Shown: positions 1 through 31,751 of the stretch, one piece after another
Numbering within the stretch: the first letter of the stretch is position 1
Layout: each line of letters starts with the position of its first letter
IMG/VR virus record: IMGVR_UViG_3300020182_000122
Location: 1-31,751 of that record
Source: a virus
Strand: one strand, 5' to 3'
Length of the DNA stretch: 31,751 nucleotides
Program-made: the position numbers and the translations under genes
The notes under the pieces: generated by a model
What the model saw: the letters and a program-made list of their open reading frames with translations, nothing else
What the model was told of the DNA's origin: nothing
Database searches by the model: none

Positions 1-259
1 TCCCAACCAAAACATCTGATGTTGCGTTGTTAGTCCCATCTGAAATAACAGGCGTCCACGTTCCTTCCTCATAGTCATCGAACAGTTCACTTGTGCCAGT
101 GCCAGAGGTGGCAGAGAAGTCGATGCCGTTGCCTGATGCGCCAATGACAATGTTGCCATCAGAAGAAGTTATATTTCCAGATGCAGTAACTGTTGTTGCA
201 TCTAAAGTATTAAACGTGGGGTTGCGACCAAAGATGCCGCCGTGTTGTTTGATGGTCAT
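1..259 (-). CDS. Tail-fibre-like protein, N-terminal part (gene runs off the left edge)
   Basis: The first 86 codons are visible; the 3' end lies outside the window. The start ATG (259-257) has a clear ribosome site, GAGGAG, about 7 bases upstream and follows the tailspike gene after a 27-base gap. The protein begins MTIKQHGGIFGRNPTF and is rich in Thr, Ser, Gly and Asn. It carries an EEGTWTPVI stretch, a short motif often seen in phage fibre and baseplate-associated proteins close to C-terminal domains. Its place directly after the tailspike suggests a second receptor-binding or fibre component, or a decoration of the tailspike. The exact role cannot be decided from this fragment. Confidence 0.7.
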   Translation of the reverse strand, partial: MTIKQHGGIFGRNPTFNTLDATTVTASGNITSSDGNIVIGASGNGIDFSATSGTGTSELFDDYEEGTWTPVISDGTNNATSDVLVG

Positions 260-286
260 TTTATGCTCCTCTTTGTTTGTTGTGCA

Positions 287-2935
287 TTACAGGAACCTAA
301 GTGACAGAGTACGTGAGCCTGCAAACCTGTTCTTAATGTACACGTTGCCATCTGTGTGCGGGCTGACTGTTATCCTGTCTGCTGTACCTGTTGCATCAGA
401 AACCTGTACACCAGTTGCAGCAACTAGGCTGGTGCCCCCACCGATAAAATCACACTCAGCATTTACGTGCATTCTATAGTGAAACAACCCACCGATATTT
501 GATGCTGGTGAAGCAGATACACCATTACCGATAGACAACATGCCTACGTCTCTAGGTGCAGGGATTGCAACAGCAGTGTTGGTTGCTAGTGTGATTTCAA
601 ACGAGCCACGTAAGTCTGTTAGCTGCGTACTAAATGATGCAAATGTATTGCCTGCCGCCATGATCTGTTTTGGAGTACCAATGACCCTTTTACCACTGGA
701 TCGTTCCTGTACATCCAACGTCAGCCTTGTAAATTCCTCCATACCAGCACCACAGATGCCAACAGTGAGTGCACCTACAACAACCTGCATAGTTCCAGAA
801 AGTTCGTTAGACGCCATACGCAGTGATGCGTTATCATCGAGACGAATAACATGGTTTGCTGTGCCGTGATGCTCAATGCCCTGAAAGTATAGGCCGTAGC
901 AGTTTCGGATGATACCACCTTGACCTGCCGCATCGTCGCCTAGTGCACGACACCGTGACATAACAATAATATCATCAACATTACCGTGGTGGCTAAAGTT
1001 AGAGATACGAACGTGACGCATCTGGCCCCAGATCATTGCACCTACATTGCCAGTGAGGCCATAACCCACACGGGATGGAAAATCAGTGGGATAGCCTGGA
1101 GTGGTATTTGGGTATGAAATATCGTTGCGGCCACGGACGTTTGTTACAGTACAGTTAGCTGCCTCAAGGAAGTTAAGGACACCAGACTTTTGTTGGTCAC
1201 TGCCAACAAGACGCCGTGTGTTGTGTCCACAGTTCTCGTAGGTAACACCATCAACAATCGTCATAGCATCATCAGCATTTCCATCTGGGGCAGCAGCACC
1301 GTTTAGTCCTGCAATGATAACTGGTGCACCTACGTTATCAAAGTAATTGTTTACAAACTGCACACCGACTGCACGTTCTTTCTCGCCGTTGCCGAATGTC
1401 CCGTCACGTCCCTGCGTCCATAGGCCTACTGGCAAATTTTTAAACGTGCTGTCGCTGACAATGCCATTTGTAATGCCAGTATCAAATGCAAAGCCTTTAC
1501 CACCGCCAGCAGATGACACCATTTCAAATCCGTCTAGGTTCTGAAAGGTGCAGCCATCAACCACTACATGACTAACACCAGCAATCAAAGAAAGTAGATT
1601 GTCGTTCCAGCCGTAAAGTGCGATGTCGCCAGCTTGGGGTGCTGCTGATAGTGCGTTGTTGAGGGTCAATGTACGTGTCGCACCTACATAAGAGCCTGTG
1701 AACGAAAACTCTTTTTCCGCAGCTCCAGTAGCAAACTGAATGATACGACCAGTGTAGAAGTCATCGACACTAGAGGCCGTTGCAGGTAGGACAACAGACG
1801 TTGTAGTGCTACCTGCTGGTAAAGTAAACTGAACGAGGCCTGGGTAATCAGTGCCATCAAAAGTAATATTGCTGAAACGCATGTCTTTCTTTATTGAGCC
1901 AGCAGAACTTGAGTTAGGGTCAACGGATTTACCAAGGGAGCCTGTCGAAGACCAGTAGTTGAAATCAATTCGGCCATCACGAATGTCTGCACCACTATCA
2001 AAAATGATATCGCCGTCCATTGTGATGCCGTTACCAAGAACAAGTGGTAGTTTGTTTAGAGCACTGTAATCTAACACAGTCTGGAATAGAGTACGGTCAG
2101 TTCGAGCAGCACCAAACATATCAGGTGACACAAAGCTGCTTGGCTGCAATTCAAACTGGACACCGCCAGAGTTTGTGAGGTCGCCACCAGAGGCTACAAC
2201 TTTGTACACAAAGCCACCCTCAACAACAGTGACGTAATCACCTGTATTAAAAAACGTTCCGTCTGTTGTGTCTGCGAGTAGCAGAGCAACTGTATCATAC
2301 TCTTTCTTATTAACAGTTGCAGAAAATAAAGAGTCTAATGCTAGTCTAACTGTTGTATCAGTGCCACCTTGGTCGTAAGTAACCAAATTGGCGTCAGTTA
2401 CGCCAATAATTGCCGTTTGGCTGCTGACAATCTCAATGGCAGAATAAAGAGGTGGTGCTACTGAGAACGTCAAAGTGCTGCCGCTTATGCTGTAACCTGA
2501 TTTGCTTTGATACACGCCATCAATGTAAACATTTGTCGCGTTTTCTGTTGCTGGTGATGCGCCCATGCCAAATGCAGTCGTGATGCCATCGCCGATCTGA
2601 TCCTGAACTACAACAACACCAGCAATCGCGTCAGGAGCGATACCATACCCAACAGGGCTGTAGATCACTAAGTCGCTATTCTTGTTGCGTACAGTTACAG
2701 AGAACTGACTGCCAGCGTATATTAAGGCTGGTGAGCCATTGCGCATGACATAGCCGTTAGACGTGCGTATAGGCTGCGCTACGGGCTGTGTGAACGCGCT
2801 GTCGTAATAAACCTGGATCGGGTTTGTTTCGGGGTTCTTATCGACCTCACCGAAATACAGATACCCATTATCAAGAGGATCGCCGTTTTTATCAGTGAAA
2901 ACTGGATACGGAGGTGCGAGTTGCGTAAGTGCCAT
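287..2935 (-). CDS. Tailspike with P22-like head-binding domain and beta-helix body
   Basis: This 882-residue protein probably forms the trimeric receptor-binding spike. Residues 1 to about 100 (PVFTDKNGDPLDNGYLYFGEVD, split here from NPIQVYYD) resemble the head-binding domain of the P22 tailspike (PF09008 family), which attaches the spike to the tail hub. Residues about 105-175 hold a module of the type IDGVYQSKSGYSISGSTLTF, common in podovirus fibres. Residues about 215-270 form a linker domain (TVALLLADTTDGTFFNTGDY). The Gly/Asn/Asp-rich middle (about 270-720) looks like a right-handed parallel beta-helix. A beta-rich C-terminal part follows. Ribosome site AAGGGGACAC precedes the ATG. Whether the body has hydrolase or lyase activity against host polysaccharide is not visible. 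Confidence 0.85.
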   Translation of the reverse strand: MALTQLAPPYPVFTDKNGDPLDNGYLYFGEVDKNPETNPIQVYYDSAFTQPVAQPIRTSNGYVMRNGSPALIYAGSQFSVTVRNKNSDLVIYSPVGYGIAPDAIAGVVVVQDQIGDGITTAFGMGASPATENATNVYIDGVYQSKSGYSISGSTLTFSVAPPLYSAIEIVSSQTAIIGVTDANLVTYDQGGTDTTVRLALDSLFSATVNKKEYDTVALLLADTTDGTFFNTGDYVTVVEGGFVYKVVASGGDLTNSGGVQFELQPSSFVSPDMFGAARTDRTLFQTVLDYSALNKLPLVLGNGITMDGDIIFDSGADIRDGRIDFNYWSSTGSLGKSVDPNSSSAGSIKKDMRFSNITFDGTDYPGLVQFTLPAGSTTTSVVLPATASSVDDFYTGRIIQFATGAAEKEFSFTGSYVGATRTLTLNNALSAAPQAGDIALYGWNDNLLSLIAGVSHVVVDGCTFQNLDGFEMVSSAGGGKGFAFDTGITNGIVSDSTFKNLPVGLWTQGRDGTFGNGEKERAVGVQFVNNYFDNVGAPVIIAGLNGAAAPDGNADDAMTIVDGVTYENCGHNTRRLVGSDQQKSGVLNFLEAANCTVTNVRGRNDISYPNTTPGYPTDFPSRVGYGLTGNVGAMIWGQMRHVRISNFSHHGNVDDIIVMSRCRALGDDAAGQGGIIRNCYGLYFQGIEHHGTANHVIRLDDNASLRMASNELSGTMQVVVGALTVGICGAGMEEFTRLTLDVQERSSGKRVIGTPKQIMAAGNTFASFSTQLTDLRGSFEITLATNTAVAIPAPRDVGMLSIGNGVSASPASNIGGLFHYRMHVNAECDFIGGGTSLVAATGVQVSDATGTADRITVSPHTDGNVYIKNRFAGSRTLSLRFL

Positions 2936-2998
2936 TTATTGTGTCCCCTTGCTCTGCAAGTCTTTTATCATAAAAAAGGGTGCTTTGGATAAGTTCAT
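2936..2998 (-). CDS. Possible 20-residue micro-ORF between ejection protein and tailspike
   Basis: The ATG overlaps the stop of the upstream 642-residue gene (ATGA), and the TAA stop directly abuts the tailspike ATG. A strong GAGGAGG ribosome site sits 7 bases before the ATG, although these bases also code for the end of the upstream protein. The product would be MNLSKAPFFMIKDLQSKGTQ. It fills the intergenic space exactly, so it could be a small gene or a translational coupler to the tailspike. No family is recognised. Confidence 0.35.
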   Translation of the reverse strand: MNLSKAPFFMIKDLQSKGTQ

Positions 2999-4923
2999 TG
3001 CTGGCCCTCCTCTGTTCCCTTTTGCGCCCTTACAGCATCAGCCAAGCGCTTAATCAATTGTGCCTCTTCTGGGCTTCCAACGCGGGTCTGCGGGATCTTC
3101 AAAAGAATGTTGCGAACTGGCGCGCTTTCATACAGTCGAGCCAGACCACCAACGCTCGCTCCGGCAACCAGACCAGAACCAAAACCGCCAAAGATGTCGG
3201 TCAAGAACGCAGCGCCAATAGCCGGTGCCGCCTGAACGCCAGTTGGCGGCGCAACAGCAGCCTGCCCAGCGCGTTCTGTCATTTTCAAGGTGCGCGCAAG
3301 ACCCTCAACAGCGCGAAGATCATCGCCGCTAAATAATACGCCAACTTGTGTCCCCAGTTTTTTTAGAGCCTGCTTAAAGCGATCAGGGCTTACATCTTCA
3401 ATGTCACCGCCAGCTTTCTTCAAAGCCTCATGCAGAACGGCTGTGCGTGCATTGCGTTTCCCTTTCGCATCCAAGTTCCGATACAGTGTTTTCACATCGC
3501 TTGGCTTCTGGCTAAACAACATATTGCGGATTGTCTCAGGCGTCATATCGCCCTTCTTCAAGGCATTGCGCAAGGTTGTGTTTTGCAATTCACCGGCAAG
3601 TTCAGAAAGCCTGCGGTTTGCAATCTTAAATTTGTTCAAGTCACCGCGATTGCCATTTGCCTGCACAAATGCCTCTAGGTCTTCGCGTAGAGGCGCATAT
3701 ATGCGGGAAAGAGACTTCTCTCCAGTATTACGAACAGATGCCAGATCTCCGCTCGCAAACGCGTTTCCAATTATTTTGCGCAGTTCCTCGATGTTGCGAA
3801 TACCTTGACCAGAAAACTGCATTTCAGTTGTGCCATCAGGAAGAGTGACTTCACGCGCACCGCGAATTGAGTTCTTCCAGTCTTCAAGAACATCAATAAC
3901 AGGACGAACTTTATCTGATCTCAAATTATTTAGTCGCGAAATCTCACTATCGATCGCAGCAACGGTGCGAGATACATCAACCGGACCAGCGTCACGAAGA
4001 TCTTCAATGACAGTTTCTTTCATGCCTGTGTATTTGTTTAAATCCTGACCGCGCTTGCGAAGCAAGGAAGCCATCACATCATCGCTTGCTCCGGCAGCAT
4101 CTTCAGCACCGAAGTCACGCAGAACATTGCGGACAGCTTGGATGCGCTCTTCTTGCTGTGCAGCGCGCGGGCCACCGGTTCCGGCCACAGGAACCATCTC
4201 ACCGGTGCGTTGCAACCAACGGCCAGCAAATGTCTCAGGACCGCGAACATCTGTTGTCATGACGCGCACGCCAGCCTGTTCAGCTTCACGAACAGCGCCA
4301 GGAACGGCAGCTGGGGTGGGCTCAAAGGTTGTTCCTGCACCACGGGCACCAACAATGCCTCCTAAAAGCCCAGCGCCCAGCTGTGCGGCTATGCCACCAC
4401 CAAGTTCAGCAGTTGCTTGCGCTGCACCACCGGAACCAGCTGCACCGGCAACCTGTTGACCTGGTTGTGCCGCCAGTTGCGTTGTCACTTGTTGGGATGT
4501 TCCTGTCAAAAATGGCTTTAATGCAGATGCAAGTTTTGCCTGCAAGCCACCAGCGGTCATAGCTTCACCTATCGCGCCCACAACGCGCTCTGTTGCGCCT
4601 TCTGGCTCTGGAACGCCAGCAGATGTAAGAGTTTGCTTAATTGTCTCACGAAGCGGGCCGACTTCTTCGGCCATTAGAGGAAACACGCCTTCTGGACCAA
4701 TTAACTTATTTTGAACGGCTGCAATCGGATCGTAAGCCAAGCCAACAAGACTTCCAGCGCCTTGCGCCACGGAACGTCCGGTCAAGCCAAGCTGACGCCC
4801 AAAGTCATCCATTGGGCTTGGCTCTTGGACACCTTCAGCAATGCCCTTTGCAATGGCCTCTATTTCATCAGTTGAAAGACCAGCTGCTTTTTGTGCCAGC
4901 GCTTCGAGCTCTTCTTCATTCAT
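2995..4923 (-). CDS. Ejection (DNA transfer) protein, P22 gp16-like by position and composition
   Basis: This 642-residue protein is the last of three consecutive candidates for ejection proteins, the same place as P22 gene 16, just before the tailspike. P22 gp16 is packaged in the capsid and expelled into the host envelope to help DNA cross the cell wall and membrane. The N-terminal 45 residues are acidic and helical. A long Ala/Gly-rich segment with membrane-compatible stretches (about residues 160-200, AAQLGAGLLGGIVGARGAG) is followed by charged helices, and a second Gly/Ala-rich hydrophobic segment lies near residues 570-600 (AAFLTDIFGGFGSGLVAGAS). This pattern fits a protein that inserts into membranes. 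It overlaps the upstream gene by 8 bases. The function is inferred from synteny and composition. Confidence 0.65.
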   Translation of the reverse strand: MNEEELEALAQKAAGLSTDEIEAIAKGIAEGVQEPSPMDDFGRQLGLTGRSVAQGAGSLVGLAYDPIAAVQNKLIGPEGVFPLMAEEVGPLRETIKQTLTSAGVPEPEGATERVVGAIGEAMTAGGLQAKLASALKPFLTGTSQQVTTQLAAQPGQQVAGAAGSGGAAQATAELGGGIAAQLGAGLLGGIVGARGAGTTFEPTPAAVPGAVREAEQAGVRVMTTDVRGPETFAGRWLQRTGEMVPVAGTGGPRAAQQEERIQAVRNVLRDFGAEDAAGASDDVMASLLRKRGQDLNKYTGMKETVIEDLRDAGPVDVSRTVAAIDSEISRLNNLRSDKVRPVIDVLEDWKNSIRGAREVTLPDGTTEMQFSGQGIRNIEELRKIIGNAFASGDLASVRNTGEKSLSRIYAPLREDLEAFVQANGNRGDLNKFKIANRRLSELAGELQNTTLRNALKKGDMTPETIRNMLFSQKPSDVKTLYRNLDAKGKRNARTAVLHEALKKAGGDIEDVSPDRFKQALKKLGTQVGVLFSGDDLRAVEGLARTLKMTERAGQAAVAPPTGVQAAPAIGAAFLTDIFGGFGSGLVAGASVGGLARLYESAPVRNILLKIPQTRVGSPEEAQLIKRLADAVRAQKGTEEGQQ

Positions 4924-6382
4924 AAACGGACCTCTGTTCTGAGTTCATTTGGCCCCATATTGCTTCTGGAGTAATTCCATATTTCTCAGCGTTTGCAATA
5001 ACGGCTGGATTTGTAAGGAACGATTGTGGAACTGCACCAGTGGCAGTCTGTTGCTGTGTGGCAGCTTCGACGCCAAACACGTTCACAGGATTAAGATCAT
5101 AGTTGTCAATGATTTGCGCAAAGCTGGAGCGAACTGCATCTTGTTGACGTTTTGCTGCATCAAGATACTGCTTAGACAAGCGCACAAAGTCTTTGCGTTG
5201 CTCTGGGGACAAGAAGCGACCGTCTTCAATTTTTGTTGCAGCCGCTTTCAATCTACCCATCAAGCCACTCGTATCACGGGCAGTTGCAAATTCTGTCTCA
5301 CGAACAACGGAACCTGGATCAAGCATCTTCATAAACGATGTGACCAATGCAATGTCACCCGCGCCGCTGTCATCGGCCGCAGATGTATTAATCAAGTCAT
5401 AGTTCCGCGAAGCAGATGTCAAATCCTCAGTGCGCTTGACGTATTCTCCGCGAAGACGTGCCTCTTCCGAGATCTGCTGTTGCAGCGTCAGACCTTCTTC
5501 ACCCTTCTTTTGTTCAATGCGAATTGCAGTATCCAAGACGAATTTCGGAAGAATTTTATTCTCAACATCTTGAGCAATTTTACCGATCTGGGAAACAGCT
5601 TCCAGCGCAGTTTCACCGAGACCAGCTTTTCCAGCCATTGCCTCTTCATATTGGCCATCACCACCCTCTCCACGCGGAACGATGCCAGCTGCGCGAAGCT
5701 GTGCATCAGTGGTGCGGAACGCTTCCGTTTGCTTAACATCGCCCTTGTTGTTAGCAATTTTCCAAAATTTTTCGAATTCATCAAAAGAAATGATGTCAAG
5801 CAATGGAGCGAACGCTCCTGTTTGCAAGCTTAGAGGATCTTCTTCAAGCATTATAAGCTGTGACTTATACGCTGCCGCACCTCGATCATCACCAGAAGCA
5901 GTTGCCGCATCCAATCGTTCTTGGATAAGATTTTTCGCTACATCTTCATGTCCGTGACCAATAGAAAAGGCAATCTGCTGGAGATAACGCTTTTCGTTAT
6001 TAACGCGTTCTTCACTGAAACTACTTGCAAGTGATTGGAAGTGCTTAGAAACTTGGGGGAACTCAACCATAGCGCGGCGCAAGTCAGAAGCCGTGGCCGT
6101 TCCAGCCTCTTGCTTATCCAAGTATTCAAGCAATGCTTGCTGACCCCGTGCTGCTTGCTCACGCTTCGCTTGAGCCTGTGCTGCTGCCGCCTGCTGCTGC
6201 TGAATTGCTCTGGCACGATCTTCCTTGGCCAACGCAAATTGTTCTTGGGCGCGGCCCTCTTGGCTTTGAGCCAGTTCACGGCCCTGACGCTGCGTCAGAA
6301 TACCTTCGCCAAACTTTAAGCCCTGCATATAACCCTCAATCGGGTTCAGGACGTTCATAGAATAATTGATAGGACTAACCAT
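4916..6382 (-). CDS. Ejection protein, P22 gp20-like by position and composition
   Basis: This 488-residue protein starts one base into the upstream gene (TAATG junction) and ends 8 bases inside the next. The N-terminal 100 residues are a Gln/Ala/Arg-rich helical segment (QQQQAAAAQAQAKREQAARG), as in P22 gp20-type ejection proteins, followed by charged helical sequence to the C-terminus. P22 gp20 is carried in the virion and ejected with gp7 and gp16 to form part of the trans-envelope conduit. No enzyme motif was found. The role rests on gene order, size and composition. Confidence 0.6.
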   Translation of the reverse strand: MVSPINYSMNVLNPIEGYMQGLKFGEGILTQRQGRELAQSQEGRAQEQFALAKEDRARAIQQQQAAAAQAQAKREQAARGQQALLEYLDKQEAGTATASDLRRAMVEFPQVSKHFQSLASSFSEERVNNEKRYLQQIAFSIGHGHEDVAKNLIQERLDAATASGDDRGAAAYKSQLIMLEEDPLSLQTGAFAPLLDIISFDEFEKFWKIANNKGDVKQTEAFRTTDAQLRAAGIVPRGEGGDGQYEEAMAGKAGLGETALEAVSQIGKIAQDVENKILPKFVLDTAIRIEQKKGEEGLTLQQQISEEARLRGEYVKRTEDLTSASRNYDLINTSAADDSGAGDIALVTSFMKMLDPGSVVRETEFATARDTSGLMGRLKAAATKIEDGRFLSPEQRKDFVRLSKQYLDAAKRQQDAVRSSFAQIIDNYDLNPVNVFGVEAATQQQTATGAVPQSFLTNPAVIANAEKYGITPEAIWGQMNSEQRSVYE

Positions 6383-7182
6383 TAGAACGGCCTCGCTGGC
6401 GGTATTAGGGAACTGGTCATAGAGCCACTTACAACATTAGTGCTGATTGGCGCGCCAGTGGTGATTGGCGCACCGCCAAACGGATTGGGCAAAATACCAG
6501 CGGAAACGCCGCCAGCATATTGGCCAATGCTGCCCATTACGTTGCCAAATGCCTGACCCGAAGCCAAAGCGGAACCAGCCGCAGCTGCGCCCTGCTGACC
6601 GTATAGGTTCCCAATGTTTGCGGCACTTGCCTGACCAGCCGCAGCTTGACGCGCAGCAGCCGCCTGACCTGCACCAAAGATGTTTTGACTTGTGGTCTGG
6701 CCAAGAGCCGTAAGACCGCCCAAGCGACTATATTGCTGATTGATAAGCGACGAAAGAACTTGCGGTCGAAACTGAGCCAATGCCGCCTGCGTGTTCCCGC
6801 CACGCAAACCGCCTGTAGCAGCCGCGCTCTGTAAGATTGCTTCCTCACCCGCACCAACCAATGATTGATACTCAGCACCACCCTCAATAGCCGATATTGC
6901 TTCGCGTTGCGCCGCTGGGCCAGAAACGCCAGCAAGCGCCATTTGCTGCTCAAGTGCAGGCACGCCAGCCTGTGCGTATGGCGACAGATCTGCAAGTGCA
7001 GCTTCACCAGCATCCACATAGGGTGCAAGCAGCTTGGTAGCTTCATCAAACTGCCTGCGCTGCTCCGCAATGCCCATTTCAGCTGCTTGCGTTTGTGCGG
7101 CAGCGGCAGTTCTAGCCGCTCTGCTCTGCACCGCACCGCCGATAATGCTTGACCCAATTACTGCTGTTGCCATCATTGCCAT
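6382..7182 (-). CDS. Ejection (DNA transfer) protein, P22 gp7-like
   Basis: This 266-residue Ala/Gln/Gly-rich protein has a hydrophobic N-terminus (MATAVIGSSIIGGAVQSR), then a helical RRQFDEATKLLAPYVDAGEAAL segment (written in two pieces: RRQFDEATKLLAPYV and DAGEAAL), then low-complexity Gly/Ala/Gln sequence with GNLYGQQGAAAAGSALA. This layout is common in small podovirus DNA-transfer proteins located before the two larger ejection proteins. The hydrophobic leader could be removed during assembly, as with P22 gp7, but no cleavage site can be proved. The start ATG at 7182 overlaps the cupin gene by 10 bases and has GGAGG 9 bases upstream. Confidence 0.65.
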   Translation of the reverse strand: MAMMATAVIGSSIIGGAVQSRAARTAAAAQTQAAEMGIAEQRRQFDEATKLLAPYVDAGEAALADLSPYAQAGVPALEQQMALAGVSGPAAQREAISAIEGGAEYQSLVGAGEEAILQSAAATGGLRGGNTQAALAQFRPQVLSSLINQQYSRLGGLTALGQTTSQNIFGAGQAAAARQAAAGQASAANIGNLYGQQGAAAAGSALASGQAFGNVMGSIGQYAGGVSAGILPNPFGGAPITTGAPISTNVVSGSMTSSLIPPARPF

Positions 7183-7742
7183 GAGACAAGCCCTCCAAGG
7201 TGTTTGCGAACAGCATCGCTTATAGCGTCAGCGTTCTTCTTTTCTTCTTGCTTGATTTTCCAAGCATCCGTCTTTTCAACGAACATATCTTCAATTTTTT
7301 CTGGATCTGTTTCGTCAGTAGCCAAAACATTCTGCCAGACAACATCTTCGATTGCGTATCCAAGTTTCCTGCCAGGTTCGCTGACAAAGATATATGGACC
7401 TTCAATGACGCGGACCTCATCGTTGATGACAACTGCGGCTTTGCCTTTAAGCAGAATGTTCATCGTCTGCTCTCTGTGCTTGTGGCTCAGAACCAAAGAC
7501 CCAGCAGGAACAAACAACTCACGGATACATACGCCAGGTCCAAAGTAATGATGGACAGGGCATTCAGCTTGTTCTTGAGACAAAAGATATTGCTCGACAA
7601 GATCCAAGTCGATTGGAGCAAAATCTTCATTTCTCTCAATTATGTGCAATGGGCCATCCTCTTGGGGAACCGCCTGCTGGTTGGCCATTGTCTCAGCACC
7701 TGCATTATCACAGAAATCAGTGTTTAGGGCAAGATCATTCAT
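7173..7742 (-). CDS. Cupin-fold protein within the ejection-protein cluster
   Basis: This 189-residue protein has a single cupin-like beta-barrel at about residues 62-145. Motif 1 is partly present as GSLVLSHKHREQTMN with H87, H89 and E91, the residues that usually bind a metal. Motif 2 is PGRKLGYAIEDVVWQN, where the usual metal-binding His is replaced by Tyr129, so metal binding may be weak or altered. The N-terminal 60 and C-terminal 45 residues are charged and helical. It starts in an ATGA overlap with the lytic transglycosylase and overlaps the gp7-like gene, so it is in the virion operon. It could be a structural or host-modifying virion component. Substrate and activity are unknown. Confidence 0.6.
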   Translation of the reverse strand: MNDLALNTDFCDNAGAETMANQQAVPQEDGPLHIIERNEDFAPIDLDLVEQYLLSQEQAECPVHHYFGPGVCIRELFVPAGSLVLSHKHREQTMNILLKGKAAVVINDEVRVIEGPYIFVSEPGRKLGYAIEDVVWQNVLATDETDPEKIEDMFVEKTDAWKIKQEEKKNADAISDAVRKHLGGLVSWQ

Positions 7743-8278
7743 TTTAACTGAAACCTTTGAGCAATCTCGTATGGATTATACAAATCAGTCGGCTGAACCT
7801 GTTCCCTTTGCATGGCGTAGAAATCAGCCAGAGCATCTCTTGGCTCGTAACCACGCGCAAACTCCTCTTCCTCTTGCGGAGTAGCCTGTGGGCGTCCCTC
7901 AAGAACTCTTGTGTCAGAATATCCGCCCATGATTTTGTTCACATAGTTTTGCGTCTCTTCGAACGGAGGAATGCCGCCATATTTGCTGACGTTTCCTGGG
8001 CCAGCGTTGTAAGCGGCAAGTGCCAAAGAGGTGTCCCCAAACCTATCAATCTGCTGACGCAAGTATCTTGCGCCACCCCGAAGGTTTTGGACAGGATCTT
8101 CTGGATCAACACCCAATTCAGCCGCAGTCCCTGGCATAAGTTGCGCAAGACCAAAAGCACCAGCAGGCGAACGCGCACTTGGATTAAATGCGCTTTCAGC
8201 AGTCACCAAGCGAATAAAGAGATCTGGATCGACGCCTTCCTCCAAGGCGATGCGATATGCTGTATCACGATAGTCCAT
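7739..8278 (-). CDS. Virion-associated lytic transglycosylase (SLT domain)
   Basis: This 179-residue protein carries an SLT-type (goose-lysozyme-like) domain over residues about 1-120. The catalytic glutamate is E28 in AESAFNPSA, followed by the family motifs GAFGLAQLMPGTAAELGV and LALAAYNAGPGNV. Such enzymes cut the glycan backbone of peptidoglycan, giving 1,6-anhydromuramoyl ends. No signal peptide is visible. Its place beside the ejection-protein genes, rather than a holin, points to a virion enzyme that opens the cell wall locally during DNA entry. The C-terminal 60 residues are acidic and Gln/Tyr-rich and may anchor it in the particle. It overlaps neighbours on both sides (TGATG and ATGA). 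Confidence 0.9.
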   Translation of the reverse strand: MDYRDTAYRIALEEGVDPDLFIRLVTAESAFNPSARSPAGAFGLAQLMPGTAAELGVDPEDPVQNLRGGARYLRQQIDRFGDTSLALAAYNAGPGNVSKYGGIPPFEETQNYVNKIMGGYSDTRVLEGRPQATPQEEEEFARGYEPRDALADFYAMQREQVQPTDLYNPYEIAQRFQLK

Positions 8279-8649
8279 CAGTCACACTCTTCCCAAGCCT
8301 GACAGGAGCGCAAGTTGTGGCACACGAAGTCGAAGCGCACACAGTAGCCACGACCACCCGCATCTGTGTCATAATCATCAAGCGGGATGCTTTCCATCAT
8401 GGCCTGCTTCATAGGGCCATTCTTGAAATACTCGCAGTTTGCGCAGAGGCGGCGGCGTGCTTCTTTCTCATCGCAGCCCAGCGCCTTGCCAAGATCTTTC
8501 CAATACTCTTTGTTGGCTTTAGGGTCGATCGACGGGTTCTCTGGTCCTAGACGCCACTCTTCCACAACCATCTTGCGGTTCTTCTTGTTCTCAGCTGTCG
8601 ATACGATCTTCATCTTCGGCAGGCCAAACTCAATCATCATATCATCCAT
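8278..8649 (-). CDS. Cysteine-rich protein, probably metal-binding
   Basis: This 123-residue protein has seven cysteines in its second half: C59, C69, C72, C103, C110, C116 and C122. The arrangement CANC, then C-x6-C-x5-C with the aromatic context CVRFDFVCHNLRSCQAWE, suggests binding of zinc or an iron-sulfur cluster, although no named family is certain. The first half is charged. It lies in the virion operon between a beta-rich small protein and the lytic transglycosylase, which it overlaps by one base. A role in the virion is possible but not shown. Confidence 0.65.
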   Translation of the reverse strand: MDDMMIEFGLPKMKIVSTAENKKNRKMVVEEWRLGPENPSIDPKANKEYWKDLGKALGCDEKEARRRLCANCEYFKNGPMKQAMMESIPLDDYDTDAGGRGYCVRFDFVCHNLRSCQAWEECD

Positions 8650-8658
8650 ATCGATCTC

Positions 8659-8997
8659 CTAGAGCGTAATCTCACGCCCAGAGGCGCGAATGGTCAGGGT
8701 GGTTGCAGCGCTTGCTGTTGTCGAAATGTAGTCCGCATTAAGCAAGACTTGCCCCACCATTTCTGGGCAGGTGTATGTTTCACCCACTTCGATGTTGCGC
8801 GCATTCACAATGCGGTTTGATGCGCCAGCCGTGCCAAGGTTTGTCACCACGTTGATCGTGATGGTCGCAGGCGCAACGCCGTTGTTGGTCACTGTGAACT
8901 TGTCCACGATAGCGTTCACACCATCCGCAGTGTATTGCACGGTGTTTGTGGCTTCAGCCAGCTTGGGTTCAATCAGAACTGTGGGTGTGATGGTCAT
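8659..8997 (-). CDS. Small beta-rich structural protein candidate
   Basis: This 112-residue protein is rich in Thr, Val, Ala and Ile with alternating hydrophobic residues (KFTVTNNGVAPATITINVV), which suggests an all-beta, immunoglobulin-like fold. It resembles the protein of the preceding gene in size and style. The pair may be diverged duplicates or two layers of a decoration or tail structure. The start overlaps the upstream gene by 4 bases (ATGA). No specific family is recognised; the structural role is inferred from the operon. Confidence 0.6.
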   Translation of the reverse strand: MTITPTVLIEPKLAEATNTVQYTADGVNAIVDKFTVTNNGVAPATITINVVTNLGTAGASNRIVNARNIEVGETYTCPEMVGQVLLNADYISTTASAATTLTIRASGREITL

Positions 8998-9329
8998 ACT
9001 GCTTCTGCCCCGCTTGCTGTGATTGTGATGCCAGTGCCAGACGCTTCGATCTGGATTGTGTCACCAGCGTCTAAAATCTGCGTGCCTGTCCATTGGATGT
9101 TTTCTTTGCTGTCGATTGGGAAGTCATAGAATATCGCGTTGCCTGTGCCAGCAGAGCCAGCCGAAGGCACAAAGTAAATGCGATACGTCAAAGCACCCGC
9201 AGATGTGTTCACAATATCCAAGTTCTTCACAAAGGCACGCGTTGAAGCTGGCACCGTGTAAAGCGTTGTAACGCTTGCAGTGATAGCCGCTTGCCCAAGT
9301 TTAACTGGTGTAATGTCGTTATAAGCCAT
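8994..9329 (-). CDS. Small beta-rich structural protein candidate
   Basis: This 111-residue protein begins MAYNDITPVKLGQAAIT. The ATG at 9329 was chosen over an upstream in-frame start because GGAG lies 8 bases before it and it overlaps the preceding stop in a TGATG junction. The sequence is beta-rich (TSVTTLYTVPASTRAFVKNL-type, with DIVNTSAGALTYRIYFVPS). This type is frequent in phage head or tail decoration proteins of about 110 residues. It is translationally coupled to both neighbours. No enzymatic residues were seen. Confidence 0.65.
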   Translation of the reverse strand: MAYNDITPVKLGQAAITASVTTLYTVPASTRAFVKNLDIVNTSAGALTYRIYFVPSAGSAGTGNAIFYDFPIDSKENIQWTGTQILDAGDTIQIEASGTGITITASGAEAV

Positions 9330-10282
9330 CAATAGCACTCCAGCCAAATAAGCGTGTTCGATGTGCGGCCTGGATTAGCCACGTTCTGCCATCGAGTGTT
9401 TCCGCTGTCGTATTCCAAAATTTCACCGTCCGAAGGCGAAGGCGCTTGCACATCGTGCAGTTCGTCAACAGTCTCGCCAGTCTTCATCCGAACAAAGATT
9501 TCGCCAGAGCCGCCAGTCGCAGCGTTCAGAACAACAGCAACAGGCAAATCAAGGTTTGGCGCAGCAGGGCGGACGTTTGTCCATGTTCCAGCCGCAGCAG
9601 GGCTGAAATAGATGATGTCTCCATCGTTCCACGTTTCGCCATATGGCGTGCCGCTAGTATTAAACCCGCGCACCTTGCCAAAACTGGTGATATAGCCAAA
9701 GCCGTTGCTCGGGATGTCTTCGGTTGCCACGCCCATCATATAGAGCGCAGGCTGGGAACCATCAGCAACAGCCTCTGCGAACGTAAGCTTTCCAGATGCG
9801 CCAAGTGTGCCAGTAAACATGACTGGCGTGCCGTTCAGAATGTCACCACCAGATGCGTTCTTGGCGTAATACTGCGTCTCCTGACCGACTTGCAGCATGA
9901 CTTCATCGTTCATGCCAACGTCAATAGTCCCATCATCTTCGTTCCACTGCATCCTGCGCCCCAAGGCGACATGCGGACCAACGCGGTTAAAGTCGATGTA
10001 ATCCAGCTTCTGAAAGTTCTGCTGATAGCTTTCCGCTTTGTTCTGCGCAACGCCAGCATCAAATGCAGCGTTTTCAATCAAGATAGTATTAGCATCAATC
10101 GATGTAGTATTAGCATCAATCAAGACAGTGTTAGCCTCAATCAAGGCAGTTAGCGCCGCAATTTCACCAGGCGTAACACTACCAGAAACGATGAAAAGGC
10201 GTTCAAGCGCCTTGACCATTTCAGGATCATTATCAACGATGCGCGCAATTTGATTTCGTGTTGGGACATTGGGATCTGCCAT
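9329..10282 (-). CDS. Tail-needle or fibre candidate with heptad repeats (gp26 position)
   Basis: This 317-residue protein sits directly after the gp10-like gene, where P22 encodes the tail needle gp26 that plugs the portal channel. The N-terminus (MADPNVPTRNQIARIVDN) is followed at residues 46-73 by four seven-residue repeats of the form L-I-(E/D)-A-N-T-x, a likely short trimeric coiled coil. Then come a conserved-looking beta-rich region (residues about 90-260, with YYAKNASGGDILNGTPVMF) and a C-terminal tip. The globular beta part is much larger than in P22 gp26, so the protein could also be a short fibre. The repeats are directly visible; the needle role is inferred from position. Confidence 0.6.
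   Translation of the reverse strand: MADPNVPTRNQIARIVDNDPEMVKALERLFIVSGSVTPGEIAALTALIEANTVLIDANTTSIDANTILIENAAFDAGVAQNKAESYQQNFQKLDYIDFNRVGPHVALGRRMQWNEDDGTIDVGMNDEVMLQVGQETQYYAKNASGGDILNGTPVMFTGTLGASGKLTFAEAVADGSQPALYMMGVATEDIPSNGFGYITSFGKVRGFNTSGTPYGETWNDGDIIYFSPAAAGTWTNVRPAAPNLDLPVAVVLNAATGGSGEIFVRMKTGETVDELHDVQAPSPSDGEILEYDSGNTRWQNVANPGRTSNTLIWLECY
10074..10154 (-). repeat. 21-bp tandem repeat inside the tail-needle candidate gene
   Basis: Three 21-bp units (10074-10094, 10095-10115, 10116-10136) and a fourth, shortened by 3 bases, share the plus-strand core TCAATCAAGA...AGTATTAGCA. The unit length is seven codons, so it encodes heptads and keeps the reading frame when copies are gained or lost. 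Confidence 0.85.
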
Positions 10283-11682
10283 TAGAACGCCAGCGGCTCA
10301 ACCCGCGCCTCCAATGCTGCGACAGCCACATGAGCGTCTGAGGTGCCACGGAAGCGCTGCATCCGCATGTTCCGCATATGACCCTGCTGCAACCACATCA
10401 AACGCTTGTTGCGCTCTCCTGTCTTGCCTGCACGGATTGGCTTTTCAGCGCTCCATGTGACGCCATCGTTGGAATACTGCGTCCAAATTGTTGGATCTAC
10501 GCCAAACGCTGTCGATCCCGTCAGGCTGACCAGTTCGATGTCATGGAAGATAGCGCCCTGACCGTTGTTGTAGACAATCAATGTGCCGAACTCCCAGCCA
10601 ATCGTCTCGCCCCAGTGCGTCGAAATGGTGTCATCCAGATAGCCAAACTGGTTTGTTGTCGGGTGGCATACGTTCCAGCGGTCATAAGCCCAGATGCAAG
10701 TGCAGGCGTTCCACATGCCATCACCGACCAGTGTAGATGAAAGCGTGAACCAAACAGCCTGACTTGTCGCCTGAGACCCAGCACCGTCAAACACAAGCGT
10801 GTGGCGTGGCAGGTGAACGATTAGGAACGTGTGAGCCTTATCAACCCGTTCTTCCAAAAACGCGGTCGCAAGTTCTGCTTCCGTGTATTCCTGCAAGATT
10901 TCTTCGATCTCGCGTGTGGCAATCTTCTGCGCTGAACCGTTTGCACCCATGTAGATCGATGGTGCCTCGTTAAAGCCACCACCCAAGAACGCAATGTTGT
11001 CCATGAAGACGCAGTTTGCGTGCGTGCCAACTGTTCCCTTCTGGATCTGCGCGCCAGAAATGCGCTGAAATGGAAAGCCTGTAGACCCTACGTTGTCGAA
11101 AACCTCGATCGTGTGGCGGTTCAGTGCATAGACCTCGTTCCGCAGCTTCAGCAAAGCCTTCACTGGATCTGGGTCAGCCTCAGATGAACCATACTTCAAC
11201 GGGTTCACAGCAAACGGGTCATCAAGATCGGTCACAACCAAGAACTCGCCATCTGTGGTCATGTAGTAACCATCGACCCAAACAACGTCCAAGACAGTGC
11301 CAAGATCGGGGTCAGTGACCTGCGTCAGCGTGGTGCCATCATACAGAAACAGATTGTTGTTTGACGCGATTGCCAGATATGTGAAGCCATAGTCAAACGT
11401 CACCCGATCCGTTCCGCCAACATCACCAATCTCAGTGACAGTGTTGTCAGACGCGATCGAAACCAGCTTGGTTCCCATCACACGGTAAATGTAGTTATTC
11501 CAGTATATGCCGCCACGGTTGACGCCTGGGCCTGTGCCAGCTTCCACAATCCCCTCGCCAGGTCGCAGATAACCCTCAGAAATCCCCGTGCCTTTAGGGA
11601 CAGGGATCATGTTCTTTGGGTAGGATGTCCGAAAGTTCGGAGATCCGTCTGCAAATATACCGCTGAGAATGGGAAGCTGCAT
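10282..11682 (-). CDS. Packaged-DNA stabilisation / tail protein, P22 gp10-like
   Basis: This 466-residue protein matches P22 gp10 in length (about 470), place (after gp4) and general sequence style: MQLPILSGIFADGSPNFRT at the N-terminus, then beta-propeller-like repeats such as GIYWNNYIYRVMGTKLVSI and EVYALNRHTIEVFDNVG. In P22, six gp10 molecules extend the portal-gp4 complex and close the head after packaging; the tailspikes and needle attach to it. The family is PF11134 (phage stabilise). Its stop overlaps the start of the tail-needle candidate, consistent with the two being built into the tail in sequence. Confidence 0.85.
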   Translation of the reverse strand: MQLPILSGIFADGSPNFRTSYPKNMIPVPKGTGISEGYLRPGEGIVEAGTGPGVNRGGIYWNNYIYRVMGTKLVSIASDNTVTEIGDVGGTDRVTFDYGFTYLAIASNNNLFLYDGTTLTQVTDPDLGTVLDVVWVDGYYMTTDGEFLVVTDLDDPFAVNPLKYGSSEADPDPVKALLKLRNEVYALNRHTIEVFDNVGSTGFPFQRISGAQIQKGTVGTHANCVFMDNIAFLGGGFNEAPSIYMGANGSAQKIATREIEEILQEYTEAELATAFLEERVDKAHTFLIVHLPRHTLVFDGAGSQATSQAVWFTLSSTLVGDGMWNACTCIWAYDRWNVCHPTTNQFGYLDDTISTHWGETIGWEFGTLIVYNNGQGAIFHDIELVSLTGSTAFGVDPTIWTQYSNDGVTWSAEKPIRAGKTGERNKRLMWLQQGHMRNMRMQRFRGTSDAHVAVAALEARVEPLAF

Positions 11683-11686
11683 TAAA

Positions 11687-12124
11687 TTATCCTACGCGAT
11701 ACCAAGACGAAGTTGCGCCATCATAGCGCATTGTGAAGAAATCGTTAGCAGCAAGTGTTGCCGGCGCACCCACAACAGTGGCTCCAGAAGACACCGTGAG
11801 GGACGTGACGATCTGCGTGCAGTTCACGGTCACTGTGTCCTTGTCAGACGCACCAGTGGGCAGCACAACAACTCCAGTAGCGTATGTGCTAACAGGTGTC
11901 AGGATCAGCCAGACGTTGCCTGTGTTGACCGTGACGCTGAAGCCAGTCGCAGCTGGTGCGGCATACTGGGTGTTCTGCGTGACCGTTGTGACGTTTGCGT
12001 TCACATAGTCCATCAAGGTAGTGACGGATGCCTTGCGGCTGTCGCCATTGTTTGTGGCCCAGACAGCAAGCTGATCGCCGCCCTGCACTGAACTCACAGA
12101 TGAAAGTTGGTTAATGTTTGCCAT
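11687..12124 (-). CDS. Small beta-rich phage structural protein
   Basis: This 145-residue protein begins MANINQLSSVSSVQGGDQLAVW, followed by a short helix (ASVTTLMDYVNANV) and a long Thr/Val-rich beta region. Short proteins with this N-terminal 'ggDqlavw' region and a beta C-terminus are common in podovirus and siphovirus virion operons and are thought to be structural, although a precise role is not established. It lies between the gp4-like and gp10-like genes with only 3-4 bases on each side. Confidence 0.65.
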   Translation of the reverse strand: MANINQLSSVSSVQGGDQLAVWATNNGDSRKASVTTLMDYVNANVTTVTQNTQYAAPAATGFSVTVNTGNVWLILTPVSTYATGVVVLPTGASDKDTVTVNCTQIVTSLTVSSGATVVGAPATLAANDFFTMRYDGATSSWYRVG

Positions 12125-12127
12125 GTC

Positions 12128-12613
12128 TTACTCCAGATCAAGGATACCGTCAGAACCAACGGTAAGAGGGTCTTGCGGGTCTCGCAGGAACGGGTTGTTG
12201 TAATAACGGTAGCCTTTGTTACCAGCGCCAGCAGGGATGGTCTCGTTGCCAAGCTGCATCTCAACAGGCAGTGCAGCGTTTGCAACCACCTCGTTATATG
12301 CGCGCTTTGCAGAGGCTTTCGTCTCAGGGCTGACAGTCTTACCAAAGCCAGCAGAGATGCGAACGGCCAAGTTCAGATACATGGCCTCAATCGCACTGTC
12401 AGGCGCGCCAATCTCTTGATCCAAGTCGCTGTCAGCAGGCGAAGAAGGCAACGGATACCCAAGGCGAATGCCTTTGGCGTTCCACGTTGCCATCATGTTA
12501 TCTAAGCGCCGCAATGCGCTCTCAAGCTGCTGCGGCTGCAAATCAAAGACATACGAAGCAAGACCGATTTCTTCGAATGCCTGTTCGACAATATCACGCT
12601 TCGTATATGCCAT
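12128..12613 (-). CDS. Tail accessory factor / head-completion protein, P22 gp4-like
   Basis: This 161-residue protein starts MAYTKRDIVEQAFEEIGLA and continues with RRLDNMMATWNAKGIRLGY, both typical of the P22 gp4 family (PF11650; P22 gp4 has 166 residues). In P22, twelve copies bind below the portal ring after packaging and form the first layer of the tail; P22 gp4 also has peptidoglycan-cleaving activity, which cannot be judged here. The second half (SAKRAYNEVVANAALPVEMQ) fits the family's helical region. Gene order coat, gp4-like, gp10-like agrees with P22. Confidence 0.9.
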   Translation of the reverse strand: MAYTKRDIVEQAFEEIGLASYVFDLQPQQLESALRRLDNMMATWNAKGIRLGYPLPSSPADSDLDQEIGAPDSAIEAMYLNLAVRISAGFGKTVSPETKASAKRAYNEVVANAALPVEMQLGNETIPAGAGNKGYRYYNNPFLRDPQDPLTVGSDGILDLE

Positions 12614-12616
12614 GTG

Positions 12617-12805
12617 TTATTCCTTAGCTTTGCGCTTTGCCGCAGGTTTCTTTGCGGGCTTCTTGGGTGCCTTGGCTTCGTCCGTTGACTTGGCCCAGCC
12701 CTCTTTCACCTTCGCAGCAACTTCACCTTCTTCAACAACGATGTAGTCAAAGCTGTCACCGTGGATCTGGTGCTTGCCTGGGTGTTTATAAAGCATAACG
12801 CTCAT
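12617..12805 (-). CDS. Small protein with lysine/alanine-rich tail
   Basis: The 62-residue product begins MSVMLYKHPGKHQIHGDSFD. The ATG at 12805 has AAGGAGG about 7 bases upstream, which decides the start against a longer in-frame version. Residues 1-40 look folded (FDYIVVEEGEVAAKVKEGW); residues 42-62 are a flexible basic tail of repeated KKPAKK-type units. Similar small proteins occur between coat and tail genes in many proteobacterial phages. The basic tail might bind packaged DNA or the capsid interior. No function is known. Confidence 0.65.
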   Translation of the reverse strand: MSVMLYKHPGKHQIHGDSFDYIVVEEGEVAAKVKEGWAKSTDEAKAPKKPAKKPAAKRKAKE

Positions 12806-12816
12806 GTGAGCCTCCT

Positions 12817-12936
12817 TCAAATGGGCTGGACGGACTGCGCGATTGCGCTGACCCACCAGATAACAAAGCACACGAACACAATCAGGAACCTCGCGCCCTC
12901 GCGCGCATGATATAAGTCTCGCAGAAAATCGATCAT
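12817..12936 (-). CDS. 39-residue single-span membrane protein
   Basis: The product begins MIDFLRDLYHAREGARF and then has one hydrophobic segment (LIVFVCFVIWWVSAIA, residues about 18-33) and a short polar end. The ATG overlaps the stop of the zinc-ribbon gene (ATGA), and GGAG lies 8 bases upstream. The charged N-terminus with positive residues before the segment suggests a cytoplasmic N-terminus. A membrane peptide inside a virion operon could be a host-membrane effector or a lysis accessory factor. No family is recognised. Confidence 0.6.
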   Translation of the reverse strand: MIDFLRDLYHAREGARFLIVFVCFVIWWVSAIAQSVQPI

Positions 12937-13064
12937 GCCTTCAACTCCCCTACTTCGTGTTCTTTCATGTCGTGCATTGCCCGGCAGCACATAAACTTAT
13001 TGCCGTGTAAGAGGGTGTGAACTGTACCGCACTTCGGGCATTTTACACTGCGTGGTTCACCCAT
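12933..13064 (-). CDS. 43-residue zinc-ribbon-like protein
   Basis: The product begins MGEPRSVKCPKCGTVHTLLH and has C9, C12, C26, C27 and H31, a CxxC knuckle followed 14 residues later by CC, which fits a small zinc ribbon. The ATG at 13064 has AGGAG 7-8 bases upstream and lies just after the hairpin behind the coat gene. It overlaps the membrane-peptide gene (ATGA). Small zinc ribbons of this kind are frequent in phages; nucleic-acid or protein binding is possible, with no direct evidence. Confidence 0.65.
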   Translation of the reverse strand: MGEPRSVKCPKCGTVHTLLHGNKFMCCRAMHDMKEHEVGELKA

Positions 13065-13086
13065 CTTTTTGCTCCTATAAAGAGTA

Positions 13087-13108
13087 GGGTGGGACCGAAG
13101 CCCCACCC
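13087..13108 (-). terminator. UUCG-capped hairpin after the coat gene
   Basis: On the minus strand the transcript would form a 9-bp stem (GGGTGGGGC with GTCCCACCC, one G-U pair) closed by a C(UUCG)G tetraloop, starting 9 bases after the coat stop codon. The following bases (TACTCTTTA) are only weakly U-rich, so it is probably a partial terminator or an mRNA-stabilising element that keeps coat expression above the genes downstream. Confidence 0.75.
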
Positions 13109-13116
13109 AAAGATCA

Positions 13117-14385
13117 TTAAGTCTGCGAGAACAGCATGATGCCAGCCATTTCAGGCTGAAGCAGCGCCACACCAAACAGTGTATCCCAACGATACTTTGT
13201 TTTCTGTGTGTTGATGTCGAACTGTTTCTGCATGACCAACTCAACACCCTGATCGGTTGTTGCGCGCATGATGTCAGCACCAGCATCTGTTGGAACTGCG
13301 AGCGAAGCTGGAAGCAGTTCGATCGCATCACGGTGCCAGAAGCAGTTCACAGCAGCGTCAGCAGTGTTCAGGAATGTGATCGCCGCGCCATCAGCAGGCG
13401 TTGCAGTCACGTTCTGATACTGTGCTTCTGCATCAGTCGAGCCACCGTTAGAAACGATCGCAGGGCTGATTGTGATTGTGCCTGAACCACCAGAACCAGA
13501 TACGATGCCTGTGACGCGGAACGTCTTGAGCTGACCTGTGTCTTGCTTGGTGATGTGGTGAACAGCGTTTACGCCAGCGATGGTGAACGCGTCACCAACT
13601 TTGACTGTGCCTGAACCAACAGCAACGATCAGAGACTGTGTGCGGTTGTCTACGTTAGAAACCTCACCAGTCGCAGCAGTCGATGTTGCAGCAGGTGTGT
13701 GATACTGGTTTGCACCGTTGACAGTCACAGTTGTGCCAGCAGCCGCTGTGAGGCGGTTTGCATAGTCCATCTTGAATGTCTGGAAACCAGCCACTTCACC
13801 AACATACGAACGACGATATGCTTCAGTTGGCATTTCGTTCATTGTCTGACGTGCAGCCAAGTCACCCGCCATGCCGTTATAGTCACGGCTGGAAAGCGCA
13901 AAGTTACGACCGTCCATCATGACGCCTTGCTCGTTCATCAGAGCATCAGCTTCTGCGATGTCGGAATAACCGCCAGCAGCAGTGGTGCGCTTAGAAACGA
14001 TTGTGCCTTGGTTAGACGCAACAGTCAGTGTCGCCACGTTGATGTCAGACGCCAACTTCTGTGCAGCAGAGGAACCAAGACGGTTCTCTTGCAGCTGGTC
14101 ACGCAGTTCTTTGGCAGTCAAAAGCGCTGTGCTGTGCTTCTGGTAGCCAATAGTTGCGGGAACAGACAACTGAGTGTTGTCACCGAAGTTAGATGTTGCA
14201 TCTGAACCATCGTAAGATTGCGCAATGTAAGGCATTGGACGCGAGATGGTGTCAGACGAACGCTCCATTTCAGAGCCGTTCGTGTTGTATTTGCTGACCA
14301 AAGACGAAAGCACAAGTGCATCGTTAAAGCCTGCAAGGATGTCTTCAAACGCTACGCGTTCTTCTTTTGAAAATGAGTTAGCCAT
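13117..14385 (-). CDS. Major capsid (coat) protein, P22 gp5-like
   Basis: This 422-residue protein is in the coat position, directly after the scaffold, and is close in length to P22 gp5 (430). The N-terminus MANSFSKEERVAFEDILAGF NDALVLSS (two pieces) and the later VGDAFTIAGVNAVHHITKQD and GVELVMQKQFDINTQKTKYR segments agree with the P22 coat family (PF11651), which adds an inserted I-domain to the HK97 fold. The ribosome site GGAG lies 6 bases before the ATG. A strong hairpin follows the gene. It builds the procapsid shell with the scaffold and portal. Confidence 0.9.
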   Translation of the reverse strand: MANSFSKEERVAFEDILAGFNDALVLSSLVSKYNTNGSEMERSSDTISRPMPYIAQSYDGSDATSNFGDNTQLSVPATIGYQKHSTALLTAKELRDQLQENRLGSSAAQKLASDINVATLTVASNQGTIVSKRTTAAGGYSDIAEADALMNEQGVMMDGRNFALSSRDYNGMAGDLAARQTMNEMPTEAYRRSYVGEVAGFQTFKMDYANRLTAAAGTTVTVNGANQYHTPAATSTAATGEVSNVDNRTQSLIVAVGSGTVKVGDAFTIAGVNAVHHITKQDTGQLKTFRVTGIVSGSGGSGTITISPAIVSNGGSTDAEAQYQNVTATPADGAAITFLNTADAAVNCFWHRDAIELLPASLAVPTDAGADIMRATTDQGVELVMQKQFDINTQKTKYRWDTLFGVALLQPEMAGIMLFSQT

Positions 14386-14402
14386 TTTCTACTCCATTAA
14401 GT

Positions 14403-15311
14403 TTAAGCTGATCGCTTCTGCTTCTTATACTGGAAAACCTTAGAATAGTCTCCAGTTCTTTCGGCTTCGGCTCTCAGACGTTCAAGGGTGTTGTCTACCG
14501 ATCCAGAAGGGCGACCTGTGCCGCTGATCTTCTTTTCTGGCTTCGCTGACGCCTTGCGTTTTGTGACTTTCAAATTGGTCTCCAATTTTGCCACCGCAAA
14601 GGCGAACTTCACGGGATCTACAATTGAGGAAAGTTCCTTCGCTTTCTTCGGGTTCTTGCCCAAAGCATAAACGACAAGAGCGGGGTTCTCCGCACCCTGA
14701 ACAATCATGCCTTGCTGCATCACGCTGAGAGTGTCCTGCACCACATCCTCTGCTGTCTCATAGTCTCTGACTTTAAGATCAGCTTTGGAAGAGTGATAAC
14801 TCTCCAACTTGCCTTCCCATTCCTTCTGCACAGATTGCTGTTTAGCCTGAATGTTGGCCTGCTGTTCGTCATGCTGTCGCTTCTTTTCATACCACGACGC
14901 AAGTTCCGTCTCATATCGGTCGGTGTCGTAATCCGCGCTTTCGAGCGTTGGCTTTTGACCTAGAGGCTGACGCGCAGGCGCTTGCCCTTGCTCCATTCTC
15001 TCTAGCTTCTGCTCCAACTCCTTGGCGCGTTTCTTTTCCTCACGATACTGCTTGCGAAGATCGCGGACCCATTCAGGCGCGCGGGCTTCTTCCTCATCTT
15101 CAGGGTCAGGCGCTTCCCCATCAATAGTGACAACAACATCAGCTTCGTCTTCAGCTTCAGCCTCAGAAGGCTCGTCCTCTTCAACTTCGCCATCAAGTTC
15201 AGCCTCTTCAGCTTCTACTTCTGGCTCATCTTCAAGTTCAAATTCTGGCTCCTCCGCTTCAGTTTCCTGAAAGTCAAAGTCATCGTCTATTTCTGCCTTT
15301 TCAATCTGCAT
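14403..15311 (-). CDS. Scaffolding protein
   Basis: The 302-residue product has a very acidic N-terminal third (repeated Glu/Asp, residues 1-80), a charged coiled-coil-like middle (EWVRDLRKQYREEKKRAKEL) and a basic C-terminal end (KVFQYKKQKRSA). In P22 gp8 a basic C-terminal helix-turn-helix binds the coat, and the same is likely here. The ATG at 15311 (MQIEKAEID) was chosen because GAGG lies 5 bases upstream; an in-frame TTG at 15326 has no good site. It lies between portal and coat. Scaffold guides procapsid assembly and leaves before or during packaging. Confidence 0.85.
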   Translation of the reverse strand: MQIEKAEIDDDFDFQETEAEEPEFELEDEPEVEAEEAELDGEVEEDEPSEAEAEDEADVVVTIDGEAPDPEDEEEARAPEWVRDLRKQYREEKKRAKELEQKLERMEQGQAPARQPLGQKPTLESADYDTDRYETELASWYEKKRQHDEQQANIQAKQQSVQKEWEGKLESYHSSKADLKVRDYETAEDVVQDTLSVMQQGMIVQGAENPALVVYALGKNPKKAKELSSIVDPVKFAFAVAKLETNLKVTKRKASAKPEKKISGTGRPSGSVDNTLERLRAEAERTGDYSKVFQYKKQKRSA

Positions 15312-15340
15312 TAGATCCTCGTTCAATTCTCACCCATCTT

Positions 15341-17413
15341 TTATGTGCGTCTGGGCGGCTGACGCATTCCTGGCCCAGTAACTACGTTTTGTAGCTTCTG
15401 GGCTGTGTCTACTACGTTCGAGCGCTCTTTCTGTTCAATGCCAGCAAGCGTTTCGATCGTCTTGGCGCGCGTCTCTTCTGTTCGCGCTGCCGTGTATTCT
15501 ACATCTGCCATAGCCTTCTGTGCCTGTGCCTGAGACTTCGCAGCCTCCGCTTCCAGATACATGGACTGTGGATCAGGCTGACCCTGAAGCTGCTGAAGTT
15601 CAGCCATCAGTTCTTCGTTCTCTTGATCTGTAGGCTCAACAACACCCATGCGGATCAGCTTCTTGCGGAAGTATCCACGAACCTCGCCAATGCCCTCGCC
15701 TTCCATGTTCATCATGGCCATAGCGCCAAGCACCTGCTGCGTCTCTGGGTCAGTAGCAAGCTGCATCATGCCCATCAGTGAGCGAACAGTTGCAGAACGC
15801 TTAGAAGACGATGACGGACCAACCTCAACAGAAACGTCAAACTTGGCTTGGCTCAGATCGTTCTCATATTCGATTTCACCTGTCTCTTGGTTCAGAACAG
15901 GCTTGCCCAGTTCGATGCGGTGCAGTTCGCCCTGTGAACCCATGCCCTTCATCTTGCGACCAGGCTCAACCATGATTTCGCGAGACATAGACAGCCAGAT
16001 CTCACCAGCGCGCTTGATCGCCTTGGCCATGTTGCTCATGTAGATGAACGACTGCATGTCCAGACGGTTTTGGATCAACTCAACAGCCTTGCCAGAAATG
16101 TTGGACTGCATTTCTTCGCCAGCTTCTTGGTTGCCAAGAAGGTCAGAGATGTCTTGCTCTGTGATCTGCAACAGACCAGCCAACGCAGGCGGAACAACAG
16201 GCGGCTTGGTGTAGCCGATCGGACCGGCCATGACTTCTTGCCCATTGGCGTCAGTCACTGTGTTCAGCAGAAGATATGGATAGTTCTTCAGGTTGTCTTC
16301 TGCCCACATCATTTCAAAGCCAGCAACTTGCTCTGGTGTGAACAGTGGCTTTTCTACTGTGGAAAGCGCAGAGATTTCGCCCAGCTTGGAAAGCTGCATG
16401 TTCTTCAGGCGCTGTGCATCCTTAGCCATACGAACGTGGCCCATGCAGCGCTCTACGTTATCAATGAACCAGCGCTTGCCATAAACAGGAACAATCGGGA
16501 TTTCAGTGCCTGCGATGTAGCCAGCATCATCCAAGATGCCAGAGCCAGACATGATGTATTTACGAACCTTGCGGCGCTTAACGCGTTTCTGGCGAACCTC
16601 GATCGTGCCAATAGCATCAAGTGTTTTTTCAAGGTTTTCATCCTGATCGAAGTCGGTCTCGCTGTAGCGTTCTTCTTCACCGTCGATGGTCTGGAAGATG
16701 CGGATCAGTTCAGACGCTTCTTCGACGCGGTAGACCTCCGCAACATAAACCATGTCAGGCGTTGCCCAATCAAATTCATATTGGTGGATTTCTTTTGGCC
16801 ACGAAGATGGATCATCGTCATACTCAGAAATGTAAGCATCGCGCGTCATGGCTGTCAGAACGTAGCACAGGCGTGCATCTGACTTGTCTTGGCGCTTGGC
16901 GTCCATATCGAAAAACACGGTGCTGTCAGCGTCATAAATCGGCTCTATGCGGATGCGCTGGTTGTCGTTGTCTTCATCGTATTCGTCTTCGTAAACAGAG
17001 CGCAGGCGGAACGCGCCAAAGCCACCACCGACAGCTTCCTCAAACGCGTTGTCATACGCTTCATCTGCGGCGCTGTCTTCTTCGTCTGCACGGAACAGGC
17101 TGTCACAAGTATCGGCCAGCTTATCGTCTTCGTCGCCATCCTTGCTGACAAAATCAACAGTGATGCGGTTGTTGCGGTATTCGTTGATGATCCGCATGAC
17201 GCTCAGATGGATCTTGTTGACCTCAAAGCGCGGCTTGTTGTTGAACTGTTCTGCAAGGTTGCCTTCCCACTGCGCGCCAGCAATGGAGTAAAAGCGACGA
17301 TCCTCAAGGCACTGCAAACGCTCTTCACGCATTGATCCTTGGATGCTGTCAAACTCCAGAAGCGCCTCTTCGTGGACATTTGCCAGACGTTCTTTTTTGG
17401 TCATTCTTGCCAC
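15341..17413 (-). CDS. Portal protein, P22 gp1-like
   Basis: This roughly 690-residue protein matches the P22 portal (725 residues) in size and position between large terminase and scaffold. Features include an N-terminal RFYSIAGAQWEGNLAEQF-like segment, IVPVYGKRWFIDNVERCMGH, a QRLKNMQLSKLGEISALST helix and a Gln-rich helical C-terminus (LQQLQGQPDPQSMYLEAEAA), similar to the barrel of P22 gp1 (PF16510). Twelve subunits form the channel for DNA. The GTG at 17413 is preferred because GAGG lies 7 bases before it; an ATG at 17404 is the alternative. A promoter lies directly upstream. Confidence 0.9.
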   Translation of the reverse strand: MARMTKKERLANVHEEALLEFDSIQGSMREERLQCLEDRRFYSIAGAQWEGNLAEQFNNKPRFEVNKIHLSVMRIINEYRNNRITVDFVSKDGDEDDKLADTCDSLFRADEEDSAADEAYDNAFEEAVGGGFGAFRLRSVYEDEYDEDNDNQRIRIEPIYDADSTVFFDMDAKRQDKSDARLCYVLTAMTRDAYISEYDDDPSSWPKEIHQYEFDWATPDMVYVAEVYRVEEASELIRIFQTIDGEEERYSETDFDQDENLEKTLDAIGTIEVRQKRVKRRKVRKYIMSGSGILDDAGYIAGTEIPIVPVYGKRWFIDNVERCMGHVRMAKDAQRLKNMQLSKLGEISALSTVEKPLFTPEQVAGFEMMWAEDNLKNYPYLLLNTVTDANGQEVMAGPIGYTKPPVVPPALAGLLQITEQDISDLLGNQEAGEEMQSNISGKAVELIQNRLDMQSFIYMSNMAKAIKRAGEIWLSMSREIMVEPGRKMKGMGSQGELHRIELGKPVLNQETGEIEYENDLSQAKFDVSVEVGPSSSSKRSATVRSLMGMMQLATDPETQQVLGAMAMMNMEGEGIGEVRGYFRKKLIRMGVVEPTDQENEELMAELQQLQGQPDPQSMYLEAEAAKSQAQAQKAMADVEYTAARTEETRAKTIETLAGIEQKERSNVVDTAQKLQNVVTGPGMRQPPRRT

Positions 17414-17442
17414 GACATAGCCTCGCAATAAAATTTGCCTGT

Positions 17443-17471
17443 ATTATAAGACAGATTGACAGAAAAAACAA
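17443..17471 (-). promoter_or_regulatory. Sigma70-like promoter in front of the portal gene
   Basis: On the minus strand, -35 TTGTTT (17471-17466) and a perfect -10 TATAAT (17448-17443) are separated by 17 bases, in the 43-base gap between the large terminase stop and the portal start. The -35 box is adjacent to the terminase stop codon. The predicted start site is near 17436. Confidence 0.65.
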
Positions 17472-18698
17472 TCACCGTGCAATAGGCATAACATTAGCTA
17501 TTGGCTTGGCTTTTGCCTTCTTTTGACCATTGGCCCTTCGAGAACCTTCGCAGGCGTATCGCAGAGCGTCAATAACGTGATTGTCCTTGTCTTCCAAGAC
17601 GGGAAGAACAGCACCAGTGTCCCTGTCTGTCTTGTAGCTGTAAAGCGTCAGTTCATCGATTGTGTGCTTGCAGCGCGGGTGAACGATGATGTCAAACGAC
17701 TTGAGCCATTCAACGCCTTCCTCAACAGACTTTGGCCCCTTGACCGCTGGCTGTATCTTGGGAAAGCCATTCTTGCGCATATGGCTGATGGTCTCAGGGC
17801 GCGCGCTGTCAGCCACCATGGGCCATTTCTCAGCCTCTGGGATCGACATAATCAGCGATGGGGTGTCAACAATCTCACAGCCCACCTGATAAGCCTCATA
17901 GTCAATATACAGCTTACGGCCAACGATGTGGCTGCGAACAGCAACTGTCGGGTCTGTTGCAAAGCCCCAGTCAGCGCCAAGACGGTGAATTGCTTCTGGC
18001 GGCGCTTCGAAGTCTTCAATCGTCCAGTTTTTAAACACCCGCGTTTCGCTGTTGCGAACATACTCGCCTTTCCAAACGTGCATGTATTTGTCTGGATCGC
18101 GGCGCTTGTCGTATTCCATTTCGTCTTTGAGAACGTCAGGGAACCACGGGTTGTCTTCGAAGTTTACCTCAACAACCTTGCTTTTCTCTGGGGTGTTTGG
18201 ACCACGCAGCAATCCCTCAATCGGATCTGTGTCGTAACGCGGGTTCCATGTAAACCATAGCTGAGAACCTGGCTTACGAATAGTTGGGCGCAAGATATCC
18301 AGTGAGAACTGGCTCAGGCTCTGCGCTTCCTCGACCCAAGCAATGTCATAGCCCTCAAGCGACTTGATGCTGTCTGCTGTGTGGTTCTGCAAGCCTTGGA
18401 AGATGATGATGCCGCCATGAACGGATCTGATCTCAAACTCTTTGATCGTGAACATGTGCGCAACGCCAAGTTCTTCGATCTTGTTCTCCAGCAGCTTTTT
18501 GACCGACTGAGCCAGAGACTTCTGCACCTCACGAACGCACACAGCGTCCACACGCTCCATGATGCTGCGCTCGATCAGCATCTCTGCAAACAAGTGAGAC
18601 TTGCCAGAGCCACGACCGCCATGAGCACCAAGGTAGCGCGCATCTGGGTCACTCAGTATCGGGAGCGCCCAGCGCGGTGTTTTGATCTGGAGGTTCAT
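17472..18698 (-). CDS. terL: Terminase large subunit
   Basis: The 408-residue protein is the packaging motor and nuclease. The ATPase part has Walker A GGRGSGKSH (residues 27-35) and Walker B IAWVEEA (119-125, with the catalytic Glu in the EE pair). The RNase H-like nuclease part has acidic residues in GADWGF (D243), VADSA (D297) and HVIDALRYA (D377). This is the PBSX/Terminase_3 type, not the longer P22 gp2 type. It starts in an ATGA overlap with the 961-residue gene, so its translation is probably coupled to it. Together with the P22-like head genes it suggests headful packaging, but the cutting mode is not visible. Confidence 0.95.
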   Translation of the reverse strand: MNLQIKTPRWALPILSDPDARYLGAHGGRGSGKSHLFAEMLIERSIMERVDAVCVREVQKSLAQSVKKLLENKIEELGVAHMFTIKEFEIRSVHGGIIIFQGLQNHTADSIKSLEGYDIAWVEEAQSLSQFSLDILRPTIRKPGSQLWFTWNPRYDTDPIEGLLRGPNTPEKSKVVEVNFEDNPWFPDVLKDEMEYDKRRDPDKYMHVWKGEYVRNSETRVFKNWTIEDFEAPPEAIHRLGADWGFATDPTVAVRSHIVGRKLYIDYEAYQVGCEIVDTPSLIMSIPEAEKWPMVADSARPETISHMRKNGFPKIQPAVKGPKSVEEGVEWLKSFDIIVHPRCKHTIDELTLYSYKTDRDTGAVLPVLEDKDNHVIDALRYACEGSRRANGQKKAKAKPIANVMPIAR

Positions 18699-21580
18699 TC
18701 AGGTCCAGCCACCAAGTCTTCAAAGTCAGCTTGTGTCATGTTGTCAGCCAGCGCTTGCTCAACATCAATTGTGTTAGCGCCAAGGAAAGCAGCGGCACCA
18801 GCAATGCCGTATTTCTTCACAATGCTTACTAACTTATCGTCGAAAATAACATAATTACGCGACCCAGCTTGCTCAATATTCGTATCAAAACCTTTGTCTT
18901 GATATTCCTTAGAGATTGCGTTTGCTTCTTTACGGCTTCGCGCTCGGATTGGTTCTGTTTCGTATGGCTTTCCGCGATGTGACAGCTTCACCTCAAAGCC
19001 CATCCCACGCGAACCCGCGTCAAGGTATCGAACGCCCTTAAAGCCCTCCTCCAAAAGTCTTTGCGAAGTAAGTTCAGCTGGGTTTCCTTGAAAACGCTGC
19101 ATATTTCTTTCAATGCTGCCCAATGCGCCACCACCATGGATTTTCTCCATCGGGTCATAAGTCGCCCCATAATCACTGGGCAAATCTAGTTCGTCCAAAA
19201 ATCCTTGGATTTCTTCTATTTGCTGTGGCGTTGCAGGTTTCTCTGTTTCCTTAAGTATTCTTTCAATGCTTTCCTGCTGCCATTGCGGAAGTTCTCTAAA
19301 TGGAGTGTCCCAATCTAAAAATTCCTCAGGACTAGCATTAACATTGACTTCATACATACTGCCAGGAGGCTGATATTGCTTCCAGCTGCCGCTTTCCAGT
19401 GCGTCAATATTTCCTTGAACCATCTGCATAAAGTTTTCAGATGCCTCTGGCGAATTTTCCTTCATGTCTTGAAATAATTTCATGGCCGCATCTTCGCCCA
19501 TATTTCTTCTGACAACCAAATCATATATGTTTGCATTGTAGTCATCAGCTGGGAGCGGAATGTCTTTACTCAAAGCATCACGATAACTTCTCGCAATTCC
19601 TTCGTTTTCAGCGCCATACAGTCCGTATCCATAAGCCTGCGCACCCTCACCAGTTCCGATCTTATCGGATCGCATGCGACCAAGAGGGAAATCTTCAACA
19701 ACTTCCGCTCCCGCTGGAACGTCAGGCAAAACATCTGGTGCGCCAACAATGTATTCAGTTGTGCCATCCTGATAACGGACAAGGCGTTCTGCCGCGAAGT
19801 TATGAGGGGAGCCTTGAAACAACTTAATGCCAGAAGAGCCTTCTGCTATATCTGGCGCAGAGGCACCACCAAATCTTGACTGCATCTGCGGCGAAATCAT
19901 GTTCACGGAAGACATTTCGTCAATGTCAGCGAACACTTCTTCGAGCGTGGCGTTTGGCTTTCCAGCAGGGCGGCGACCAAGACGATAAGCAGTCGTTGCA
20001 GCAGCCTTCGATGACACCTGACCACCCATCATTGGGAAGTCCTGCATAACTTTATCCTGTAGGCTTTGACCAATGCCCTGACCACGGAACTCTTCGGGCA
20101 CCTCAAGTTCCAGAACAGATGCGCTGCCATCAGGTCGCACAACAACTTCCATTGTGCCGCCGCTTGCTGGATCAGTGTAGCGCACACGCTCAGTCCCTTG
20201 ACCGAAAATGCCTGAAGCATCTTTGCGCGTTACATCAAACGATCGATCGCCAACAACATCAGCACCAACAACGCCTTCGTCAGCCAATCGCTGATAGGTC
20301 TTGCGCAATGAAGCCTCGCCAGCTTCCGTCAAACCGCCAGTGGGCGCGTCAGGGTTTTCTTTGCGGAACAGGTATTGAAGTTCGCCGCCAATGCCTTGGC
20401 CTTGCAGTTCTTGAACAACAGCAAGTTCAGTGCCGTCACCTCGATCTGTGATGTATCCAACAACATCTTCTTCGCCAACGTCAGGATTGAACGCAGTGGC
20501 GTAGTAATTCCCATCAGAACCCCTGTAGAAAGTCGTGTCGCCTTGAGAACCAACAACCTCAGAATTGCGCGGCAACATCCCATACATGTCGCCCATTGCT
20601 AAGTTTGGACGATCTTCCGCTGCAACACGCTTGCCTCCAGGATTAACTGTTTCCAGATATGCCTCAAAGCCTTCGTCTTCTGTTGCTGTGCGAGCAGGCT
20701 CTTCAACCGCTTGCGACAAATCCCTGCCTTCTGCGCGCGATACTGCACGCTGATCCTTTAGATCATTGCGCATTCGCTGGACGCTCTTGTATTCATTGAA
20801 CGCAGCCGTGTCAGTTGGATTGTCCAAGACATTCTGGCGCAAAGCTGCGACCTCAATATCAAGTTCAGCAATTTGGTCATCAATGCTTTTCGCAGGACCG
20901 CCGCCAACAACATCAGCGCCAACGCCTTGAGCCATTGCTGGATCACCACGGCCAAGCAGGAAGTCAGCGTCCAAGTCACGGATGCCACGCAGCGTGCCGA
21001 TAGCGTCAGCCATGTATGGGCTGCTGTAAACCTCACGGGCAAGAACGCCTGCGCCTTCAGCAATGGGTCGCGTCAGTGGGAAAGCCTCTGCAACGCCAAG
21101 ACCAGCCTCTGCCGCACCCAAACCCATCTTGAGATAATCACCCTCTTGATAGCCCTCGACAGCGGTTCCTGCGCCCTCTTCGACGCCAAACACTGCGCCC
21201 AGAGGTGTGAGATCTGCCAAGCCAAGACCATCTAGGATGTTCTGAGATGTCGGGCTTGTGTCGCCCATGATGTCGCGTGCGTATCGTCCAGCAAGATATG
21301 GATCTAAGCCAACTTGGTTAATCAATGCATCTTGAACGCGCTGCGTGGACGTTTCGCGCATGGTGTAATCTGGCGCTTGCAGTGTGCCGTATGTTTGCTC
21401 TGCTTGGGAGATGTCTTCAGGCGTCAGCCTTGAAGCTGTTCTTGGAATGCGGCTGGATGGCTGGGTCGTGCCGCGATATTTGGCAACTTCGTCTGGCGTG
21501 AAACCAGCAGCGAGGAAATCATCATCGATCAGACCTGGTATTGATCGATCGTATTCTGCTAATTCAGCCAGTCTGTTCAT
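18695..21580 (-). CDS. Polyvalent protein with GNAT-like and ART-like regions
   Basis: This 961-residue protein is encoded between the two terminase subunits with 1- and 4-base overlaps. Residues 1-330 are helical and Gly/Ala-rich. Two acetyltransferase-like (GNAT) motifs follow: QGQGIGGEL (393-401) and EFRGQGIGQSL (497-507). The last third resembles the ADP-ribosyltransferase-like module of phage polyvalent proteins: LFQGSPHNF (587-595), DKIGTGEGAQAYGYGLYGAEN (split; 639-659), GVRYLDAGSRG (849-859) and NYVIFDDKL (909-917). A short hydrophobic patch (GIAGAAAFLGA) ends it. Such proteins are thought to be delivered with DNA to modify host targets. Catalytic competence and targets are unknown. 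Confidence 0.7.
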   Translation of the reverse strand: MNRLAELAEYDRSIPGLIDDDFLAAGFTPDEVAKYRGTTQPSSRIPRTASRLTPEDISQAEQTYGTLQAPDYTMRETSTQRVQDALINQVGLDPYLAGRYARDIMGDTSPTSQNILDGLGLADLTPLGAVFGVEEGAGTAVEGYQEGDYLKMGLGAAEAGLGVAEAFPLTRPIAEGAGVLAREVYSSPYMADAIGTLRGIRDLDADFLLGRGDPAMAQGVGADVVGGGPAKSIDDQIAELDIEVAALRQNVLDNPTDTAAFNEYKSVQRMRNDLKDQRAVSRAEGRDLSQAVEEPARTATEDEGFEAYLETVNPGGKRVAAEDRPNLAMGDMYGMLPRNSEVVGSQGDTTFYRGSDGNYYATAFNPDVGEEDVVGYITDRGDGTELAVVQELQGQGIGGELQYLFRKENPDAPTGGLTEAGEASLRKTYQRLADEGVVGADVVGDRSFDVTRKDASGIFGQGTERVRYTDPASGGTMEVVVRPDGSASVLELEVPEEFRGQGIGQSLQDKVMQDFPMMGGQVSSKAAATTAYRLGRRPAGKPNATLEEVFADIDEMSSVNMISPQMQSRFGGASAPDIAEGSSGIKLFQGSPHNFAAERLVRYQDGTTEYIVGAPDVLPDVPAGAEVVEDFPLGRMRSDKIGTGEGAQAYGYGLYGAENEGIARSYRDALSKDIPLPADDYNANIYDLVVRRNMGEDAAMKLFQDMKENSPEASENFMQMVQGNIDALESGSWKQYQPPGSMYEVNVNASPEEFLDWDTPFRELPQWQQESIERILKETEKPATPQQIEEIQGFLDELDLPSDYGATYDPMEKIHGGGALGSIERNMQRFQGNPAELTSQRLLEEGFKGVRYLDAGSRGMGFEVKLSHRGKPYETEPIRARSRKEANAISKEYQDKGFDTNIEQAGSRNYVIFDDKLVSIVKKYGIAGAAAFLGANTIDVEQALADNMTQADFEDLVAGPE

Positions 21581-21978
21581 TATGCTTCCTTCGGATCTAC
21601 AATCACCCGCTCGATCTTCTGCACGATGGGACCGCCATCTGGTCCTGAGTGTTCATTTTTCATCGTGTCGTTCCAATCGTCGCGGAACCTGTTTTTCATG
21701 TTGAAGATGTAACTGGTTGCGTTGAAGCCATCGATCCCACCAAACGTAGCCATGCGGCCATTTCGTTCCCACCATGCCTGCGAGTGACGCATTGCTTCCT
21801 TTACGGCCTCCGAAAACTTTTTGTTTTGGTTCTGCCATCTGTCGAAAGTGTCGTATGCAATATCAAGTTCCAGAGCCATTTCGCATTTGCTCATTCCCTC
21901 TTTGCCGCAGTTAATTACGATCTCGCACATCTTGGGTTCGTATTTTGTCGGTCTTCCAACTTTCTTCTTCGCTGCCAT
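21580..21978 (-). CDS. terS: Terminase small subunit
   Basis: The 132-residue protein has an N-terminal HTH region after a basic leader (MAAKKKVGRPTKYEPKMCE; then SKCEMALELDIAYDTFDRWQ), with a central helix (FSEAVKEAMRHSQAWWE) and a C-terminal part ending KIERVIVDPKEA. This is the usual pattern of small terminases, which recognise the packaging site and recruit the large subunit. The ATG at 21978 has GAGGTGT upstream and is preferred over one at 21990. It is the first gene of the virion operon, behind a clear promoter. A pac site, if the phage uses one, could lie within this gene as in P22. Confidence 0.85.
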   Translation of the reverse strand: MAAKKKVGRPTKYEPKMCEIVINCGKEGMSKCEMALELDIAYDTFDRWQNQNKKFSEAVKEAMRHSQAWWERNGRMATFGGIDGFNATSYIFNMKNRFRDDWNDTMKNEHSGPDGGPIVQKIERVIVDPKEA

Positions 21979-21994
21979 TTTACACCTCATATCT

Positions 21995-22009
21995 CAGACA
22001 AGCGGTCTG
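21995..22009. promoter_or_regulatory. Inverted repeat just downstream of the late promoter
   Basis: CAGAC-AAGCG-GTCTG is a perfect 5-bp inverted repeat with a 5-base centre. It lies about 7-21 bases after the predicted transcription start and 17 bases before the small-terminase ATG. It may be an operator or a short 5'-UTR hairpin. No U-tract follows, so it is not a terminator. Confidence 0.45.
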
Positions 22010-22022
22010 GTCGCATGTCCGA

Positions 22023-22051
22023 AATATAAAGCAATCTTGGCGTTATATCAA
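22023..22051 (-). promoter_or_regulatory. Strong sigma70-like promoter for the virion operon
   Basis: On the minus strand, -35 TTGATA (22051-22046) and -10 TATATT (22028-22023) are separated by exactly 17 bases, each matching consensus at five of six positions. The -35 box contains the TGA stop codon of the methyltransferase gene. The predicted start is near 22016, about 38 bases before the small-terminase ATG. Confidence 0.75.
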
Positions 22052-22866
22052 TTGCTGGAAGAAATCCGCTCCTTTGCAATGTTAAAATACGCCGCATCCA
22101 ACTCAATTCCAATGAACGAGCGCCCAAGGTCTTTAGAAGCCACGCCTGTTGTGCCGCTGCCCATGAATGGGTCTAGAACCGTGTCGCCCGCGTTTGACCA
22201 TGACTTGATGTGGTCTTGTGCAAGTTTATATGGGAACACGGCAGGGTGTTTCGCATTTCTGACACCACTCTTAATCTGCCAAACATTAAACCTTTTACCA
22301 AATTCAGAAACAGTAACAGTCCTGTTTTTTGTCATATCTCCGTTCTTTTTTCGTGAACTTACTGTGGTTTTCCTTCCTGCTTTTTTGTTTTTACGGTCCT
22401 TGATGGGGTTGAAATGTTTTGGACGACCCTTGCTAAAAACAAACATATATTCAAAACCGTTCCAATATGCGTAATTGCTGCCTTTTGCACCGCCTTGGCC
22501 GCCTTTTTCATAAATCATCGTATCGTGCAATCTGAAGCCGCACTCCATTGCGTGCAGTGCCTGCTTGAACGATGTGCCTGTCTCGCTGCCATTGATTGTG
22601 GCGTCTCCCACAACCCAGACGACAACGCCGCCATCAGCCGTGACGCGATGCAGGCTCTGAATGACTTCACGCCAGACATGCTCTCCCCACTGCTCGTTGT
22701 TCCCATTGTATGTGCGGAGGTTGTCATAGGGCGGGCTGGTCACTGTTAGATCAACCGAGCCGTCTGGTATTTCCTTCATGCGCTCCAAGCAGTCGCCTTG
22801 CATCAAGTTAATCGAAGCACCAGCCATCAGCTTGTCCACCGTAACGGTCTTATATTCTGGCTTCAT
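22048..22866 (-). CDS. Beta-class DNA methyltransferase
   Basis: This 272-residue protein has the beta-class order: catalytic motif TSPPYDNLR (43-51) near the N-terminus and the S-adenosylmethionine-binding motif DPFMGSGTTG (232-241) near the C-terminus, preceded by HPAVFPYKL (207-215). It methylates DNA bases. SPPY is common in N4-cytosine enzymes but is also seen in N6-adenine enzymes, so the base and site are not decided. No restriction enzyme is encoded next to it, so it is probably a solitary phage enzyme that protects or marks phage DNA. Ribosome site GGAG lies 7-8 bases upstream. Part of the gene (22270-22470) is more AT-rich than its surroundings. Confidence 0.9.
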   Translation of the reverse strand: MKPEYKTVTVDKLMAGASINLMQGDCLERMKEIPDGSVDLTVTSPPYDNLRTYNGNNEQWGEHVWREVIQSLHRVTADGGVVVWVVGDATINGSETGTSFKQALHAMECGFRLHDTMIYEKGGQGGAKGSNYAYWNGFEYMFVFSKGRPKHFNPIKDRKNKKAGRKTTVSSRKKNGDMTKNRTVTVSEFGKRFNVWQIKSGVRNAKHPAVFPYKLAQDHIKSWSNAGDTVLDPFMGSGTTGVASKDLGRSFIGIELDAAYFNIAKERISSSN

Positions 22867-22934
22867 TTGTCTCTCCGTAAAGCAGGAGGCTGCTTAGATG
22901 CCAGCGTGATGGCTTCCTTTCGGGCCTGCATCAT
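22863..22934 (-). CDS. Possible 23-residue leader ORF before the methyltransferase
   Basis: This ORF (MMQARKEAITLASKQPPALR RDK) ends in an ATGA overlap with the methyltransferase start and lies about 27 bases after a predicted promoter start. A GGA stretch is present upstream but the ribosome site is weak. It may couple or tune methyltransferase translation, or may be chance. Confidence 0.3.
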   Translation of the reverse strand: MMQARKEAITLASKQPPALRRDK

Positions 22935-22967
22935 TGCAAGTTTTCCGAACGCCACGCTGGTGCAGAA

Positions 22968-22996
22968 AGTATAAAGGGAATTTGACACAAGTTCAA
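22968..22996 (-). promoter_or_regulatory. Sigma70-like promoter for the methyltransferase gene
   Basis: On the minus strand, -35 TTGAAC (22996-22991) and -10 TATACT (22973-22968) are separated by 17 bases. The -35 box contains the TGA stop of the upstream DUF6378 gene, the same layout as the virion-operon promoter. Confidence 0.6.
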
Positions 22997-23259
22997 TCTT
23001 TTGTGGCAACCTCCCCGCCACAAGCAGCATATCCAGCCATGTCTATCCAATTATCGCAATGATATGGGTTGCCCCATGCTCTCACTGTCTTCAGATCAAT
23101 GAGCATAATTGCGACTTGATCTGGTCTGATTATTACGCCTAATCGAGCGCCCCAGATTGCCGCTATGCTTGCGAAGCTGTCCTCGATGTCACCGTGAGTT
23201 GCTGCCCGATCTACGCTTACACATTCACTGGCGTCCTCAAGTATTGAAACCCTGTTCAT
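22993..23259 (-). CDS. DUF6378-like protein
   Basis: The 88-residue product begins MNRVSILEDASECVSVDRAA. The ATG at 23259 overlaps the deaminase stop (ATGA), so the longer upstream reading frame is not used. The body has THGDIEDSFASIAAIWGARL, a LIDLKTVRAWGNPYHCDNWI stretch and DMAGYAA, which fit the DUF6378 family of small phage proteins. Their biochemical role is not established. The helical pattern with repeated acidic residues and a DNWxDxAGY motif is reminiscent of all-alpha nucleotide pyrophosphatases, and its place next to a dCTP-deaminase-like gene would suit nucleotide metabolism, but this is inference. Confidence 0.65.
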   Translation of the reverse strand: MNRVSILEDASECVSVDRAATHGDIEDSFASIAAIWGARLGVIIRPDQVAIMLIDLKTVRAWGNPYHCDNWIDMAGYAACGGEVATKD

Positions 23260-23702
23260 TGCCTTGCCCCTACTGGTTGATCTTCTTGATTTTGATACTT
23301 GCCGTTCCCGTATGATGCGGGTTCTTCTATGCGGTGAAAGATAGCCTGTGCGATGCCTGCACCTGCTGGGATGCGAAGCGGTTTCCATCCATAGTAAACC
23401 AGTTCGAGCGTGAGCCATCCGCGCCAGTCTGGTTCGATCACAGTGTTGAAGACTGACAGACCTTTGCGCGCCCATGTGCTTTTGTCGTGAACGACAGCGA
23501 CTAGATCCTGTGGCATGTCAAACTTTTCGATCGTGCTGGCCAGAGCGAAGCGCTTGAATGGGTGAAGTGTGACTGTTTGCTTGATGCGCAGATCATATCC
23601 AGCTTCTGACAATCCATAGCTGACACCATGCTCTTTCAGCTTCATGTCTGCCATTGGGGTGAGCGGGCGGGTGTCGTATAGCTTTCGTCCGTTGATAATC
23701 AT
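23256..23702 (-). CDS. dcd: dCTP deaminase / dUTPase-superfamily enzyme
   Basis: This 148-residue protein has the family motifs in order: YGLSEAGYDLRI (29-40), HDKSTWARKGL (72-82), TVIEPDWRGWLTLEL (87-101, with E100 in the place of the catalytic Glu), AGIAQAIFHRI (114-124) and YQNQEDQPVGAR (136-147). The family converts dCTP to dUTP as a trimer, feeding dTTP synthesis; some members also remove pyrophosphate, and some are plain dUTPases. It is shorter than the E. coli enzyme (193 residues). It overlaps both neighbours by 4 bases. It probably enlarges or adjusts the pyrimidine pool during phage replication. Confidence 0.85.
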   Translation of the reverse strand: MIINGRKLYDTRPLTPMADMKLKEHGVSYGLSEAGYDLRIKQTVTLHPFKRFALASTIEKFDMPQDLVAVVHDKSTWARKGLSVFNTVIEPDWRGWLTLELVYYGWKPLRIPAGAGIAQAIFHRIEEPASYGNGKYQNQEDQPVGARQ

Positions 23703-23986
23703 TCTATTTCCGCCAGTGCTTCAGAGACGCGCCCTTGGTTTACGTTGAAATGGTTTGCTATGCGATGAACGCTGAGATTTGGATGACCGATTGCATAATT
23801 TCGAATTTCATCAATTAGTTCTGGCGTCATCGTTGCCGATTGTCGAGATGTGCGCTTTTTGTATTTCTTTCGAACCATCAGGCTTAGAACATGGTCAATA
23901 TGTTCAACGTAGTAATCTAGGTGCGCAGCTTCCATTTTGTTTCGCATGGCTTCAAGATGTGCGCGCGCTGCTGGTATATCACTCAT
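23699..23986 (-). CDS. Small helix-turn-helix protein
   Basis: The 95-residue protein has a charged helical N-terminus (SDIPAARAHLEAMRNKMEAA) and a C-terminal DNA-binding HTH at about residues 58-93: AIGHPNLSVHRIANHFNVNQ followed by GRVSEAL. This 'hPxLS...IAxxFxVNxGRVSEAL' pattern is common in small phage and prophage proteins of Alphaproteobacteria. The ribosome site GGGGAGAG lies 4-6 bases before the ATG. A possible 9-codon ORF bridges it to the upstream gene (23983-24012, ATGA at both ends). It may be a regulator of early-left or methyltransferase genes; no target is visible. Confidence 0.7.
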   Translation of the reverse strand: MSDIPAARAHLEAMRNKMEAAHLDYYVEHIDHVLSLMVRKKYKKRTSRQSATMTPELIDEIRNYAIGHPNLSVHRIANHFNVNQGRVSEALAEIE

Positions 23987-24008
23987 CTGTCTCTCCCCTT
24001 AATCTGTT

Positions 24009-24239
24009 TCATTTGTTTTCCTCCCAGAGTTCACGGACCCTGTGCTTTAGATCTTCTTTTGCTGGATGCTTTGCTATGAAGGCGCGGCGCTGTTCGAGAC
24101 TTGGCAGGCTGAGAACGTGCCGTGCAGCGCTTTCTATCCACTGATCCTTGCAGGCGTTTGTGTATGCCTGCTTGGTCTTGCTGTCGGGCAGATAAACCTC
24201 ACCTGCACCGACTGGATCACCCTCACGCCACGGCCTCAA
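24009..24239 (-). CDS. Small conserved-style phage protein (76 residues)
   Basis: The reading frame opens with a TTG that overlaps the SSB stop (TTGA), with no in-frame ATG; the start is therefore likely coupled to SSB. The product begins MRPWREGDPVGAGEVYLPDS and contains KDQWIESAARHVLSLPSLEQ RRAFI (two pieces), a charged helical region. The 'W...AARHVLSLPS...RR..L' pattern is known from small phage proteins of unknown function (DUF7696-like). It may act with SSB, but this rests only on adjacency. Confidence 0.6.
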   Translation of the reverse strand: MRPWREGDPVGAGEVYLPDSKTKQAYTNACKDQWIESAARHVLSLPSLEQRRAFIAKHPAKEDLKHRVRELWEENK

Positions 24240-24607
24240 AAGGGTATTTCGCCCCCTAGATCATCGTTTACAGGCGGAGCATCATAGCCACGCTGTTGGC
24301 CCTGCTGACCACCACCTTGGAACGTCAGTTCGTTTACGTTCAGCGTCAGCGATCCGCGACCCTCGTAAACATCAACACCAGCGCGCCCTGTGAGCGTCAG
24401 CTTCGTGCCTTTCTTGATGTAGTTCTCAAGGCTTTCTGCGCGCTTGCCCCAGATCGAACACGAATACCATGTGCTGTCGCGCTTGTTGCCGTTCTTGTCC
24501 TTGCCGTTGTCTACAGCCACTGAGAAACCCAGAACGGCGTCACCGCCCTGTGTGCGGCGCAGAACAGCGTCCTTGCCTACGTTTCCCGCTATCATTGTCA
24601 CTTGCAT
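24236..24607 (-). CDS. ssb: Single-stranded DNA-binding protein
   Basis: This 123-residue SSB has one OB-fold domain (residues 1-100): VTMIAGNVGKDAVLRRTQGG, SFSVAVDNGKDKNG-type strand, STWYSCSIWGKRAESLENYI and GTKLTLTGRAGVDVYEGRG. A short Gly/Gln linker leads to the acidic tail DDLGGEIPF, which matches the C-terminal tip that recruits replication and repair partners. The ATG at 24607 has GGA about 8 bases upstream and is preferred to the GTG at 24619. It overlaps the upstream gene by 10 bases. It protects single strands in phage replication and works with the ERF and exonuclease of the right arm. Confidence 0.95.
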   Translation of the reverse strand: MQVTMIAGNVGKDAVLRRTQGGDAVLGFSVAVDNGKDKNGNKRDSTWYSCSIWGKRAESLENYIKKGTKLTLTGRAGVDVYEGRGSLTLNVNELTFQGGGQQGQQRGYDAPPVNDDLGGEIPF

Positions 24608-24801
24608 TGTCTTTTCCACTTCCGTTTTGCTTTGCGATAGAACTTGTCGATCATCCCGTGCTTGCGCATAAAATCAACAACGTGTCTCGCTTGTTCTTCT
24701 GTTGCTGGGCCGCGATGACCAATGTCCTCAACACCGTAACCTTCTGACAGGTCTTTGATGATGCTGCGAACAACTTCATCTGTCAGCCCAGCGCAATTCA
24801 T
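24598..24801 (-). CDS. Small basic-tailed protein (67 residues)
   Basis: The product begins MNCAGLTDEVVRSIIKDLSE, continues GYGVEDIGHRGPATEEQARH VVDFMR (two pieces) and ends with a very basic tail (FYRKAKRKWKRQCK). The ATG at 24801 overlaps the stop of the upstream membrane-protein gene (ATGA), so the longer upstream frame (to 24924) is a shadow. The pattern of helices with a basic end suggests a small DNA-binding HTH protein. No family name is certain. It overlaps SSB by 10 bases. Confidence 0.65.
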   Translation of the reverse strand: MNCAGLTDEVVRSIIKDLSEGYGVEDIGHRGPATEEQARHVVDFMRKHGMIDKFYRKAKRKWKRQCK

Positions 24802-24959
24802 ACCATACCAGCGCCAAACCAGAGCATGATGCCGTGGATGACAGCGATCGGGAACAGCAGCGCCCCTGCAATCAAGTATCCCCATGCACCAGCAGCCAAG
24901 CATGTGATGACGTGTGTCAGCCATGCTAAGAAGAGCGGTATGCCAATAATATAACCCAT
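24798..24959 (-). CDS. 53-residue membrane protein with two hydrophobic segments
   Basis: The product begins MGYIIGIPLFLAWLTHVITC and continues LAAGAWGYLIAGALLFPIAV then IHGIMLWFGAGMV, so almost the whole chain is hydrophobic, with two likely membrane spans. GGAGG lies 6 bases before the ATG. The stop overlaps the next start (ATGA). It is encoded just after the UUCG hairpin at 24981-24994. Small hydrophobic early proteins of phages can act on host membranes or as superinfection-exclusion factors; a holin is less likely because no lysis enzyme is nearby. Confidence 0.65.
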   Translation of the reverse strand: MGYIIGIPLFLAWLTHVITCLAAGAWGYLIAGALLFPIAVIHGIMLWFGAGMV

Positions 24960-24980
24960 GTTTTCCTCCGTAAGTTTTAT

Positions 24981-24994
24981 GGGGCCGAAGCCCC
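24981..24994 (-). terminator. UUCG-capped hairpin before the small membrane-protein gene
   Basis: On the minus strand, GGGGC-UUCG-GCCCC forms a 5-bp stem with the extra-stable C(UUCG)G loop, 8 bases after the stop of the 53-residue gene at 25003-25164. No U-run follows (ATAAAACTT), so it is more likely a partial terminator, processing or stability element. It resembles the hairpin behind the coat gene. Confidence 0.6.
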
Positions 24995-25002
24995 CGTTGG
25001 TT

Positions 25003-25164
25003 TTACAGATTACGCGCTTTGACCTGTTCAGATGTCAGTATCCAAGGCTCGTCATTGTGGCCGTAAGTCTTCCGATTATGCTTCCAAGCATCTCGGGCCT
25101 CATCAAGGGTGGCAAACCAATCCCATCCCCAGTTGTATCCATTTTCTAATCCATAAAGTGTCAT
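25003..25164 (-). CDS. Small tryptophan-rich protein (53 residues)
   Basis: The product begins MTLYGLENGYNWGWDWFATL and continues DEARDAWKHNRKTYGHNDEP with WILTSEQVKARNL at the end; five Trp residues are present. AAGGAG lies 6-7 bases before the ATG. The size and 'F.T.DEAR.AW' pattern suggest a compact alpha/beta single-domain protein, but no family is recognised. It is the first gene after the second operator-like site (25211-25232), so it probably belongs to an early, repressor-controlled set. Confidence 0.6.
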   Translation of the reverse strand: MTLYGLENGYNWGWDWFATLDEARDAWKHNRKTYGHNDEPWILTSEQVKARNL

Positions 25165-25210
25165 TGTCGTTCTCCTTGGTTGTTGAGATTAAATTATCTC
25201 CACACAACAC

Positions 25211-25232
25211 CATATGCAAGGTTTAATTTGCA
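25211..25232. promoter_or_regulatory. Second repressor-operator candidate (TGCAA-N8-TTGCATATG)
   Basis: On the minus strand the site reads TGCAA, 8 bases, TTGCATATG. The same TGCAA-N8-TTGCATATG occurs in the divergent region at 27372-27393. It lies 47 bases before the start of the 53-residue gene. Downstream -10-like sequence GATAAT or TAATTT gives a possible leftward promoter with TTGCAT as -35, so a bound repressor would block it. Confidence 0.55.
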
Positions 25233-25243
25233 CTTTGCACATT

Positions 25244-25804
25244 TTATTTATCACTTCCGCCAAATTTCTTCACAGAAAAGCCAGCTTGAGCCATGATTTC
25301 ATCTGCGCGCTCTTTGCTGATCCGCTCTCTGGGCTGCGATGCAATCAGCGGAACGTGACCTCTGTCGAAGCGGTTGATCGCTGCGCGTGCAACTATCAGC
25401 GGTCCAAGTTCTTTCTGGGCCCGCTCTGCGATGTCGCCTGTCATGGGCTTCTTGCGGCGATCTGGATTGTCTTTGCCGATCCACCAGCGAACAGCCTTGG
25501 CGATCGACCAAGCAGGGAAGTCTTTCAGTTCGTGATACCAATCATCTGCGATCGACTTCATCATGCCTTCGGAGATGTCTCCCTGGAAATACTGGGCAAG
25601 CAATGAAGCGATGCGTCCAGTGATCCACTTCGCCGGCGCAGGCGTATAGAGTTTGTTCATCGCCTCTTCGAGCGCGTCACGCTCAATCTTCGAAGCCAGC
25701 GGCGTATGAAGCAAATCCCGCCATGAGCGCGTTATGTCCTCCACCTGATCTGGTGTTGCGTGCGTTGGAAGTGTTTCCATTTGAATTGGTATCAGGTTCG
25801 TCAT
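25244..25804 (-). CDS. Replication-associated protein downstream of the initiator, helicase-loader position
   Basis: This 186-residue protein follows the initiator gene, as lambda P follows O. It has a helical core: PAKWITGRIASLLAQYFQGD, DDWYHELKDFPAWSIAKAVR and a WWIGKDNPDRRKKPMTGDIA stretch. Proteins of this type are frequent next to replication initiators in alphaproteobacterial phages and prophages and lack an obvious ATPase motif. A role as helicase loader is inferred only from position. GGGGAG lies 7-8 bases before the ATG, but the start lies 122 bases inside the initiator gene, which is an unusually large overlap; a shorter form starting at 25777 is possible. Confidence 0.6.
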   Translation of the reverse strand: MTNLIPIQMETLPTHATPDQVEDITRSWRDLLHTPLASKIERDALEEAMNKLYTPAPAKWITGRIASLLAQYFQGDISEGMMKSIADDWYHELKDFPAWSIAKAVRWWIGKDNPDRRKKPMTGDIAERAQKELGPLIVARAAINRFDRGHVPLIASQPRERISKERADEIMAQAGFSVKKFGGSDK

Positions 25805-26393
25805 TCCATCTCTCCCCGTTTAGCCACGTTGCTGCATGTGGAATAAATTGCTGTTCTTTGCTTGATAGAGCTTCGATCTGCCTGTTGAGGCCAGATGAGA
25901 TTTCTTCAACGCTTGAGTTTTTCAAGGCCTTTGCAAACGCCTTTCGAGCGTTTCCCTTTCCAACTTTTCTTGGATAAGCAGCCCAGAAATCCTCAAAATG
26001 ATCGTTATTATATAAAGGTTTTTTTCCAAGGTTATTATTTCCAAGGTTATGGGGGGTATGTTTTTGCGCCAGGGGGGTGGCGCATTTTGCGCTAGGGGGT
26101 GGCGCATTTTGCGCTAGGGGTTCAGTAAGGCACAGGATGTATTGGGTGCTTGTTTGAGAACCGTTTTCGCGCTGTCTTCTATTGCGCTCGATCAGCCCGC
26201 AGTTTTCAAGGCTTATGAGGTGTCGCTTCACCGTAGCCACATCCATCTCGCATTCATTAGCGAGCGTTTTTAAACTAGGAAAACACATTCCAGTTTCGCC
26301 ATTGTGGTGATCCGCCAACCAATAAAGCACAATCTTCGCGGCTGGCTTCAGCCCCTTTTGCTTCATTGCGAGCGCTGTCATGTAGTGGCTCAT
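25683..26393 (-). CDS. Replication initiator, lambda O-like, with winged helix
   Basis: The 236-residue protein has a winged-helix domain at its N-terminus (residues about 10-90: GLKPAAKIVLYWLADHHNGE, CFPSLKTLANECEMDVATVK RHLISLENCGLIER), a variable middle encoded by the iterons, and a C-terminal region with FEDFWAAYPRKVGKGNARKA and the phage-replication motif FIPHAATWLNGERW. This architecture resembles O-type initiators that bind repeats in their own gene. The ATG at 26393 is preferred to 26399 because AGGA has better spacing. It probably binds the origin inside the gene and recruits host helicase through the downstream protein. Confidence 0.8.
   Translation of the reverse strand: MSHYMTALAMKQKGLKPAAKIVLYWLADHHNGETGMCFPSLKTLANECEMDVATVKRHLISLENCGLIERNRRQRENGSQTSTQYILCLTEPLAQNAPPPSAKCATPLAQKHTPHNLGNNNLGKKPLYNNDHFEDFWAAYPRKVGKGNARKAFAKALKNSSVEEISSGLNRQIEALSSKEQQFIPHAATWLNGERWNDEPDTNSNGNTSNARNTRSGGGHNALMAGFASYAAGFED
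25991..26116. other. Candidate replication origin: iterons plus AT-rich block in the initiator gene
   Basis: Two exact 21-bp iterons (26074-26094 and 26096-26116; 22-bp period) each contain the inverted repeat GCGCA-AAA-TGCGC on the minus strand. A third, degenerate copy lies at 26053-26071. In the reading direction of the gene, an AT-rich stretch (25991-26050) with a 12-bp direct repeat TTCCAAGGTTAT (26024-26035 and 26039-26050) follows. Lambda has the same arrangement: iterons, then an AT-rich region, inside gene O. Confidence 0.7.
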
Positions 26394-26475
26394 CGACATT
26401 TCCTTTTCTGTTGTGGAAACGTCGATCCCGAACTATATTCAGGTCAACGCATCCGTCTATGCGTTTCGCCTTCAC
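26275..26475 (-). CDS. Doubtful 66-residue ORF overlapping the initiator start
   Basis: A GTG at 26475 has a very good ribosome site (GGGAGGATGACA, GGAGG 6 bases upstream). The frame overlaps the initiator gene by 119 bases and encodes a charged product (KAKRIDGCVDLNIVRDRRFH at the start; Arg, Asn and Glu rich, no recognisable fold). It could be a short upstream regulator of initiator translation, or a chance frame beside a real ribosome site. The strong site is the only support. Confidence 0.25.
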   Translation of the reverse strand: MKAKRIDGCVDLNIVRDRRFHNRKGNVDEPLHDSARNEAKGAEASREDCALLVGGSPQWRNWNVFS

Positions 26476-26493
26476 TGTCATCCTCCCTGACAG
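26475..26493. promoter_or_regulatory. Inverted repeat enclosing a ribosome site
   Basis: CTGTCA-TCCTCCC-TGACAG: a perfect 6-bp inverted repeat whose 7-base loop on the minus strand is the ribosome site GGGAGGA. It lies about 80-100 bases ahead of the initiator ATG. It may be a translation-control hairpin or a repressor operator. Confidence 0.5.
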
Positions 26494-26504
26494 CAGGCAT
26501 TACT

Positions 26505-26548
26505 GGGACGGGTTGAGCGCTTGGACACGCTCCCCGTCCCGACTTTTT
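26505..26548 (+). terminator. Strong intrinsic-terminator-like hairpin, plus strand
   Basis: GGGACGGG (26505-26512) pairs with CCCGTCCC (26533-26540), and an inner stem GAGCG/CGCTC (26515-26519 and 26528-26532) extends it; the plus strand then reads GACTTTTT. A rho-independent terminator facing right is the best fit, although both neighbouring genes are on the minus strand. On the minus strand the same hairpin lies in the leader of the initiator gene and lacks a U-run. Confidence 0.65.
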
Positions 26549-26551
26549 ACA

Positions 26552-26764
26552 TCAGATCGTCCCATCGTCAAAGCGTTTTAACGCGCGAAGACGCGACACT
26601 TCACTGAGGCGATAGACGCCATTCTTCATCAGAACATCACCGTCATCATCCATTTGGATCAGCAGATCCTGCACTTCGCGCGGGTGATGACCAGTCATTT
26701 GAGACACCTCACCAGCAGACGCAGCTTCAACCCCAAACAAGTAGATCAAAATATCCTGCTTCAT
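26552..26764 (-). CDS. Small winged-helix-like protein (70 residues)
   Basis: The product begins MKQDILIYLFGVEAASAGEV and continues SQMTGHHPREVQDLLIQMDD, DGDVLMKNGVYRLSEVSRL. Helices 2 and 3 followed by a beta hairpin (VLMKNGVYRLS) fit a small winged-helix DNA-binding domain. The ATG overlaps the DUF1064 stop (ATGA). It lies between the nuclease-like gene and the initiator, so a role in early regulation or replication is plausible. No specific family is assigned. Confidence 0.6.
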   Translation of the reverse strand: MKQDILIYLFGVEAASAGEVSQMTGHHPREVQDLLIQMDDDGDVLMKNGVYRLSEVSRLRALKRFDDGTI

Positions 26765-27120
26765 GTTTCTTTAACCTCCAATCCCATTGCACGAGCCACA
26801 GCGACCCGCACCTCATAATCCCGTGTTGGCATACCTTTCACGTCTTCATAGGTTAAAACGCCATCTTCGATGTAGGTAAAATCAAATGTCAGCTTCATCT
26901 TGCGCCCCGTGCGCGTGTAAAGCGGCCTGTGCTGGCCCATCAATTCGACCTTCACTTGGCGCTTTAGATCGCTGATCTCGCCTGCGCGCTCCAAAAGCTG
27001 CAAATCCATCCAGCGCGCAGCCTCTTTCTTGCTGTCAAACTTGATGTCGCCCACAACCGTTTTCTTCGCACCGTATTTGTTGCGCGAAGGCTTGCGGAAG
27101 AACTTGGGCTGCATTTTCAT
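26761..27120 (-). CDS. DUF1064 nuclease-like protein
   Basis: The 119-residue protein begins MKMQPKFFRKPSRNKYGAKK and has KFDSKKEAARWMDLQLLERA, LTFDFTYIEDGVLTYEDVKG and MPTRDYEVRVAVARAMGLEV. These match DUF1064 (PF06356), a phage family with a restriction-endonuclease-like fold in which FDF and EDVKG supply the likely D...E-x-K metal site; some relatives are proposed Holliday-junction or branch nucleases. Activity is inferred, not shown. The ATG at 27120 has GGAGG 7 bases upstream and overlaps the repressor stop (ATGA). It probably trims or resolves replication and recombination intermediates. Confidence 0.8.
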   Translation of the reverse strand: MKMQPKFFRKPSRNKYGAKKTVVGDIKFDSKKEAARWMDLQLLERAGEISDLKRQVKVELMGQHRPLYTRTGRKMKLTFDFTYIEDGVLTYEDVKGMPTRDYEVRVAVARAMGLEVKET

Positions 27121-27320
27121 TTCCAATCCTCCATCGGCACGGCACCGTCAGTTAGTTCTTCGATGCGCTTGCGAACAGCGTTGTGTGGCTTCACCTTGCC
27201 AGACAGCCACCGCGAGATCGATGCGCTATCAACGCCAAGCTGCTGCGCAAACCAGCTCTTTTTGATGCCCTGCGACTTGAACCAATCGTCAAACAGCATC
27301 ACTGCTTTAGCCTTATCCAT
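27117..27320 (-). CDS. Small Cro/CI-like (XRE) repressor
   Basis: The 67-residue protein begins MDKAKAVMLFDDWFKSQGIK and has the helix-turn-helix WFAQQLGVDSASISRWLSGK at about residues 23-42. It has no C-terminal peptidase domain, so it resembles Cro or a short repressor rather than a full CI. The ATG at 27320 has GGAGG 5 bases upstream; an in-frame ATG at 27332 lies before the site and is not favoured. It starts the leftward early operon and faces the divergent region with operator-like repeats, where it probably binds. Confidence 0.8.
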   Translation of the reverse strand: MDKAKAVMLFDDWFKSQGIKKSWFAQQLGVDSASISRWLSGKVKPHNAVRKRIEELTDGAVPMEDWK

Positions 27321-27437
27321 ATCTTCCTCCATTTTATACTGACAGCATAACTAGAAAAAACTTTTACACAATGCAAACTTTTTCTTGCATATGCTGATCC
27401 GCGCATTTAGAAATTAATTACTGACGGAGGAAAACAC
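27321..27437. promoter_or_regulatory. Divergent early control region with operator-like repeats
   Basis: The 117-bp gap between the repressor (leftward) and the right operon (rightward) contains ATGCAA-N8-TTGCAT (27371-27390), a perfect 6-bp inverted repeat, overlapping GCATATGC (27387-27394), and a wide inverted pair CAGCATA (27343-27349) and TATGCTG (27390-27396). A possible rightward promoter uses TTGCAT (27385-27390) with -10-like TAGAAA (27408-27413), spacing 17; a -35-like TTTACA (27363-27368) is also present. No clean consensus -10 is seen in either direction. GGAGG at 27426-27430 is the ribosome site for the right operon. Confidence 0.6.
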
Positions 27438-27764
27438 ATGCTTAAATGGAAAGAACAGAACGGCAAGATCATCGCCAACCGCGCATGGATCATGACCGAA
27501 GCCTGGGCGATCGTAAATCGCTTCAAGAAGTCTGGCGTCAAAAAGCCAATTAGTGAAGCCATGAAGCTGGCTTGGTGGACAGCCAAAATGGAAGTCAGCG
27601 TGCAAATCAGCGTTCGCGGCCAGATGGCGAACATCAAGGAACTTGCAAAGCTGGGCGCAGATCGCCTTCGTGCAATGGCAAACGACATTGAAAACATCGA
27701 TCGTCACAGCAGCGCAGATACCAAGCGCCTGTCAGACATTCGCCAAGCAATGCACTACGCATAA
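27438..27764 (+). CDS. First gene of the right operon, unknown function (108 residues)
   Basis: The product begins MLKWKEQNGKIIANRAWIMT and continues EAWAIVNRFKKSGVKKPISE, AMKLAWWTAKMEVSVQISVR and a helical end (LRAMANDIENIDRHSSADTK). It is basic and mostly helical, with no recognised domain. GGAGG lies 7 bases before the ATG. As the first early-right gene after the divergent control region it is under the same control as the recombination genes. A host-takeover or regulatory role is possible, but nothing in the sequence identifies it. Confidence 0.65.
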   Translation: MLKWKEQNGKIIANRAWIMTEAWAIVNRFKKSGVKKPISEAMKLAWWTAKMEVSVQISVRGQMANIKELAKLGADRLRAMANDIENIDRHSSADTKRLSDIRQAMHYA

Positions 27765-27774
27765 GGAGGAAACT

Positions 27775-27873
27775 ATGCGCATCAGAGACGTAATCACAGA
27801 CCTGATCGGGGTCATCGCAATCTTCGGCGGAGGCTATGCCTTCCTCATTATCGGACACGGGTTAGGATACTAA
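27775..27873 (+). CDS. 32-residue membrane peptide
   Basis: The product begins MRIRDVITDLIGVIAIFGGG and ends YAFLIIGHGLGY; residues 9-28 form one membrane span. AGGAGG lies 5-6 bases before the ATG. It fills the space between the 108-residue gene and erf, one base before the latter. Short hydrophobic peptides are frequent in phage early operons and some modify host membranes or exclude competing phages. No family is recognised. Confidence 0.6.
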   Translation: MRIRDVITDLIGVIAIFGGGYAFLIIGHGLGY

Positions 27874-27874
27874 A

Positions 27875-28465
27875 ATGAAAAGCATCGCAACAGCACTCGC
27901 ATCAGCGCAGATTAACATGGGCAAGGCACTCAAGCAGGCCAACAACCCGCATTTCCGCAGCAAGTATGCAGATCTTGGCAGCGTCATGGATGCCTGCCTG
28001 CCAGCGCTTAACGAACGCGGCATTGCTGTGATCCAGCCGACAGGCGAAGATGATACTGGCCGCTTTGTAGAAACCATCATGATCCACGGTGAAAGCGGCG
28101 AACAGCTTTCGTGCCGTGTGCCTCTGATCGTCGGTAAGAACGACATGCAGGGTTATGGCTCTGCGGTTACATATGCTCGACGCTACGGCCTCATGGCAAT
28201 GGCTGGCATCGCTCCTGAAGATGATGATGGCAACGCTGCCGCAAAGGCTGCTCCAAAAGTAGAGCCACCGAAGCCAATTAGTGCCGATCAGTTCCAAGAG
28301 ATGAACGACTTAATCTTTGATACAGAGACAGACGAAGTAAAGTTCTGCGCATACTGGAAGGTTGATGAACTCACACAGATGAACGCCAAGCAAGCAGCAG
28401 ATGCAATCGCAATGCTGAAGAAGAAAAAAGCATCGCAGGAGGAAAACAATGGAACAGCGGACTGA
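27875..28465 (+). CDS. erf: ERF-family single-strand annealing protein
   Basis: The 196-residue protein begins with the family pattern ALASAQINMGKALKQANNPH FRSKYADLGSVMDACLPALN (two pieces), followed by GIAVIQPTG and the core GKNDMQGYGSAVTYARRYGL MAMAGIA. These match ERF (PF04404), named after P22 essential recombination function. ERF proteins bind single strands as rings and anneal complementary DNA, as lambda Red beta does. The C-terminal 70 residues are acidic and helical, as expected for a partner-binding tail. It overlaps the exonuclease gene by 17 bases. It likely circularises and recombines phage DNA together with the exonuclease and SSB. Confidence 0.9.
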   Translation: MKSIATALASAQINMGKALKQANNPHFRSKYADLGSVMDACLPALNERGIAVIQPTGEDDTGRFVETIMIHGESGEQLSCRVPLIVGKNDMQGYGSAVTYARRYGLMAMAGIAPEDDDGNAAAKAAPKVEPPKPISADQFQEMNDLIFDTETDEVKFCAYWKVDELTQMNAKQAADAIAMLKKKKASQEENNGTAD

Positions 28466-29063
28466 TGAATGGTTCGCAGCGCGTCTGGGGTGTGTAACAG
28501 CATCCCGCACCGCTGACGTTATGGCAAAGACCAAAAGCGGATACGGCGCGGGGCGATCAAACTACATGGCTCAACTAATTACAGAGCGGCTTACTTCGGC
28601 ACCAACGCAAGGGTTTTCTTCAGCCGCCATGCAATGGGGAACAGATACAGAGCCACAAGCGCGAGCCGCGTATGAGCTTATGACAGGCGAGGACGTGTTA
28701 GAAGATGGTTTCGTTACACATCCTACCATAACAGGGTTTGGCGCGTCTCCAGACGGCCTTGTGGGCGCTGATGGGCTGGTTGAGATCAAGTGCCCCAACA
28801 GTGCCACGCACATCGACACGCTGCTGTCAGAAAAGGTGCCTGCGAAGTATGTCACGCAGATGCAGGTGCAGATGATGTGCTGTCAGCGCGAATGGTGCGA
28901 TTTCGTCAGCTTTGACCCGCGCCTGCCTGGTGACATGAACTTCTGGATGCAGCGCGTCTGGGCGGACGAAGAGCGCCACAAAGAAATCGAAACAGAGGTG
29001 CGCCTGTTTATCCTTGAGATGGAAGACAAGCTGCAAAAGCTGCGCGACAAGTTTGGAGGATAA
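28449..29063 (+). CDS. YqaJ / lambda-exonuclease-like recombinase nuclease
   Basis: The 204-residue protein carries the YqaJ viral recombinase domain (PF09588). Visible motifs are RTDEWFAARLGCVTASR (4-20), GASPDGLVG (98-106, D102), EIKCPNSATH (112-121, E112 and K114) and QMQVQMM (137-143), the metal-site residues of the lambda-exonuclease fold. It degrades the 5' strand of double-stranded DNA ends to give 3' single strands, which ERF anneals. AGGAGG lies 6 bases before the ATG, inside the end of erf, so the two are probably coupled. Confidence 0.9.
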   Translation: MEQRTDEWFAARLGCVTASRTADVMAKTKSGYGAGRSNYMAQLITERLTSAPTQGFSSAAMQWGTDTEPQARAAYELMTGEDVLEDGFVTHPTITGFGASPDGLVGADGLVEIKCPNSATHIDTLLSEKVPAKYVTQMQVQMMCCQREWCDFVSFDPRLPGDMNFWMQRVWADEERHKEIETEVRLFILEMEDKLQKLRDKFGG

Positions 29064-29064
29064 G

Positions 29065-29244
29065 ATGCAAGTCGACCAAAACAAAATCATCGAAACCTTT
29101 GAGCGCATCGAAGAGGAAGCTGGCGGTCTATGGAACGCCATGCCTTCGATGACGCTGGACAAGACTGCGATCGAACTGGACCTGCCACGCGATCTGGTTC
29201 GTTCAGTAATGACCTCGCACTGGACGCAGCAGGGTGCGGGCTGA
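29065..29244 (+). CDS. Small acidic protein between exonuclease and NinB (59 residues)
   Basis: The product begins MQVDQNKIIETFERIEEEAG and continues GLWNAMPSMTLDKTAIELDL then PRDLVRSVMTSHWTQQGAG. The second half looks like a helix-turn-helix (TAIELDLPRDLVRSVMTSHW). GGAGG lies 5 bases before the ATG. Its stop overlaps the NinB start (TGATG). It could be a small DNA-binding accessory of the recombination module; no family is assigned. Confidence 0.65.
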   Translation: MQVDQNKIIETFERIEEEAGGLWNAMPSMTLDKTAIELDLPRDLVRSVMTSHWTQQGAG

Positions 29245-29702
29245 TGCCGACCAAGATAATCAGAGAACCGCAGCATGTTGATGCACTTGCTAACATGCTG
29301 CGTGATCGAAAGTTGCCAATTACTGTGACATGGACGCAAGGCGCACCGCGATCTAAGGCGCAAAATAGGCTGGCACAAAGGTGGTTCACAGACATTGCAG
29401 TTCAGCTTGGAGATCAAACACATGAAGATGTGCGCGCAGAATGCAAATTGCGTTTTGGAGTTCCAATCTTGCGCGCTCAGAATGAAGCGTTTAAGCTGTC
29501 CTACGATCGGGTTCTGAAGCATTTGCCTTACGAACAAAAACTTGAAGCGATAAAGGCATTTGATCTTCCAGTAACTCGACTGATGAACGTCATGCAAATG
29601 ACGGAATTTATGGAACAGATGCAGCTTTATTGGTCAGTTCAAGGCGTTAGATTGACTGACCCAGAGGCTCTTAAATATGAACAGGAGTTCTGCGATGGGT
29701 AA
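29244..29702 (+). CDS. ninB: NinB (lambda Orf-like) recombination mediator
   Basis: The 152-residue protein has the NinB pattern (PF05772): KLPITVTWTQGAPRSKAQNR LAQRWF (two pieces), EDVRAECKLRFGVPILRAQN, LKHLPYEQKLEAIKAFDLPV and MTEFMEQMQLYWSVQGVRLT DPE. Lambda NinB (Orf) binds single-stranded DNA and SSB and replaces host RecFOR in loading recombination proteins. It follows the annealing protein and exonuclease, and SSB is encoded on the other arm, so its usual partners are all present. It overlaps the HNH gene by 8 bases. Confidence 0.9.
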   Translation: MPTKIIREPQHVDALANMLRDRKLPITVTWTQGAPRSKAQNRLAQRWFTDIAVQLGDQTHEDVRAECKLRFGVPILRAQNEAFKLSYDRVLKHLPYEQKLEAIKAFDLPVTRLMNVMQMTEFMEQMQLYWSVQGVRLTDPEALKYEQEFCDG

Positions 29703-30162
29703 GAAAATAGCACCAAAAGGTTCAAGTGAAAAATTCTTGCGTTGTAATGTCGGTCTGCAATCTGATGAATGTTTGATTTGGCCATACAGAACAAACAACA
29801 CAGGTTATGGGCTGGCAGTAATAAATGGAAAGCAAAAAACAGCATCTAGATGGATGTGCATTTTGGCTCATGGTGAACCAGTGGGACAGAAGAAACATGC
29901 TGCACACAAATGCGGAAATCCAGCATGTGTAAATCCAAATCACCTCAAGTGGAAAACTCACAAAGAAAACATGCACGACAAAAAGCGTCATGGGACAAAC
30001 AACATCGGAGAACGAAACGGAAAGACAAACCTAACAGAAGATGACGTTAGATATATCAGATCAGCGCCGCCAGACTTAGCGCCACTGATGCAAAAATATA
30101 ACATGTCAAAACACGGAATATCAAAAATCAGAAGTCGCCTAAGATGGGCGCATGTGGAGTAA
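29695..30162 (+). CDS. Free-standing HNH endonuclease with C-terminal HTH
   Basis: The 155-residue protein has an HNH nuclease domain at about residues 24-100 (CLIWPYRTNNTGYGLA, RWMCILAHGE, HKCGNPACVNPNHLKW) with two zinc-type Cys pairs and the catalytic His. A C-terminal helix-turn-helix (TEDDVRYIRSAPPDLAPLMQ, then KYNMSKHGISKI) would bind the target site. This arrangement is typical of homing endonucleases. AGGAG lies 8 bases before the ATG at 29695. The gene is visibly more AT-rich than its neighbours, which suggests recent transfer. Confidence 0.85.
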   Translation: MGKKIAPKGSSEKFLRCNVGLQSDECLIWPYRTNNTGYGLAVINGKQKTASRWMCILAHGEPVGQKKHAAHKCGNPACVNPNHLKWKTHKENMHDKKRHGTNNIGERNGKTNLTEDDVRYIRSAPPDLAPLMQKYNMSKHGISKIRSRLRWAHVE

Positions 30163-30166
30163 AAGC

Positions 30167-30442
30167 ATGTTCAAGAAAGACGAAGACTTTGAGGAAATGG
30201 GTGACAATGCCCACAAAGCAGCAGCGGACCAGATCCGCGCATACATCGAACGCTTTGAGCGCCTTGAGGCTGAAAAGCAGGATGTAATTCAGGGACAGAA
30301 AGAAATCATGTCTGAGGCCAAAGGCAACGGCTTCAACGTCAAAGCGCTGCGCAAGATTATTTCGGACAGGAAGCGTGATGCGGATGATTTGGCAGAAGAA
30401 CAGGCTCTGGTCAAACTGTATAAATCAGCACTTGGAATTTAG
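30167..30442 (+). CDS. gapR: GapR-family (DUF2312) DNA-binding protein
   Basis: The 91-residue protein has the full GapR pattern (PF10073): DQIRAYIERFERLEAEKQDV, then KEIMSEAKGNGFNVKALRKI and ISDRKRDADDLAEEQALVKL YKSALGI. Host GapR is a nucleoid protein of Alphaproteobacteria that clamps overtwisted, AT-rich DNA and supports topoisomerases during replication and transcription. The phage copy could guide phage replication, compete with host GapR or alter host chromatin. GGAG lies 7 bases before the ATG at 30167, which is preferred to the ATG at 30152. It strongly suggests an alphaproteobacterial host. Confidence 0.9.
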   Translation: MFKKDEDFEEMGDNAHKAAADQIRAYIERFERLEAEKQDVIQGQKEIMSEAKGNGFNVKALRKIISDRKRDADDLAEEQALVKLYKSALGI

Positions 30443-30453
30443 GAGGAAGAACA

Positions 30454-30636
30454 ATGTGGAAATTCGTGATGCGCCCCAAGGCCAAAAAGGAACTGAAAAG
30501 GATCAAAGAAGAGCGCGACAGGACGGAGGAAGCCATCAAACGCGCGCGACGTAACAAGCAGCGGGTGACTGATTTGTATGACCATGCTCAGAAACTGACC
30601 AAGGAAGCGCATCGCTGGGAGAAATACCTGCCATGA
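30454..30636 (+). CDS. Small basic coiled-coil protein (60 residues)
   Basis: The product begins MWKFVMRPKAKKELKRIKEE and continues RDRTEEAIKRARRNKQRVTD with LYDHAQKLTKEAHRWEKYLP at the end. It is nearly all charged helix, a likely coiled coil with strong positive charge, so nucleic-acid binding is possible. GGAGG lies 7 bases before the ATG; the stop overlaps the next start (ATGA). No family is recognised. Confidence 0.65.
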   Translation: MWKFVMRPKAKKELKRIKEERDRTEEAIKRARRNKQRVTDLYDHAQKLTKEAHRWEKYLP

Positions 30637-30956
30637 GCCTCACTGGCAAGGGGCCAATGGGCCTGAAAAAGCCAAAACCAGAACGCGGAACGAAGGCTGC
30701 AAAGGAACATTTGCAACGTGTCAAAATGCTTCCTTGCGTCATCTGCCGCAAACCTGGCCCATCAGATGCACACCACGTCATCTGCAACAGATATGGAACA
30801 AACAAAGCGAGCGATTTCGACGTTATCCCTTTGTGTAAAGCGCACCACCAAAACGGTCCCGAAGCCATACACAACGGAAAGCGCTCATGGGTCGAAAAAC
30901 ACGGCCCAGATCACGGATACCTCCACGCAGTGCTTGCTGCCCTCGCCAGCGCGTAA
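30633..30956 (+). CDS. Ref/DUF968-like HNH nuclease
   Basis: The 107-residue protein has a zinc-binding HNH core: LPCVICRKPGPSDAHHVI (33-50, C35, C38, H47, H48) and IPLCKAHHQNGPEAIHNGKR (65-84, C68, H71, H72, H80) with EKHG further on. The order resembles the P1 Ref and DUF968 families, which include RecA-dependent nucleases that increase recombination. The basic N-terminal 30 residues could bind DNA, as in Ref. Ribosome coupling is by ATGA overlap. Its place at the end of the recombination operon supports a role in DNA cutting or recombination; Ref-type activity itself is inferred. Confidence 0.7.
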   Translation: MSLTGKGPMGLKKPKPERGTKAAKEHLQRVKMLPCVICRKPGPSDAHHVICNRYGTNKASDFDVIPLCKAHHQNGPEAIHNGKRSWVEKHGPDHGYLHAVLAALASA

Positions 30957-30987
30957 TGTTGCTGGAAGACTTGAAGAAAGAACAAAC

Positions 30988-31353
30988 ATGAAAAAGACAT
31001 TCGAACAGCGCTGGGCTGCGATCAAGCCGTTATACTTCCTTGCGGGCAGTGAGCGTTTGACGCTGACAGAGATCGGCAAGGAGCTGGGCATAAGCGCTTC
31101 GCAGGTAAGTCGTGTTATACACAAGGCACGGGATTTAGGTTTAACAAACCAAAGAAACCCCGCCGCGCGCAGAGCGCCCTACCGAGGCATCAACTACGGG
31201 AGTATGCCAATGGCCATGTTGCATACAGCAGAAGCCAATCCGCAGTTTCGTAACTGGATCATAGCTCAATCAGCAATGTCTAACGTGAACGTGTGCGAGT
31301 TAGCTCTCTCAGCGTTGCTTGATGCTTTTTACGAAGAGACGCAGACAGACTGA
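30988..31353 (+). CDS. Winged-helix transcription regulator candidate (121 residues)
   Basis: The product begins MKKTFEQRWAAIKPLYFLAG. Residues about 20-58 form a winged helix-turn-helix (RLTLTEIGKELGISASQVSR VIHKARDLGLT), followed by a basic linker and a helical C-terminus (IIAQSAMSNVNVCELALSAL LDAFYEE). GAAAG about 6-8 bases before the ATG is a modest ribosome site. Its place at the end of the early operon is where some lambdoid phages encode a late regulator, so control of late genes is possible but unproven. Confidence 0.65.
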   Translation: MKKTFEQRWAAIKPLYFLAGSERLTLTEIGKELGISASQVSRVIHKARDLGLTNQRNPAARRAPYRGINYGSMPMAMLHTAEANPQFRNWIIAQSAMSNVNVCELALSALLDAFYEETQTD

Positions 31354-31366
31354 AAGGGTACACGGT

Positions 31367-31447
31367 ATGAACGGATACGAAACTGATGCCCGCACCACCC
31401 TTGCAGAACTGAAAGGACACTTGATATGCTTGAAGCCGCTGGAATAG
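31367..31447 (+). CDS. Possible 26-residue ORF
   Basis: The product MNGYETDARTTLAELKGHLI CLKPLE has a possible ribosome site (AAAGGG) 8 bases upstream and ends inside the next gene. It lies between the winged-helix gene and the membrane-protein gene. No homology can be recognised; it may be a coupler for the next gene. Confidence 0.4.
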   Translation: MNGYETDARTTLAELKGHLICLKPLE

Positions 31448-31617
31448 CTTTTATCGCAATGTCGGTTGCCGTGGTTACATTCTACGGATTGATCCGGCTC
31501 ATGGATTATTTGCGATGGTGGAACGAAGCTGGATTGGCTGCATTTATTCCAATGCTTGCAGTTGCAATTCCATCAGCACTAGTCGCGGCAGCAATTGCTG
31601 TTTGGCTCATTAGATAA
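31426..31617 (+). CDS. Small two-span membrane protein, holin-like in size (63 residues)
   Basis: The product begins MLEAAGIAFIAMSVAVVTFY and ends with FIPMLAVAIPSALVAAAIAV WLIR (two pieces); the two hydrophobic stretches at residues 5-25 and 40-62 are separated by a polar loop with MDYLRWWNEAG. AAAGGA lies about 9 bases before the ATG. Two-span proteins of this size include class II holins, but no endolysin is seen in the window, so a holin call is speculative; an early membrane effector is equally possible. Confidence 0.6.
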   Translation: MLEAAGIAFIAMSVAVVTFYGLIRLMDYLRWWNEAGLAAFIPMLAVAIPSALVAAAIAVWLIR

Positions 31618-31630
31618 AAAGGACCGGATC

Positions 31631-31751
31631 ATGTCAGAAGGTAGAACATTCAAGATCAGCGGACACCCTGTCACTAGGCAGGAGGTTTTAGATCAAGCCA
31701 CTATGATCCGAGGCAATACCGTTCGATCTATTGGCTTGGCGGTTCGGATCA
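31631..31751 (+). CDS. Unknown protein, N-terminal part (runs off the right edge)
   Basis: Forty codons are visible, beginning MSEGRTFKISGHPVTRQEVL and continuing DQATMIRGNTVRSIGLAVRI. AAGGA lies about 7 bases before the ATG. The TRQEVLDQATMIRGNTVRSI segment could be a DNA-binding helix-turn-helix, but the fragment is too short for a family. Confidence 0.5.
   Translation, partial: MSEGRTFKISGHPVTRQEVLDQATMIRGNTVRSIGLAVRI

Follow-up and report, generated by a model that had tools for sequence, protein, structure and literature searches.

Initiator gene, iterons and AT-rich block

The window is the whole stretch of DNA analysed, the 31,751 nucleotides of IMG/VR virus record IMGVR_UViG_3300020182_000122. 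Matches to P22-like portal, coat, scaffold, terminase and DNA-transfer proteins agree with its earlier assignment to a podovirus. The features of its replication region are listed in Table 1. The product of the initiator gene matches HTH_36 (PF13730) at residues 16-70 (E = 3e-16, 59.4 bits, curated cut-off 25) and phrog_270, a 'replication initiation protein' family, at residues 3-215 (E = 1.2e-48). Phage_rep_O (PF04492) is not among its family matches, while lambda O hits that family with 5.7e-36 in the same library. DnaD_N (PF21984) stays under its cut-off (15.5 bits vs 27). RepC of repABC replicons is likewise an alphaproteobacterial winged-helix initiator with the origin inside its own gene, but the score of the window initiator for the corresponding family RP-C (PF03428) lies below the cut-off (18.6 vs 24.4 bits). 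A fold search retrieved generic winged helices and a fold similar to the DnaD amino terminus (2v79), and the PDB sequence search gave no match. In the AlphaFold2 model the winged helix (residues 1-90) has mostly pLDDT values above 90, the linker (residues 96-127) mostly below 50 and the helices at residues 131-194 above 90. Judged from these matches, the protein belongs by family to the HTH_36/phrog_270 initiators, not to the lambda O proteins, and is lambda-O-like in its architecture.

Table 1. Features of the replication region and their positions in the window
Feature	Position	Strand	Remarks
Initiator gene	26399-25683	minus	238-aa ORF; winged-helix N-terminus, disordered linker, helical C-terminal domain
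Iteron 1	26116-26095	minus	TAGCGCAAAATGCGCCACCCCC, exact; dyad GCGCAAAATGCGC at 26102-26114
Iteron 2	26094-26073	minus	identical to iteron 1; dyad at 26080-26092
Iteron 3	26072-26051	minus	CTGGCGCAAAAACATACCCCCC, degenerate; left half-site kept, right arm lost
AT-rich block	26003-26050	minus	candidate DNA unwinding element; carries AACC boxes; period-15 array
AACC box 1	26048-26039	minus	AACCTTGGAA; codon conservation
AACC box 2	26033-26024	minus	AACCTTGGAA; 15 nt from box 1
Third AACC	26020-26017	minus	13 nt beyond box 2; less conserved
Next gene	25244-25804	minus	ORF up to 186 aa; overlaps initiator 3' end

An iteron array is found between the winged-helix and the carboxyl-terminal parts of the ORF. 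Its first two copies are 22 bp long, spaced by 22 bp and 100% identical, each with the inverted repeat GCGCA-AAA-TGCGC, and Tandem Repeats Finder independently reports an array of period 22 at 26062-26120. The first-pass annotation had already placed these two exact iterons, with one more degenerate copy, in the central part of the gene, correctly in position and detail. The iterons encode different peptides (PLAQNAP, PPSAKCATP and PLAQKHTP) and, since 22 is no multiple of 3, the array repeats DNA and not peptide; a reading as a peptide repeat is ruled out by this period. Iterons and boxes together encode residues 96-127, the linker predicted to be disordered, so that the DNA of the putative origin can vary freely. 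An exact search of IMG/VR with the window iteron found one near-identical contig only; the iteron is private and a motif search alone therefore shows nothing.

The AT-rich block adjoins the iterons downstream in the reading direction of the initiator gene. Nowhere in the 31.7 kb is a 49-nt segment richer in AT than those starting at 25993-25996 (77.6% AT vs 49.5% overall), and positions 26003-26051 have 73.5% AT. Tandem Repeats Finder reports a second array here (26004-26050, period 15), in which the 12-mer TAACCTTGGAAA occurs twice on the minus strand with a 15-bp period, the direct repeat that had been noticed before. The sequence TAACCTTGGAA is absent elsewhere in the window even with one mismatch allowed; 0.34 matches are expected by chance and at least two occur in 1 of 100 shuffles. 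A promoter reading of the block, suggested by a TATAAT at its end in the window, was dropped as this motif is not kept in relatives on inspection by eye. The order of initiator domain, iterons and AT block is that of ori-lambda, and this part of the earlier proposal of a lambda-like origin within an O-like gene stands; its family assignment does not, the protein belonging to PF13730/phrog_270 and not to PF04492. The sign of the GC skew changes near 27-28.5 kb, but the skew is of no help in placing the origin because gene orientation changes at the same place.

The ORF that follows the initiator gene has no significant match in Pfam, PHROGs or NCBIfam and is a candidate helicase loader by its position only. 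Several related loci encode unrelated-looking proteins of 168-177 amino acids at this downstream position; some of them share an SR-S/T-WP motif and are possibly helicase loaders.

Exchange of winged helix and iterons among relatives

The region was compared in 111 non-redundant IMG/VR relatives that reach past it, including the window. All have three iterons at the same place, of about a dozen types that sort by the recognition helix of the initiator (Table 2). The third iteron is better preserved in most relatives than in the window and lies at the same distance from the AT block.

Table 2. Recognition helices and the palindromes of the accompanying iterons
Recognition helix	Palindrome
MDVATVKRHL (window)	GCGCAAAATGCGC
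MDRSTVVRHL	TGTTGCAAAATGCGAC
MSRRSVEGHL	ATACGCAAAATCTGCGCAT
MSKRAVQGHI	TGGCAGAATCTGCCA
MTDRSVRTHL	GGAAAATATTTCC
MSRQSIINNI	ATGTCAAAAATTTGGACA
MGKTALVGHL	TGTTCGGAATGCGGACA

Distances between iteron regions correlate with those between recognition helices (r = 0.64). The correlation is kept after correction for the carboxyl terminus and for the other parts of the winged-helix domain (partial Mantel r = 0.58, a value matched in none of 2000 permutations), in a test that leaves in some of the shared ancestry of a set that includes related sequences. The partial correlation of the iterons with the carboxyl-terminal domain is 0.09. With the rest of the winged-helix domain it is 0.50, nearly as high as for the helix, as expected if the whole winged-helix domain behaves as a cassette; no claim is made for single reader residues in the helix. 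A set of 106 initiator pairs combines carboxyl-terminal domains of more than 75% identity with helices in which over 40% of the positions differ. Their mean iteron distance is 0.84, as in unrelated pairs, while pairs alike in both carboxyl terminus and helix have a mean distance of 0.25. Because helix-unlike pairs with like carboxyl termini have unlike iterons, winged helix and iterons travel together and are exchanged as one module. Covariation of the iterons with the winged-helix domain, proposed earlier as a check, is thus borne out, and no close relative that extends beyond the site lacks iterons. The relatives L243-L248 have a Labrenzia-type winged helix with its own iterons and a carboxyl-terminal domain nearly identical to that of L028, a natural chimera.

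No such covariation with the iterons is seen in the AT block. Two pairs of close relatives, L004/L123 and L005/L169, have TGTTGCAAAACGCAACA and GGAAAATATTTCC palindromes where the window has GCGCAAAATGCGC, and the block CATAACCTTGGAAATAATAACCTTGGAAA is almost unchanged in both despite the new palindromes. With few exceptions among the 111 genes, box 2 follows box 1 at a distance of 15 nt. The centre of the third palindrome typically lies 14 nt before box 1 (9-13 nt in some classes). The AT block is, by this comparison, the most conserved DNA of the proposed origin and its more novel part; the direct repeat of the first-pass annotation is there, but the block that harbours it is not filler.

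Such conservation might also be understood if the block were kept mainly as a recombination joint for the exchange of winged-helix/iteron cassettes and not for replication. Module swaps do break at or near the AT block, which is alike between relatives with different flanking sequences. A joint, however, needs no tandem boxes of fixed period and need not recur in other reading frames of distant phages, as the boxes do (see below), which makes this explanation highly improbable as the main cause of conservation. A role as recombination joint may be a secondary effect.

AACC boxes in the AT-rich block

Codon use in the boxes was analysed in 47 representatives found by protein similarity only; some of the 111 relatives had entered by motif search and were excluded. 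In box 1, Asn is encoded by AAC in 47/47 genes. Leu is encoded by CTT in 36/43 (box 1) and 39/40 (box 2) cases, compared to 19% expected from the same genes, and Gly by GGA in 27/27 and 42/42 (25% expected). Where the Gly of box 1 is replaced by Val, in 19 proteins, the codon is always GTA. The probability of this codon use is about 1e-15 to 1e-27 per column, and the four columns of the gene with the greatest excess of codon uniformity are the box codons. The AACC boxes are thus, as read from codon choice, fixed at the DNA level, with one codon almost exclusive.

The boxes could instead simply follow from the conservation of a linker peptide (NLG-NNLG, EPV-EPV), without any DNA signal. Synonymous reshuffling of single genes indeed often yields AACC runs (p 0.09-0.7 for most), in a test that has little power and is not relied on. 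This explanation is nevertheless extremely unlikely: the codon choice of the boxes is nearly fixed against the use in the gene as a whole, the third base stays A while Gly and Val alternate in the protein, AACC occurs in all three frames (N-L-G, E-P-V, T-S-N) and the linker is predicted to be disordered.

The occurrence in different frames is seen among distant phages, of alpha- and gammaproteobacterial type and in part actinobacterial. Two further scans with Labrenzia-phage and Salmonella-phage initiators as queries gave an alphaproteobacterial-type and a gammaproteobacterial-type set, in which ACTAACCCTGTAAGGGAACCTCTAAGTAAACCAGTAAAG and CCAGAACCAGTCACTCTTTTGAACCAGTCAAAGAACC follow quite different iterons. 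The alpha set has its AACC words in frames 0,1,1 or 2,2,2 and the gamma set in frames 2,1,1, with N-P-V, E-P-V or T-S-N as their translations depending on the frame. Arthrobacter phage Jamun has four copies of AACCGTCC in three frames and Psychrobacter phage Y8A has AACCTATCAATG repeats. In 18 phage initiators AACC runs exceed those of dinucleotide shuffles (Fisher p = 2e-8), while GGTT and ACCA runs in the same genes show no excess. Lambda O and P22 gp18 have no AACC excess and no such block.

Since the AACC motif was recognised after seeing data, its only fresh test is a set of 24 previously unseen HTH_36 genes, collected with disregard of the motif from alpha- and gammaproteobacterial genomes, the classes to which Thalassobacter and Shewanella belong. 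Runs of at least three AACC with 9-17 nt spacing are present in 8 of these genes, compared to 0.2 expected, and AACC ranks first among the 256 tetramers. Boxes are absent from the HTH_36 initiators of Leuconostoc LLC-1, Corynebacterium phi16 and Caulobacter Sansa. No description of AACC boxes was found in the open-access literature, searched also directly for the box sequences. The data suggest that the boxes are a shared and apparently undescribed opening signal, as far as gene sequences can tell.

Boxes and iteron arrays tend to occur together. In a larger HTH_36 set that includes genes already seen, boxes are found in 19/32 genes with iteron arrays and in 3/21 without (p = 0.001), the latter coding for short, regulator-like proteins. 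This association bears on the possibility that the iterons are operators for autoregulation of the initiator's operon, with the origin elsewhere. Winged-helix proteins of this fold are mostly regulators and binding within a gene could serve as a roadblock; yet the protein falls in a PHROGs class of replication initiators, its array is coupled at fixed spacing to the most AT-rich DNA of the phage, and the regulator-like proteins without array mostly lack the boxes. A purely regulatory role of the iterons is therefore very unlikely.

Two variations on the repeats were observed in other phages. AACA-type repeats (AACAGTAGG, AACAAGTAA, AACAGGAA) replace the boxes in Bcep176, Vibrio PVA1 and others (L551, L548, L427, L565). 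AACC runs, such as AACCAGAACCAGAACCAGAACC, precede the carboxyl-terminal domain in DUF1376-like initiators without HTH_36 (L369, L010, L011, L555), which include those of Octadecabacter DB virus 2, Azospirillum phage Cd and relatives.

A proposed replication origin and its relation to known systems

The region is very probably the DNA replication origin of the phage, as its sequence organization indicates, and the comparison of initiators supports this lambda-like reading well. The reading that we favour, and consider quite probable, is an origin inside the initiator gene in which the iterons would be a specificity cassette and the AACC boxes a shared unwinding signal. Its architecture, the covariation and the conservation of the boxes as DNA are the parts that the sequences show directly. 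The initiator would bind the palindromic iterons through its own winged-helix domain. The iterons would set which protein works at which origin and would evolve with the winged helix as an exchangeable cassette. By analogy with lambda, the bound initiator would bend the DNA and melt the AT block about 14 bp away. The initiator or a shared replication protein might then capture one specific strand of the opened boxes, the least certain step, and the replicative helicase would be loaded. The AT block would be the DNA unwinding element and the AACC boxes a sequence-specific signal common to many HTH_36-type phage initiators, whatever their iterons.

The recognition helix and the carboxyl-terminal domain vary while the boxes are constant, so that the boxes are likely read either by some other conserved region of the initiator or by a replication protein conserved among hosts. 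That a conserved factor of the host (such as DnaA, a primosome protein or RNA polymerase), and not the initiator, has its sites in the boxes is a variant of the favoured reading that is possible though rather doubtful. The boxes are common to initiators that differ in carboxyl-terminal domain and recognition helix, neither of which explains them, as this variant would have it, but the boxes were not seen to resemble any known host site, and the hosts of box-bearing phages span different phyla.

The architecture of ori-lambda is the closest parallel. There too the origin lies in the middle of the initiator gene, and palindromic iterons of about 20 bp precede an AT-rich block, with order and reading direction as in the window (PMC5043065). 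Lambda O binds the iterons, bends them and opens the adjoining AT-rich DNA (PMC7466680; PMC5043065); the smallest unit that unwinds consists of two iterons and the AT-rich region, and the O protein binds AT-rich DNA in single-stranded form (PMC7466680). The lambda system differs from that of the window by the family of its initiator (PF04492 vs PF13730), by iterons of unlike sequence, as already pointed out in the first-pass annotation, and by an AT block devoid of AACC boxes, in which ACACAAAAGACA-type repeats common to lambda and P22 are found instead. Gene 18 of Salmonella phages P22 and L codes for distantly related initiators, each of which has particular iterons within its coding sequence (PMC8022706). 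P22 gp18 is annotated as lambda-O-like, and its gene has no boxes. The AT blocks of lambda (L509) and P22 (L510) share the repeat ACACAAAAGACA.TAT.ACAAAAGA despite different iterons. It may therefore be a general rule that a constant opening element lies beside variable iterons, with a different word in each initiator family.

The HTH_36 initiators of gamma phages (e.g. Salmonella phage SI8; phrog_270/391/1032) resemble that of the window in family, in intragenic iterons and in AACC boxes directly after them. They differ in iteron sequence and in their boxes, which are AACCAGTCA with 17 and 12 nt spacing in other frames, compared to AACCTTGGAA and 15 nt in the window. The plasmid initiators TrfA and RepE have two winged-helix domains, and their iterons are usually outside the gene. 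In RK2 (TrfA) and F (RepE) these winged-helix initiators bind duplex iterons and one strand of a repeated sequence of the unwinding element, and in RK2 all repeats of this element are required (PMC4081077). The RK2 repeats are 13-mers and not AACC boxes.

It is conceivable, though somewhat less likely than not, that the AACC boxes represent a general, unnamed unwinding-element code of HTH_36 phage initiators in several bacterial phyla, the phage counterpart of the DnaA-trio or of plasmid 13-mers. They would be read as a specific single strand after melting, and iteron/winged-helix cassettes could be exchanged without rebuilding the opening machinery. Origins within initiator genes and different iterons in related phages are known already. 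Natural iteron/winged-helix pairs, over 100 in number and all at one fixed place, provide a data set from which the rules of DNA recognition by this domain could be derived and compatible replicons built. With a DNA word conserved across iteron types, carboxyl-terminal types, frames and host phyla, where and on which strand initiators open DNA becomes an answerable question.

A search for AACC pairs in a genome set of 84,980 species found one true relative, in Thalassobacter; other matches were outside winged-helix genes, mostly in simple-repeat DNA, and were discarded. Contig NZ_CYRX01000025 of Thalassobacter stenotrophicus (L205), probably a prophage, carries an initiator of the window type with its iterons and boxes. 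This initiator type was found in no other bacterial genome, in keeping with the alphaproteobacterial origin supposed earlier, and the host of the phage is probably a member of the Rhodobacteraceae. The same Thalassobacter genome codes for other HTH_36 initiators (L512-L514), whose iterons and boxes are of the Rhizobiales type. Elsewhere in the window a dUTPase/dCTP-deaminase-like gene (23256-23702) is found downstream of the replication region, and a 21-bp tandem repeat of 3.4 copies (10074-10145) lies in the minus-strand ORF 9329-10282.
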